This document shows, in pieces, positions 1-64,000 of a DNA stretch of 64,000 nt (position 1 is its first letter; each line of letters starts with the position of its first letter). Location of the stretch: positions 930,001 through 994,000 of the forward strand of contig BPUI01000002.1 in NCBI GenBank assembly GCA_019973575.1, written 5' to 3'. Source of the DNA: Gemmatimonadetes bacterium T265. Lineage in GTDB: Bacteria > Gemmatimonadota > Gemmatimonadetes > Gemmatimonadales > Gemmatimonadaceae. The notes under the pieces are model-generated. The model did not search any database, was not told where the DNA came from, and saw only the letters and a program-made list of their open reading frames with translations. The position numbers were made by a program, and so were the translations under genes.

Positions 1-912
1 GTCGGGCTCATCCCCGACATCGCGGTGCTGCGCGACCGGGAGACCAACCCGGTGCGCAAGCGGATCTTCTCCGTCCTCTCGTTAGGCTGGCGCAACTCCG
101 ACCGCGAGTGGCGCCACTTCGCCCGCGCCTACCTGTTCCTCGCGGCGTTCTCGACCCCGCTCGTGCTCTCGGTGCACTCGGTGGTGTCGTTCGACTTCGC
201 GATGGCGCTCACGCCCGGCTGGCACGCGACCATCTTCCCGCCCTACTTCGTCGCCGGCGCCATCTTCTCGGGCTTCGCGATGGTCTGGACGATCGTCATC
301 CCGATCCGCCGCTGGTTCGGGCTCAAGCACTACGTGACCCTGAACCAGCTCGACGCGACGGCCAAGGTCGTCCTCTTTACCTCGCTCGTCGTCGGCTCGG
401 CGTACCTCATCGAGTTCTTCATCGCGTGGTACTCGGGCAACCCGGCCGAGATGGAGTACTTCTACAACCGCGTCTTCGGGCAGTGGTGGTGGAGCGCGTG
501 GATCCTACTGATCTGCAACATGGTGCTCCCCATGTCGCTCTTCTCGCAGAAGCTCCGCCGCAACACGACGTGGCTCTTCATCCTGAGCCTGTTCATCAAC
601 CTCGGGATGTGGTACGAGCGGTTCGTCATCGTCGTGCCGTCGCTCACGCACGAGTTCGAGCCGTGGCAGTGGACGCACTACATGCCGAGCTGGGTCGACA
701 TGAGCTTCCTCATCGGCTCGTTCGGGTGGTTCTTCATGTGGTTCCTGCTCTTCACCAAGCAGCTCCCGGTGTTCGCGCTGGCCGAAATCAAGGAGATCGT
801 GCCGCCGCGCATGGCGAGCGGGCACGTCGCGCCCGACCAGGCGATCGAGCACGGCGGAATGGCGAACCCGCTCACCGCGGGCGGCCCGCACACCGCCGGG
901 GGGACCGCCTGA
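1..912 (+). CDS. actC: Alternative Complex III membrane subunit ActC (NrfD family), 5'-truncated
   Basis: The reading frame is open from the first base, so the N-terminal part lies outside the window. The visible C-terminal part (about 303 residues) carries roughly six hydrophobic helices and ends in a soluble tail rich in Gly, Ala and Pro. NrfD-type subunits form the quinol-binding membrane part of Alternative Complex III, which passes electrons from quinol to cytochrome c. The identification rests on the helix pattern and on the following actD, actE and actF genes in canonical order. The stop overlaps the next ATG (TGATG), so translation is probably coupled. Confidence 0.85.
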   Translation, partial: VGLIPDIAVLRDRETNPVRKRIFSVLSLGWRNSDREWRHFARAYLFLAAFSTPLVLSVHSVVSFDFAMALTPGWHATIFPPYFVAGAIFSGFAMVWTIVIPIRRWFGLKHYVTLNQLDATAKVVLFTSLVVGSAYLIEFFIAWYSGNPAEMEYFYNRVFGQWWWSAWILLICNMVLPMSLFSQKLRRNTTWLFILSLFINLGMWYERFVIVVPSLTHEFEPWQWTHYMPSWVDMSFLIGSFGWFFMWFLLFTKQLPVFALAEIKEIVPPRMASGHVAPDQAIEHGGMANPLTAGGPHTAGGTA

Positions 913-1406
913 TGCAGGGCGTCGTCGCATCGTTCAAGGAGCTCGACTCCGCCGTGCACGCGATCGAGGAGCTCCGCAAGGCGCGCCTCGGCGACGTCAC
1001 GGTCTACACGCCCGCGCCGCGCCACGAGCTCGAAGAGGCGCTCGGCGCGCCCAACTCGCCCGTCCGCCGCTTCACCCTCGTCGGCGGGCTGCTGGGCGTG
1101 ACCTTCGGCTACTGGATCGCTATCTGGACGTCCGAGTACTGGCCGCTGGTGACGGGCGGGAAGGCGATCGCGAGCTGGATCCCCTACACGATCATCGGCT
1201 TCGAGATGATGGTCATGGTCGGGGCGCTCTCGACCGTGTTCGGCATGTTCTACATCAACCGGATTCCCCGCCTCACGATGACCGTGGGCTACGACCCGCG
1301 CTTCAGCCACGGCGACTACGGCGTGTTCGTCGCGACCGACCAGACCGGGCGCGCCGAGCAGCTGCTGCGTCAGTACGGCGCGGCCGACGTGCGCGGGGAC
1401 CGCTGA
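912..1406 (+). CDS. actD: Alternative Complex III subunit ActD (DUF3341)
   Basis: A 164-residue protein with a soluble N-terminal alpha/beta part (residues 1-50, starting MQGVVASFKELDSAVHAIEE), two membrane helices around residues 56-75 and 92-116, and a C-terminal segment containing HGDYGVFV. This is the architecture of the DUF3341 subunit that sits at the membrane face of Alternative Complex III. The ATG at 912 overlaps the actC stop codon and fixes the start; an open frame running further upstream is only a shadow of actC. Confidence 0.88.
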   Translation: MQGVVASFKELDSAVHAIEELRKARLGDVTVYTPAPRHELEEALGAPNSPVRRFTLVGGLLGVTFGYWIAIWTSEYWPLVTGGKAIASWIPYTIIGFEMMVMVGALSTVFGMFYINRIPRLTMTVGYDPRFSHGDYGVFVATDQTGRAEQLLRQYGAADVRGDR

Positions 1407-1409
1407 CCC

Positions 1410-2378
1410 ATGGCATCCGCAACCCGCACCCGACTCGTCCGCGCCACGGCCGGCGCGGCACTCCTGCCCGCGTTAGGCGCCTGCGACTGGTTCACCGACT
1501 TCAAGAACCAGCCGAAGATCGAGCCGTGGGAGCCCGTGTCGCAGCTCGACAGCGACACGACCCACCCGCCGCGCCCCAACCCGCAGAACTCCGTCCCGGT
1601 CTCCGGGACCTTCGTCGCCGCGTACCAGATCTCGTACAACCCGATCCCGAACGTGATCGATTCGATCGCGAACGCGACGACGAACCCCACGCCGGTGAGC
1701 CCCGCGTCGCTGCTCAACGGGCGCAAGTACTACCAGGTCAACTGCGTCGTCTGCCACGGCGATCAGGGGAAGGGGAACGGCCCGGCGACGCTCTACGGCG
1801 TGCCCGGGATCAACATCACGGCCGACCTGACGCGCGGCCGCAAGGACGGCTACATCTACGGAATGATGCGGAACGGCCGCGGCGCGATGCCGACGTACGA
1901 CCGCATCGAGGACATGGACCGCTGGGACGTCGTGAACTACGTCCGCGCGCTGCAGGGCGTCGTGCCTAACACCGCGGGCGTGGGCCCGGTCGGCTACCCG
2001 GGTCAGAACGGCGCGACGGTCCCGGGCTACACCGCGACCGCCCCGAGCCTCCCGCCGCCGATGTGGCGCGAGCCGCGCGGCGCCGCCGGCGGCACGAGCC
2101 GGGCGTCGATGGCGCCGGGCAACGCCGGCGAGGTCCGCTCGCCCGCGATGGTGCTCGGCGAGCTCGGCCGACCGGTGTCGACGGCCGCCAACGACTCCGG
2201 TCCCGCGGCGCGCCGCGCCGCCGAGACCACGCCCGTCCGCCCCGTCGAGCAGGCACCCGCGGCGCAGGAGGCCGCGCCCAGCCTCGGCCGCACCACGCCC
2301 GGCACCTCCGTCCCGAGCAACGGCCGCCCGACAGGCGCCGTGCGGGGCGTCCAGACCACCCCCGGAGGCCGCCCGTGA
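1410..2378 (+). CDS. actE: Alternative Complex III monohaem cytochrome c lipoprotein ActE
   Basis: A 322-residue protein with a lipobox-like end to its signal sequence (L22-G-A-C25), so it is probably lipid-anchored and periplasmic. One c-type haem site is seen: C112-V-V-C115-H116, and M160 in GAMPTY is the likely axial ligand. The last 110 residues are low-complexity Pro/Ala/Thr/Arg with no recognisable domain. In Alternative Complex III, ActE carries electrons from the complex to the terminal oxidase. It starts three bases after actD and overlaps actF by four bases. Confidence 0.88.
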   Translation: MASATRTRLVRATAGAALLPALGACDWFTDFKNQPKIEPWEPVSQLDSDTTHPPRPNPQNSVPVSGTFVAAYQISYNPIPNVIDSIANATTNPTPVSPASLLNGRKYYQVNCVVCHGDQGKGNGPATLYGVPGINITADLTRGRKDGYIYGMMRNGRGAMPTYDRIEDMDRWDVVNYVRALQGVVPNTAGVGPVGYPGQNGATVPGYTATAPSLPPPMWREPRGAAGGTSRASMAPGNAGEVRSPAMVLGELGRPVSTAANDSGPAARRAAETTPVRPVEQAPAAQEAAPSLGRTTPGTSVPSNGRPTGAVRGVQTTPGGRP

Positions 2379-3703
2379 GCGCGCACGCCGCCCACGCGCC
2401 CACGCGTGAGGAACTCGTTCGCCTGATCGCGAACAAGCCGATCAACCCAACGCTCAAGCTCGCGGCGCTCGCCCTCGCGGCGCTCGGCGCGATCCTCTTC
2501 ATCGTCGGCGCCGTCACCGGCAACGACCGGGCCTGGCTCGCCCTGCACTTCAACTGGCTGTTCTTCACGATCCCCTCCGCCGCGGGGATCGCGCTCGCCG
2601 CGGTGCAGCGGCTGACGACGGCGCGCTGGTCGCGCCCGGTCATCCGCTTCACCGAAGGGTTCGTCGCCTGGCTGCCGGTGGCGTTCGTCCTGCTCCTGCT
2701 GATCCTCTTCCCGGGCGCGTCCCACATCTTCTCGTGGGCGAAGCAGACGGTCGAGGTCCACCAGAAGGCGATCTACCTCGACCCGACGTTCTTCCGCCTG
2801 CGCGGCATCCTCGTCTTCGGGGCGATGACCGCGTTCATGCTCTGGTTCGTCTACCGCTCCGTGCGGCTCGACGTCGGGCTGATCCCGGACGAGGGCGCGT
2901 CGTGGGCCGCCGGCATCCGCGCCGGCATGCGACGCGGCTTCGGCGAGGAGCGGCGCGAGTTGCACAGCACGCACTCGCTACTCGGCAAGCTCGCCGTCGT
3001 CGTCGTGATGCTCTACGGCTACGGCTGGGTGATCCTCTCGTGGGATTACTCGATGACCCTGTCGCTGCACTTCCAGAGCACGATGTACGGCTGGCAGGTC
3101 TTCATGGGCGGCTGGCTCATCATGCTCATGACCCTCGCGGTGTTCATGCGCTACTGGCGCGCACACCTCGGCGGCACGGACCTCATCAACGACAACCACT
3201 ACCACGACGTCGGCAAGCTCTGCTTCGCGTTCACCGCGTTCTGGGGCTACCTCACGTTCAGCCAGTACCTCGTCATCTGGTACGGCAACCTGCCGGAAGA
3301 GACGCACTTCTTCCGCCTGCGCCTGAGCGACCCGTGGGGCTTCACGATGACGGCGGTGTTCACGATGATGTTCGTCGTCCCGTTCTTCACCCTCCTGAGC
3401 AAGGCCGCCAAGCTCTACTCGCCGGTCATGGCGACGGTCGCCTTCACCGCGATCCTCGGCCTCTGGCTGCACCGCTACATGGAGGTCTACCCGTCGGTGT
3501 TCGGCGAGGTCTCGAACATGCCGTTCGGGTTCTACGAGATCGGGATCGGGCTCGGCATGCTCGGCCTCTGGGGCTTCTGCTACATGAGCTTCATGGACGC
3601 GTTCCCGAAGATGCGCGTCGCCTTCCAGACCTCCCCGTACCGCGACGAAGTGCAGGTGCCAGTCGACGCGCGGACGATGGAGCCGCTGCCGGCGCACGAG
3701 TAA
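2375..3703 (+). CDS. actF: Alternative Complex III membrane subunit ActF
   Basis: A 442-residue integral membrane protein with about ten hydrophobic helices. The GTG at 2375 overlaps the actE stop (GTGA) and gives an N-terminus beginning VSAHAAHAPTREELVRLI. The open frame extends upstream to 2063, but that part is an Arg-rich shadow of actE. ActF is the second small quinol-complex membrane subunit and is the usual last act gene. No cytochrome oxidase gene follows; a 12-bp hairpin ends the operon. Confidence 0.87.
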   Translation: MSAHAAHAPTREELVRLIANKPINPTLKLAALALAALGAILFIVGAVTGNDRAWLALHFNWLFFTIPSAAGIALAAVQRLTTARWSRPVIRFTEGFVAWLPVAFVLLLLILFPGASHIFSWAKQTVEVHQKAIYLDPTFFRLRGILVFGAMTAFMLWFVYRSVRLDVGLIPDEGASWAAGIRAGMRRGFGEERRELHSTHSLLGKLAVVVVMLYGYGWVILSWDYSMTLSLHFQSTMYGWQVFMGGWLIMLMTLAVFMRYWRAHLGGTDLINDNHYHDVGKLCFAFTAFWGYLTFSQYLVIWYGNLPEETHFFRLRLSDPWGFTMTAVFTMMFVVPFFTLLSKAAKLYSPVMATVAFTAILGLWLHRYMEVYPSVFGEVSNMPFGFYEIGIGLGMLGLWGFCYMSFMDAFPKMRVAFQTSPYRDEVQVPVDARTMEPLPAHE

Positions 3704-3729
3704 CACGCTCCTTGGTCCGATCGAACGCG

Positions 3730-3764
3730 CGGCCGGCGACCTTTACTCGGGTCGCCGGCCGTTT
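3730..3764 (+). terminator. Rho-independent terminator after actF
   Basis: A perfect 12-bp stem (3730-3741 with 3750-3761, CGGCCGGCGACC) with an 8-base loop, followed by TTT. It lies 26 bases after the actF stop and before the tRNA promoter. Confidence 0.75.
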
Positions 3765-3801
3765 CGTACGGGGCTGTGCTCGCATCGGAGCACGCGTCGG
3801 A

Positions 3802-3831
3802 TTGACAGGTCAGGCACGCCGCGCGTATCGT
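3802..3831 (+). promoter_or_regulatory. Sigma-70 type promoter of the tRNA-Ala gene
   Basis: A perfect -35 box TTGACA (3802-3807), an 18-base spacer, and the -10-like TATCGT (3826-3831). The tRNA begins 22 bases further on, a normal leader for a stable RNA gene. This is one of the few consensus -35 boxes found in the window. Confidence 0.6.
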
Positions 3832-3852
3832 TTGCATCGGAGTACGACGCGC

Positions 3853-3923
3853 GGGGGCTTGGTGAAGCGGGATCACGACTGGTTTGCAACCAGTAATCAC
3901 GGGTTCGATTCCCGTAGCCTCCA
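3853..3923 (+). tRNA. tRNA-Ala (anticodon TGC)
   Basis: A full cloverleaf can be drawn. The acceptor is GGGGGCT with AGCCTCC and contains the G3-U70 wobble, the alanine identity element. The D arm is GTGA/TCAC with a short 7-base loop. The anticodon arm is ACTGG/CCAGT with loop TTTGCAA, giving anticodon TGC at 3885-3887. The variable loop has 4 bases. The T arm is ACGGG/CCCGT with loop TTCGATT. The discriminator is A and CCA is not encoded. At 71 bases it is slightly short because of the small D and variable loops. Confidence 0.93.
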
Positions 3924-4024
3924 CTTCGGTCATCTCGCCCCGCCTGATCAGCGCGCCATCATCGTTCGCGATGGTGGCGCGCTCGGTATCCGCGGTAACC
4001 CTCGCCTCCCAACGCTTCGCTATC

Positions 4025-4504
4025 ATGGCCGCCTCCGTCGCCGCACCCGCCACGCCCGCGTTGGGCACGCTCGCCCCCGACTTCACGCTCCCGAGCACGG
4101 GCGGCGACCAGGTCACGCTCTCGGCGCTGCGCGGACAGCGCGTGCTGATCGCCTTCTTTCCGCTTGCCTTTACGAGCACGTGCACCGCCGAGATGTGTGC
4201 GTTTAGCGACGATTACGACGCGTTCGCGGCCGAAGGCGTGACGGTCCTCCCGATCAGCGTCGACTCGATCCCGACGCTGAAGGAGTTCAAGGCCAAGCAC
4301 GAGCTCAAGTCCGAGTTCCTGAGCGACTTCCGGCGTGACGTCTCGCGCGCGTACGGCGTGCTGCTCGAGCACACGTTCTTCTCGACGCGCGCGTACTTTC
4401 TCCTCGACCGCGACGGCGTGGTCCGCTGGGCCCATGTGGAGGAGAACCCCGGCCTGCGCCGCGACGACGCCGAACTCCTCGCCGCGATCCGCTCGAACGC
4501 CTGA
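4025..4504 (+). CDS. Peroxiredoxin (AhpC/TSA family, PrxQ/BCP-like)
   Basis: A 159-residue cytosolic thiol peroxidase that reduces hydrogen peroxide and organic peroxides. The thioredoxin fold begins at GTLAPDFTLPSTGGDQVTLS. The active site reads FFPLAFTSTCTAEMC: the peroxidatic Cys is C53, in the family pattern P-x3-T-x2-C, and C58 five residues later is placed like the resolving Cys of BCP/PrxQ enzymes. ATG 4025 is chosen because the open frame upstream runs back into the tRNA. Reductant is probably a thioredoxin; a thioredoxin reductase gene lies at 38292. Confidence 0.85.
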   Translation: MAASVAAPATPALGTLAPDFTLPSTGGDQVTLSALRGQRVLIAFFPLAFTSTCTAEMCAFSDDYDAFAAEGVTVLPISVDSIPTLKEFKAKHELKSEFLSDFRRDVSRAYGVLLEHTFFSTRAYFLLDRDGVVRWAHVEENPGLRRDDAELLAAIRSNA

Positions 4505-4615
4505 CCCGGCCGCCGCGGCTGCGGATCCCCAGTGACCCGACCCGCGGCGGCGCGTCGTGGGTGAGCGCAACCCGGCCCGCCGGCCGGAGTACCTCACACT
4601 GCCAGTCCCACCGCC

Positions 4616-6202
4616 GTGACGATCGCCCCATCGCCCCGCTCCTACGCCGCCGACGTGACCGGCCCCACGCTGCTCGCGCGCGTGGCCGCCGCGATCGCCG
4701 CCGCGCCCGAGCCCGACGACTTCGGCCCCGTCGCGCTCGCGGGGATCGCCGCGGCCGCCGGCGCGGTCGGTGCCGCGATCACCGCAGTGCAGGGCGCCGC
4801 GCGCGCAATCCGATGGAGCGTCGGCGCCCCGGGCAATCCGGGCGACACTCGCCCCGACGTCGTGCGGCGCGCGATACCTCGCGCCGCGGCAAACGCGCCG
4901 GCGTACGAGCTGCTCGTCGTCTCGCCCGGTCAGCCGATCGATGACGCCGAACTCGACGCCGCGCTCGCACTGCTCGGCGCCGTGCTCGGTCCCGCGGACC
5001 GCGCCGACGCGCTCGGCCGCGAGGTCGAGGCGCACGCCCGCGCCGCGGCCGACGAACGCGACTTCGCTGCCGCAGTCATCGACGCGCTTCCGCTCGGCGT
5101 CTACGTGACCGACCGCGAGCACCGCGTTCGTCTCTGGAACCGCAAGCGTGAGGTCGACACCCTCGGCGTGGCCCGCGAGGCGGCGATCGGGCGCACGGTG
5201 TTCGACGTCCTCCCGCGCCAGAACGCGGCCCTCGTCCGTCGCGAGCTGGACGAGGTCCTCGCGAGCGGAACCATGCAGCGCCTCGACACCGAGAGCACGG
5301 CCAGCGGCGAGGCGCGCACCTACCGGCTGTCCAAAATCCCGATGGCGCTCGGCAGCGACGCCCCGACCCACGTCATCACCGTCGGCGAGGACGTGACCGA
5401 GTGGCGCGCCGCGCTCGAACGCACCGCACAGGCCGAAAAGCTGGCTGCGGTCGGGCAGCTCGCGGCCGGCGTCATGCACGAGATCAACAACCCGCTCGGT
5501 ACGATCGCGGCCTGCGCCGAGACGATGACGCTCGGGCTGGCCGAGCTTCCGGCCGAGTCGCGACCGCCGGGATTCGGCGAGTACCTGCGGATCGTCGACC
5601 ACGAGGTGCACCGCTGCCGCCGGATCGTCGACGGGCTGCTCAACTTCAGCCGCGCGCGCGAGCCGCGGCGCGCGCGCGTCTCGATCGACGCCGTGGTCGA
5701 ACAGACGCTGGGCCTGCTCCGGCACCACGCGCGCTTCAAACGCTGCGCGGTGCGGCTCGACCTGGGCCCGACGCTCGGCGAGACCGCCGTCCCCGAAATC
5801 CTCGGCGACCCCGACCAGCTGACCCAGATTGCGATGGCGCTCCTGCTCAACGCGGCGGATGCGGTAGCCGCGGCGGGAGCGCAGGACGCTATGGAACCCG
5901 GGCGCGAGCCGACGCGCCGCGGCATCACCGTGCGTACCGCGCGCGACGTGCTCGACGTCGGCGACGACGCGGGCGTGCGGGACGCGGCCGTGCTCGAAGT
6001 CGTCGACGAGGGAACGGGCATGTCGCGCGACGTGCTGGCGAAGATCTTCGACCCGTTCTTCACGACCAAGGCGCCCGGCGACGGGACCGGACTCGGCCTT
6101 GCGATCTGCTACGGCCTCGTGCGCGACCTGGACGGGCGCATCGACGTCGACAGCACGCCGGGACTCGGTACGACCTTCCGTGTCCTCATCCCCGCCGCGT
6201 GA
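4616..6202 (+). CDS. Cytosolic PAS-domain sensor histidine kinase (NtrB-like)
   Basis: A 528-residue kinase without membrane helices. Residues 15-140 are an Ala-rich, GAF-like region without a clear signature. Residues 149-260 form a PAS domain ([13 protein letters not shown]). The HisKA box is [16 protein letters not shown] with phosphoacceptor H288, the H-E-I-N-N-P form typical of NtrB-type kinases. The ATPase part has [15 protein letters not shown] and [12 protein letters not shown] 4616 is the first good start. It lies 27 bases before a receiver-only regulator, its probable partner. Confidence 0.85.
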
Positions 6203-6229
6203 CGACCGCGCCGCGGTGCCCGGTGGTAC

Positions 6230-6748
6230 GTGGCGCCGGGCGCTGAGGACGTAGCGCCGGGCCGCGTGCTCGTCGCCGAGGACGAGGAGCACCTCGGGAC
6301 GCTGCTCGCGCAGTTCCTCCGCGGGCGCGGGTTGGACGTGACGCTCGTACGCGACGGGGCGGCCGCCGTCGCGGAGCTCGCGGGCGGGAAGTTCGACGCG
6401 GCGGTGGTCGACGTGCAGATGCCCGGCGCGGACGGTTTCGCCGTGCTTACCGCAGTCGCCGGACTGGCGCGGCCGGCCGAGGTGATCATCGCGAGCGGCA
6501 ACGGCACGCGCGAGACGGCGCTCGCCGCGCTTCGGGGCGGCGCCTACGCGACGGTCGCGAAGCCGTACCGCATGGCCGAGGTCGAGCTGGTCGTGCGGCG
6601 CGCCGTCGAGGTGCGCCGGTTGCGCGATACCGTCCTGCGCTTACAGCGCGAGTGCGAGACGCTGCGCGCCGAAGTCGAGCGGCGAGGGCCCGCGCCGCCA
6701 TCCGCCGCCCGCGGCGGAACGAACGATGCCGGCGACGCACCGGCATGA
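6230..6748 (+). CDS. Receiver-domain response regulator lacking an output domain
   Basis: A 172-residue protein with one CheY-like receiver: acidic pocket E17-D-E, phosphoacceptor D61 (VVDVQMPG), S89 in IIASG and K111 in VAKPY. After residue 120 there is a coiled-coil-like stretch (residues 122-155) and a disordered tail, with no AAA+ or helix-turn-helix domain. The shape is that of an NtrC regulator cut off after its linker. GTG 6230 is used; GTG 6266 is an alternative start directly at the receiver. The stop overlaps the next start as ATGA. Confidence 0.8.
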   Translation: MAPGAEDVAPGRVLVAEDEEHLGTLLAQFLRGRGLDVTLVRDGAAAVAELAGGKFDAAVVDVQMPGADGFAVLTAVAGLARPAEVIIASGNGTRETALAALRGGAYATVAKPYRMAEVELVVRRAVEVRRLRDTVLRLQRECETLRAEVERRGPAPPSAARGGTNDAGDAPA

Positions 6749-7413
6749 AGCTCCTCGTCATCGAAGACGACCCGACGGTCGGCCAGTTCGTCAAGCGCGG
6801 CCTCGAAGAACAGCGCTGGGGCGTCGAGCTGGCGACCGACGGCGAGCGCGGCGAACGCCTGGCCGCGAGTGGCGCGTACGATCTCGTGATTCTCGACATG
6901 CGCCTGCCAGGCAAGTCGGGGCTCGACGTGCTCACCGCGCTTCGGGCGCGCGGGTTCGAGCGGCCCGTGCTCGTGCTCACGGCGCAGGACGCCGTCGACG
7001 CGAAGGTCACGGCGCTGCGGGCCGGCGCGGACGATTACGTGACGAAGCCGTTCGCGTTCGAAGAGCTCCTCGCGCGCGTCGAAGCCCTCGCGCGCCGGCC
7101 GCGGGCGCTCGCGTCCCCCGTGCTCCGCGTCGCCGACCTCGAACTCGACCAGGCGACGCGCGAGGTGACCCGCGCGGGGGAGCGCGTCGACCTCACCCCC
7201 AAGGAGTACGCCGTCCTCGAGTATCTGATGCGGCACGTCGGGCGCGTCCTGAGCCGGACGCTTATCACCGAGTACGCGTGGGGCTACCATTTCGACCCTG
7301 GCACCAACATCGTCGACGTCGTGATCACGCACCTCCGCAAGAAGGTCGACGCCCGGCACGCGCGAAAGCTGATCCAGACCGTGCGCGGGGTCGGGTACAC
7401 GATCAAGACGTAA
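6745..7413 (+). CDS. OmpR/PhoB-family response regulator
   Basis: A 222-residue two-domain regulator. The receiver (1-115) has the acidic pair E7-D8-D9, phosphoacceptor D51 and K101. The winged-helix DNA-binding domain (about 125-220) has the typical DLTPKEYAVLEYLMRH and ends with the LIQTVRGVGYTIK signature. ATG 6745 overlaps the previous stop; the open frame further upstream is a shadow. The cognate sensor kinase follows after a 23-base gap, as in CusRS- or PhoPQ-type pairs. Target genes cannot be told from the sequence. Confidence 0.9.
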   Translation: MKLLVIEDDPTVGQFVKRGLEEQRWGVELATDGERGERLAASGAYDLVILDMRLPGKSGLDVLTALRARGFERPVLVLTAQDAVDAKVTALRAGADDYVTKPFAFEELLARVEALARRPRALASPVLRVADLELDQATREVTRAGERVDLTPKEYAVLEYLMRHVGRVLSRTLITEYAWGYHFDPGTNIVDVVITHLRKKVDARHARKLIQTVRGVGYTIKT

Positions 7414-7436
7414 CCCGTCCCAGCGCTGCCCCTGCC

Positions 7437-9026
7437 GTGGCCACCGTCCGCACCCGGCTCGCCTCCGCATACGCCTTCGCCCTCGGCGGCACCACGCTCG
7501 TGCTCGCCGCGACCGTGTGGACCGCCCGCGGCGCGTCGGGCGACCGCGAGCTCCAGCGGTACGTGACCGAGCAGGCCGACGTCGCCACGCGGCTGCTCGA
7601 GCAGGCCGCCGGGCCCGGGCTGCCGCTGACCGACGTCAAGCGCCCGGAGCTCGTGACGCGGGTGGCGCTCCTCCTCGACGCGCTGCCGAACATCGTCTTC
7701 GTGCTCGACAGCGCAGACCGGATCGTCTACGAGTCCACGGACGCGCGGCTCCTCGACGCGGGGCAGGCGGACTACATCATCGACCAGTCGACGCAGCTGA
7801 GCCCGACCCTCTCGGCCAAGCTGTCGGTGCGCCGGGACACGGCGGGGGCGACGGGCGCGTACGTGCGCGCGCGCAACCTGCCCGCTCAGGAGGAGATGCT
7901 CGTCGTGCGCCGCGACGCGTCGCGCGACCTCGGGCCCATCCGCCGGATCGTGGTCGCGACGCCGACGCGCTCGGCGATCGACGCGCGGCGCGAGCTCTTC
8001 ACGTCGATGGTCGCGGTCATTCCGCTCGTGCTGCTCGCGTCGGGCGGCGTCGGGTGGTGGCTCGCGGGGCGCAGCGTGCGTCCGCTCGAGCGCGTGATCG
8101 ACGAGATGGAGGCGATCACCGACGGCCGCAGCCTGCACCGGCGACTCGCCGCCGGCGAACAGGCCCCGGAGGACGGCGACGAGCTGGCGCGCCTCACGAC
8201 GACGCTCAACGCGATGATCGGGCGCCTCGAGTCGTCGTTCGGCGCGCTGCGCCGGTTCACGGCGGACGCGAGCCACGAGCTCAAGACGCCGCTCACGGTG
8301 CTCCGCGCGACGGTCGAGCGGGCGATGACGGCTCCGCCGCAGTCGGCCGAGCAGCTCGTCGCGCTCGAGGAGGCGCTGCAGGAGGTGACGCGGATGGCCG
8401 CACTCGTCGACAGCCTGCTCACGCTCGCGCGTTTCGACGAGGGGCGCTTCGACCTGTACCGCGAGCCGGTCGCGCTCGCGCCGCTCATGCACGACGTCCT
8501 CGAGACGGCAACCATCCTCGGCGAGGACGCGGGGCTGACCATCCGGCTCGCCGCGTTGGAGCCGGCGACCGTGCTCGGCGACGCGACCCGGCTCCGGCAG
8601 CTGTTCCTGAATTTGGTCACGAACGCGATCAAATACACCCCGCGCGGCGGGCTCGTGGAGCTCGCGCTGCGGCGCGGGCCGGAGCTGCTGAACGGCGGCG
8701 ACGGGGTGCAGCTGACCGTCCGCGACACCGGCATCGGCATTTCGGCGGCGGACCTGCCGTACATCTTCGACCGGTTCTGGCGGGCGGACCGGGCGCGGTC
8801 GCGGCGGAGCGGCGGCGGCGCCGCGGGCAGTCTCGTGGAGCGCGGCGGGTTCGGGCTCGGCCTCGCGATCAGCCAATGGATCGCGCAGGCGCACGGCGGC
8901 ACGATCGCGGTCACGTCGCGATTTACGCGCGGCACGACTTTTACTGTGACGTTGCCGATCGAGGTCGGCGTCGCGCTCCCGGAGGAGTCGGCGGCCGGGG
9001 CTGAACTGCGTTCGGCGCCGACCTGA
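7437..9026 (+). CDS. Membrane sensor histidine kinase (HAMP-HisKA-HATPase), partner of the OmpR-type regulator
   Basis: A 529-residue inner-membrane kinase: helix 1 at about 12-30, a periplasmic sensor part to about 188, helix 2 at about 191-212, HAMP to about 265, and the HisKA box FTADASHELKTPLTVLRA with H280. The ATPase domain has LVTNAIKYTPRGG, DTGIGIS and FGLGLAIS. A Ser/Arg/Gly-rich insert of about 20 residues (RARSRRSGGGAAGS) sits in the ATP lid between FDRFWRAD and the G2 box. GTG 7437 is the first in-frame start after the regulator stop. Confidence 0.88.
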   Translation: MATVRTRLASAYAFALGGTTLVLAATVWTARGASGDRELQRYVTEQADVATRLLEQAAGPGLPLTDVKRPELVTRVALLLDALPNIVFVLDSADRIVYESTDARLLDAGQADYIIDQSTQLSPTLSAKLSVRRDTAGATGAYVRARNLPAQEEMLVVRRDASRDLGPIRRIVVATPTRSAIDARRELFTSMVAVIPLVLLASGGVGWWLAGRSVRPLERVIDEMEAITDGRSLHRRLAAGEQAPEDGDELARLTTTLNAMIGRLESSFGALRRFTADASHELKTPLTVLRATVERAMTAPPQSAEQLVALEEALQEVTRMAALVDSLLTLARFDEGRFDLYREPVALAPLMHDVLETATILGEDAGLTIRLAALEPATVLGDATRLRQLFLNLVTNAIKYTPRGGLVELALRRGPELLNGGDGVQLTVRDTGIGISAADLPYIFDRFWRADRARSRRSGGGAAGSLVERGGFGLGLAISQWIAQAHGGTIAVTSRFTRGTTFTVTLPIEVGVALPEESAAGAELRSAPT

Positions 9027-9255
9027 GGCGGCGGCGCGGCCGGTGTCGGCTGGGCCGGCGTTCGCGGGGGCGTGTGACGCGTGACCGGTCGGCCGTCGGG
9101 TCGTCCGCGCGCGTAATGGAATCCTAATCCGCGCGCCATTCCTCCGTCACGAACCTTGCGTACGATTGGCGACGTGACCGCCGCGTCAGCGGCCGTCTCG
9201 TCGGGGTGTGAATCGTCGCGCCCCGCGCCCCATCCGCCGCTCGCCCCGCCGCCTC

Positions 9256-9978
9256 ATGTTCAACAACCTGATCGAGTCGAAGGCGAAGAGACAGCGCAGC
9301 ACGGCCGGCACCATCACGAGCATCATCGTCCACACGGTCCTCATCAGCGGCGCGGTCTACGCGACCGCCCACGCGACGATCGCCGCGGAGAAGCCGAAGG
9401 AAGAGAAGGTGACGTTGGTGGAGATGAAGAAGAACGACCCGCCGCCGCCGAAGGAGCCGCCGCCTCCGCCGCCCAAGAACGTCGTCGTCGCGCCGCCGGT
9501 CGCGAAGGGCTTCCAGGTCCTCACGCCGCCGATCAAGATCCCGGACATCATCCCGAAGGTCGACCTGTCGAAGCGCATCACCGACGCGAGCGACTTCTCC
9601 GGGAAGGGCATCGCGGGCGGCCGCGCGAACGGCGACGCGAACATCAAGACGGCGCCGACCGTCAACTCCGACCAGCCGTACTTCGAGTTCCAGGTCGAGA
9701 AGACGGCCGCCACCGTCCCGGGCTCGCTGAGTGCGAACTACCCCGAGGTCCTGAAGTCGAGCGGCGGCGGCGACGGCAAGGTCACCGCGCAGTTCGTGGT
9801 CGACACGACCGGGCGCGCCGATATGGGCACCTGGAAGGTGCTCGAGAGCACGAACGACCTGTTCTCGCAGGCCGCGAAGGACGGCGTTCGCAAGGCCCGG
9901 TTCTACCCCGCCGAGATCGGCGGCCACAAGGTGAAGCAGCTCGTGCAGTTGCCGTTCACGTTCAACCTGACCAAGTAG
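9256..9978 (+). CDS. tonB: Energy transducer TonB (first copy)
   Basis: A 240-residue protein with a short cytosolic N-terminus, one membrane helix (about 20-42), a Pro-rich periplasmic spacer (DPPPPKEPPPPPPKN), and a C-terminal TonB fold (about 165-240) with VTAQFVVDTTGRADMGTWKV and KARFYPAEIGGHKVKQLV. It spans the periplasm and passes energy from ExbB/ExbD to outer-membrane receptors. ATG 9256 is preferred over GTG 9208, which would add a 16-residue Arg/Pro-rich leader. exbB follows after about 100 bases. Confidence 0.85.
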   Translation: MFNNLIESKAKRQRSTAGTITSIIVHTVLISGAVYATAHATIAAEKPKEEKVTLVEMKKNDPPPPKEPPPPPPKNVVVAPPVAKGFQVLTPPIKIPDIIPKVDLSKRITDASDFSGKGIAGGRANGDANIKTAPTVNSDQPYFEFQVEKTAATVPGSLSANYPEVLKSSGGGDGKVTAQFVVDTTGRADMGTWKVLESTNDLFSQAAKDGVRKARFYPAEIGGHKVKQLVQLPFTFNLTK

Positions 9979-10077
9979 AGCGCGGTCAGCACCAGTCCTG
10001 GCTCACCCACGCCGTCCGGCGTGCCACCCGCGTCGCGCGAGCGCCGGCGCCTTCCACCCCCGGGGAGACTGTAAGCG

Positions 10078-10809
10078 ATGAACATGGACCTGATGAACCT
10101 CTTCAGCACGATGGGCGCCTTCGCCAAGGGCATCGTCATCGTGCTCGCGATCATGTCGATCTGGTCGCTGACGATCATGATCCAGAAGTTCTTTGCCATC
10201 CGCGCGGCGCAGGCCGAGACGCGCCGCTTCGCGCCGGAGTTCAGCCAGTTCCTCGACGAGGACAACCTCACCGAGGCGATCAACCTCGCGCAGAACTACA
10301 AGAAGTCGCACGTCGCCCGCGTCCTCGGCAACTCGCTCGACGAGGTGAAGCCGCTCATCTCCGACGGCTCGGTCACGGTCGCCGACATCAACTCGGCGGA
10401 GCGCGCGGTCGAGCGCGAGATGCTGATGACGATCGTCGACCAGAAGCGCGGCCTCGGCGTGCTCGCCACGGTCGGTGCGACGGCCCCGTTCGTCGGCCTG
10501 CTCGGCACGACGATGGGCATCGTGAACGCCTTCACGGGCATGGCCGCGTCGGGCTCCGGCGGTCTGTCCGCGATCTCGGCCGGCATCGCCGAGGCGCTCA
10601 TCACGACCGCGTTCGGCCTCATGGTCGCGATCCCGGCGGTGTGGATGTTCAACTACTTCTCGACCAAGATCGACAACCTCACGGCCGAGATGACGTACAC
10701 GTCGAAGGAAATGATCGACTACCTGATCAAGGGCGTCTCGGGCGAGTTCGGCCGCTCGCGCTTCACGCGCGAGTTCAGCACCGGCACCTCCGGCACGATC
10801 TCGCAGTAA
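10078..10809 (+). CDS. exbB: MotA/TolQ/ExbB proton-channel protein
   Basis: A 243-residue inner-membrane protein with helices near residues 14-36, 125-150 and 168-190. The conserved channel segment GVLATVGATAPFVGLLGTTMGIVNAF is present, followed by GIAEALITTAFGLMVAIPAV, where the Thr in the last helix lines the proton path in this family. It energises TonB together with ExbD. A GGGGAG ribosome-binding site lies about 10 bases before the ATG. It lies between tonB and two exbD genes. Confidence 0.9.
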   Translation: MNMDLMNLFSTMGAFAKGIVIVLAIMSIWSLTIMIQKFFAIRAAQAETRRFAPEFSQFLDEDNLTEAINLAQNYKKSHVARVLGNSLDEVKPLISDGSVTVADINSAERAVEREMLMTIVDQKRGLGVLATVGATAPFVGLLGTTMGIVNAFTGMAASGSGGLSAISAGIAEALITTAFGLMVAIPAVWMFNYFSTKIDNLTAEMTYTSKEMIDYLIKGVSGEFGRSRFTREFSTGTSGTISQ

Positions 10810-10835
10810 GGGTCGCGTCGGGGCTCCGCGCGGCG

Positions 10836-10871
10836 CGCGGGGCGGGCCGGAGCGTTCCGGCCCGCCCCGCG
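10836..10871 (+). terminator. Strong hairpin between exbB and exbD (terminator or attenuator)
   Basis: A perfect 16-bp stem (10836-10851 with 10856-10871) around the loop GCGT. No U-tract follows, so it may act as an attenuator or RNA-processing/stability site rather than a classical terminator. Confidence 0.5.
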
Positions 10872-10927
10872 GCCCAGCCCACGACCCGGTAGACACCCGT
10901 TAGGCCATCGACCTCAGGAGCGCGCAC

Positions 10928-11419
10928 ATGGCGATTTCCACCGGAGGCGGGGGCGGCGTAAAAGCCGAGCCCAACGTGACGCCGCTCGTCGACGTCATGC
11001 TCGTCCTCCTCATCATCTTCATGGTGATCATCCCGACGCTCACGTCGGGGTTGAACGCCACGCCCCCGCAGGGCATCAACCTCAAGAAGCACCCCGAGGA
11101 GAACGGCGACCAGCTGCTCGGCATCGACCGCAAGGGGCAGTACTACCTCAACCGGCAGCCGATCCCGAACAACAACCTCGAGGCGCAGCTGCGCAACATC
11201 TACGACAAGCGCACCGAGGATAAAATCCTCTACGTCCGCGCCGACAAGAACCTCGAGTACGCGAAGGTGCAGGACGCGGTCGACATCGCCGGCAAGGCCG
11301 GGGTGCGCGTGACCGGCCTCATCTCCGAGCAGTCGCCCGGGTCCGAGGGCAAGTCGGTCGACGCCGCGGCCGACGCGAAGGTCGGTAACGTCGGCGGCAA
11401 CGCCGGAGGCAAGCGCTAA
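10928..11419 (+). CDS. exbD: ExbD/TolR-family biopolymer transport protein (first copy)
   Basis: A 163-residue protein with a short N-terminus, one membrane helix (about 20-42) that includes the conserved channel aspartate in NVTPLVDVMLVLLIIFMVI, and a periplasmic ExbD domain. The C-terminal 30 residues are a Gly/Ala/Asp-rich tail (SVDAAADAKVGNVGGNAGGKR) absent from the second copy. A good AGGAG site precedes the ATG. The stop overlaps the start of the second exbD (TAATG). Confidence 0.9.
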   Translation: MAISTGGGGGVKAEPNVTPLVDVMLVLLIIFMVIIPTLTSGLNATPPQGINLKKHPEENGDQLLGIDRKGQYYLNRQPIPNNNLEAQLRNIYDKRTEDKILYVRADKNLEYAKVQDAVDIAGKAGVRVTGLISEQSPGSEGKSVDAAADAKVGNVGGNAGGKR

Positions 11420-11835
11420 TGGCCATGTCCACCGGCGGCGGGAGCGGCGGTCTCACCAACGAGCCGAACGTCACCCCGATGATCGACGTGCTCATGGTGC
11501 TGCTGATCATCTTCATGGTCATCGTGCCCTCGAGCCGAAAGGCGATCGACGTCCAGGTCCCCGACCCCAACCCGCCGCAGCAGACGACGCAGCAGGACAA
11601 CACGTCGATCGTGCTGACGGTACAAAAGGGCGGCAAGTACCTCATCAACAAGGAAGCGGCCGACAACCAGAGCCTCGGGACGCGGCTCAAGTCGATCTAC
11701 GACCCCCGGCCCGACAAGGTCATCTTCATCAAGGGTGACCCCGACGCGACCTATCAGGACATCATCCACGCGATGGACGTGTCCCGCGGCTCGGGCGTGA
11801 AGGTGATCGGCTTCGTGCCCAAGGGCGCGGCGTAA
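11419..11835 (+). CDS. exbD: ExbD/TolR-family biopolymer transport protein (second copy)
   Basis: A 138-residue paralogue of the previous gene, with the channel helix NVTPMIDVLMVLLIIFMVI and a periplasmic domain ending GVKVIGFVPKGAA. It starts on the last base of the previous stop codon, so the two ExbD proteins are probably made in fixed ratio and may form a heterodimer in the ExbB pore. The two proteins are similar in the helix but diverge in the periplasmic part. Confidence 0.9.
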   Translation: MAMSTGGGSGGLTNEPNVTPMIDVLMVLLIIFMVIVPSSRKAIDVQVPDPNPPQQTTQQDNTSIVLTVQKGGKYLINKEAADNQSLGTRLKSIYDPRPDKVIFIKGDPDATYQDIIHAMDVSRGSGVKVIGFVPKGAA

Positions 11836-11876
11836 ACACCGAGTTGCCCCTCGTGCCCCCCCCCCGGGGTGCGGAA

Positions 11877-11909
11877 GCGGCGGACGGGCCCTCGTGGCTC
11901 GTCCGCCGC
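11877..11909 (+). terminator. Hairpin between exbD and the second tonB
   Basis: A 14-bp stem (11877-11890 with 11896-11909, one G-U pair) with a CTCGT loop. No U-tract follows. It separates the exbD pair from the second tonB, whose coding region must start after it. A run of ten C (11856-11865) precedes it. Confidence 0.45.
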
Positions 11910-12003
11910 CGTGCTGTGTACCATTTGTGGTCGTCCACTCACGCCGGCGCACGGTCGCGTGCCGCCCGCCCACGCCCCGCATTCGCGCCGCACCGCCTCG
12001 ATC

Positions 12004-12852
12004 GTGTACGAGTCGCTCCCCACCCCGGACCGCCCGAAGCTCCGGCCCCCGATCGGCATCCCGGTGCCGCAGACCTCGCGTCTGCGAAGCACGCTCGCGT
12101 CGGTCGCGCTGCACGCGGCGGTGATCGCGCTGCTCGTTGTCCCGTTCGCGTTGCCGTCCGTCGTACGTGAGATCACCGGCATCGGCGGACCGACGCCCGC
12201 GGGTGGCGGAGGTGGAGGACTTCACGGCAGCGGCGGCGACCTCGGAGGGAAACCGGTCGTCGAGCGGCTGCGCTTCGTGCAGCTCGCGACGCCGGCGCCC
12301 GCCGCCGTGCCGCCCGCTGTCAAGCCGCCGGTCATCCCGCCCGTGCCCCCGCCTCCGGTGGTCCCGCCGCCGGTCACGCCGAAGCCGGTGCCCAGCAAGC
12401 CGGTCACGCCGGCGGCGACCTCGTCCACGACGCCGGCCGCATCGAGCGTAACGGCCGCCGTCGCCGGTTCGGGCGGTGGCACCGGCGCGGATGGCACGCT
12501 CGGCTCGGGCCCGGGCACGGGCGGCGGCGTGGGGAGCGGCGTCGGGAACGGAAACGGCAGCGGCGTCGGCGCGTCGACCGGAGGCGGCGCCGCGGCCAGC
12601 CCGTCGCCGACGATGATCGAGACCTTCCTGCCGCCCTACGGCGCGCCGAAGCGCGACAAGGGGAGGACGATCGTGGCGGTGTTCGACGTCGACAGCACCG
12701 GCCGCGTGCTGAAGGTCGACTTCACGCAGGTCAGCGACGGCGGATATAACCGCAAGTTGCGCGAAGCCTTCGAGGGGTGCCGGTTCAGGCCCGCGGTCAA
12801 ACCCGACGGTACGCCGGTCCGGGCGAAAGCGTCGCTCGAATACGTGCTCTGA
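12004..12852 (+). CDS. TonB-family protein (second copy) with long Pro/Gly linker
   Basis: A 282-residue protein with one membrane helix (about 30-52, LASVALHAAVIALLVVPFAL), a linker rich in Gly and then in Pro/Val/Lys (about 100-140), a second Gly/Ser-rich linker, and a C-terminal TonB domain (TIVAVFDVDSTGRVLKVDF, then GCRFRPAVKPDGTPVRAKAS). GTG 12004 is preferred; GTG 11911 and 11869 are also in frame, but 11869 would place a strong hairpin inside the gene. It probably partners the upstream ExbBD or serves a dedicated receptor. Confidence 0.75.
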   Translation: MYESLPTPDRPKLRPPIGIPVPQTSRLRSTLASVALHAAVIALLVVPFALPSVVREITGIGGPTPAGGGGGGLHGSGGDLGGKPVVERLRFVQLATPAPAAVPPAVKPPVIPPVPPPPVVPPPVTPKPVPSKPVTPAATSSTTPAASSVTAAVAGSGGGTGADGTLGSGPGTGGGVGSGVGNGNGSGVGASTGGGAAASPSPTMIETFLPPYGAPKRDKGRTIVAVFDVDSTGRVLKVDFTQVSDGGYNRKLREAFEGCRFRPAVKPDGTPVRAKASLEYVL

Positions 12853-12880
12853 AGCGCCCGCGTCCACGCGGGCGCTTTTT
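12853..12880 (+). terminator. Rho-independent terminator of the Ton cluster
   Basis: A perfect 10-bp stem AGCGCCCGCG/CGCGGGCGCT with loop TCCA and a run of five T. It begins on the base after the tonB stop codon and is the most canonical terminator in the window. Confidence 0.9.
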
Positions 12881-13034
12881 CGTTCACGGCTGTCGCCGGC
12901 GCCCGGTCGGGCGTGTCTCGGCTGGCACTGATCGGTGCGTGACCCTATGTTGCCGCCCTGATTCCCCCCGGACCGAGCGCGGACGCGTCGCGGTCGCGGG
13001 CGGTGCCACGGACCCCAGCCCCCACCGAGCGCGC

Positions 13035-14609
13035 ATGTCCAGCGTGGTCGACGCGTCACCCGCGCGCCCGTCCGCCGTCGCGTCGCCGTCGGACGACGGC
13101 GACGCGCGCGAGCCGGGCGGGTCGGGCGCGTTCGTCAAGGCGCTGACGCTCACCGACGCGACGATGCTCGTCGCCGGGTCCATGGTCGGGTCGGGGATCT
13201 TCATCGTCTCGGCGGACATCGCGCGAACGGTCGGGTCGCCCGCCGTGCTGCTCGCCGCGTGGGGGCTGACCGGCGTCATCACGCTGCTCGGCGCGCTCGC
13301 CTACGGCGAGCTCGCGGCGATGTACCCGCGCGCGGGTGGGCAGTACGTGTTCCTGCGCGAGGCGCTCGGCCCGGTGATGGGCTTCCTCTACGGCTGGACG
13401 CTCTTCGTCGTGATCCAGACCGGGACGATCGCCGCCGTGGCCGTCGCGTTCGGGAAGTTTCTCGGCGTGCTCGTCCCGTCGGTGACCGCCGACCGGTACG
13501 CGTGGTTCCCCAAGGCCGACGTGTGCGTGTCGGCGCTCGGCTGCAAGGACGCCTCGACGCAGGCGATTCAGCTCGGCCTCACGCCGCAGCGCCTCGTCGG
13601 GCTGCTGAGCGTGTGGGTCCTGACATTCGTCAACCTGCGCGGGGTGCGCGAGGGGAAGCTCGTCCAGACCACGCTGACCGTAGTGAAGACGGGCGCGCTC
13701 GCACTGCTCGTGCTACTCGGCCTAACGTTAGGCCGCAACGCGACCGCGCTCGCGGCCAACTTCGGCCCCGGGCGGTTCGCGCCGGCGGTCGACTACGCGG
13801 CCCCGTTCGCCCTCGTCTTCGGCTCCGCGCTCGTCGGGTCGCTGTTCTCGAGCGACGCGTGGAACAACGTCACCTTCGCGGCCGCGGAGGTGCGGAACCC
13901 CCGCCGCAACCTGCCGCTCGCCCTCGTCCTCGGGACGGGGCTCGTCACGCTCCTCTACGTGCTCGCGAACGTCGCGTACCTGAACGTGCTGCCCTTCGCC
14001 GGCACGCCGGACGGGGCGACGGCGCTCGCGCGCGGCGTCATGCACGCGACCCAGGACCGCGTCGCGACCGCGGTGGCGGAGGTGATCTTCGGCGGCGTGG
14101 GCGTGACGCTCATGGCGGTCGCGATCCTCGTCTCGACCTTCGGCTGTAACAACGGGCTCGTGCTCGCCGGCTCGCGCGTGTACTGGGCGATGGCGCGCGA
14201 CGGCGTGTTCTTTCGCAAGGCCGGCGTGCTGAACGCGCAAGGCGTGCCGGCGTTCGCGCTGGTCGCGCAGGCGGTCTGGACGACGTTGCTCTGCCTCACG
14301 GGCACGTACGGACAGTTGTTGGACTACGTGATCTTCGCCGCGCTCGTGTTTTACGCGTTCACGACCATCGGCCTGTTCGTGCTGCGGCGCACGCGGCCCG
14401 ACGCCGAGCGGCCGTACCGCGCGCTCGGCTACCCGGTGCTGCCGGCGCTGTACGTCGGGCTGAGCGCCGGTGTCGCGGTGTTGCTCCTCCTCGCCGACAA
14501 GACGCGGACGCAGGCCGTGTCGGGTCTCGTGCTCGTGCTCGTCGGCCTTCCCGTGTACTGGCTCTGGCGCGCCCGCGGCGGCGCGCCCGGGTCCCCCGCC
14601 GCGGCCTGA
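13035..14609 (+). CDS. APC-superfamily amino acid permease (LAT/SteT-like)
   Basis: A 524-residue protein with about twelve hydrophobic helices. After a 40-residue polar N-terminus, the first helix carries the APC substrate-site motif GSMVGSGIFIVSADIA. The order of helices and the run AAWGLTGVITLLGALAYGELAAMYPRAGG fit the L-amino-acid exchanger branch. The substrate cannot be told. ATG 13035 is chosen; the open frame upstream is Arg-rich shadow sequence. It follows the Ton terminator and so has its own promoter. Confidence 0.8.
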   Translation: MSSVVDASPARPSAVASPSDDGDAREPGGSGAFVKALTLTDATMLVAGSMVGSGIFIVSADIARTVGSPAVLLAAWGLTGVITLLGALAYGELAAMYPRAGGQYVFLREALGPVMGFLYGWTLFVVIQTGTIAAVAVAFGKFLGVLVPSVTADRYAWFPKADVCVSALGCKDASTQAIQLGLTPQRLVGLLSVWVLTFVNLRGVREGKLVQTTLTVVKTGALALLVLLGLTLGRNATALAANFGPGRFAPAVDYAAPFALVFGSALVGSLFSSDAWNNVTFAAAEVRNPRRNLPLALVLGTGLVTLLYVLANVAYLNVLPFAGTPDGATALARGVMHATQDRVATAVAEVIFGGVGVTLMAVAILVSTFGCNNGLVLAGSRVYWAMARDGVFFRKAGVLNAQGVPAFALVAQAVWTTLLCLTGTYGQLLDYVIFAALVFYAFTTIGLFVLRRTRPDAERPYRALGYPVLPALYVGLSAGVAVLLLLADKTRTQAVSGLVLVLVGLPVYWLWRARGGAPGSPAAA

Positions 14610-14670
14610 CCGGCCCTCGGCGCCGGCACCCCGCGTCGCACGCTTCACCACTCCTCCAGCCGCCTCGTTC

Positions 14671-16842
14671 ATGGAATCCTCGCAGTCCGCGCTCCTCCTC
14701 TTCATCTTCGTCGCGAGCGGCATCGCCCTCGTGGCCGCGGTGCTGCTCTCCCGGTGGGTGCTCGCGCTCGACCGCGGCGAGCCCGCGATGCAGCGCATCT
14801 CAGACGCGATCCAGACGGGTGCGGAGGCGTACCTCGCGCGCCAGTACAAGACGATTGCCGCGCTATCGGTGGTCGTCGCGGTGTTGATCTACGTCGGGTA
14901 CGCGTTCTTCCGGCCGGCGGAGTCGGGGTCGAACGCGCTCTCGGCGGGCACGCTCGCGCTCTACACGACGGTGTCATTCCTGTTCGGCGCGATCTGTTCC
15001 GGGATCGCGGGCTACATGGGCATGTGGGTCTCGATCCGCACGAACATCCGCGTCGCGTCGGCCGCGCGCAATTCGCTCAACGCGGCCCTACAGACGGCGC
15101 TCCGCGGCGGGGCGGTGTCGGGACTTTTCACGGTCGCGATGTCGTTGATCGGCGTGTCGGGGCTGTTCGCCGTACTCCACGCAATCGCGCCCGCCGGGGT
15201 GAGCTCGGACGAGTGGACGCGCCGGATTCCGTTCCTCATCGTCGGCTTCGGGTTCGGCGCGTCGTTCGTCGCGCTCTTCGCGCAGCTCGGCGGCGGCATC
15301 TACACGAAGGCGGCCGACGTCGGCGCGGACCTCGTCGGCAAGGTCGAGGCGGGCATCCCGGAGGACGACCCGCGCAACCCCGCGGTAATCGCCGACCTCG
15401 TCGGCGACAACGTGGGCGACTGCGCCGGCCGCGGCGCGGACCTGTTCGAGTCGACGGCGGCGGAGAACATCGGCGCGATGATCTTGGGCGTGCTGCTCTA
15501 CCCGTTCTTCGGCGTGCGCGGGGTGCTCTTTCCGCTCGTCGTCGGCGCCGTGGGGCTGATCGCGTCGATCGTCGGCGTGATGGTCGTGCGCACGAACGGC
15601 GACGAAGACCCGATGAGCGCGCTCAACCGAGGATTTTACGTGACCTCGGCGATCGTCGCCGTCGCGTTCTTCTTCCTCTGCCGGACGCTGCTCGTGACGT
15701 CGAGCGCGCCGGACGCGTGGTGGCACTATTTCGCCTGCGGGATGGTCGGGCTCGCGACGGCGTTCGCGTTCGTCTACATCACGCAGTACTACACCGAGTA
15801 CCGCTACCGTCCCGTGCTCTCGATCGCGGACGCGAGCCAGACGGGGCCGGCGACGAACATCATCGCCGGCCTTGCCGTCGGCATGGAGTCGACCGTGCTG
15901 CCGGTGATCACGGTCGCGATCGCGATCGTCGCGAGCTACTACCTCGGCCGGACGAGCGGGTTGGTCGACGGCTCCGGGCAGCCGGTGGGCGGCCTGTTCG
16001 GCACCGCGGTGGCGACGATGGGGATGCTCGGCACGGCCGGCTACATCCTCGCGATGGACGTGTTCGGCCCGATTACGGACAACGCCGGCGGCATTGTCGA
16101 GATGAGCGAGCAGCCGGAGACGATCCGCGACAAGACCGACCGTCTCGACGCGGTCGGCAACACGACGAAGGCGTTGACGAAGGGGTACGCGATCGGGTCG
16201 GCCGCGCTCGCCGCCTTCCTCCTCTTTTCCGCCTACCTCGACGAGGTGCGCGGGCTGACGGGGCAGGAGCTCACCGTCAATCTCGCCAAGCCGCAGGTGT
16301 TCGTCGCCGGGCTGCTCGGCGCGATGCTCGTCTTCTGGTTCTCCTCGCTCGCGATGACGGCGGTACGCAAGGCGGCGCAGAGCGTGATCACCGAGGTGCG
16401 GCGGCAGTTCCGCGAGATGCCGGGCATCATGCAAGGCACGCAACAGCCGGACTACGGCCGCTGTGTCGACATCGTGACCGTCGGCGCGCTCAAGGCGATG
16501 GTGCTCCCGGGCGCGCTCGTCGTGCTCTTTCCGATCGTCGTCGGCCTCCTCTTCAAGACGGTCGGCCTCGGCGCGGAGGCCGTGGCGGCGTTCCTGATGG
16601 TGAGCACGATCGCGGGGATCTTGATGGCCGTCTTCCTCAACAACGGCGGCGGCGCCTGGGACAACGCGAAGAAGTACATCGAGACCGGGCACTACGGCGG
16701 CAAGCGGAGTGAGGCGCACAAGGCCGCGGTCGTCGGCGACACGGTGGGTGACCCGTTCAAGGACACGGCGGGGCCGTCGCTGCACGTGCTCATCAAGCTG
16801 CTCGCGACGATCACGCTCGTGCTCGCGCCGCTGTTCATCTGA
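14671..16842 (+). CDS. hppA: Membrane-bound proton-translocating pyrophosphatase
   Basis: A 723-residue integral membrane enzyme (about 16 helices) that couples pyrophosphate hydrolysis to ion pumping. Catalytic motifs are intact: DVGADLVGKVEAGIPEDDPR and DNVGDCAGRGADLFES in the first half, GDTVGDPFKDTAGPSLH near the C-terminus. The sequence VGNTTKALTKG has Lys at residue 500, the position that marks the potassium-independent, proton-pumping class; potassium-dependent enzymes have Ala. Length is normal for the family. ATG 14671 lies 61 bases after the permease stop. Confidence 0.92.
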   Translation: MESSQSALLLFIFVASGIALVAAVLLSRWVLALDRGEPAMQRISDAIQTGAEAYLARQYKTIAALSVVVAVLIYVGYAFFRPAESGSNALSAGTLALYTTVSFLFGAICSGIAGYMGMWVSIRTNIRVASAARNSLNAALQTALRGGAVSGLFTVAMSLIGVSGLFAVLHAIAPAGVSSDEWTRRIPFLIVGFGFGASFVALFAQLGGGIYTKAADVGADLVGKVEAGIPEDDPRNPAVIADLVGDNVGDCAGRGADLFESTAAENIGAMILGVLLYPFFGVRGVLFPLVVGAVGLIASIVGVMVVRTNGDEDPMSALNRGFYVTSAIVAVAFFFLCRTLLVTSSAPDAWWHYFACGMVGLATAFAFVYITQYYTEYRYRPVLSIADASQTGPATNIIAGLAVGMESTVLPVITVAIAIVASYYLGRTSGLVDGSGQPVGGLFGTAVATMGMLGTAGYILAMDVFGPITDNAGGIVEMSEQPETIRDKTDRLDAVGNTTKALTKGYAIGSAALAAFLLFSAYLDEVRGLTGQELTVNLAKPQVFVAGLLGAMLVFWFSSLAMTAVRKAAQSVITEVRRQFREMPGIMQGTQQPDYGRCVDIVTVGALKAMVLPGALVVLFPIVVGLLFKTVGLGAEAVAAFLMVSTIAGILMAVFLNNGGGAWDNAKKYIETGHYGGKRSEAHKAAVVGDTVGDPFKDTAGPSLHVLIKLLATITLVLAPLFI

Positions 16843-16886
16843 CGCGCCGTCTCACCCGCCGTCCGATCTGACGCCCAGGCCGCCCC

Positions 16887-18398
16887 GTGCCCTCGCTCTT
16901 CTCGCGCAAGCCGATCGCGGCCCACATCACCGACGAGCACGATCCGAACGCGCTCCGCCGATCGCTCGGCGCGGGCGACCTGATCATGCTCGCGATCGGG
17001 GCGGTGATCGGGGCGGGGATCTTCGGCTCGATCGGATCGGCCGCCGCGGGGCAGCTCGACGCGGCGGGGCACGTGATCCGCGTGGGCGCCGGCCCCGCGC
17101 TCGTCCTCTCGTTTCTGCTGCTCGGTGCGGCGTGCGCGCTTGCGGGGCTGTGCTACGCGGAGCTGGCCGCGATGATCCCGCAAGCCGGGAGCGCGTACGC
17201 GTACTCGTACGCGACGCTCGGCGAGATCGTGGCGTGGATCATCGGGTGGGACCTGATCCTCGAGTACGCCGTCGGCAACGTGGCTGTGGCGATCAGCTGG
17301 GGCGATTACTTCAAGTCGCTGTTCGGGGGCGTGTTCACGCTGCCGGCTTGGCTGAGTACCGGGTATCGCACGGCGTTGCTGTCGAACGATCCCGCGGTGC
17401 ACCGTCTGCTCGACAGTGCGCCGCGTCTGTTCGGGATTCCGGTGTTGGTGAACGTTCCCGCCTTCGCGATCGTGGCCGCGATTACGGTGTTGCTGCTGCG
17501 CGGCGCACGCGAGAGCGCACGCGCGAACAACGTGATGGTCGTCGTGAAGCTGCTGGTGCTCACGTTGTTCGTCGTCGTCGGCGCGACGCACATCCACCCG
17601 GCGAACTACCACCCGTTCGCGCCGAACGGCTTCCGCGGCGTGCACCAGGGCGCGGCGATCGTCTTCTTCGCGTACATCGGCTTCGACGCGATCTCGACGG
17701 CGGGCGAGGAGACGCGGAACCCGCAGCGAAACCTTCCGATCGGGATCCTCGGCGGGCTCGCGATCTGCACCGTCATCTACATCATCATCGGTGCTGTCCT
17801 CACCGGGATGGTGCCGTACGCGGAACTCGGCAAGGCGGCCGATCCGCTCGCGTATGCGCTGAACGCGTCGGGCCTCACGTGGATCTCGAAGGTCGTCGCG
17901 CTCGGCGCGGTGTTCTCGATGGCGGCCGTGCTGCTCGTCTTCCAGTACGGACAGCCGCGCATCTTTTTCGCCATGGCCCGCGACGGGCTGCTCCCGCAGT
18001 GGGCGGCCAAAGTGCACCCGGTACACCGTACGCCGTACGTCACGACGGTCCTGACGGGCGCCTTCGTCGCGCTGTGGTCGTTGATCGGCGACGCGAACGA
18101 GACGTACGATCTGACGAACATCGGGACGCTGTTCGCGTTCGCGCTCGTGTGCATCGGCGTGATCGTCCTGCGGCATACCGATCCGGACCGGCCGCGGCCG
18201 TTTCGCGTGCCGGCGGTGCACTTCGTCGGCATCGCCGGGGCTGCGCTCTGCGTCGGCGTGATGGCCGGACTTCCGCCGCTTGCGTGGCGCCGTTTCGGCT
18301 GGTGGCTCGTGGCCGGGCTCGTCCTCTACGCCCTCTACGGCTACCGGAACTCAAGACTACGTCGCCCCGGCGTGCTGGCCGCGCACGCGGGCGACTAA
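16887..18398 (+). CDS. APC-superfamily amino acid permease (cationic amino acid transporter type)
   Basis: A 503-residue transporter with about twelve helices. The substrate motif is AIGAVIGAGIFGSIG in helix 1, followed by GLCYAELAAMIPQAGSAYAYSYATLGE, the pattern of the CAT/YfnA branch. The helix carrying FFAYIGFDAISTAGEETRNP is typical of this group. GTG 16887 gives MPSLFSRKPIAAHITDEHDP, a standard N-terminus for the branch. It differs in family branch from the permease at 13035, so they are not recent duplicates. Confidence 0.85.
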   Translation: MPSLFSRKPIAAHITDEHDPNALRRSLGAGDLIMLAIGAVIGAGIFGSIGSAAAGQLDAAGHVIRVGAGPALVLSFLLLGAACALAGLCYAELAAMIPQAGSAYAYSYATLGEIVAWIIGWDLILEYAVGNVAVAISWGDYFKSLFGGVFTLPAWLSTGYRTALLSNDPAVHRLLDSAPRLFGIPVLVNVPAFAIVAAITVLLLRGARESARANNVMVVVKLLVLTLFVVVGATHIHPANYHPFAPNGFRGVHQGAAIVFFAYIGFDAISTAGEETRNPQRNLPIGILGGLAICTVIYIIIGAVLTGMVPYAELGKAADPLAYALNASGLTWISKVVALGAVFSMAAVLLVFQYGQPRIFFAMARDGLLPQWAAKVHPVHRTPYVTTVLTGAFVALWSLIGDANETYDLTNIGTLFAFALVCIGVIVLRHTDPDRPRPFRVPAVHFVGIAGAALCVGVMAGLPPLAWRRFGWWLVAGLVLYALYGYRNSRLRRPGVLAAHAGD

Positions 18399-18401
18399 CG
18401 C

Positions 18402-19745
18402 ATGGCGGGACCGCCGACGGTCGCGCCGGCCGCGGGGGCGGTGACTGCGCGGGCGCGCGGACTCGCGCGGGTCACGCTCACGCAGTGGATCATCGTGAGT
18501 ATGGCCGTCGGCATCGCCGTTGGCGTTGTCGCGCCCGGCGTCGCCGTCGAACTCAAGCCGCTGTCGAACATCTTCCTGCGGATGATCAAGTCGCTGATCG
18601 TCCCGCTGTTGTTCAGCACGCTCGTGATCGGCATCGCGGGGCACGGCGACGACATGCGGAAGGTGGGCAAGCTCGCGCTGCGGTCGATCATCTACTTCGA
18701 ACTCGTCACCACGGCCGCGCTCGCCGTCGGGCTGACCGCGGTCAACCTCGTGAAGCCGGGTGTCGGCATCACACTCCCCTCGGACCCGGGGACCGACGTC
18801 AAGGCGCTCGCGACGCACCAGCCGACGTTCGCGGCGGTGCTCGAGCATACCGTCCCGCAGAGCTTCTTCGAGGCCGCGACGAACAACGAAGTGCTGCAGG
18901 TCGTCTTCTTCGCGATCCTGTTTGCGGTCGCGCTCGCGAAGGTCGAAGGGCGGCCGAAGCAGTTCTTCCTCGAGTTCTGCGAGTCGCTCTCGCAGATCAT
19001 GTTCAAGTTCGTCGGGCTCGTGATGGCGTTCGCGCCGGTCGGGATCGGGGCGGCGATCGCGGTCACGGTCGGCAAGAGCGGGATCGGCGTGCTGAAGAAC
19101 CTCGCCGTCCTCGTCGGCACGCTCTACGGCGCGCTCGCCGTGTTCATCGGGCTCGTGCTGGTCCCCGTCGCGCTCGCCTTCCGCATCCCCGTCCTCCGCT
19201 TCGCGCGCACCGTGCGCGAGCCGGCGCTGATCGCCTTCTCGACGGCGAGCTCGGAGGCGGCGCTGCCGCGCGCCATGCAGGCGATGGAAGCGTTCGGCGT
19301 TCCGCGGCGGATCGTCGCCTTCGTGATGCCGACGGGCTACTCGTTCAACCTCGACGGCAGCACGCTGTACCTCGCGCTCGCCTCGGTGTTCGCCGCCCAG
19401 GCGGCCGGCATAAACATGCCGCTCAGGATGCAGATCCTGATGATGCTCACGCTCATGCTGACGAGTAAGGGCGTCGCGGCGGTCCCGCGCGCCTCGCTCG
19501 TCATCCTGAGCGGCGCGCTGACGCAGTTCGGGCTTCCGCTCGCGGCGATTGCCGTGATCCTCGGCGTCGACGCGTTGATGGACATGGCGCGTACCTCGGT
19601 CAACCTCGTCGGGAACTGCCTCGCGACCGCCGTGATGGCGCGGTGGGAAGGCGTCCTCAGCGCCGAGCCGGCGGCAGCGGCGGCACAGCGTGTCGAGCTC
19701 GCCCGCCAGGAACGGCCCGCCGCCGACGAAGTCGCGCTCGGCTGA
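18402..19745 (+). CDS. Dicarboxylate/amino acid:cation symporter (DAACS family, GltP/DctA-like)
   Basis: A 447-residue transporter that starts three bases after the preceding permease. The N-terminal helices include IFLRMIKSLIVPLLFSTLVIGIAG. The C-terminal half has the serine-rich hairpin FSTASSEAALPRAMQAME, the motif PTGYSFNLDGSTLYLALASVF and NLVGNCLATAVMARWEG, which form the substrate and sodium sites in the glutamate/aspartate transporter family. The likely substrates are acidic amino acids or C4-dicarboxylates. Confidence 0.9.
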   Translation: MAGPPTVAPAAGAVTARARGLARVTLTQWIIVSMAVGIAVGVVAPGVAVELKPLSNIFLRMIKSLIVPLLFSTLVIGIAGHGDDMRKVGKLALRSIIYFELVTTAALAVGLTAVNLVKPGVGITLPSDPGTDVKALATHQPTFAAVLEHTVPQSFFEAATNNEVLQVVFFAILFAVALAKVEGRPKQFFLEFCESLSQIMFKFVGLVMAFAPVGIGAAIAVTVGKSGIGVLKNLAVLVGTLYGALAVFIGLVLVPVALAFRIPVLRFARTVREPALIAFSTASSEAALPRAMQAMEAFGVPRRIVAFVMPTGYSFNLDGSTLYLALASVFAAQAAGINMPLRMQILMMLTLMLTSKGVAAVPRASLVILSGALTQFGLPLAAIAVILGVDALMDMARTSVNLVGNCLATAVMARWEGVLSAEPAAAAAQRVELARQERPAADEVALG

Positions 19746-19826
19746 GACAACGGGTTGTCGGGGTGTGGTGGCACTCGCCGTGCTCGGGACGGACGTGCGA
19801 ACACCCCCTTTCGACCCGAGGATCCC

Positions 19827-20405
19827 ATGGCCACTGCTACCGTAGACAAGCCCGACTCGTCGCCCAAGTCCGACGCGAAGGCGCACAAGCACGACGCGAA
19901 CGGAAAGGCGCCGTCGCGCCCCGTCGAGCCGACGCGCAACGACCTGCCGACCGAAACGCGCGGCAAGATGATCCAGCTCTGCAACCTGCGACTGGCCGAC
20001 TGCATCGACCTGCAGACGCAGACCAAGCAGGCGCACTGGAACGTGCGCGGCCCGCACTTCTGGGGGCTGCACAAGCTGTTCGACAAGATCAACGAGGCCG
20101 TCGAGGAGTACGTCGACCTGATCGCCGAGCGCGCCGCGCAGCTCGGCGGCGAGGTCGAGGGGACGGCCCGCATGGTCGCCTCGCGCTCGACACTCCCCGA
20201 GTTCCCGAAGGGGATCCACGGCGGGATCGACAGCGTGAAGGCGCTCTCGACCGCGCTCTCGTCGTTCGGCAAGGGCGCGCGCGAGGCAATCGACACCGCG
20301 GACGAGGCGGAGGACGCGGACACCTCGGACATGTTCACCGAGATCTCGCGCGGCATCGACCAGTGGCTGTGGTTCGTCGAGGCGCACCTCCAGGCCGACA
20401 ACTGA
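19827..20405 (+). CDS. dps: Dps-family ferritin-like DNA-protection protein
   Basis: A 192-residue protein with a Lys/Pro/Ser/Asp-rich disordered tail (1-45) followed by a four-helix bundle. The ferroxidase motif is TKQAHWNVRGPHFWGLHKLFD, with partner residues in EYVDLIAERAAQLGG, the signature of Dps mini-ferritins that store iron and shield DNA during oxidative or starvation stress. The long N-terminal Lys-containing tail may bind DNA directly. ATG 19827 is chosen; an in-frame start at 19755 would add a Cys/Arg-rich segment unlike the family. Confidence 0.88.
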   Translation: MATATVDKPDSSPKSDAKAHKHDANGKAPSRPVEPTRNDLPTETRGKMIQLCNLRLADCIDLQTQTKQAHWNVRGPHFWGLHKLFDKINEAVEEYVDLIAERAAQLGGEVEGTARMVASRSTLPEFPKGIHGGIDSVKALSTALSSFGKGAREAIDTADEAEDADTSDMFTEISRGIDQWLWFVEAHLQADN

Positions 20406-20425
20406 GCCTCTCGCGTTGAACTCGG

Positions 20426-20459
20426 CGAGCGGGGCGGCCCCGAGCGGCCGCCCCGCTCG
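20426..20459. terminator. Bidirectional hairpin between convergent dps and kinase genes
   Basis: A 14-bp perfect stem (20426-20439 with 20446-20459) with a 6-base loop fills the space between the two convergent stop codons. There is no T-run on either side. Confidence 0.55.
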
Positions 20460-21452
20460 TCACGTCGGCGCCATCTCGATCCCGAGGAGGCGCAGCGCTC
20501 CGCGGACCGCACCACGGACCGGTTCGACGTCGGCCTGTCGCACCTGCGCGCCCGGCACGGCGGTCTTGAGGCGGTGCTCGAGGCGGCGGCGGAGCGGCGT
20601 GTTGCGGACGAGCAGGCCGCCGGCAAAGGCGACGGGAACCGCCGCGCGCTCGTCGACGAACAGCGCGCGGGCGAGCGTGCGGACGTGCAGCACGAGTTCT
20701 TCGACGCCGAGTGCGAGGAGGGAATTGGCGCGAAGGTCGCCGTCCGCCGCCGTGCGTAGCACGACCGGCGCGAGCGTCGCGAAGTCGGCCGGGGTGGCGC
20801 GCGCGGCCCAGTCGATGAGCGTGGACGGTTGCTCGCCGTCGATCGCGGTGAGGAGCGCCGGCAGTAACGCGGTCTCCGGCTCGCGCCCGTCTGCCGACGC
20901 GGCCGCGACGTTCAGGGCACGGCGGCCGATCCACGCACCCCCGCCTTCGTCGCCGAGGATCGGGCCCCACCCGCCGCACCGTTCGAACCGACCGTCCGGC
21001 GCGCGGCCATAGGCGATCGACCCGGTGCCCGCGATGAGCAGGATCCCTGGGCCGTCGCCGAACGCGTCGTTGAGCGCGATCGCCGCGTCGGTTGTCACGT
21101 CCACGACGCGCCCGAGACCGCGCGCCGTGAGCGCGTCGGCGAGCGCCGCACGCTCGGGCTCGCGGCCGACGCCCGCGACGCCTGCGACGAGCGCGGCCGG
21201 GCGCGTGCGCTCGCGTCCCGCGTCCCGCAGCGCGTCGCACACGCACGCGGCGATGACGTCCACCGAGTGCGGCACGCTTCCACCCCGCACGGCAGACGCC
21301 GGGCCCTCGGCGCTCCCGAGCACCGCGCCGTCGTGCGCGACGACGACGGCCCGTGTCTTCGACCCGCCGCCGTCCACGCCGACCGCGATGGGTTCCGCTC
21401 GCTCCGGTGGCGTGGGCGCGTCGGTAGCGGTCGCCTCGTGTGATTCGCTCAT
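20460..21452 (-). CDS. BadF/BadG-type ATPase, likely N-acetylglucosamine or N-acetylmuramate kinase
   Basis: A 330-residue ASKHA-fold kinase. It has the phosphate-1 motif AVGVDGGGSKTRAVV, the phosphate-2 region GILLIAGTGSIAYGR, and GGWGPILGDEGGGAWIG, a hallmark of the GlcNAc-kinase-like branch. The adenosine motif is VAFAGGLLVRN. It would phosphorylate an imported amino sugar. Its ATG overlaps the stop of the upstream symporter (ATGA), which suggests that import and phosphorylation are coupled. The exact sugar is an inference from the neighbouring GH3 hexosaminidase. Confidence 0.82.
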   Translation of the reverse strand: MSESHEATATDAPTPPERAEPIAVGVDGGGSKTRAVVVAHDGAVLGSAEGPASAVRGGSVPHSVDVIAACVCDALRDAGRERTRPAALVAGVAGVGREPERAALADALTARGLGRVVDVTTDAAIALNDAFGDGPGILLIAGTGSIAYGRAPDGRFERCGGWGPILGDEGGGAWIGRRALNVAAASADGREPETALLPALLTAIDGEQPSTLIDWAARATPADFATLAPVVLRTAADGDLRANSLLALGVEELVLHVRTLARALFVDERAAVPVAFAGGLLVRNTPLRRRLEHRLKTAVPGAQVRQADVEPVRGAVRGALRLLGIEMAPT

Positions 21453-23008
21453 CGGCGCAGCGCCGACTCGGCCGGGGCGGCGTGCGTGAACGACGACGCG
21501 ATGCCGACGGCGAGCGTGAGCGTCGTCCCGATCAGTACGTACCACGGCCACGCAATGCGTCCGAAAGGCGCTAGCGGTTGCGCAAGCGCCGGCGCGAACG
21601 CGCCGATTTGTTTCGCGAACACGATGAACGCCATCGTCGCGATCCCGACGCTCATCCCGAGGATCGCGTCGCGCTGCACGGCACGTGGCCAGAAGACGCC
21701 GAGGAAGAAGCCGCCGAGCAAACCGCCGTACGTGAACGACGCGATCCCGAGGGCGACGACGACGACGGGAGTTCCATTCTCGCGAAAGAGCAGCGCGCCC
21801 GCCGTGAGCGCGACCCCCCACGCGAGCGCGAAGAGCTTGCCCGCCCGGAGCGTCCCCGGGTCGTCGACGCGGCGCCCCGTGAGGGGCAGGTAAAGGTCGT
21901 GGGTGGTCGCGGCGGCGAGCGAGTTGATCGCGCCCGAGTGCGTGCTCATCGTCGCCGCGACGATTGCCGCGACGATGAGGCCGACGAGTCCGGCGGGCAT
22001 GTGGTCGACGATGAACGACGGGAAGATTGCGTCGGTCGCGGCGAACGGGCGGCCGTTGTAGTACGCCCAGAGGCCGAGGCCGATGAAAAGGAAAAGCGTG
22101 AACTGCGCGAAGACGGCGATCCCACTGCCGACGACGGCACGTTGCGCGTCTGGCAGGGACCGCGCCGACAGCAGCCGCTGCACGATGAGTTGGTCGGTGC
22201 CGTGCGAGGCCATCGCGAGGAATGCACCGCCTAACAGTCCGGCCCAGAGCGTCTGCGCGCGGTCGAGCCCGGCGTACGTGTCGATGACGCGCAGCTTGCC
22301 GGCCGCGCCCGCGGCGTGCGTGATCGCCGTCCAGCCGCCGGGGACGGCGCGGCCGAGCAGGAACAACGCGCACAGCCCACCGAAGACGTAGACGCCCGCC
22401 TGCACGAGCTCGGTCCAGACGACGGCTTTCATCCCGCCGTTGTAGGTGTAGAGCACCGTGAGTGCGCCGAGCACGAGAATCGCCGCGGGCATCACGCGCG
22501 CGTGGTCGCGCGCCGACGGGCTGATGATGAGCGCGATCGGGATCGCCGTCGCGAACACGCGCACCGAGTCGGCGAGCGCGCGCGTGACCATGAAGATGAT
22601 CGAGGCGAACCGCCGCGTTGCGAGCCCGAACCGCCGTTCGAGCAGTGCGTACGCGGTGACGAGTTCGCCCTGGAAGTAGCGCGGCAGGAGCACGCGGGCG
22701 ACCACGACGCGCCCGATGACGTAGCCCGCGACGATCTGCAGGAAGCCGAGGTCGCCCGCGCCGGGCTTCGCGCCGTAGGAAAGCCCGGGGGTGCTGATGA
22801 ACGTGAGCGCGCTGGTCTCGCTCGCGACGATCGAGAACAGCACCGCCCACCACGGAATGGCGCGGTCCGCGACGAAGTAATCGGTCGCGTTCTGCTGCCG
22901 TCGGCCGATCCAGATGCCGAGCGCGGTCGTCCCCGCCAGGTAGGCGAGCAGGACGACCGCGTCGAGCGCGGTGAACCGGGCGGTCAACCGGAACGGCGTT
23001 CGGGGCAA
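21449..23008 (-). CDS. Sodium:solute symporter (SSS family), first copy
   Basis: A 519-residue transporter with about 13 helices. The SSS hallmarks are FVADRAIPWWAVLFSIVASETSALTFISTPG in helices 1-2, a YNGGMKAVVWTELVQAGVY segment, and MASHGTDQLIVQRLLSARS. There is no ATG or GTG near the N-terminus: the frame opens at TTG 23008, and TTG 22987 (giving a protein beginning LTARFTALDAVVLLAYL) is also possible. A 16-bp hairpin ends just 5 bases upstream of TTG 23008, favouring the later start. It probably carries an amino sugar or muropeptide part. Confidence 0.85.
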   Translation of the reverse strand: MPRTPFRLTARFTALDAVVLLAYLAGTTALGIWIGRRQQNATDYFVADRAIPWWAVLFSIVASETSALTFISTPGLSYGAKPGAGDLGFLQIVAGYVIGRVVVARVLLPRYFQGELVTAYALLERRFGLATRRFASIIFMVTRALADSVRVFATAIPIALIISPSARDHARVMPAAILVLGALTVLYTYNGGMKAVVWTELVQAGVYVFGGLCALFLLGRAVPGGWTAITHAAGAAGKLRVIDTYAGLDRAQTLWAGLLGGAFLAMASHGTDQLIVQRLLSARSLPDAQRAVVGSGIAVFAQFTLFLFIGLGLWAYYNGRPFAATDAIFPSFIVDHMPAGLVGLIVAAIVAATMSTHSGAINSLAAATTHDLYLPLTGRRVDDPGTLRAGKLFALAWGVALTAGALLFRENGTPVVVVALGIASFTYGGLLGGFFLGVFWPRAVQRDAILGMSVGIATMAFIVFAKQIGAFAPALAQPLAPFGRIAWPWYVLIGTTLTLAVGIASSFTHAAPAESALRR

Positions 23009-23012
23009 CGCG

Positions 23013-23048
23013 CGAAGGCCCGCGGTCCGAGTGGACCGCGGGCCTTCG
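23013..23048. terminator. Perfect 16-bp hairpin between the Fe-S carrier and symporter genes
   Basis: Stem 23013-23028 with 23033-23048 around loop GAGT. On the minus strand it lies about 45 bases after the Fe-S carrier gene, which it probably terminates. No T-run is present. Confidence 0.55.
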
Positions 23049-23093
23049 GGTCGTACCCGGCGCCCGGTCGGGCGCCGGCCGTGCGTGACGCCA

Positions 23094-23450
23094 TCAGGCC
23101 GAGAACGAGCTGCCGCAGCCGCAGCCGCCGGTCGCGTTCGGGTTCTTGAACGTGAACCCCGAGCCCTGCATCGACGAGACGTAGTCGATCGTCACGCCGC
23201 TGATGTACTGGGCCGAAAACGGGTCGACGAAGACCTTGAATTCGCCCTGGTCGAGCACGAGGTCGTCTTCGGCGGGCTGGTCCTCGATGAGGAGCCCGTA
23301 CTTGAACCCGCTGCAGCCGCCCGGCTGGACGCTGACGCGGAGACCGCCCTGATCGTACGGGACGCTCTCGGCGTCCATGAACTTCTTGACTTCGACGCCG
23401 GCCGTCGGAGTGACGGTGAGGGCCAGCTCGGGCTGCGATGCAATGCTCAT
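23094..23450 (-). CDS. A-type iron-sulfur carrier (HesB/IscA/ErpA family)
   Basis: A 118-residue protein that carries Fe-S clusters to apo-proteins. The three cluster-binding cysteines are present: one in PGGCSGFKYG and two in the C-terminal GGCGCGSSFS. The invariant tail FTFKNPNATGGCGCG matches ErpA/SufA-type carriers. ATG 23450 is supported by a strong ribosome-binding site, rare in this window. It lies between two SSS symporters on the same strand, without other Fe-S assembly genes nearby. Confidence 0.93.
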   Translation of the reverse strand: MSIASQPELALTVTPTAGVEVKKFMDAESVPYDQGGLRVSVQPGGCSGFKYGLLIEDQPAEDDLVLDQGEFKVFVDPFSAQYISGVTIDYVSSMQGSGFTFKNPNATGGCGCGSSFSA

Positions 23451-23455
23451 CCGAA

Positions 23456-23462
23456 CCTCCGG
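23456..23462 (-). promoter_or_regulatory. Strong Shine-Dalgarno site of the Fe-S carrier gene
   Basis: CCGGAGG on the minus strand, five bases before ATG 23450. Such sites are uncommon in this window, suggesting high expression. Confidence 0.75.
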
Positions 23463-23584
23463 AAAGAGTGGCGCGCGAGGACGTCTCGCGTGCGCGGTAG
23501 CTGCGCCCAATCTACGGGCACTGTTCGAGTGGGGGTATACCCGATCGACGCGTTCCCGTTCGTCGTTGCCGCGCCTGGCGTCGG

Positions 23585-25453
23585 TCAGTCGCCGGCGAAC
23601 GCTTGCGCGGGGCGCATCACCGGTTCCGGGCGGGGCGACTCGGTTCGGAACGAGCGCGCGATCCAGGCGAACGCGACCGCCGCGACGCCCAGCATGACGA
23701 TACCGGTCGCGGTCTCGCCGAAGATGAGCTTGCCAATCCCGAACAGGGTCGAGTACACGGCCACGATTCCGGCGACCCAGTTGGTCCACGCGAGCGCGCC
23801 GCCCGGGATGGATTCCCGGCCGAAGCCGGCGCGCTCCGAAACCCGCGCCCATCCGGGGCCGCCCGGACGCACGCGGCGGTAGAACGCCTCTAGCGTCGCC
23901 TCGCTTTCCGGCGCGGTGAGGAAGGTCGTCGTGAGCCAGACGACGGTGCTCACGGCGACGGTGACGAGCATGACGACGGCGTCGGCGCGCAGGTCGCCCT
24001 TCGGGTAACGCGGCGGGACCACCTGCAGCGCGATCGCCGACGTGACGAGCGAGGCGAGCATCGCCGAGATCTCGCTCCACGCGTTGATCCGCCACCAGTA
24101 CCAGCGGAGGATCAGCACGAGCCCGGTGCCCGCGCCCAGCGCGAGCAGGAACTTCCACGCCTGCTCGACGCTCGACAGGTGCATCGTGACGAACACCGAC
24201 GCGGCGAAGAGCCCGACCGTCGTCCAGCGCGAGACGGCGACGTAGTGCTTCTCGGCCGCGTCCTTGCGCACGAAACGCTTGTAGAAGTCGTTGACGATGT
24301 ACGACGCGCCCCAGTTGAGGTGCGTTCCGACCGTCGACATGTACGCCGCAGCGAAGCCGGCCATCATGAAACCGCGCCACGGCGTCGGCAGCAGGTCGAC
24401 GAACGCCTGGACGTACGCGGCCTCGTGGTCGTGCGCGGCCCCGATGCCGGCCGGGTAGAGCAGCACGGTGCACAGCCCCGTGATGATCCACGGCCATGGG
24501 CGGAGCGCATAGTGCGCGATCTGGAAGAAGAGCGTGGCCAGCACGCCGTCGCGTTCGGTGCGGGCCGAGAAGATCCGCTGGGCGACGTAGCCGCCGCCGC
24601 CCGGCTCGGCGCCCGGGTACCAGGCGGCCCACCACTGCACGCTGAGGAAGACGCCGAGCGCGAGGAGCGGCATCCAGGGGTACGCCTCGAGCCCGTTGGG
24701 CCCGAGCTTGACGGGGAGGACCGAGATCGCCGCGTCCTCGCTCCCGAAGTGCGTGCCGAGGCCGCGCTTGAGCGCGCCCATGCCGCCGACCTTCTCGACC
24801 GCATAGAGGGCGAGCACGATCACGGCGCTCATCTTGATCACGAACTGGACGAGGTCGGTCCAGAGCACGGCCCACATCCCGGCCGCCGCGGAGTAGGCGA
24901 CCGTCGCGACGAAGCAGAGCCCGACCGCGACGACGTCGCCGGAGACCGTCGTCCCGGCGATCGTCACCGGGTGCAGACCTAACGAGATCGTGAGGATCTT
25001 GATCATCGCCCGCGTGACCCAGCCGAGGATGATCAGGTTGATCGGGATCGCGAGGTAGAGGGCGCGGAACCCGCGGAGCGCGGCGGCCGGCTTGCCGGCG
25101 TAGCGCACCTCCGCGAACTCGACGTCGGTCATCACGTTGGCGCGGCGCCAGAGTCGGGCGAAGAAGAACACGGTGAGCATCCCGCTCATCACCATGTTCC
25201 ACCACAGCCAGTTGCCGGCGACGCCGTTCGCGGCGACCAGCCCGGTGACGACGAGCGGCGTGTCGGCCGCGAAGGTCGTCGCGACCATCGCGGCGCCGGC
25301 CAGCCACCACGGCACCTGGCGGCCGGCGATGAAGTACTCGCTCAGGCTCTCGCCGCCGCGCTTCGTGAAGACGAGGCCGATGACGGTGGAGAGCGCGAAG
25401 TAGCCGGCGACGATCAGCCAGTCGACCGTGGTGAGGTTAGCTCCGGCGGACAT
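23585..25453 (-). CDS. Sodium:solute symporter (SSS family), second copy
   Basis: A 622-residue transporter with about 14 helices, larger than the first copy by a C-terminal extension that ends in an extra helix. Hallmarks: EYFIAGRQVPWWLAGAAMVATTFAADTPL, YSAAAGMWAVLWTDLVQF and MAGFAAAYMSTVGTHLNWGASYIVNDFYKR. The Trp-rich W-W-A-A-W-Y-P-G-A-E-P-G-G-G-G-Y segment is typical of a bacterial subgroup often found beside glycoside hydrolases. It follows the serine hydrolase gene after two bases, indicating a shared transcript. Confidence 0.88.
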   Translation of the reverse strand: MSAGANLTTVDWLIVAGYFALSTVIGLVFTKRGGESLSEYFIAGRQVPWWLAGAAMVATTFAADTPLVVTGLVAANGVAGNWLWWNMVMSGMLTVFFFARLWRRANVMTDVEFAEVRYAGKPAAALRGFRALYLAIPINLIILGWVTRAMIKILTISLGLHPVTIAGTTVSGDVVAVGLCFVATVAYSAAAGMWAVLWTDLVQFVIKMSAVIVLALYAVEKVGGMGALKRGLGTHFGSEDAAISVLPVKLGPNGLEAYPWMPLLALGVFLSVQWWAAWYPGAEPGGGGYVAQRIFSARTERDGVLATLFFQIAHYALRPWPWIITGLCTVLLYPAGIGAAHDHEAAYVQAFVDLLPTPWRGFMMAGFAAAYMSTVGTHLNWGASYIVNDFYKRFVRKDAAEKHYVAVSRWTTVGLFAASVFVTMHLSSVEQAWKFLLALGAGTGLVLILRWYWWRINAWSEISAMLASLVTSAIALQVVPPRYPKGDLRADAVVMLVTVAVSTVVWLTTTFLTAPESEATLEAFYRRVRPGGPGWARVSERAGFGRESIPGGALAWTNWVAGIVAVYSTLFGIGKLIFGETATGIVMLGVAAVAFAWIARSFRTESPRPEPVMRPAQAFAGD

Positions 25454-25455
25454 CG

Positions 25456-26726
25456 TCAGTGGGAGGCGGTGGCGGGGGGAGGGGCGGTGGTCGGCGCGAC
25501 GCCGAGCGCGCGCATCACGCCGTCGGCGAAGGCTACGCGCACGGCGCCGATCTTGGTGTTCATGCGCGTCGGGTTCACGCGGTTCGTGAGGAGGATCAGG
25601 TACACGCCGCGCTCGGGGTCCATCCACATCGACGTGCCCGTGAACCCGGTGTGCCCGAATGCGTGGAGCGAGAGATAATGGCCGGCGGAGTTGCCGCCCG
25701 TCGGCGTCTCCCAGCCGAGCGCGCGCCGCGAGACGGTGGTGTCCTGCGCGCGCGTGAACCGTGCGACGGTGGCCGAGTCGAAGACGCGCCGGCCGTCGAG
25801 CGTGCCGGCCGCTCCGGTGAGGCACGCCAGGTACGCCCGCGCGAGGCGCGCCAGGTCGGCGCCGGTCGAGAACAGTCCCGCGTGCCCCGACACGCCGCCG
25901 AGCGCGGCCGCGTTCTCGTCGTGTACCTCGCCACGCAGCTTGCGCTGGCGCCACGGGTCGTACTCCGTGGGTGCGATGCGGGCGAGGTCGGACGCGGGCG
26001 GTCGGTACCGTGTGTCGCGCATCCCGAGCGGGGTGAAGACGTGCCGCGCCAGGTAGACATCGAGCGACTCGCCGGTGACGCGGGCGACGAGCGCGCCTAA
26101 CGTGATGAAGTTGAGGTCGCTGTACGCGTAGTGGACGCCGGGCGCGCTGTCGGGGCGCGTCGCGAGGGCCAGCGCGAGCGCCGCCGCGCGGTCGGTCGTT
26201 TCCTTGTACAGCGGCCGCCAGGGCGGCATGCCGGAGCTGTGCGTCATGAGCTGCCGCACCGTGATGCGGGCCTTGCCAGGCGCGTCGGGCGGGGCGAACG
26301 CGGGCAGGTAGCGCACGACCGGGCTGTCGAGTGCGACGCGCCCGTCCGCGACGAGCTGGAGCATCGCCGACGTGGTGCCAACGACCTTCGTCAGCGAAGC
26401 AAGGTCCCAGAGCGTCGTCGAGTCCGGGCGCGGCGCGTCCGGCGCCCAGTCGATGCGGCCGGCGCCGAGCCCCACGGTGGCGCCGCGCGCGTCGCCGACG
26501 ACGGCGTACGCGCCCGGGAAGGCGCTGTCGGCGACCGCGCGGCCGAGCACCGCACGCATGGTGTCGAGCACGGCCCGCTGCACCCGCACGCTCGCGAGCG
26601 CCGCGGGGCGCGCCGGCTGCGGGGTCGCAACCCGCGTGGCTGCAACCTGCGCGGCGGCGACCCGTGCGGGTGCGACCTGCACGGCAGCGTACGCGAACGC
26701 GGTCGAGGCGATCGCTCGGCGCGCGC

Positions 26727-26730
<4 letters not shown>
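25456..26730 (-). CDS. Secreted serine hydrolase (class C beta-lactamase/DD-peptidase fold)
   Basis: A 424-residue protein. GTG 26730 overlaps the stop of the upstream GH3 gene (GTGA). The N-terminus is an Ala-rich signal-like segment containing a fourfold pentapeptide repeat (see the repeat at 26627). The catalytic S112-L-T-K115 motif, a YSD at the Y-x-N position and HTGFTG at the K-T-G position place it in the beta-lactamase-fold family. It may act on peptide or ester bonds of cell-wall fragments. In Bacteroidetes the same domain is often fused to the C-terminus of a GH3 enzyme. Confidence 0.82.
26627..26686 (-). repeat. Four tandem 15-bp degenerate repeats in the serine hydrolase signal region
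   Basis: Units at 26627-26641, 26642-26656, 26657-26671 and 26672-26686 follow GC[AG]ACC[CT]G[CT] plus six variable bases. On the coding strand they give the pentapeptide series VQVAP, ARVAA, AQVAA, TRVAT. Confidence 0.8.
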
Positions 26731-28694
<1,964 letters not shown>

Positions 28695-28822
28695 GCAGGC
28701 GGAATGGGATGGTGGGACCCGCAGTATACGGGCGGCGCATGGGACTTGCACGCCGTGCGCGGGCGCGTGGCCGGGAAGTTCGTGCGCCCACGCCTCGGTC
28801 GTTCTTCGTCCAGTTCCGTTCG

Positions 28823-29188
28823 ATGACCAACTTTCGCCGCGGCCGCGCCGCGACACTCGCCGCCGTTGCTGCGGCCGTTTTCGCCGTCGTCCCGGCCGTC
28901 GGCTGCGCCCCGCGCCCCATCCAGGTCACGACGGGTGCAGAGCCGGCCGCGGCGGGGCTCGCGTTCACCAACAACCTCCGGACGGCCGTGAACGTGTACG
29001 TGCGCGGGCCGAGCGGCGACGAAGTGTTCGTGCGCCAGGTGCCAGCCGGAGCGAGCGAATCGCTCGTTGTGCGCGGGATCGCGCCGGGTGCGCGCGTCTC
29101 GCTGCGCGCGGCGCCCGTCGACGGTGGTCCGGGGTTCAATCGGCAGGACGTCGTGCTGGGCAACGGCGCGACGTGGACGGTGCCCTGA
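28823..29188 (+). CDS. Small putative lipoprotein of unknown function
   Basis: A 121-residue protein with a charged start (MTNFRRGR), a hydrophobic core and a lipobox-like AVGC28, followed by a beta-rich domain with LAFTNNLRTAVNVYVRG and QVPAGASESLVVRGIAPGARVSLRAAP. The second half resembles a small beta-sandwich, but no family can be named. It is transcribed divergently from the GH3 gene across 128 bases. ATG 28823 is the last in-frame start that keeps the signal sequence. Confidence 0.65.
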   Translation: MTNFRRGRAATLAAVAAAVFAVVPAVGCAPRPIQVTTGAEPAAAGLAFTNNLRTAVNVYVRGPSGDEVFVRQVPAGASESLVVRGIAPGARVSLRAAPVDGGPGFNRQDVVLGNGATWTVP

Positions 29189-29386
29189 GGCGCCTGACGG
29201 TCGCGTGACCGCCGCGCGGTTGCTCCGCGCCGGAACGCGCGGCTAGCTTGGCGGGGCCGGGGTGCGGTCCGCACGCCGGCCCCCCTCGCGTCCGCCCCGC
29301 TCCGTCGTCCGCCCGCTCGCCCCGCGCTCCGCGCCGGGCGTTCCGCGCCGGCCGTGGGTGGGGCGGACGCGCGTACATTGTGGCGC

Positions 29387-30109
29387 ATGCACCAGCTCTG
29401 GGAGCGGATCAAAACCGTTTATCTGCGGATCATTGATCCACTCGCGGCCTGGCTCGTGCGCCGTCGCGTCGGACCGAACACGATCACGACGATCGGGACG
29501 CTGACGTACGTCGTCGGCGGCGTCATCTACGCGTGCGGGCACATCCGCACCGCGGGGTGGTGGCTTGGCCTCACGGCGGTGTTCGACGTCCTCGACGGCA
29601 AAGTCGCGCGCGCGAGCGGGCGCACGACGGTCTTCGGCGCGTTCTACGACTCGACGCTCGACCGCGTCGCCGACGGCGCGGTCCTCGGCGGGCTCGCCGT
29701 GTTCTTTGCGCGGAACAGCACGCTTCAGGAGATTCCGCACTGGGCGGGCACGCCGATGGTCACCGTGACGCTGTTCGGCATCGTGGGTACGTTCCTCACG
29801 TCGTACACGCGCGCCCGCGCGGAGTCGCTCGGCCTCAACGCGAAGGTCGGGCTCATGCAGCGTCCGGAGCGCGTCGTGCTCCTCTCGGCGCCGCAGGCGT
29901 TCTTCGGGCTTGCGCTGGACGGCTACGTCCTCATGGGCATCGTCACACTCCTCAGCGTGACCGCCTGGATGACGGCCGTGCAGCGCGTCGCGTACGTTCA
30001 TCGCGTCACGCGCGCGATCGACGTCCCGGCCGCGGACGCGAGCGCGGGCGGGGTCGCGCTGCCCGCGGTGCTCGCGTCCGCGCCCCGGGGGCCGGGGCAC
30101 CGTCCCTGA
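29387..30109 (+). CDS. CDP-alcohol phosphatidyltransferase, probably inositol-phosphate type
   Basis: A 240-residue membrane enzyme with about six helices. The full catalytic motif is present: D67-V-L-D70-G71-x2-A-R75 then G84-x3-D88-x3-D92, which binds two metal ions and CDP-diacylglycerol. It joins an alcohol phosphate to the lipid. The next gene makes myo-inositol 3-phosphate, so phosphatidylinositol-phosphate synthesis is the best inference; phosphatidylglycerophosphate synthase remains possible. The C-terminal 40 residues are a polar tail. ATG 29387 follows a 198-base gap with no other feature. Confidence 0.83.
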   Translation: MHQLWERIKTVYLRIIDPLAAWLVRRRVGPNTITTIGTLTYVVGGVIYACGHIRTAGWWLGLTAVFDVLDGKVARASGRTTVFGAFYDSTLDRVADGAVLGGLAVFFARNSTLQEIPHWAGTPMVTVTLFGIVGTFLTSYTRARAESLGLNAKVGLMQRPERVVLLSAPQAFFGLALDGYVLMGIVTLLSVTAWMTAVQRVAYVHRVTRAIDVPAADASAGGVALPAVLASAPRGPGHRP

Positions 30110-30164
30110 CCGGTTCTCGACGCGCGCCGCGGGGCGCGCCCACACCCTTTCGCAATCGCTTCCG

Positions 30165-31514
30165 ATGACTGCTCAATACTCCGACATGCCCGCGACGCCG
30201 ATCACCCCCGCGACCGGGAAGCTCGGCGTCCTCACCCCGGGGCTCGGCGCCGTCGCGACGACGTTCATGGCCGGGGTCGAAAGCATTCGCCGCGGCCGCT
30301 CCGCGCCGATCGGCTCGCTCACGCAGATGGCGACGATCCGCCTCGGCAAGCGCACCGACGGGCGTGCGCCGCTCATCAAGGATTTCGTCCCGCTCGCGGG
30401 CCTCGACGACCTCGTCTTCGGCGCGTGGGATCCCATCCCCGACGACGCGTACACCGCCGCGAAGAAGGCCGGCGTGCTCGAGGAGCGCGACCTCGAGCCA
30501 ATCAAGGATTTCCTGAGCGCGATCAAGCCGATGCCGGCCGCGTTCGCGAACCGGTACGTCACGCGCATCAACGGCACAAACGTCAAGCCGGGGACGAAGC
30601 GCGAGCAGGCCGAGGCGCTGCGCGAGGACATCCGCCGCTTCAAGGAGGAGAACGGCTGCGACCGCGTCGTCGTCGTCTGGTGCGCGTCGACCGAGATCTT
30701 CATCCGCCCGGGGCCGCAGCACGCGAACGTGTACGCGTTCGAGGCCGCCCTCGACGCCGACGACGAGGCGATCGCCCCGTCGATGCTCTACGCCTACGCG
30801 GCGATCATGGAGGGCTGCGCGTTCGCGAACGGCGCGCCCAACCTCACGGCCGACATCCCGGCGCTGCTCGACCTCGCGCAGGACAAGGGCGTCGCGGTCT
30901 CGGGCAAGGACTTCAAGACGGGCCAGACGTGGATGAAGACCGTCATCGCGCCGGGGCTCAAGGCGCGCATGCTCGGCCTCGCCGGCTGGTACTCGACGAA
31001 CATCCTCGGCAATCGCGACGGCGAGGTGCTCGACGACCCGGCGTCGTTCAAGACGAAGGAGGAGTCGAAGCTGTCGGTGCTGCACAACATCCTGCAGCCC
31101 GACAAGTACCCCGCGCTGTACAAGGACTTCAGCCACGTCGTGCGGATCAACTACTACCCGCCGCGCGGCGACAACAAGGAAGGCTGGGACAACATCGACA
31201 TCGTCGGGTGGATGGGCTACCCGATGCAGATCAAGGTGAACTTCCTCTGCCGCGACTCGATCCTCGCGGCGCCGCTGGTGCTCGACCTCGCGCTGTTCAG
31301 CGACCTCGCGCAGCGCGCCGGGATGAAGGGGATCCAGGAGTGGCTCTCGTTCTACTACAAGAGCCCGATGACCGCGCCGGGGCTCTACCCGGAGCACGAC
31401 CTGTTCATCCAGCAGACGAAGCTGAAGAACACGCTGCGCCACCTCATGGGCGAGGAGCCGATCACGCACCTCGGCCTCGAGTACTATGCCGACGCGTACG
31501 CCGAGCAGGACTGA
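30165..31514 (+). CDS. ino1: myo-Inositol-1-phosphate synthase
   Basis: A 449-residue enzyme converting glucose 6-phosphate to myo-inositol 3-phosphate with bound NAD. Family segments include the N-terminal glycine-rich GVLTPGLGAVATTFMAG, WCASTEIF, FANGAPNLTADIP, GKDFKTGQTWMKT, GWYSTNILGNRDG and the KVNFLCRDSILAAPLVLDL helix. Conserved lysines lie in SGKDFKTGQ and in the SFKTKEESK region. It follows the CDP-alcohol transferase after 55 bases and overlaps the next gene by 29 bases. Confidence 0.93.
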   Translation: MTAQYSDMPATPITPATGKLGVLTPGLGAVATTFMAGVESIRRGRSAPIGSLTQMATIRLGKRTDGRAPLIKDFVPLAGLDDLVFGAWDPIPDDAYTAAKKAGVLEERDLEPIKDFLSAIKPMPAAFANRYVTRINGTNVKPGTKREQAEALREDIRRFKEENGCDRVVVVWCASTEIFIRPGPQHANVYAFEAALDADDEAIAPSMLYAYAAIMEGCAFANGAPNLTADIPALLDLAQDKGVAVSGKDFKTGQTWMKTVIAPGLKARMLGLAGWYSTNILGNRDGEVLDDPASFKTKEESKLSVLHNILQPDKYPALYKDFSHVVRINYYPPRGDNKEGWDNIDIVGWMGYPMQIKVNFLCRDSILAAPLVLDLALFSDLAQRAGMKGIQEWLSFYYKSPMTAPGLYPEHDLFIQQTKLKNTLRHLMGEEPITHLGLEYYADAYAEQD

Positions 31515-31953
31515 GCGGCGGACGCCCGCGCTGGCCGCGCTCGTCGCGGCCGGCGCGGCGCTCGCGGGCGCGTGCGGGCCGTCCGGCCCGCCCGCGCTCC
31601 GCGCGTGGACCGACAGCTACGAGTTCCGCATCACCGCGGACCCGTCGCCCCCGCGCGCGCGCGAGACGACGCTGTACCGCGTCGTGGTGCTCGACAAGAA
31701 GACGCACCAGGTGATCGACCACGGCGAGGGGCAGATCTTCGCGTCGAGCCAGGACCGCGCGAACGTCTACGACTCGTTCACCCCCGCGCCGGAGGCGGGG
31801 ACGTACACGGCGCGCATGAGCTACATCACGGCGGGCGACTGGCGCGTCGGGGTCCGCTTCCGCCGCGACTCGACGGCGAAGCTCGAGCGGATCGAGGACT
31901 GGGTGCAGACCGTGTACGGCGCGCGCCCCGTCGGCGAGCGGCCGATCCAGTAA
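31486..31953 (+). CDS. Putative lipoprotein with a small beta-sandwich domain
   Basis: A 155-residue protein with a Thr/Arg-rich start, a hydrophobic stretch and the lipobox AGAC30. The mature part reads as one all-beta domain (YRVVVLDKKTHQVIDHGEG, then GTYTARMSYITAGDWRVGVRF), similar in outline to FixH/YtkA-type domains. The function is unknown. The ATG lies inside the 3' end of the inositol-phosphate synthase gene; later starts would lose the signal sequence. Confidence 0.65.
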   Translation: MPTRTPSRTERRTPALAALVAAGAALAGACGPSGPPALRAWTDSYEFRITADPSPPRARETTLYRVVVLDKKTHQVIDHGEGQIFASSQDRANVYDSFTPAPEAGTYTARMSYITAGDWRVGVRFRRDSTAKLERIEDWVQTVYGARPVGERPIQ

Positions 31954-31979
31954 CCGACTCGTAACCGACACGCCACGAC

Positions 31980-32273
31980 ATGCGCCTCTTCCACCGGACG
32001 AGCGGCCCGCCCGACGGCGTGCTCCGCGCCGCCGACGCCTTCTTTTCGACGCTCGGCCTCGACGCGGCCGCGACGACCGCGCGCGGGCGCGACTACGTGG
32101 GTTCGTTAGGCGCCATGCGCATGAGCGTGCGCATGGAGGGCGGCCACTACACGCTCGTCGAGGTCTACACCGACCAAGTCGGCGAGAGCCGGCTCGACAA
32201 GAACGTCAAGAAGTTCTTCGTCTCGCTGCACCGGGCGGCCGACTCGCGGCACGCGCTCCGGTCCGGCTTCTGA
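31980..32273 (+). CDS. Small conserved-looking protein of unknown function
   Basis: A 97-residue soluble protein (MRLFHRTSGPPDGVLRAADA at the start) with alternating strands and a basic C-terminal helix (LDKNVKKFFVSLHRAAD). No family is recognised. Codon use matches the neighbours. It sits two bases before the pyruvate dehydrogenase alpha gene and could share its transcript. Confidence 0.6.
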   Translation: MRLFHRTSGPPDGVLRAADAFFSTLGLDAAATTARGRDYVGSLGAMRMSVRMEGGHYTLVEVYTDQVGESRLDKNVKKFFVSLHRAADSRHALRSGF

Positions 32274-32275
32274 GC

Positions 32276-33484
32276 GTGGCGACCCGGACGGCCGCCCGGA
32301 CGCGCGCGGCGCCGCGCCGCGACGCCGCGGCGGCCGCGGCCCGGCCGGCGGACGCGCCGCCGTCGGCCGCGCTGTCGCGCGCGCAGCTGCTCGAGCTCTA
32401 CTACTGGATGCGCCTCACGCGCACGCTCGAGGAGCGTCTCGTCGCGCTCTACCGCCAAACCAAGGTCGTCGGCGGGCTGTTCCGATCGTTGGGCCAGGAA
32501 GCCGACGCGGTCGGCAGCTGCTTCGCGCTCGAGCGCCGCGACGTCATGTCGCCGCTCATCCGCAACCTCGGCGCGATGCTCGTCAAGGGCGCCACGCCGG
32601 TCGAGGTGCTCAAGCAGTACATGGCCAAGGCCGACTCGCCGACCCGCGGGCGCGAGCTGAACATCCACTTCGGCGACGTCGGCGACCCGGCGACGACGCG
32701 CGGGTTCGTGGGGCAGATCTCACCGCTCGGCGACATGGTGCCGGTCATGGCCGGCGTCACGCTCTCGTTCAAGCTGCGCGGCGAGGACCGCGTCGGGCTG
32801 GTCTACGTCGGCGACGGCGCAACGTCCACCGGCGCGTTCCACGAGGGGATCAACTTCGCCGCGGTGCAGGGCTGCCCGCTCGTCGTCGTCGTCGAGAACA
32901 ACGGCTACGCGTATTCGACGCCGACCAGCAAGCAGACACGCGCCGAGCGCTTCGTCGACAAGGCCGCGGGCTACGGCGCCCCCGGCGAACGCGCCGACGG
33001 CAACGACGTGCTCGCGGTCTACGACGTGACGAAGCGCGCCGTCGACCGCGCGCGCGCTGGTGGCGGCGTCACGCTCGTCGAGCTGGTCACCTACCGGCGG
33101 AAGGGCCACGCCGAGCACGACAACCAGAGCTACGTTCCGGCGGGGGAGATCGAGCGGTGGGCCGCGGAGAACGACCCGATCGACAGGTACGCGGCGCGCC
33201 TCACGGGCGAGTTCGGCTTCGCGCAGGACGAACTCGACGCGACCGACGCGCGCGTGCGCGACGAGGTGGACGCGGCGACCGACGTCGCGGAGGCGTCACC
33301 CTTCCCGGAGCCGCTCGACTGCCTCACGGGCGTCTACGCCGACCCGGCGTCCGCGCAGCCACTCTGGTTCCGTGAGGGGATCCTGAACGCCGTCGAGCGG
33401 AACGAGCGCGCGGAGGGGTGGGGCACGTACCGCGCCTCCGAGGTCACGCGCACGGAGGCGAAGATCGCCGGGGGTAACGACTGA
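32276..33484 (+). CDS. pdhA: Pyruvate (or branched-chain 2-oxoacid) dehydrogenase E1, alpha subunit
   Basis: A 402-residue thiamine-diphosphate enzyme subunit that decarboxylates the 2-oxoacid and passes the acyl group to the lipoyl arm of E2. The cofactor motif runs from G179-D-G to N208-N209 (GDGATSTGAFHEGINFA, then VVVVENN). The segment YRRKGHAEHDNQSY includes the active-site phosphorylation-loop region. The N-terminal 35 residues are an Ala/Arg-rich extension. GTG 32276 follows the preceding stop by two bases; its stop overlaps the next ATG. Confidence 0.87.
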   Translation: MATRTAARTRAAPRRDAAAAAARPADAPPSAALSRAQLLELYYWMRLTRTLEERLVALYRQTKVVGGLFRSLGQEADAVGSCFALERRDVMSPLIRNLGAMLVKGATPVEVLKQYMAKADSPTRGRELNIHFGDVGDPATTRGFVGQISPLGDMVPVMAGVTLSFKLRGEDRVGLVYVGDGATSTGAFHEGINFAAVQGCPLVVVVENNGYAYSTPTSKQTRAERFVDKAAGYGAPGERADGNDVLAVYDVTKRAVDRARAGGGVTLVELVTYRRKGHAEHDNQSYVPAGEIERWAAENDPIDRYAARLTGEFGFAQDELDATDARVRDEVDAATDVAEASPFPEPLDCLTGVYADPASAQPLWFREGILNAVERNERAEGWGTYRASEVTRTEAKIAGGND

Positions 33485-34473
33485 TGAGCGCCGTCGCCAC
33501 CGAAATTACCTACCTCGAGGCGATCCGCCAGGCACTCTTCGAGGAGATGGCCCGCGACGCCAACGTCTTCTGCCTCGGCGAAGACATCGGCGCCTACGGC
33601 GGTGCGTTCAAGGTCACCGACGGGCTGCTCGCGCGCTTCGGCGAATCGCGCGTGATCGACACCCCCATCTCGGAGACCGGCATCGTCGGCGCGGCCGCGG
33701 GCGCGGCGCACATGGGGATGCGGCCGGTCGTCGAGATGCAGTTCATCGACTTCATCGCGAACGCGTACGACATCCTCACCAACTACGTCGCGACGGCGCG
33801 CTACCGCGCCTTCCTCCCGTGTCCGATGGTCGTCCGCGGCCCGAGCGGCGGGTACGTGCGCGGCGGACCGTTCCACTCGCAGAACCCCGAAGCGGGGTTC
33901 GTGCACACGCCCGGGCTCAAGGTCGTCTACCCCGCGACCGCCGAGGACGCGAAGGGGCTCATGAAGGCCGCGATCCGCGACGACGACTGCGTGCTCTTCT
34001 TCGAGCACAAGTACCTGTACCGCCGCGTGAAGGCGGTGATGCCCGAGGGAGACCACGTCGTGCCGATCGGCAAGGCGCGCGTCGCCCGCGAAGGGACGGA
34101 CCTGTCGATCGTCACGTACGCGGCGACCGTCTGGAAGGCGCTCGACGCCGCGGAGCAGCTCGCGCGCGAGGACGGGCTCTCGGTCGAGGTGCTCGACCTG
34201 CGCACGCTCGCGCCGCTCGACGACGCGGCGATCGAGGCGACCGTGAAGAAGACGAATCGCGTGCTCGTCGTGCACGAGGACACGCGGACGGGCGGGCTCG
34301 CGGGGGAGATCACGGCGCGCATCAGCGAGACGTGCTTCGAGTGGCTCGACGCGCCCGTGCTGCGCGTGACGGCGCACGACGTGCCGCTGCCGTACGCGCC
34401 GGCGCTCGAGGACTTCGTGCTGCCGCAGACGGCCGACCTCGTGCGGGCCGCGCGCCGGCTCGCCGCGTACTGA
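33484..34473 (+). CDS. pdhB: Pyruvate (or branched-chain 2-oxoacid) dehydrogenase E1, beta subunit
   Basis: A 329-residue partner of the alpha subunit, of normal length. Typical segments: CLGEDIGAYGGAFKVTDGLL, DTPISETGIVGAAAGAA, MQFIDFI, the HSQNPEAGFVHTPGLKVV stretch with the catalytic His, and the C-terminal RVLVVHEDTRTGG. Its ATG shares a base with the alpha-subunit stop, so the two subunits are probably made in equal amounts. The E2 gene follows after one small membrane-protein gene; no E3 gene is in the window. Confidence 0.9.
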   Translation: MSAVATEITYLEAIRQALFEEMARDANVFCLGEDIGAYGGAFKVTDGLLARFGESRVIDTPISETGIVGAAAGAAHMGMRPVVEMQFIDFIANAYDILTNYVATARYRAFLPCPMVVRGPSGGYVRGGPFHSQNPEAGFVHTPGLKVVYPATAEDAKGLMKAAIRDDDCVLFFEHKYLYRRVKAVMPEGDHVVPIGKARVAREGTDLSIVTYAATVWKALDAAEQLAREDGLSVEVLDLRTLAPLDDAAIEATVKKTNRVLVVHEDTRTGGLAGEITARISETCFEWLDAPVLRVTAHDVPLPYAPALEDFVLPQTADLVRAARRLAAY

Positions 34474-34479
34474 CGCCGC

Positions 34480-34779
34480 ATGCCGCGCAACCCGGACCTC
34501 GGCCGCAACGCCGCGATCGGCTGCTTTATGACGCCGTTAGGCGCGGCGAGCGGCGCGATGGTCGGCGTGCTGCTGTCGGTGATCGCGGCCTACTTCACGC
34601 GCGCCCCGGCGTGCGCGGAAATGCCGAGCTGCGGCTGGTACGTGTACGCCGGCTACGGGGCGCTGATCGGCGGCGTGTCGCTCCCGTTCCTCGTGCTCCG
34701 CCGGCTGTTCCAGCGCCCCGCCGACCCGGCGCGGCGCGACGAACCGGCGTCCGCGCCGGATGCGAACTCCTCGTTCTGA
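34480..34779 (+). CDS. Small two-helix membrane protein inside the pyruvate dehydrogenase cluster
   Basis: A 99-residue protein with two hydrophobic helices (about 12-38 and 52-72) and a polar C-terminal tail. Two Cys (C45 and C51, in PACAEMPSCGWY) lie in the short loop between the helices. It starts six bases after the E1 beta stop and ends 31 bases before the E2 start. No family is recognised. Whether it has any role in the dehydrogenase complex is not shown by the sequence. Confidence 0.6.
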   Translation: MPRNPDLGRNAAIGCFMTPLGAASGAMVGVLLSVIAAYFTRAPACAEMPSCGWYVYAGYGALIGGVSLPFLVLRRLFQRPADPARRDEPASAPDANSSF

Positions 34780-34810
34780 CCGCCCGAATCCCTCACATGA
34801 GGTCCTCGCA

Positions 34811-36259
34811 GTGGCTCGTGTAGATGTCATCATGCCCCAGATGGGCGAGTCGATCGCCGAGGGGACGCTCTCACGCTGGCTCAAGAAGGTCGGCGACGAG
34901 GTGAAGCGCGACGAGGCGCTGTTCGAGATCTCGACGGACAAGGTTGACGCCGAGATCCCGTCGCCGTCGGCCGGGATCGTCGCGGAAATCGGCGTGATCG
35001 AAGGGCAGACCGTCGCGGTGGGCACGGTGGTGGCGCGCATCGAGAGCGACAAGGCCGCGTACGTGCCAGGCGGCGCGCCCGCGCCGGCGGGCGTCGGGGT
35101 AGGGGGCAATGCTGACGCCGAGGCATCCGACGCGCCGGCGGCGGCGAGCGCGGACGCGGGTGCCGGGGGTGCAAGCGCGTGGGCCGGGCAGGGCAGTACG
35201 GCCCCCACGGGGAACGGCAACTCGTTCGAGGACCGCATCCGCACCAAGAGCTCGCCCCTCGTGCGCAAGATGGCCGCGGAGCACGGGATCGAGCTGTCGT
35301 CGCTGCAGGGGAGCGGCATCGCGGGTCGCGTGACGAAGCGCGACCTCGTCGGGCTGCTCGAAAGCGGGGCCGCCACGCCCGCGGCGACGCCGGCGACGAG
35401 CACGGGCGCCACTCCCGAGATCCCGGCGCAGGCGGCCGTCGCGACCGCGGCGGTCGCGGGCGGCGGCAAGGGGACGAACGGCGCCGCGGTGCCGCCGGGC
35501 GCGGGCGCACTCGCGGGCGAGTTGCACGCGCCCGCGGTCGAGCCCATGCCGGGCGACGTCGTCGAGCCGATGAGCCGCATCCGGCAGCTCACCGCGGAGC
35601 ACATGGTGCTCTCGCGGCGCTGGAACGCGCACGTGACGAGCTTCTTCGAGGTCGACCTCACGCGCGTCGCGCGCATCCGCGCGAAACAGCGCGCCGAATT
35701 CGAGCGGACGACGGGCGAGAAGCTCACCTTCCTCCCGTTCATCATCAAGGCGGTCGTCGACGGCCTGAAGCAGTTCCCGACGATGAACGCGGCGGTGCGC
35801 GGCAACGAGGTCGTGCTCCGCAAGCAGTACAACGTCGGCATCGCCGTCGCGCTCGACTGGGGGCTCATCGTGCCCGTCATCAAGAACGCGGACGACCTCT
35901 CGCTCACCGGCCTCACGCGCAACCTCAACGACCTCGCGAACCGCGCGCGCGCCAAGAAGCTGCAGCCGGCCGAGGTGCAGGGCGCGACGTTCACGATCAC
36001 CAACCCGGGCGTGTTCGGCTCGCTGATGGGCACGCCGATCATCCCCGTGCCGACGTCGGGCATCATGGGCGTCGGCGCGATCGAGAAGCGCCCGAAGGTG
36101 ATCACCGGCCCCGACGGTGAGGACACGATCGCGGTGCGCACCTGCAGCTACTTCTCGATCTCGTTCGACCACCGCATCGTCGATGGGGCCGACGCCGACC
36201 GGTTCATGGCGTTCGTGAAGCGGGCGCTCGAAACGGTCGCCGAGACCGGCCTCTTCTAG
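34811..36259 (+). CDS. pdhC: Dihydrolipoamide acyltransferase (E2) of the 2-oxoacid dehydrogenase complex
   Basis: A 482-residue protein with three parts: one lipoyl domain (1-78, lipoyl-lysine K44 in ISTDKVDAEIPS), an Ala/Gly linker, an E1/E3-binding domain (SSPLVRKMAAEHGIELSSL, then GSGIAGRVTKRDL), a second flexible linker, and a C-terminal catalytic domain ending with the acyltransferase motif D453-H454-R-I-V-D458-G. GTG 34811 is chosen; a GAGGT site lies just upstream. The substrate range (pyruvate or branched-chain acids) is not decided by sequence alone. Confidence 0.88.
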   Translation: MARVDVIMPQMGESIAEGTLSRWLKKVGDEVKRDEALFEISTDKVDAEIPSPSAGIVAEIGVIEGQTVAVGTVVARIESDKAAYVPGGAPAPAGVGVGGNADAEASDAPAAASADAGAGGASAWAGQGSTAPTGNGNSFEDRIRTKSSPLVRKMAAEHGIELSSLQGSGIAGRVTKRDLVGLLESGAATPAATPATSTGATPEIPAQAAVATAAVAGGGKGTNGAAVPPGAGALAGELHAPAVEPMPGDVVEPMSRIRQLTAEHMVLSRRWNAHVTSFFEVDLTRVARIRAKQRAEFERTTGEKLTFLPFIIKAVVDGLKQFPTMNAAVRGNEVVLRKQYNVGIAVALDWGLIVPVIKNADDLSLTGLTRNLNDLANRARAKKLQPAEVQGATFTITNPGVFGSLMGTPIIPVPTSGIMGVGAIEKRPKVITGPDGEDTIAVRTCSYFSISFDHRIVDGADADRFMAFVKRALETVAETGLF

Positions 36260-36278
36260 GCCGCGCACTCCTGATTTC

Positions 36279-36560
36279 ATGCCGATCCGTACGATTACCG
36301 TCCGCGGGCGCGCGTGGCGCGTGCTGCCCTCGGGGTTCACGACCGCGAACGTGAACGACGAGCACGGCGTCCTCTTCATCGCCGGCGAGGGCGACCAGCG
36401 GGAGGTGCGCGTGAGTCACTACTCGCCCCTCGGCGAACGCTCGCGCGAGCGGGCGCTCGCCGCGCTCAGCGACGAGTACCTCGCCCAGCTCCTCCGCGAG
36501 TCGCAGCCGAGCGAGACCGCGCCCGAGACGGGGTACCGCAAGAGTCCCCCGGGCGCGTGA
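36279..36560 (+). CDS. Small protein of unknown function
   Basis: A 93-residue soluble protein (MPIRTITVRGRAWRVLPSGF at the start) with a beta-rich first half and a helical second half (RERALAALSDEYLAQLLRES). It lies 20 bases after the E2 stop. Its stop overlaps the start of the PHP gene (GTGA), so the two are probably translated together. No family is recognised. Confidence 0.6.
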   Translation: MPIRTITVRGRAWRVLPSGFTTANVNDEHGVLFIAGEGDQREVRVSHYSPLGERSRERALAALSDEYLAQLLRESQPSETAPETGYRKSPPGA

Positions 36561-37432
36561 GCGAGACGCTCGCCGACGCGCCGCCCCCCGACGTAGCGGG
36601 CACGGTCGACCTCCACACGCACTCGACCGCCTCCGACGGCGTCCTCGCGCCCGCGGCCGTCGTCGAGGCCGCGCACGCGGCGGGGCTCGCGGCGCTGGCA
36701 CTTACCGACCACGACACCGTCGCCGGCGTCGCGGAAGCGCGGGCGACGGGCGAGCAGCTCGGCGTCGCCGTGGTCGCGGGCGTCGAACTCTCCGCCCACC
36801 TCGGCGCGGACGAGATCCACCTGCTCGCGCTGCACCTGTCGGACGTCGACACGATCGCCGGCGAGCTCGCGCGGTTCCGCGACGACCGCGTGACGCGGGC
36901 CGTGCAGATGGTCGCGCGGCTGAACACGTTAGGCGTGCCCGTGACGATGGACGACGTGCTGCGCGAGGCCGGCCCCGGCGCGGTCGGGCGGCCGCACGTG
37001 GCGCGGGCCGTCGTCGCCCGGGGCGGCGCGCTCGACGTGCGCGACGCCTTCGACCGCTTCCTCGGCGACGGCCGCCCCGCCGCCGTCGAGAAGCCGCGAC
37101 TCGACGCGCGCGACGCGATCGCCCTGGCGCATGCGGCGGGCGGGATCGCGGTCTGGGCGCACCCGGGCTCGGCCGGGCGCCGCGACCGCGTCCAACCGCT
37201 CGTCGCCGCCGGGCTCGACGGGCTCGAAGTTTTGCACCCGCGGCATTCCGCCGAGGACAGGCTGCGGCTGAACGCGCTCGTCGAGTTCTTCGGGCTCGTC
37301 ACCTCGGGCGGGTCGGACTGGCACGGGCCGACAGACGTGTGGCGCACGCTGGGCATGATGCGCGTCCCGCCCGCGGTGCTCGACGCGCAACGCGCGCGCG
37401 CGGCGCGGGGGCCTGCCGCGCGCGCGGCCTAA
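36557..37432 (+). CDS. PHP-domain phosphoesterase (RNase AM/YciV-like)
   Basis: A 291-residue metal-dependent phosphoesterase. The metal-binding motifs of the PHP fold are present: DLHTHSTASDG, LTDHDTVAG, GVELSAHL, HLLALH, WAHPGSAG and GSDWHGP. These match the family of 3',5'-nucleoside bisphosphate phosphatases and 5'-3' exoribonucleases. GTG 36557 overlaps the stop of the previous small gene. A TTA leucine codon in the common GTTAGGC context occurs within the gene. Confidence 0.85.
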   Translation: MSETLADAPPPDVAGTVDLHTHSTASDGVLAPAAVVEAAHAAGLAALALTDHDTVAGVAEARATGEQLGVAVVAGVELSAHLGADEIHLLALHLSDVDTIAGELARFRDDRVTRAVQMVARLNTLGVPVTMDDVLREAGPGAVGRPHVARAVVARGGALDVRDAFDRFLGDGRPAAVEKPRLDARDAIALAHAAGGIAVWAHPGSAGRRDRVQPLVAAGLDGLEVLHPRHSAEDRLRLNALVEFFGLVTSGGSDWHGPTDVWRTLGMMRVPPAVLDAQRARAARGPAARAA

Positions 37433-37450
37433 CACACGGCGCGGCCGAGC

Positions 37451-38179
37451 TTGCAACTTGCGGGGCGCGTCGCGCTCGTCACCGGCGCCGGACACCGCGT
37501 CGGCCGCGCGCTCGCCGTCGCGCTCGGCGGGCGGGGGATGCGCGTCGCGGTGCACTACCGGAGCGATCCGGCCCAGGCGGAGGAAACGTGCGCGTTCGTT
37601 CGCGCCGCGGGCGGAGTCGCCGAGCCGTTTCCCGCGGACCTCGCCGACGCCGACGCGCCAGCAGCGTTGGTCCGCGCAGTCGCCGAGCGCTTCGGCGCGT
37701 TGGACGTCCTCGTGAATTCGGCGGGCGTGATGGTCCGGACCCCGATCGGCGAGGTCACCCCCGCGGCGTGGGACGCAATGTTCGCGGTGAACCTGCGCGC
37801 CCCATTCTTCTGCGCGCAGGCGGCGGCCGCCGTGATGGGTGAGGACGGTGCGATCGTCAACATCGCCGACCTCGCCGCGTTCGAGACGTGGCCTGCCTAC
37901 GTCCCGCACACGATCAGCAAGGCGGGCGTGGTGCAGATGACTCGGGCCCTCGCGCGCACGCTCGCGCCGCGGATCCGCGTTAACGCGATCGCGCCCGGCA
38001 CGGTGCTGCTCCCGGCGGATTGGGATGCCGCGAGCGCCGAGCGACTGCGTGCGACGACGCCGCTCGCCCGGAACGGGTCGCCCGACGACGTCGCGCAGGC
38101 GATGCTCTACCTGCTCGACGCCGACTTCGTGACGGGCGAGACGATCGTCGTCGACGGCGGTCGCCACGTCCGGACGTGA
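37451..38179 (+). CDS. Short-chain dehydrogenase of the pteridine-reductase type, with altered catalytic residue
   Basis: A 242-residue Rossmann-fold protein beginning at TTG 37451. The cofactor motif is TGAGHRVGRA, whose Arg is typical of NADPH-dependent pteridine reductases. The catalytic part is N-I-A-D140 ... P-A-Y150-V-P-H153-T-I-S-K157-A. The Asp and Lys are spaced 17 apart, exactly as in Leishmania PTR1 (D181 and K198), but His stands where Tyr194 should be; the nearest Tyr is three residues earlier. It may reduce a pterin or dihydrofolate, or have lost activity. Confidence 0.75.
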   Translation: MQLAGRVALVTGAGHRVGRALAVALGGRGMRVAVHYRSDPAQAEETCAFVRAAGGVAEPFPADLADADAPAALVRAVAERFGALDVLVNSAGVMVRTPIGEVTPAAWDAMFAVNLRAPFFCAQAAAAVMGEDGAIVNIADLAAFETWPAYVPHTISKAGVVQMTRALARTLAPRIRVNAIAPGTVLLPADWDAASAERLRATTPLARNGSPDDVAQAMLYLLDADFVTGETIVVDGGRHVRT

Positions 38180-38291
38180 GGCGACGGGCGCCGGACCGCC
38201 CGTGGCCGCCGCTTCCCGGGGAGGCGAGATTTCAGGTAGTAACGCGGCCGTCCGGCGCCCTGCCCGACGTCCGCCCACGACAGGAGATCCC

Positions 38292-39320
38292 GTGGCGACA
38301 ACGCACGATTATGAGGTGGTGGTGGTCGGCGCCGGCCCGGCGGGCATGACGGCCGCGATGTACGCGGGCCGTTCGATGCTCAAGAGCGTGATCATCGAGA
38401 GCGGCGAGCCCGGCGGCGAGCTGCTCAAGACCGAGGTGATCGAAGACTACCCGGGCTTCGAACACGTGCTCGGCCGCGACCTCGCGGAGAAGTTCGCGAG
38501 CCACGCGAAAAAGTTCGGCTGCGAGTTCCACGAGTTCACGGACGTGCTGCACGTCCGGCGCATGGCGGACGGCTCGTTCGAGACGACCGCGCGCAGCAAG
38601 ATCGACGATGCGGAGCACGTATACCGCTCGCCGACGGTGATCGTGACGGCGGGTGGCACGCCCGTCTACCTCAACGTGCCGGGCGAGAGCGAGTACGCCG
38701 GCAAGGGCGTCAGCTACTGTGCGATCTGTGACGGCGCATTCTTCCGCGGACAGACGATCGCGGTCGTCGGCGGCGGCGACGCGGCGGTCGAGGAGGCGGA
38801 CTTCCTCACCCGCTACGCCGAGAAGGTGTACCTCGTCCACCGCCGCGGCGAGCTGCGGGCGTCGAAGATCCTGCAGCAGCGCCTGTTCGAGAACCCGAAG
38901 ATCGAGATGGTCTGGAACAAGGCCGTCGAGGAAATCGCGGGCGAGCTGCCCGACGGCGTGAAGGGGCTCAAGCTCCGCGACACGGTCACCGGCGAGACGA
39001 GCACGCTCGACGTGACCGGCGCCTTCATCTTCATCGGGTTCAAGCCCAACACGGGCGTGATCGACATGCACTACGACCACGACGAGATGGGGTACGTGAA
39101 AACCGACACGAACATGATGGCGTCGATCCCCGGCCTCTTTGCGGCGGGCGACCTGCGGTCGCAGCTCGTCCGGCAGGTGACGACCGCGGTCGGCGACGCG
39201 ACGACCGCGGCGATCGCGGCCGAGAAGTACCTGAAGGCGCTCGAGGACACGCACGGTGACGCGGAGGCCGCCTCGCATGAGGCGCAGGTCGTCGTCGGTA
39301 CGGGCGGGTACGCGGTGTGA
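38292..39320 (+). CDS. trxB: Thioredoxin reductase (NADPH)
   Basis: A 342-residue flavoprotein of the low-molecular-weight class. It has the FAD motif VVVVGAGPAGMTAAMYAGR, the redox disulfide C143-A-I-C146-D, the NADPH motif VVGGGDAAVEEA followed by VHRRGELRAS, and the C-terminal FAD motif GLFAAGDLR. The protein is about 20 residues longer at the C-terminus than Escherichia coli TrxB. GTG 38292 is supported by a CAGGAG site. It probably recycles thioredoxin for the peroxiredoxin at 4025. Confidence 0.93.
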   Translation: MATTHDYEVVVVGAGPAGMTAAMYAGRSMLKSVIIESGEPGGELLKTEVIEDYPGFEHVLGRDLAEKFASHAKKFGCEFHEFTDVLHVRRMADGSFETTARSKIDDAEHVYRSPTVIVTAGGTPVYLNVPGESEYAGKGVSYCAICDGAFFRGQTIAVVGGGDAAVEEADFLTRYAEKVYLVHRRGELRASKILQQRLFENPKIEMVWNKAVEEIAGELPDGVKGLKLRDTVTGETSTLDVTGAFIFIGFKPNTGVIDMHYDHDEMGYVKTDTNMMASIPGLFAAGDLRSQLVRQVTTAVGDATTAAIAAEKYLKALEDTHGDAEAASHEAQVVVGTGGYAV

Positions 39321-40000
39321 CCGCGCCCGCCGCCGCCGTGGTGACTCCGCGCGTTCAGTCCTGGACCCTCGGCGTGTTCGAGGAGAACGGCTACCTCGTC
39401 GCCGATCCGACGACCGGCGCGGCGGCGCTCGTCGATCCAGGCGACGAAGGCGATCAGCTCGTCGTGGCGGTGCGGGACGCGGTGCGCGCGCACGACCTCC
39501 GGCTCGAAGCCGTGTGGCTTACGCACGGGCACCTCGACCACGTCGGCGCGCTTGCCGAGGTCAAGGCGGCGTTCGACCTGCCGGCCTACCTGCACCCGCT
39601 CGATCTGCCGGTGTTCGACTACGCGCCGCGGGCCGCGGCCATGTACGGCCTGCCGTGGTCGCCGCAGCCCGCCCCGGACCGCGAGTTCGCCGAGGGGCAG
39701 GAGCTCGCGTTAGGCAACCTGCGTTTCACGGTCATGCACGCACCCGGGCACGCGCCCGGGCACGTCGTCATCCACGGCCACGGGGTCGCGATCGGCGGCG
39801 ACGTGCTCTTTCGAGGCTCGGTCGGCCGGGTCGACCTGCCGCTGGCGGACCCGCGCGCATTCTCGCGCACGCTCGAGCGCGTCGCGGCGCTCCCGCCCGA
39901 GACCGTCGTCTACCCCGGGCACGGACCCCCGACGACGATCGGGCGCGAGCTCGCGAGCAACCCGTTCCTGAACGGCGGCGCGCGCGTGCGCGGCGGATGA
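39317..40000 (+). CDS. Metallo-beta-lactamase-fold hydrolase (glyoxalase II-like)
   Basis: A 227-residue hydrolase with the zinc-binding motif T-H-G-H-L-D-H-V-G and downstream metal residues in APGHAPGHVVIHG, GGDVLF and VYPGHGPPTTIGRE. This is the compact glyoxalase-II-like form without the C-terminal substrate-binding domain, often active on thioesters. GTG 39317 overlaps the trxB stop (GTGA). The stop overlaps the next ATG. Confidence 0.87.
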   Translation: MTAPAAAVVTPRVQSWTLGVFEENGYLVADPTTGAAALVDPGDEGDQLVVAVRDAVRAHDLRLEAVWLTHGHLDHVGALAEVKAAFDLPAYLHPLDLPVFDYAPRAAAMYGLPWSPQPAPDREFAEGQELALGNLRFTVMHAPGHAPGHVVIHGHGVAIGGDVLFRGSVGRVDLPLADPRAFSRTLERVAALPPETVVYPGHGPPTTIGRELASNPFLNGGARVRGG

Positions 40001-40482
40001 CGGCGGCCGTGCCGGTCGGGCGCCTGGTCACCACGGGCACGCTGCTCGCGCTCTGGCTCGGCGCTGCGGTGCTCACGGCCGCGGTCGTCGCGCCCGCCGC
40101 GTTCGCCGTGCTCCCCACGCGCGCGCTCGCGGGCGCGCTCGTCGGCCGCGTGCTGCCGTCGGTATTCGTCGGCGGCGTGTTCGTCGGCGTCGCAGGCGCG
40201 GTGCTCGCGGCCGGCGCGGGCGGCGCATTCGCGCGCGCGCGCGTGGTCCTGCCCGCGGCGTGTGCGCTGCTCTGCGCGCTCGCGCAGTTCGGCATCACGC
40301 CCCGCATCCAGACGCTCCGCGCGCAGATGGGGCCCGACATCGAAGCGCTGCCGAAGGACGATCCGCGCCGCGCGGAGTTCGGCAAGTTGCACGGCGTCTC
40401 GGTGCTGTTCATGGGCGCGGCCGGGCTCGCCGCCGGCGCGGCACTCGTGTTGACCGCCGTCGCCGCGTCACGCGACGCCTGA
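39997..40482 (+). CDS. Four-helix membrane protein (DUF4149-like)
   Basis: A 161-residue protein with hydrophobic helices at about 10-30, 46-72, 78-98 and 138-158. The loop ITPRIQTLRAQMGPDIEALP, then DDPRRAEFGKLHGVSVLF, matches the DUF4149/TMEM205-like family, whose function is not known. ATG 39997 overlaps the previous stop (ATGA). The upstream open frame is a shadow of the hydrolase. Confidence 0.75.
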   Translation: MTAAVPVGRLVTTGTLLALWLGAAVLTAAVVAPAAFAVLPTRALAGALVGRVLPSVFVGGVFVGVAGAVLAAGAGGAFARARVVLPAACALLCALAQFGITPRIQTLRAQMGPDIEALPKDDPRRAEFGKLHGVSVLFMGAAGLAAGAALVLTAVAASRDA

Positions 40483-40503
40483 CCGACATCCGACGCGGCC
40501 CCT

Positions 40504-40610
40504 GTCATCCTGAGCGCGGCGAAGGATCGCTGTCCGAGGCGCCGGGCCTGCCGGAACTCCGTACAGGGCGGTCCGCCGGGACGGCGGTCGTTCGCTGCGC
40601 TCAGGATGAC
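40504..40610. repeat. Inverted-repeat intergenic element, copy 1
   Basis: The ends GTCATCCTGAGCGCGGCGAA (40504-40523) and the reverse complement of 40591-40610 agree at 19 of 20 bases. Inside the left end is GAAGGATCGCTGTCC, shared with copy 2. The core is GC-rich and non-coding. It fills the space between the DUF4149 gene and aspA. Confidence 0.8.
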
Positions 40611-40637
40611 CCCATCTTTTCTTCCGTAACGCTTCCA

Positions 40638-42065
40638 ATGTCTAACGCCACCCGCACCGAGCGCGACCCCCTCGGGCCGCTCGACGTGCCCGCCGACGCG
40701 CTCTACGGCGTGCAGACGATGCGCGCCCGCCAGAACTTCCCGATCAGCGGCCTCAAGCCGCTCTGGCCCTTCGTGCAGGCCCAGGTCTGGATCAAGAAGG
40801 CCGCCGCGCTGACGCATCAGCAGACCGGCCGCCTCGACGCCCGGCTCGCCGACGCCATCGTGCAGGCCGCGGACGAGGTCCTCGCCCGCAAGTGGGACGA
40901 CCAGTTCGTCGTCGACCCGTACCAGGCGGGCGCGGGCACGTCGCACAACATGAACGTGAACGAGGTGCTCGCCAACCGCGCCAACGAGCTGTTAGGCGGC
41001 GAGCGCGGGACGTACAAGCCCGTGCACCCGAACGACCACGTCAACATGGCGCAGTCGACCAACGACACGATCCCGACCAACATCCGGCTTGCGGCGCTGT
41101 CGCAACTCGGCGGGCTCGTCGCGGCGTTCGAAGGGCTCCGCGACGCGCTCGCCGCGAAGGGGCGCGAGTTCGACCACGTCGTCAAGGCCGGCCGCACCCA
41201 CCTCCAGGACGCGATGCCGATCCGGCTCGGCCAGGAGTTCACGGCCTACGCCGGGTCGATCGACCGCGCGCTGCGGCGCGCCGTACAGGCCGCCGACTAC
41301 CTGCGCGACCTCGGCATCGGGGGCAGCGCCGTCGGGACGGGCGTCACGGTCGAAGCCGAGTACCCGGCGCTCATGAACAAGTACCTGCGCGAGATCACGG
41401 GGCTCGACCTGCGCATCGGCGAGGACCGCATCCAGCTCATGCAGAGCATGGGCGACGCGGCCGCGTTCAGCGCGACGCTTCGCGGCCTCGCGATCGACCT
41501 GTCGAAGATCGTCAGCGACCTCCGCCTCATGGTCATGGGGCCGCGCACCGGGATCGACGAGATCAAGCTCCCCGCCGTCCAGCCGGGCAGCTCGATCATG
41601 CCCGGGAAGATCAACCCGTCGATCCCCGAGATGGTCAACCAGGTGTGCTTCCAGGTGATCGGCTGCGACACCACGGTCGCCGTCGCGAGCGAGCACGGGC
41701 AGCTCGAGCTCAACGTCATGATGCCGGTGATCGCGCACAACCTCTTGCTCAGCACGTTGATCCTGACGAATGCGGCGACCGTGCTCACCGAGCGCACCGT
41801 GCGCGGGATCGAGGCGAACGAAGACATGTGCGCGTACTGGGTCGAACGGTCCGCGGCGCTCGCGACGGCGCTCATGCCGCACATCGGCTACGCGCGCGCG
41901 GCGGAGCTCAGCAAGCAGTCGGTGAAAGAGGGCGTCCTGATCCGCGAGATGGTGAAGCGCGACCACATCCTTCCGAACGCCGAGGCCGACGACGTGCTCG
42001 ATCTTCGCAAGATGACGGAGATCGGCGTCCCGGGCGGCGCGCACGGGATGGTAGCCGGCGGCTGA
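40638..42065 (+). CDS. aspA: Aspartate ammonia-lyase (aspartase)
   Basis: A 475-residue member of the aspartase/fumarase superfamily, interconverting aspartate and fumarate plus ammonia. The signature loop is G317-S-S-I-M-P-G-K-I-N-P. Aspartase is preferred over class II fumarase because the start reads YGVQTMRARQNFPISG and the signature is followed by SIPEMVNQVCFQVIGCD. Fumarases usually have WGAQTQRS at the first place. Upstream open frame is shadow and repeat sequence, so ATG 40638 is used. Confidence 0.87.
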   Translation: MSNATRTERDPLGPLDVPADALYGVQTMRARQNFPISGLKPLWPFVQAQVWIKKAAALTHQQTGRLDARLADAIVQAADEVLARKWDDQFVVDPYQAGAGTSHNMNVNEVLANRANELLGGERGTYKPVHPNDHVNMAQSTNDTIPTNIRLAALSQLGGLVAAFEGLRDALAAKGREFDHVVKAGRTHLQDAMPIRLGQEFTAYAGSIDRALRRAVQAADYLRDLGIGGSAVGTGVTVEAEYPALMNKYLREITGLDLRIGEDRIQLMQSMGDAAAFSATLRGLAIDLSKIVSDLRLMVMGPRTGIDEIKLPAVQPGSSIMPGKINPSIPEMVNQVCFQVIGCDTTVAVASEHGQLELNVMMPVIAHNLLLSTLILTNAATVLTERTVRGIEANEDMCAYWVERSAALATALMPHIGYARAAELSKQSVKEGVLIREMVKRDHILPNAEADDVLDLRKMTEIGVPGGAHGMVAGG

Positions 42066-42133
42066 GCGTGGCGGCCCAAAGCGCCCGGTCCGGGGGGTAA
42101 CCGCCGGCCCGGCGCCGGGGTTACGTTCCGGAC

Positions 42134-42661
42134 GTGCGAATCACGACCTGGGCCGAGTACGGCCTCATCTGTGCCCTCCACCTCGCCCGCCGTGCCGACG
42201 ACGGGCCGGTAACCGGGCGCGACATTGCGACGAAGGAGCGGCTGCCGGCGGACTACGTCGAGCAGATCCTGCTGCGTCTGCGGCGCGCTGAGATCGTGCG
42301 GAGCACGCGGGGCGCCCGCGGTGGGTACGCCCTCGCGCGCCCGGCCGACGAGGTGACGGTCCGCGAGATCATCCAGGCGAGCGAGCTCTCGACCTTCGAC
42401 CTGCACTGCGTGTCGAACCCGGTCGAGGAGGGGCGTTGCGCCGAGTCGCACAACTGCAGCATCCGCCCCGTCTGGCAGATGCTGCAGCGCCGGATCGACG
42501 ACGTCCTGGACTCGGTTCGCCTGTCGGACCTCCTGTTCGAAGAGTCGGAGGTCCGGGAACGCGTCGGGCTTCCGCCGCGCCTGGCGCCTCCCGAACTGGC
42601 CGGTGTGGCCGTGTCCGTGTCCGACGCGGACCCTCGCCGGCTCCCGGTGCTCCAGCGCTGA
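42134..42661 (+). CDS. Rrf2-family transcriptional regulator, probable Fe-S sensor
   Basis: A 175-residue DNA-binding protein. The winged helix (1-80) includes TGRDIATKERLPADYVEQILLRLRRAEIVRSTRGARGGY, the family signature. Three cysteines at C92, C102 and C108 (spacing 9 and 5) suggest a Fe-S cluster site like those of IscR or NsrR, although the first spacing is wider than usual. GTG 42134 is used. A GC-rich inverted sequence with GTAACC and GGTTAC arms lies just upstream (42097-42124) and could be its operator. Confidence 0.85.
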   Translation: MRITTWAEYGLICALHLARRADDGPVTGRDIATKERLPADYVEQILLRLRRAEIVRSTRGARGGYALARPADEVTVREIIQASELSTFDLHCVSNPVEEGRCAESHNCSIRPVWQMLQRRIDDVLDSVRLSDLLFEESEVRERVGLPPRLAPPELAGVAVSVSDADPRRLPVLQR

Positions 42662-43161
42662 TCGGACGTTCGGGCGATCGCGCGCGGGGCGCCCGGGCCC
42701 TCGTCGCGGCGGCGTTCGCCGAGCCCGAGCCCGCCGACGTTGACCGTCTTGCCGCGCTCGCCACGCGCGGCGACGCCGACCACGCCCGCTGGGAACTGCG
42801 CTACGCGAGTCGCGCGCTCGCCGTCCTCGTCGCCGAACGCCGCGCGCGCGACGACCGGACGCCGTCGCTCGTCGTCGCGGCCATGCACGACGCGTTCGTC
42901 GCCGACCCACACGTCGACCCAACCGCAGGGGTGCTGGCCGAGCGACAGTTCAACGACCGGCTCGCCGCGTACCGCGACGCGTCCCGCGCCCGCACTGGTG
43001 AAGCGGAGGCGACCCGTCTCGCGCGGGTGCTGCTCGTCTTCGCAGGCGCGCTGCGGGTCGCACGCGGCGACGGGCTCGGTGTCGTAGCGGAGCTCTTCAG
43101 CCGTGCCCTCGGCCGCACCGACGCGGAGTTCGCCCGTGCGTTCGGCGCCCCCGTGCCCTGA
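42658..43161 (+). CDS. Unknown protein coupled to the Rrf2 regulator, apparent CTG start
   Basis: A 167-residue, mainly helical, Ala/Arg-rich protein without signal or membrane helix. No family is recognised. There is no ATG, GTG or TTG near the expected N-terminus; CTG 42658 overlaps the Rrf2 stop as CTGA, which mirrors the ATGA/GTGA overlaps elsewhere in the window. The first in-frame ATG (42883) would remove almost half of the protein. An open frame continues upstream inside the Rrf2 gene, so a fused or longer product cannot be excluded. Confidence 0.5.
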   Translation: MIGRSGDRARGARALVAAAFAEPEPADVDRLAALATRGDADHARWELRYASRALAVLVAERRARDDRTPSLVVAAMHDAFVADPHVDPTAGVLAERQFNDRLAAYRDASRARTGEAEATRLARVLLVFAGALRVARGDGLGVVAELFSRALGRTDAEFARAFGAPVP

Positions 43162-43166
43162 CACAA

Positions 43167-43203
43167 CGATGCGGGGCGCGCCGTCGTGGCGCGCCCCGCA
43201 TCG
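43167..43203. terminator. Hairpin between the unknown gene and tRNA-Leu
   Basis: A perfect 16-bp stem (43167-43182 with 43188-43203) with loop GTCGT. It lies between convergent transcription units and may stop both. Confidence 0.6.
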
Positions 43204-43207
43204 CGAG

Positions 43208-43291
43208 TGCTCGGGGGGGGACTTGAACCCCCACGTCGTCTCCGACACAGGCTTCTGAGACCTGCGTGTCTACCAGTTCCACCACCCGAGC
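43208..43291 (-). tRNA. tRNA-Leu (anticodon CAG)
   Basis: Read on the minus strand: acceptor GCTCGGG with CCCGAGC, discriminator A, anticodon arm CAGGT/GCCTG with loop CTCAGAA (anticodon CAG), a long class II variable arm, and T arm GGGGG/CCCCC with loop TTCAAGT. At 84 bases it fits a leucine tRNA. CCA is not encoded. Confidence 0.95.
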
Positions 43292-43487
43292 GGCAGTCGC
43301 CGCGCGTGAGCCCGCCGACGAGTCTCGCGGTCCGACGTCGCGCACCTGGCCGCAGAGAGCGGGGTAACGTAGTCGCGCCCCTTCGGAGCGTCAACGGAAC
43401 CGCGGCCCCGGCTGCGCGTGTAGCTTCGCCGTGGCGCGCGATCTCGACCGCGCCCCGCCACGCTCCTCTTCTCGCTCGATCGCTCCC

Positions 43488-44000
43488 ATGGCCAAGTCGA
43501 CATCGGCCGGAAAATCGGCCGCCGGCAAATCGGCCGCCGACAAGGCACGCGCCCAGGACGGACCCATCGCGCGCCACAAGCGTGCGCGCTTCGAGTACCA
43601 CATCCTCGAGACGTGGGAAGCGGGCATCGTCCTCACCGGCACCGAGGTGAAGGCGCTCCGCGCGGGCAAGGCCACGCTGACGGACGCCTTCGGGATCGTC
43701 AAGGACGGCGAGGTCTACCTGCTCAATCTGCACATCGGCCAGTACGAGCAGGGGAACGTGTTCAACCACGAGCCGACGCGCACGCGCAAGCTCCTGCTGC
43801 ACCAGAAGGAGATCCGCCGCATGATCGGCGCGGTCGAGCGCGAGGGGCTCACGCTCGTGCCGCTCGAGTTGTACCTCAAGAATGGCCGCGTGAAGGTCGC
43901 GCTCGCGCTCGCGAAGGGGAAAAAGGAGCACGATAAGCGCGAGGACCTGCGCCGCAAGGACGACGAGCGCGAGATGGCGCGCGTCGCGCGCGCCCGCTGA
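43488..44000 (+). CDS. smpB: SsrA-binding protein SmpB
   Basis: A 170-residue RNA-binding protein that brings tmRNA to stalled ribosomes. The core (from about 25) includes IARHKRARFEYHILETWEAG, VLTGTEVKALRAGKATL, the HEPTRTRKLLLHQKEI segment and the basic C-terminal tail KGKKEHDKREDLRRKDDERE. The N-terminal 25 residues are a Lys/Ala/Ser extension (AGKSAAGKSAADKAR). ATG 43488 gives the usual length. No tmRNA gene was seen in the window. Confidence 0.95.
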   Translation: MAKSTSAGKSAAGKSAADKARAQDGPIARHKRARFEYHILETWEAGIVLTGTEVKALRAGKATLTDAFGIVKDGEVYLLNLHIGQYEQGNVFNHEPTRTRKLLLHQKEIRRMIGAVEREGLTLVPLELYLKNGRVKVALALAKGKKEHDKREDLRRKDDEREMARVARAR

Positions 44001-44029
44001 GCCGCGCGCGCGGGGCAGGACGCGGCCGA

Positions 44030-45367
44030 GTGTCGCGCCTGGTCGCGGCGGCGTCGCTCCTCGCGGTCGGTCGTGCCGGCGCGCAGTCCGCCCCCGACCT
44101 CGTCGTACGCTCGAGCGCCGGGACGGAGCGGCGCGTTCCAGTCGTGGTCGTCGAGACGCCCGCCGGGCCCCGCGACTACGTCCGCCTCGAGGCGCTGGCG
44201 GCGGCGACGGGCGCGCAGCTGGTGATACGCGCCGAGGGCACGGCCGCCCACTTCGACCTCGGCGGCGCGTCGCTCGACGTGCGTGACGGCGTGCAGTACG
44301 CCCGTGCGGGGACCCTCGAGCTGCCGCTCGTCTCCGCGCCCCGGCGCGACGTGCGTGGCCTGCTCGTACCAACGCAGTTCGCGGTCGACCTGCTGCCGCG
44401 CGTGGTGCGCACGCTGGCGTTCGATCCGGCGACGCGCACGCTCCGTCCGTCGCGGCCGGCGGTCGCCCACGTCGGCGCGCGGAACGCGGCGCCCGTCACA
44501 CGGACCGATGAGGACGGCGGCCGCACGGAAGCGCCGGCCGTGCGACTGCCGTCTCCGCCACCGCGGCAACAAGCCGATGCGCCCGCGGACGCCCGAACGG
44601 TCGTTCGCCCCGATGCGCGTGCGGACGAGATGACGGGCGACGCATCGGCGCGGCCTCGTCGCGTCATTGCCGTCGATGCGGGGCACGGCGGCCCCGACGC
44701 GGGCATGCGCGGCACGCTCGCCGACGGCACGCCGCTGCTCGAAAAGGAGGTCACGCTCGGCGTCGCCCGCGCACTCCGTGACGCGCTCACGGAGCGCGGG
44801 CTCGGTGTCGTGATGACCCGGACGACGGACACGCTCATCGCCCTAGGCGACCGCGGTCGGATCGCGAACGCGCGCCATGCGGACGTGTTCGTCTCGGTGC
44901 ACGTCAACGCCGCGAATCCGGGCTGGCGCGAGCCGGCCGCCGCCCGCGGTTTCGAGACGTACTTTCTCTCCGAAGCGCGAACCGAGGAGGCTCGCCAGGT
45001 CGCCGATCGCGAGAACGCATCGACGCGGTTCGAAACGGTGCAGGTCGCCAGCAACGATCCGCTTCGATTCGTCATGAGCGACCTCGCGCAGAACGCTCAC
45101 CTGCGCGAGTCGAGCCGACTTGCCGCGGCGGTGCAGGAACGACTCGCGCGCGTGCATCCGGGCCCGAACCGGCGCGTGCACCAGGCCGGGTTCAAGGTTC
45201 TCGTCACGGCCGCGATGCCGGCGGTGCTGGTCGAGGTCGGGTTCGGCTCCAACCCGCAGGATGCGGCGTACCTCGCGAGCACGCGCGGCCGGCGCGAGCT
45301 GGCCGACGCGATCGCGGGTGCCGTGAGCGAGTTCCTGGCGCGCTACGGACGGGTCCGGGCGGAATGA
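44030..45367 (+). CDS. N-acetylmuramoyl-L-alanine amidase (Amidase_3/AmiC-like)
   Basis: A 445-residue exported enzyme. A short Ala-rich signal (1-20) precedes an N-terminal beta-rich domain (about 20-145) and a Pro/Ala/Arg linker. The catalytic domain (about 205-440) has the zinc motifs VDAGHGGPDAG, the Glu in LLEKEVTLGVA, SVHVNAA and the catalytic Glu in VLVEVGFGSN. It cuts the bond between muramic acid and the stem peptide, usually at the septum. GTG 44030 is used. Confidence 0.9.
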   Translation: MSRLVAAASLLAVGRAGAQSAPDLVVRSSAGTERRVPVVVVETPAGPRDYVRLEALAAATGAQLVIRAEGTAAHFDLGGASLDVRDGVQYARAGTLELPLVSAPRRDVRGLLVPTQFAVDLLPRVVRTLAFDPATRTLRPSRPAVAHVGARNAAPVTRTDEDGGRTEAPAVRLPSPPPRQQADAPADARTVVRPDARADEMTGDASARPRRVIAVDAGHGGPDAGMRGTLADGTPLLEKEVTLGVARALRDALTERGLGVVMTRTTDTLIALGDRGRIANARHADVFVSVHVNAANPGWREPAAARGFETYFLSEARTEEARQVADRENASTRFETVQVASNDPLRFVMSDLAQNAHLRESSRLAAAVQERLARVHPGPNRRVHQAGFKVLVTAAMPAVLVEVGFGSNPQDAAYLASTRGRRELADAIAGAVSEFLARYGRVRAE

Positions 45368-46314
45368 CCGCGACTTCGCCTCCGACGTCCAGCTCGCGGC
45401 TCGTCCTCGCGGGGATCGAGTTCCGAAACCCGGTCGTGCTCGCGTCCGGGACCGCCGGCTACGGCCATGAGCTCGCCGACGTGATGGACTTTACGCGCCT
45501 CGGCGGGATCGCGACGAAGGCGGTAAGCGTCGACCCCCGGACAGGGAACGCGGCGCCACGCGTCGCGGAGTTCCCTGGGGGAATGCTCAACGCCGTCGGC
45601 CTCGCGAATCCCGGGCTCGATCGCGTCCGGTCCGAGCACCTGCCGCGCCTCGCGGCCTGCCGTGCGGGGATGCGCGTGCTCGTGAACGTCGTCGGATTCG
45701 CCGTCCCGGACTTCCCGACCGTCGTGTCCGGACTCGCCGACCTCGACGTCGTGGACGCGTTCGAGCTCAACGTCAGCTGCCCGAACGTAAAGGCGGGCGG
45801 ACTGGAATTCGGCGCCGATCCGAGCGCGCTCGCGCAGGTCGTGCGCGCCGCGCGCGCCGCGACACGCAAGCCGCTGTTCGTGAAGCTCTCGCCGACGCTT
45901 CCCGACGTCGCGCGCGCGGCGCTCACGGCGGCGGAGGCCGGCGCGGACGGTGTGACCCTCGTCAACACCATGCCTGGGCTCGTCATCGACACCGCCCGGC
46001 GCCGCCCCTCGCTCGGCTTCGGCAGCGGCGGGGCGAGCGGCGCGGGGTTGCTCCCCGCCGGCGTCCTCGCGACCTGGCGCGTGCGCCGCGCCACCGACGG
46101 GCAGCTCCCGATCATCGGGCTCGGCGGAGTGCGAACCGCCGACGACGCGCTGCAGTATCTCGTCGCCGGCGCGTCGCTCGTCGGGGTGGGGACGGCGTCG
46201 ATGCAGGACCCGCGCGCGCCGGAGCGGATCGCCCGCGGGCTCGACGCGTGGGTGGCGCGCGAGGGCGTGCGCTCACTGAGCGACGTCGTGGGGACGCTGG
46301 AGTGGCCGTCGTGA
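45364..46314 (+). CDS. pyrD: Dihydroorotate dehydrogenase, class 1B type
   Basis: A 316-residue FMN enzyme of pyrimidine synthesis. The active-site base is C139 in ELNVSCPNVK, as in class 1 enzymes; class 2 enzymes have Ser. The N-terminus VLAGIEFRNPVVLASGT and the C-terminal GLGGVRTADDALQYLVAGAS, both FMN-binding, fit the 1B subclass that uses NAD through a PyrK partner. No pyrK gene is in the window. ATG 45364 overlaps the amidase stop. Confidence 0.9.
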   Translation: MTATSPPTSSSRLVLAGIEFRNPVVLASGTAGYGHELADVMDFTRLGGIATKAVSVDPRTGNAAPRVAEFPGGMLNAVGLANPGLDRVRSEHLPRLAACRAGMRVLVNVVGFAVPDFPTVVSGLADLDVVDAFELNVSCPNVKAGGLEFGADPSALAQVVRAARAATRKPLFVKLSPTLPDVARAALTAAEAGADGVTLVNTMPGLVIDTARRRPSLGFGSGGASGAGLLPAGVLATWRVRRATDGQLPIIGLGGVRTADDALQYLVAGASLVGVGTASMQDPRAPERIARGLDAWVAREGVRSLSDVVGTLEWPS

Positions 46315-47027
46315 ACACCGGGGTGCGAGCCGAGCTGATCGTCGCGCTCGATCGCCCCACGCTCGCGGACGCGTTGACACTCGTCGACGCGGCGGGCGAC
46401 GCGTGCCGGTTCTACAAGGTCGGACTCGAGCTGTTCACGGCGGCCGGGCCCGCCGCGGTCGACGCCGTGCGCGCGCGCGGCGCCGACGTGTTCCTCGACC
46501 TGAAGCTGCACGACATCCCCGCGACGGTGCGCGGGGCCGCGCGTCGAGCGGCTGGGCTCGGCGCACGGCTGCTCACGGTGCACGCCAGCGGCGGGACGGC
46601 GATGGTCCGCGCCGCGGTCGAGGGAGCACGGGAGGGAGGAGGGGACGGCGGCGCGCCATGCGACATCCTCGCGGTCACGGTGCTGACGTCGCTCGACGCC
46701 CCGTCGCTGGCGGCGGCGTGGGGGCGCCCGGACGTGCAGCCTGAGGCCGAAGTGCTCCGGCTCGCGAGGCTGGCCGGCGAGGCCGGCGCGCACGGGGTGG
46801 TGTGTTCGGGCGCGGAGGTCGCCGCGGTGCGCGCGACGTCGCCCGCGTTGGCGACGCTCGTACCCGGGTTGCGCATGCCGGGCGACTCGGCCGACGATCA
46901 GGCCCGGGTCGTCACGCCCGCCGCGGCGGCGGCCGCTGGCGCGCGCTACCTCGTGCTCGGCCGGGCGGTGACCGCCGCGCGCGACCCGCGGGCCGCGTTG
47001 GAGCGGGTGCGCGCGTCGCTCGCCTGA
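46311..47027 (+). CDS. pyrF: Orotidine 5'-phosphate decarboxylase
   Basis: A 238-residue enzyme for the last step to UMP. The catalytic lysine is K65 in FLDLKLHDIPATV, and the N-terminal IVALDRPTLADAL and C-terminal VTPAAAAAAGARYLVLGRAVT (phosphate-binding) regions are intact. GTG 46311 overlaps the pyrD stop (GTGA), so pyrD and pyrF are coupled. The ribosomal alpha operon starts 120 bases further on. Confidence 0.92.
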   Translation: MNTGVRAELIVALDRPTLADALTLVDAAGDACRFYKVGLELFTAAGPAAVDAVRARGADVFLDLKLHDIPATVRGAARRAAGLGARLLTVHASGGTAMVRAAVEGAREGGGDGGAPCDILAVTVLTSLDAPSLAAAWGRPDVQPEAEVLRLARLAGEAGAHGVVCSGAEVAAVRATSPALATLVPGLRMPGDSADDQARVVTPAAAAAAGARYLVLGRAVTAARDPRAALERVRASLA

Positions 47028-47073
47028 CGCGGGCCCGGGGCCCCGGCGCGCGGCGGCGGTTGGCCGCGAGCCC

Positions 47074-47101
47074 TTGCACGAATGGCCTAACTCCCATTAA
47101 T
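47074..47101 (+). promoter_or_regulatory. Possible promoter of the ribosomal alpha operon
   Basis: TTGCAC (47074-47079), a 16-base spacer and ATTAAT (47096-47101), in a locally AT-rich stretch 45 bases before rpmJ. This is the only AT-rich gap in the area. Confidence 0.4.
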
Positions 47102-47146
47102 TGCGGGACTTGGCCGTAATTCCCCTCGCATGGACGGAGCGTTCCT

Positions 47147-47263
47147 GTGAAAGTCCGCAGCAGCGTGAAGCCGATCTGCGAGCACTGCAAGGTCGTCAAG
47201 CGCGACGGCGTGACTCGCATTATCTGCTCCCGCAATCCCAAGCACAAGCAGCGTCAGGGCTGA
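47147..47263 (+). CDS. rpmJ: 50S ribosomal protein L36
   Basis: A 38-residue protein starting at GTG 47147 ([10 protein letters not shown] at the start). It has the zinc-ribbon residues C11, C14, C27 and H33, so it is the zinc-binding form. Length is exactly that of the family. It lies immediately before rpsM, the usual order; infA, which often precedes it, is not present. Confidence 0.96.
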
Positions 47264-47267
47264 CTGA

Positions 47268-47645
47268 ATGGCTCGTATCGCAGGCGTCGATCTCCCTCGG
47301 GACAAGAAGGTTGAGATCGGGCTCACCTACATTTTCGGGATCGGCCGCACGACGGCGCAAAAGATCCTCGAAGGGTCGGGCGTGAGCCCCGACCAGCGCG
47401 TGCGTGACTTGAGCGACGCGGACGTCGCCCGCCTGCGCGCCGAAATCGAGCGCGGCCACAAGGTCGAGGGGGCGCTCCGGACCGAGGTCTCCATGAACGT
47501 CAAGCGGCTCATGGACATCGGGTCCTACCGCGGCATCCGCCATCGCCGCGGGTTGCCCGTGCGCGGGCAGCGGACGCATACGAACGCCCGGACCAAGCGC
47601 GGCCCGCGTCGCGCGATCGCCGGCAAGAAGAAGGTCACCAAGTAA
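47268..47645 (+). CDS. rpsM: 30S ribosomal protein S13
   Basis: A 125-residue protein of the 30S head. Family segments: [54 protein letters not shown] and [17 protein letters not shown]. It begins five bases after rpmJ. Confidence 0.97.
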
Positions 47646-47648
47646 GTG

Positions 47649-47663
47649 ATGGCTACCGCATAA
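47649..47663 (+). other. Four-codon mini-ORF in front of rpsK, duplicate of the rpsK start
   Basis: ATG-GCT-ACC-GCA-TAA (47649-47663) repeats the first four codons of rpsK and its stop overlaps the rpsK ATG (TAATG). It may be a translated leader that couples rpsK to rpsM, or a leftover of a short tandem duplication. Confidence 0.45.
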
Positions 47664-48040
47664 TGGCTACCGCGAAGAAGACCAAGAAGGTCGTCGAGGC
47701 CGAGGGCGTCGCGCACATCCAGGCGACGTTCAACAACACGACGATCACCATCACCGACCCGCGTGGCAACACCGTGTCGTGGGGCTCCTCGGGGAAGGCC
47801 GGCTTCAAGGGCTCGAAGAAGAGCACCCCGTTCGCCGCGACCGTTGCCTCCGAGCAGTGCGCGAAGGAAGCGATGACGGCCGGCGTGCGCCGCGTGCATG
47901 TGCGCGTGCAGGGCCCGGGCTCCGGGCGCGAGAGCGCCGTGCAGGCGCTCGCCGCAGCCGGTCTCACGGTCAAGTCGATCAAGGACGTCACGCCGATCGC
48001 GCACAACGGCTGCCGTCCGCCCAAGCGGCGGAGGGTCTGA
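47663..48040 (+). CDS. rpsK: 30S ribosomal protein S11
   Basis: A 125-residue protein of the 30S platform. Family segments: [49 protein letters not shown] and the C-terminal [18 protein letters not shown]. The start ATG 47663 overlaps the stop of a four-codon mini-ORF that duplicates its first codons. Confidence 0.97.
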
Positions 48041-48043
48041 CCG

Positions 48044-48676
48044 ATGCGCTACACGGGTCCCAGCTGCCGGCAGTGCCGGCGTGAAGGCACGAAGCTGTTC
48101 CTCAAGGGGACGAAGTGCTTCACCGAGAAGTGCCCGGTTGAGCGCCGCCCCTATGCGCCCGGCCAGCACGGCCAGGCGACGGCGCGCCGCCGCAAGGTGA
48201 GCGAGTACGCGAAGCAGCTGCGCGAGAAGCAGAAGATCAAGCGCATCTACGGCCTCTCCGAGCTGCAGTTCCGCAACACGTTCGAGCGCGTCGCGACCCA
48301 GCAGGGCATCACGGGTCACAACCTGCTCGCTGCGCTCGAGAGCCGGCTCGACAACGTGATCTACCGCATGGGCTTCGCGCCGAGCCGCAAGGCCGCGCGC
48401 CAGCTCATCCGGCACGGACACGTCGATGTCCGCCAGCGCCGCATGGACATCCCGAGCTACCAGGTCCGCCCGGGCGAGGAGATCCGCGTGCGCGAGGCCG
48501 CGCGCGAGATGCCGCTTGTCGTCGGCGCGATGGACCAGGCGTCGCGCGGCGCGCCGCTCAGCTGGATCGCCGTCGACAAGGAGTCGTTCTCGGGGCGGAT
48601 GCTGGAGAAGCCCCAGCGGCAGAGCATCCCGATCGCCGCGCAGGAGCAGCTCGTCGTCGAGTTGTACTCGAAGTAA
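48044..48676 (+). CDS. rpsD: 30S ribosomal protein S4
   Basis: A 210-residue primary 16S-rRNA-binding protein that in many bacteria also represses this operon. The N-terminal zinc site is complete (C8, C11, C25, C30), and the S4 RNA-binding domain has SRKAARQLIRHGHVDV. It starts three bases after rpsK. A 298-base gap follows, holding the second repeat element. Confidence 0.97.
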   Translation: MRYTGPSCRQCRREGTKLFLKGTKCFTEKCPVERRPYAPGQHGQATARRRKVSEYAKQLREKQKIKRIYGLSELQFRNTFERVATQQGITGHNLLAALESRLDNVIYRMGFAPSRKAARQLIRHGHVDVRQRRMDIPSYQVRPGEEIRVREAAREMPLVVGAMDQASRGAPLSWIAVDKESFSGRMLEKPQRQSIPIAAQEQLVVELYSK

Positions 48677-48707
48677 ACCGTACCGTCGCAGGGCTGCGCT
48701 CCGGGAT

Positions 48708-48826
48708 GTCATCCTGAGGGAGCGCAGCGACCGAAGGATCGCTGTCCCTGCAAGCAGTTCCGCGAGGCGCCGTCCCCGCGGTCACTGTCAGCCCGGACAG
48801 CGATCCTTCGCTGCGCTCAGGATGAC
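48708..48826. repeat. Inverted-repeat intergenic element, copy 2
   Basis: Left end GTCATCCTGAGGGAGCGCAG and right end (reverse complement of the bases up to 48826) are inverted, and the inner parts CGAAGGATCGCTGTCC pair with GGACAGCGATCCTTCG. It shares its ends and inner segment with the element at 40504. It sits between rpsD and rpoA within the ribosomal operon. Confidence 0.85.
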
Positions 48827-48830
48827 AGCG

Positions 48831-48842
48831 CCTCAGGATGAC
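48831..48842. repeat. Extra partial end of the repeat element
   Basis: CCTCAGGATGAC repeats the right end of the element 4 bases further on, as if the end had been duplicated. The rest of the gap to rpoA (48843-48974) shows no further structure. Confidence 0.6.
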
Positions 48843-48974
48843 AGCATTACCGTAACACCTGTTCTACCAGGCACAGGTCGGGACCTTCACTCCCCAACGA
48901 GCCTGCCGCGCGTGAAGGGCGGGGCAGGGCGTCGCTCGGCGCCAGCGTCGAGTGAGACCAACCAAAGAGACACC

Positions 48975-50036
48975 ATGGCAGCGATTGACCTCCGCGGGCT
49001 CGTCCGCCCGCAGCTCGTCGAGTCGACGAAGCGCGACGACAACCCGAACGTGGCCGAGTTCCGGCTGCAGCCGCTCGAGCGCGGCTTCGGCCACACGCTC
49101 GGCAACGCGATGCGCCGGCTCCTGCTCTCGTCGCTCCGCGGCGCGGCGGTGTGGGGCTTCCGAATCGACGGCGTGCTCCACGAGCACCAGACGATCCCGG
49201 GCGTCGTCGAGGACGTGCACCAGATCATCGGCCGCCTGAAGACGCTCGTCCTCGCGCTCGACGCCGACGTCGACACGTCGGTGTTGCGCATTCGCAAGAC
49301 CGAATCGGGGCCGGTCACCGCGGCCGACATCCAGCAGGCGCCCGGCGTCCGCGTCGTCGACCCGTCGCACCACATTCTCACGCTCCAGGAAGACCGCGAG
49401 CTCAACGTCGAGCTCTACGTCAACAAGGGGCGCGGCTACGTCGAGAGCGACCAGCACCCGGTCGACCGCGGCCTGCCGGTGGACCTCGTGCGCATCGACG
49501 CGATCTACAACCCGGTCCGCCGCGCGAACTTCTCGGTCGCCGAGACGCGCGTCGGGCAGCGCACCGACTACGACCGTCTGACGCTGACGGTCGAGACCAA
49601 CGGCACGCTCTCCCCCGAAGAGGCGGTGAGCTACGCCGCGGCGCTCGCGCAGACGCACTTCCAGTATTTCGCGAGCTTCGGCCCGCACGGCGCGAGCAGC
49701 AACGGCGTCGGGCCGGAGGGCGGCGACGCGCGCCGCACGGCCGAGCTACTCCGGACCCCGATCGACGACCTGGAGCTGTCGGTCCGGAGCGTCAACTCGC
49801 TCAAGAACTCGAGCGTCCGCACGCTCGGGGATCTGGTCCGGCTCAACGAGAGCCAGATCTTGCAGGTCAAGAACTTCGGCAAAAAGTCCCTCCAGGAGAT
49901 CGCCGACCTCCTCGAGCGCGAGGGGCTCAACTTTGGCATGCGCTACGAGGAGACCGGCGACGGCGTGCGGATCACCGACTGGGGGACCGCACCGAGCCGC
50001 GCCGCCGCGAACGCGCCAGAAGACGACGAGGACTAG
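48975..50036 (+). CDS. rpoA: DNA-directed RNA polymerase alpha subunit
   Basis: A 353-residue protein with the N-terminal assembly domain ([34 protein letters not shown]) and the C-terminal DNA-contact domain ([19 protein letters not shown], then [13 protein letters not shown]). A C-terminal acidic tail of about 20 residues follows. ATG 48975 is preceded by repeat-derived spacer; the long open frame upstream comes from that spacer and is not coding. Confidence 0.97.
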
Positions 50037-50047
50037 GGGACCCCACC

Positions 50048-50401
50048 ATGCGTCACCGGAAGGCCGGACGGCAGCTCCGCCGCACGAGCGAGCAGCGCCT
50101 CGCGCTGCTCCGCAACCTCGCGACCTCGCTCATCGAGCAAGGCGCGATCGAAACCACCGAGGCCAAGGCCAAGGAGCTGCGCCCCTTCGTCGAGAAGCTC
50201 GTGACGAAGGCCAAGCGCGGCACCCTGCACGCGCGCCGGCTCGCCGGTCGTCACGTGCAGAAGCGCGAGGCCGCGGACAAGCTGTTCCGGGAGTGGGGCC
50301 CGAAGTTCGTGGCCCGCCCGGGCGGCTACACGCGCATCCTCAAGACGGGGCACCGTCGCGGCGACGGGGCCGAGATGGCGCGCATCGAGTTCGTCAGCTG
50401 A
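50048..50401 (+). CDS. rplQ: 50S ribosomal protein L17
   Basis: A 117-residue protein beginning [20 protein letters not shown], with [23 protein letters not shown] and the C-terminal [20 protein letters not shown]. The order rpoA-rplQ is universal in bacterial alpha operons. Confidence 0.97.
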
Positions 50402-50415
50402 CCGGAGACGCATTC

Positions 50416-52614
<2,199 letters not shown>

Positions 52615-52676
52615 TGGTCCCGCGGCGCCGTTCCGCCCCGTGCGGGACGCGCGATTCCAGCCCGCTCACGACCGCC

Positions 52677-55924
<3,248 letters not shown>

Positions 55925-55928
<4 letters not shown>

Positions 55929-56578
55929 GTCGGCCGGCCGACGACGGCGCGGGCGACGCCGCGGTTCACCCGACCGCGTTCGTACACCCGTCGAGCTACG
56001 TCGACGCGGGCGCGCGCGTCGGCGCGCGGTCCAAGGTGTGGCACTTCTGCCACGTCATGCCCGGGGCCGAGGTCGGCGAGGACTGCTCGTTAGGCCAGAA
56101 CGTCGTCGTGATGCCCGGCGTGCGCGTCGGCCGGAACGCGAAGATCCAGAACAATGTCAGCCTGTACGAAGGCGTCGAGCTGGAAGAGGACGTCTTCTGC
56201 GGTCCGTCGATGGTCTTCACGAACGTGCTCAACCCGCGCAGCCACGTGTCGCGGAAGCACGAGTACCGGCGTACGCTGGTCCGCCGCGGCGCGTCGATCG
56301 GCGCGAACGCGACCGTCATCTGCGGCCACACGATCGGCGAGTACGCGTTCGTCGGCGCGGGCGCGGTCGTCACGCGCGACGTGCCCGCGTACGCCGTCGT
56401 GGCCGGCGTGCCGGCGCGCCAGCGCGGCTGGGCGTGCGCGTGCGGCGAGCTGCTCGACGCGCCGGTCGCGGCGCCGGGGGCGGAGATGGTGCTCACCTGC
56501 CCCGCGTGTGGCGAACGGTACCTGCTTGCGGGCGACGTGCTCCGGCCGGTGGCGAACGCTGCCGAGGTGCCCGCGTGA
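55925..56578 (+). CDS. wbpD: Sugar-nucleotide N-acetyltransferase (WbpD/WlbB-like, left-handed beta helix)
   Basis: A 217-residue acetyltransferase built of hexapeptide repeats (residues about 18-165), including [20 protein letters not shown] and [20 protein letters not shown]. The region [17 protein letters not shown] is typical of the UDP-3-amino-GlcNAcA N-acetyltransferases. The C-terminus carries a zinc-ribbon-like pair (CACGELL, then CPACGERY). GTG 55925 overlaps the carB stop (GTGA). Confidence 0.87.
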
Positions 56579-57627
56579 CGCGGCTCGCGGCCGACACGCC
56601 CGTGCGCGTCGGACTCGTCGGCTGCGGCCGGATCAGCCGGAACCACGTCGAGGCGATCGCCCGCGTCGACGGCCTGACGCTCGTGGCCGTGTGCGACGTC
56701 GTCGAAGCGCGCGCCCGCGAGCTGGGCGAGGCGCAGGGCGTGCCGTGGTTCACGAGCCTCGACGCGATGCTCGTGGACGTGCCGTTCGAGCTGCTCGCCG
56801 TATGCACGCCGTCGGGGCTCCATCCGGCGCACGGCATCGCCGGCGCTCGCGCCGGCCGCCACGTGCTGAGCGAGAAGCCGATGGCGATCTCGCTCGCGGG
56901 GGCGGACGCGCTCGTGCGCGCGTGCGACGACGCCGGCGTGCACCTGTTCGTGGTCAAGCAGAACCGGCTCAACCCGGCCGTGCAGCTGCTCAAGCGCGCG
57001 GTCGACAAGGGGCGCTTCGGGCGACTGTTCCTCGCCAACTGCACCGTCCGGTGGACGCGTCCGCAGGAGTACTACGAGCAGGCGCCGTGGCGCGGGACGT
57101 GGGAGTTCGACGGCGGCGCGTTCATGAACCAGGCGTCGCACTACGTCGACCTCGTGCAGTGGCTCATGGGCCCGGTCGAGAGCGTCGTCGCGAAGACCGC
57201 GACACTCGCGCGGCGCATCGAGGCCGAGGACGTCGGCGCGGCGGTGCTCCGCTTCCGCAACGGCGCGCTCGGCGTGATGGAGGTCTCGATGCTGACCTAC
57301 CCCAAGAACCTCGAGGGGTCGGTCACGCTCATGGGCGAGCGCGGCACGGCCAAGGTCGGCGGCACGGCGGTGAACAAGATCGAGCACTGGCAGTTCGCCG
57401 ACTACGACGACGACGACAAGCTCGTCGACGCGACCGCGACGAACCCGCCGACCGTGTACGGTTTTGGCCACGAAGCGTATTACCGCAACGTGCTCGCGGT
57501 CCTCCGCGGCGAGGCGCCGGCGGAGACCGACGGCCGCGCCGGGCGCAAGTCGCTCGAACTGATCCTCGGGATCTACGAAAGCGCGCGCACCGGGCGCGAG
57601 GTGCCGATTCCGCTACGCGTGGCCTGA
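56575..57627 (+). CDS. wbpB: Gfo/Idh/MocA oxidoreductase, probable UDP-GlcNAc-uronate 3-dehydrogenase
   Basis: A 350-residue NAD-dependent dehydrogenase. It has the Rossmann motif [17 protein letters not shown], the conserved [16 protein letters not shown] with the catalytic Lys, and [15 protein letters not shown] with [21 protein letters not shown], both characteristic of the WlbA/WbpB subgroup that oxidises C3 of UDP-GlcNAcA. GTG 56575 overlaps the previous stop (GTGA). Confidence 0.87.
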
Positions 57628-57733
57628 CGCGGCCCGGCGCGCGTCGCGCGTTCCGTTGACTTGCCTCCGGGCGGACGGCAGCTTTCTGCGGTTCCGGCGC
57701 GGCGGACGCGCCCGGCCCCGCTCCCAGCCCCGC

Positions 57734-58846
57734 ATGGCAGTCCCCCTTCTCGACCTTCGCGCGCAGCACGCGACGATCCGCGACGACGTAGTCGCGGCGC
57801 TCATGCGCGTCGTCGACGACCAGGCGTTCATCCTCGGCGAACCGGTCGTGCAGCTCGAGGCCGAAGTCGCGGCGCTGTCGCACACCGCACATGCGATCGG
57901 CTGTGCCAACGGCACGGACGCGCTGCTACTCGCGCTCCGCGCGCTCGACGTCGGGCGCGGCGACCGCGTCGTCACGACGCCGTTCACGTTCTTCGCGACC
58001 GCGGGGACGATCCACAACGTCGCCGCGACGCCGGTGTTCGTCGACATCGACGCCGACACGTTCAACATCGACCCGGACGCGGTCGCCGCGGCGCTCACGG
58101 CGGAGGTGAAGGCCGTCGTCCCGGTCGACCTGTTCGGGCAGATGGCGCCGATCGAGCGCGTGCAGGCCGCCGTTCCGGGGGTGCCCGTGATCGAGGACGC
58201 GGCGCAGTCGATCGGCGCGCGCCGCAGCGTCGACGGCGAGTGGCGCATGGCCGGCGAGTGCGCGACGATCGGCACCTTCAGCTTCTTCCCGTCCAAGAAC
58301 CTCGGCGGGTACGGCGACGGCGGGATGATCGTGACGCAGAACGCCGCGCTCGCCGAGCGGCTGTTCAGGCTGCGCACGCACGGCTCGCGCAAGACGTACT
58401 ACCACGAGGAAGTCGGCTACAACAGCCGCCTCGACGCGTTGCAGGCCGCGGTGCTGCGCGCCAAGCTGCCGCACCTCGCCGCGTGGAGCGCGCGCCGTCG
58501 CGAGAACGCGGCGTACTACGACGCGGCGTTCGCCGACCTCGAGGACGTGCGCACGCCGACGATCGACCCGGCGAACGAATCGATCTACAACCAGTACACG
58601 CTGCGCGTCGAGCGCCGCGACGCGTTGCAGGCGCACCTCAAGCGGTGTGGCGTCGGCACCTCGATTTATTACCCGCTTCCGCTCCATCTCCAGCCGTGTT
58701 TCGCCTACCTGGGGTATCAGGAAGGGCAGTGCCCGGAGTCCGAGCGCGCGGCGCGGGAGGTGCTTTCGCTCCCCGTGTACCCCGAGTTGACGCGCACGCA
58801 GCTCGACGAAGTCGTCGCGGGCGTCCGCTCGTTCTACGGGCGCTGA
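57734..58846 (+). CDS. wbpE: PLP-dependent sugar aminotransferase (DegT/DnrJ/EryC1 family, WbpE-like)
   Basis: A 370-residue enzyme that puts an amino group on C3 of the oxidised sugar nucleotide. The PLP-binding lysine is in FSFFPSKNLGGYGDGGM; other family segments are GCANGTDALLLALRAL and VIEDAAQSIGA. ATG 57734 gives the usual start VPLLDLRAQ; the open frame upstream contains shadow sequence. A 106-base gap separates it from wbpB. Confidence 0.9.
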   Translation: MAVPLLDLRAQHATIRDDVVAALMRVVDDQAFILGEPVVQLEAEVAALSHTAHAIGCANGTDALLLALRALDVGRGDRVVTTPFTFFATAGTIHNVAATPVFVDIDADTFNIDPDAVAAALTAEVKAVVPVDLFGQMAPIERVQAAVPGVPVIEDAAQSIGARRSVDGEWRMAGECATIGTFSFFPSKNLGGYGDGGMIVTQNAALAERLFRLRTHGSRKTYYHEEVGYNSRLDALQAAVLRAKLPHLAAWSARRRENAAYYDAAFADLEDVRTPTIDPANESIYNQYTLRVERRDALQAHLKRCGVGTSIYYPLPLHLQPCFAYLGYQEGQCPESERAAREVLSLPVYPELTRTQLDEVVAGVRSFYGR

Positions 58847-58931
58847 CGCGGAGCGCCTGCCGCGCCGCACGCCCGACGCACGTCATCCCTCCTCCGCACT
58901 CCTCCCGCGACGCGTGCGTCGCCGAGTCGAC

Positions 58932-60323
<1,392 letters not shown>

Positions 60324-60376
60324 CGGTAATTGTTTGCGCGCGAACCCTGCCGCGCCCCGGCGGGTATAGCTCGCCC

Positions 60377-61324
60377 ATGACGCCAAATTCGGCACCGCCC
60401 GCGCCGACCGTGGTGCGATCGTTCCCCGACCGTCGCCGCACGCGCGCGCGTTTGCGCGCGGCCGTCGCGATGATCGTCCCCGCGCTCGTCGGGACCGCGT
60501 GCGCGTCCACGTTCGACGCGACGAAGTACACGAACCCGGTCGATCTGTACCGCGTGTCGGCGCAACGCATGCAGCGCCGGAAGTGGGACGACGCGCTCGC
60601 CGGGTTCGACCGCCTGGCGTCGCAGCTGCCAGCGCGTGACACGCTGCTGCCCCGCGTCTACTTCGCGCAGGGCCAGGCGCACGCGCGCAAGGACGAACAC
60701 CTGCTCGCCGCGCAGGCGTACGCGCGCATCCAGGACGCGTTCCCCGACGACTCGCTCGCGCCCGAGGCGCTCTACGAGGAAGGACGCGAGTACGAGCAGC
60801 TCTGGAACAAGCCCTCGCTCGACCCGCAGTATGGCCAGACCGCGCTCGCCACGTTCCGCCAGCTTCTGCAGCTCTACCCGGACTCGCGGCGTGTTCCCGA
60901 CGCGACACGCGAGGTCGCGAACGTGAACCAGATGTTCGCGGCGAAGGACCTCGAGACCGGGATGCACTATCTCCGGCGCAAGGCGTACGATCCCGCGCTG
61001 ATCTACTTCAAGGATGTCGTGCGGCTCTACCCCGGCACGCCAGCGGCGCGCGGCGCGTATCTCCGGATGGTGCAGTCGTACAAGGCGATCAACTATAAGG
61101 AAGAGATCGCCGAAACATGCACCGAGATGCGGCGGGCGTACGCGCGCGATGCCGAGGTACAGCGGGCGTGTGGGACGGCCGCCGCGCCGACGCCGACGAC
61201 GGCCGCGACGACCGGCGTCACGCCGCCCGCGCCGACCGCCCCGACGCCCGCCCGCCCGGCCTCGCCGGTGCCGCAGGCGGCCGACCAGCCGTCGGCGAGC
61301 GCGGGTGGCGCCGGGCGTCCCTGA
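60377..61324 (+). CDS. bamD: Outer membrane assembly lipoprotein BamD-like
   Basis: A 315-residue lipoprotein with lipid-attachment Cys C42 (LVGTACAST) and about five TPR-like repeats (for example RRKWDDALAGFDRLASQLP and ETGMHYLRRKAYDPALIYFK). The pattern YLRMVQSYKAINYKEEIAET fits BamD, which links BamA to the other parts of the beta-barrel machine. The last 75 residues are a Thr/Ala/Pro tail absent from standard BamD. ATG 60377 gives the signal sequence. Confidence 0.82.
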   Translation: MTPNSAPPAPTVVRSFPDRRRTRARLRAAVAMIVPALVGTACASTFDATKYTNPVDLYRVSAQRMQRRKWDDALAGFDRLASQLPARDTLLPRVYFAQGQAHARKDEHLLAAQAYARIQDAFPDDSLAPEALYEEGREYEQLWNKPSLDPQYGQTALATFRQLLQLYPDSRRVPDATREVANVNQMFAAKDLETGMHYLRRKAYDPALIYFKDVVRLYPGTPAARGAYLRMVQSYKAINYKEEIAETCTEMRRAYARDAEVQRACGTAAAPTPTTAATTGVTPPAPTAPTPARPASPVPQAADQPSASAGGAGRP

Positions 61325-61928
61325 AGCGGGGCGCCACCCCCATCCGTCCCGGGTCGGGATCTTCGGCGGCAGCTTCGATCCACCGCACGTCGGACACCTG
61401 CTGGCCGCGTCCGACGCGGTCGAGGTGCTCGGACTCGACCGTCTGCTCTTCGTTCCGGCCGCGACCCAGCCGCTGAAGCACGTGGGCCGGGGGCCGGCGC
61501 CCGACGCGGCGCGCGTCGCGATGCTCCGCGCACTCGTCGGGGACGATCCGCGCTTCGCCGTCGACGCGCTCGAAATCGAGCGTGGCGGGTTATCATACAC
61601 GGTCGACACGCTCGACACCCTCGCGGGGCGCTGGCCCGCCGCGCGGCGCTTCCTGCTCGTCGGAACCGACGTGCTCCGCACGTTCGACCGGTGGCGGGAT
61701 CCGCTGCGCGTGCGGGCGCTCGCCGCGCTCGTCGTGCTCGTCCGCGGCGACGACGAGCGCGCGGTCCCGCCGGACTTCCCGGGCGGTGTACCTCGGCTGT
61801 TGCCGACGCGCCGCGTCGACGTCTCGTCCACCGAAGTGCGCGCCCGGGTCGCGGCGGGCCGCTCCGTTCGCGGCTTCGTTCCCGACGCCGTCGCGGCGAT
61901 CATCCGCGACGGTCGGCTGTACCAGTAA
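61305..61928 (+). CDS. nadD: Nicotinate-nucleotide adenylyltransferase
   Basis: A 207-residue enzyme of NAD synthesis. It has the nucleotidyltransferase motif [18 protein letters not shown] and the C-terminal [26 protein letters not shown] 61305 is the only suitable start before the Rossmann core; it lies inside the 3' end of bamD, an overlap of 20 bases. Confidence 0.9.
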
Positions 61929-61975
61929 GATCGTTTCGCAGGCGCTGCGCCCGCAGCGTTCCGTTAGGAGACCCG

Positions 61976-64000
<2,025 letters not shown>

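What the first reader, a model, noticed from the sequence alone, without database searches (positions are those of the whole stretch)
37451..38179. Pteridine-reductase-type SDR with His in place of the catalytic Tyr
D140 and K157 are 17 residues apart, exactly like D181 and K198 of Leishmania PTR1, but the residue at the Tyr194 position is His (H153); a Tyr lies three residues before it. Either a His-based proton relay, a displaced Tyr or a regulatory role is possible. Genomes lacking a classical FolA or thymidylate synthase partner would make this especially relevant to folate reduction.
Basis: partly seen in the sequence, partly recalled or inferred. Interest (0 to 1): 0.55.

Follow-up and report, generated by a model that had tools for sequence, protein, structure and literature searches.

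The report
His-type stand-in for dihydrofolate reductase
Soil bacteria of one phylum mostly lack the usual enzyme that finishes making folate, and carry instead this reductase, whose textbook catalytic tyrosine is a histidine; it is a strong but untested candidate for the missing enzyme.

Summary
Window 37451-38179 (+) encodes a 242-aa classical SDR with D140, H153 and K157 at the places of PTR1 D181, Y194 and K198, plus TGX3RXG, the published PTR1/FolM signature. The His is neither chance nor decay: in 135 Gemmatimonadota orthologues residue 153 is His in 121, Tyr in 13, Asn in 1, while D140 is 135/135 and K157 133/135. Tyr150 is not conserved (105/135), so a displaced Tyr is unlikely. The distribution is telling: clear FolA is absent from this genome and from 360 of 395 phylum genomes, and occurs in 8 of 330 genomes with the SDR against 27 of 65 without it. 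SDR genomes mostly use ThyX; FolA genomes mostly have thyA. One His-type clade has the gene before folB and folK; Tyr-type relatives precede folB-folK or a PTPS gene. Best reading: a dihydrofolate/dihydropterin reductase filling the FolA gap. In PTR1 the Tyr protonates the substrate only in the first reduction (oxidised to dihydro), so an enzyme confined to dihydro substrates could lose it. Activity is untested, and about thirty genomes have neither enzyme detected.

The parts
37451..38179 (+). SDR of PTR1/FolM type with His in place of catalytic Tyr (242 aa, TTG start as called); proposed dihydrofolate/dihydropterin reductase
   Evidence: confident AlphaFold2 model, mean pLDDT 96.3
37481..37504 (+). 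TGX3RXG motif (T11-G18: TGAGHRVG), PTR1/FolM signature
   Evidence: T11, R16 and G18 134/134, G12 133/134 in orthologues; motif as published in PMC1971073
37790..37792 (+). N114, SDR active-site Asn
   Evidence: 135/135
37868..37870 (+). D140, counterpart of PTR1 Asp181
   Evidence: 135/135
37907..37909 (+). H153 (CAC) at the catalytic Tyr position
   Evidence: His 121, Tyr 13, Asn 1 of 135
37919..37921 (+). K157, catalytic Lys
   Evidence: 133/135, two Arg
36314..37432 (+). upstream neighbour: PHP-domain protein (open frame as listed)
   Evidence: PF02811; conserved neighbour in families f1 and f2
38202..39320 (+). downstream neighbour: thioredoxin-reductase-like flavoprotein
   Evidence: PF07992; its cluster found in 59 of 83 loci compared

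Best explanation
The gene encodes an NADPH-dependent SDR reductase of the PTR1/FolM type that reduces 7,8-dihydrofolate (perhaps also 7,8-dihydropterins) to the tetrahydro form, and in most Gemmatimonadota it supplies the dihydrofolate reductase activity that FolA supplies elsewhere. ThyX, which does not oxidise tetrahydrofolate, keeps the demand low. Shown here: the residue pattern, its conservation, the FolA/SDR exclusion, the ThyX/ThyA pattern, and folB-folK linkage in relatives. Inferred: substrate, direction and essentiality. Proposed mechanism (inferred from PTR1): K157, with H153 and N114, positions the nicotinamide ribose; NADPH gives a hydride to C6; water activated near D140 protonates N5. 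The Tyr phenol, which in PTR1 protonates N8 of fully oxidised pterins, is not needed for that step, so His is tolerated or serves as a milder hydrogen-bond partner or relay.
For: PTR1-type signature and D/K conserved. One match per genome in the 53 of 59 relatives that match at 1e-50; 330 of 395 phylum genomes match at 1e-42. FolA over 100 bits in 35 of 395, split 8 of 330 with and 27 of 65 without the SDR, Fisher p = 3e-17, not corrected for kinship. FolA+/SDR- genomes occur in five families (f1, f2, f5, f7, f11). Own genome: no FolA, no ThyA, ThyX present, FolP-like DHPS in a 298-aa open frame. Thirty-three of the 35 FolA genomes have ThyA; ThyX was found in 5 of the 35. His-type SDR followed by FolB and HPPK in L163 and L172. 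Tyr-type relatives fill the same FolA-less place in f11: five of six genomes SDR+/FolA-, the sixth, G064, FolA+/SDR-. PTR1 literature: Tyr194 acts in the first reduction, activated water in the second (passages). E. coli FolM reduces dihydro- but not fully oxidised biopterin (passage).
Against: No activity was measured. Eight genomes have both enzymes. Of 38 genomes with neither at the first thresholds, four turned out to have a TGX3RXG SDR (2 His, 2 Tyr) and two have thyA cut off at a contig end; in the others inspected no such SDR was seen (best matches of 33 of the 38 were read), yet 33 of the 38 have ThyX. Those genomes must use something else or are incomplete. The folB-folK linkage of His-type genes rests on one clade of four loci. 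In the window's own lineage the neighbours scanned are not folate genes. NCBIfam cut-offs are not reached. PMC8996148 states that mutating PTR1 triad residues costs much activity. Other possible DHFRs (DfrB type, RibD-like reductases) were not searched for.
Confidence: 0.65

Rival explanations
1. It is a FolM-like dihydropterin reductase that makes a tetrahydropterin cofactor (for phenylalanine hydroxylase or similar), not a folate enzyme.
For: E. coli FolM is thought to do this (PMC1971073, passage). PTPS genes follow Tyr-type relatives in L055 and L138. Biopterin_H is somewhat commoner with the SDR: 106 of 330 against 11 of 65, p = 0.017.
Against: Own genome has no PF00351 match, and 224 of 330 SDR genomes have none. 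This role does not predict mutual exclusion with FolA.
Confidence: 0.2
2. It is an ordinary carbonyl/ketone SDR in which His took over from Tyr; the folate pattern is coincidence of descent.
For: The fold is a generic classical SDR; the best structural rows are FabG and glucose dehydrogenases. FolA and SDR states are not independent across related genomes.
Against: Invariant TGX3RXG and Asp in place of the SDR Ser; folB/folK/PTPS neighbours; FolA+/SDR- genomes in five families.
Confidence: 0.1
3. It is a degenerate or regulatory SDR without catalysis.
For: Loss of the textbook catalytic Tyr.
Against: The other active-site and cofactor residues are kept over a whole class; Tyr tips L033 and L143 sit among His rows, so the site stays exchangeable between two proton-active residues.
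Confidence: 0.05

Closest known systems
Leishmania PTR1 (pteridine reductase 1)
   Same: SDR, TGX3RXG, Asp and Lys of the D-Y-K triad at the same spacing
   Different: His for Tyr194; no activity shown; genomes here lack FolA, whereas Leishmania has DHFR-TS
FolM (alternative DHFR 1 / dihydromonapterin reductase; E. coli, Brucella 5tgd, 5bt9)
   Same: TGX3RXG SDR (E. coli FolM, PMC1971073); 5tgd and 5bt9 are among the ten best PDB matches to the family profile
   Different: FolM occurs in bacteria that also have FolA (PMC1971073); here the gene mostly stands without it; His for Tyr
NCBIfam NF006598 (PRK09135, pteridine reductase)
   Same: best NCBIfam match, 222.6 bits over 237 residues
   Different: below the curated cut-off of 288
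TmpR, bifunctional dihydropteridine/dihydrofolate reductase (NF012208)
   Same: SDR annotated with DHFR activity; 156 bits
   Different: far below its cut-off of 325

Membership tests
PTR1/FolM-type SDR | TGX3RXG cofactor motif | tested here: met
   T11, R16 and G18 134/134; G12 133/134
PTR1/FolM-type SDR | Asp in place of the SDR Ser, 17 before the Lys | tested here: met
   D140 135/135, K157 133/135
PTR1/FolM-type SDR | catalytic Tyr four before the Lys | tested here: not met
   His here and in 121 of 135; Tyr in 13
PTR1/FolM-type SDR | reduction of (dihydro)pterins or dihydrofolate | not testable with these tools
   needs an assay
NF006598 pteridine reductase | curated score cut-off 288 bits | tested here: not met
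   222.6 bits
TmpR (NF012208) | curated score cut-off 325 bits | tested here: not met
   156 bits
Classical SDR | Rossmann SDR fold and adh_short family match | tested here: met
   PF13561 181 bits over cut-off 27; Z 34-36 to many SDRs
FolA-type DHFR | PF00186 homology | tested here: not met
   Pfam scan of the protein lists SDR families only

The most novel reading that the evidence does not exclude
Most of a bacterial phylum makes tetrahydrofolate with an SDR-type dihydrofolate reductase in which the catalytic Tyr has become His. The loss of Tyr marks an enzyme confined to the second, DHFR-like reduction step. It answers, for this phylum, how ThyX organisms live without FolA.
Probability: 0.45. 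Interest if true: 0.82.

Novelty: new variant of a known kind. Interest (0 to 1): 0.7.

Why it matters
ThyX bacteria without FolA need some dihydrofolate reductase, and the gene was called unidentified in many of them (PMC1971073, passage). For Gemmatimonadota, a survey covered the gap by letting ThyX count as FolA (PMC10581226, passage). This gene is a concrete, testable candidate. It also offers natural His/Tyr pairs at the SDR catalytic position with which to test what the Tyr does in each of the two pterin reductions. If right, these bacteria should be insensitive to trimethoprim aimed at FolA (inference).

Tried and rejected
Displaced Tyr (Y150): rejected, Tyr in 105 of 135, else Phe 13, His 10, Leu 4 and others. 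Scattered decay: rejected, same call. Tyr loss in all SDRs of the genome through base composition: rejected for the 7 paralogues fetched, all Tyr. Fused flavin-type DHFR on FolP: the own FolP-like frame is only 298 aa stop to stop, which I judge too short; this is inference. Fold comparison gave generic SDRs; PTR1 is not among the 50 rows shown in either list, which excludes nothing. Literature: no paper holding both Gemmatimonad and 'pteridine reductase', none with all terms on a His for the catalytic Tyr in pteridine reductases, and nothing on it in the titles and abstracts listed; searches on FolM and on FolA-less ThyX organisms listed no report of this gene. PMC5954106 and PMC8725004 passages gave nothing on the Tyr question. 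Only the held open-access library was searched.

Rows dropped before counts: of 144 aligned rows, 7 outside the phylum and L197 and L201 (other SDRs) were left out of the conservation count, leaving 135 (134 are filled at the N-terminal and most C-terminal columns); the 135 include close relatives. They are a part of the 330 matching genomes, not all. For the FolA count, 15 of 50 genomes with only weak PF00186 matches (under 40 bits) were set aside; counting them would give 21 of 330 against 29 of 65 (my tally). The tree used 125 of the 144 rows.

Full report
What is there. The open frame at 37451-38179 (+) encodes a 242-residue classical SDR (PF13561 181 bits, PF00106 143 bits). Its best NCBIfam models are PRK09135 'pteridine reductase' (222.6 bits, cut-off 288) and PRK09134 (214.7, cut-off 281), so it falls short of both. 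The window lies in a 5.6-Mb, 6-contig genome. Named relatives are Gemmatimonadaceae, the nearest fetched being Roseisolibacter sp. H3M3-2 at 76% identity (L051). An AlphaFold2 model from 91 sequences is a confident, complete SDR (pLDDT 96.3) matching many SDRs at Z 34-36.

The His. Residue 153 sits at the catalytic Tyr position. In 135 orthologues from 11 family codes of the phylum it is His in 121, Tyr in 13 and Asn in 1. His is in f1 (55 of 56), f2, f3, f4, f5 and f6 (all), f7 (3 of 7) and f9 (2 of 3); Tyr is in f8 (2 of 2), f11 (5 of 5) and all seven outside relatives. D140 is invariant (135 of 135), N114 too, and K157 is kept in 133. TGX3RXG, described in print as the motif shared by PTR1 and FolM and differing from the usual SDR motif (PMC1971073, passages), is essentially invariant. 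Position 94, which I place at PTR1 Phe113 from memory of that sequence, is Met (68) or Phe (63). Tyr150 is not conserved. On a tree of 125 rows built without this column, at least six changes of the residue are needed; the Tyr tips L033 and L143 and the Asn tip L183 each stand singly among His rows (some forks are weak).

FolA. The window's genome has no PF00186 match. In 395 phylum genomes, 35 have a clear FolA (over 100 bits). The SDR (E <= 1e-42) is in 330 of 395. FolA is in 8 of the 330 and in 27 of the 65 without it (p = 3e-17 by Fisher, not corrected for kinship). After a profile search of the 38 genomes with neither, two more have the His type (L231, L261) and two a Tyr-type TGX3RXG SDR (L232, L233); the split becomes 8 of 334 and 27 of 61. 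Two of the others have thyA cut off at a contig end. Some thirty remain unexplained. FolA+/SDR- genomes occur in f1, f2, f5, f7 and f11; in f11, five of six genomes have the SDR and no FolA, and the sixth has the reverse.

Thymidylate synthase. ThyX is in 50 of 59 relatives, and absent from all six with clear FolA. Of the 35 clear-FolA genomes, 33 have ThyA, often beside folA by coordinates (for example G041 C1 743754-744539 and 744545-745018), and 5 have ThyX. This fits the accepted logic that ThyA makes dihydrofolate and needs DHFR while ThyX does not (PMC9931769, passage). The own genome also has a FolP-like DHPS frame, so it should make dihydropteroate and need some DHFR; five of the 21 genomes in that call show only the long MetH-like frame.

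Neighbours. In the window the gene lies between a PHP-domain gene and a thioredoxin-reductase-like gene, with a 2-oxoacid dehydrogenase E2 upstream and a metallo-hydrolase and a fumarase-family lyase downstream. None of the eight frames scanned there is a folate gene. The thioredoxin-reductase cluster recurs in 59 of 83 loci. In one well-supported clade of His-type genes (L163, L172, L189, L194; 99%) a folK follows; Pfam confirms FolB then HPPK in the two scanned, L163 and L172. Tyr-type relatives show FolK in five of five f11 loci (FolB and HPPK confirmed in L198), FolB-HPPK-GTP cyclohydrolase I in the Anaerolineae locus L056, and PTPS in L055 and L138.

How it likely works. In PTR1, Lys198 positions the nicotinamide, Asp181 takes a proton from solvent and Tyr194 passes it to the substrate in the first reduction; in the second, dihydro to tetrahydro, activated water supplies the proton, as in DHFR (PMC8996148 and PMC1618733, passages). 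Against this, PMC8996148 also says that mutation of triad residues costs PTR1 much activity. E. coli FolM acts on dihydrobiopterin but not on fully oxidised biopterin (PMC1971073, passage). An enzyme that only ever sees dihydrofolate made by its own pathway could therefore dispense with the Tyr phenol. Histidine can still hydrogen-bond to the ribose or to Asp140.

Rivals. A tetrahydropterin-cofactor role is not excluded, but the own genome has no PF00351 hydroxylase and only 106 of 330 SDR genomes do. A generic ketone reductase or a dead enzyme fits the data badly.

Novelty. A survey of the phylum noted MAGs lacking folA and let ThyX stand in for it (PMC10581226, passage). I found no report of this SDR as the answer, nor of a fixed His at the PTR1-type Tyr (searches, in an open-access library only). 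I file it as a new variant of a known kind: it works like the dihydro step of PTR1/FolM, but fails the Tyr criterion of that family.

Noticed in passing
G067 C1 2369858-2371027, G252 C54 122301-124043, G006 C8 65974-67164: ThyX matches split into two pieces within one long open frame (528, 843 and 474 aa), suggesting in-frame insertions such as inteins in ThyX.
   Followed up: no
f2 genera g49, g50, g54, g71 (e.g. G101, G102, G133, G353): ThyX genomes with neither FolA nor a PTR1-type SDR detected: a possible third dihydrofolate reductase.
   Followed up: partly
L172 and L192, site 157: The catalytic Lys is Arg in two orthologues.
   Followed up: no
window 37889-37891 (residue W147): A Trp just before the active-site helix is kept in 122 of 135 orthologues; possible substrate-pocket residue special to this group.
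   Followed up: no
G002, G005, G008, G011, G012: Only a long MetH-like frame matches Pterin_bind, so these may lack FolP and depend on outside folate.
   Followed up: no
window 37451-39320 and loci of f1-f3, f5, f6: The thioredoxin-reductase-like gene stays next to this SDR in much of the class; a functional tie is possible but unexplained.
   Followed up: no
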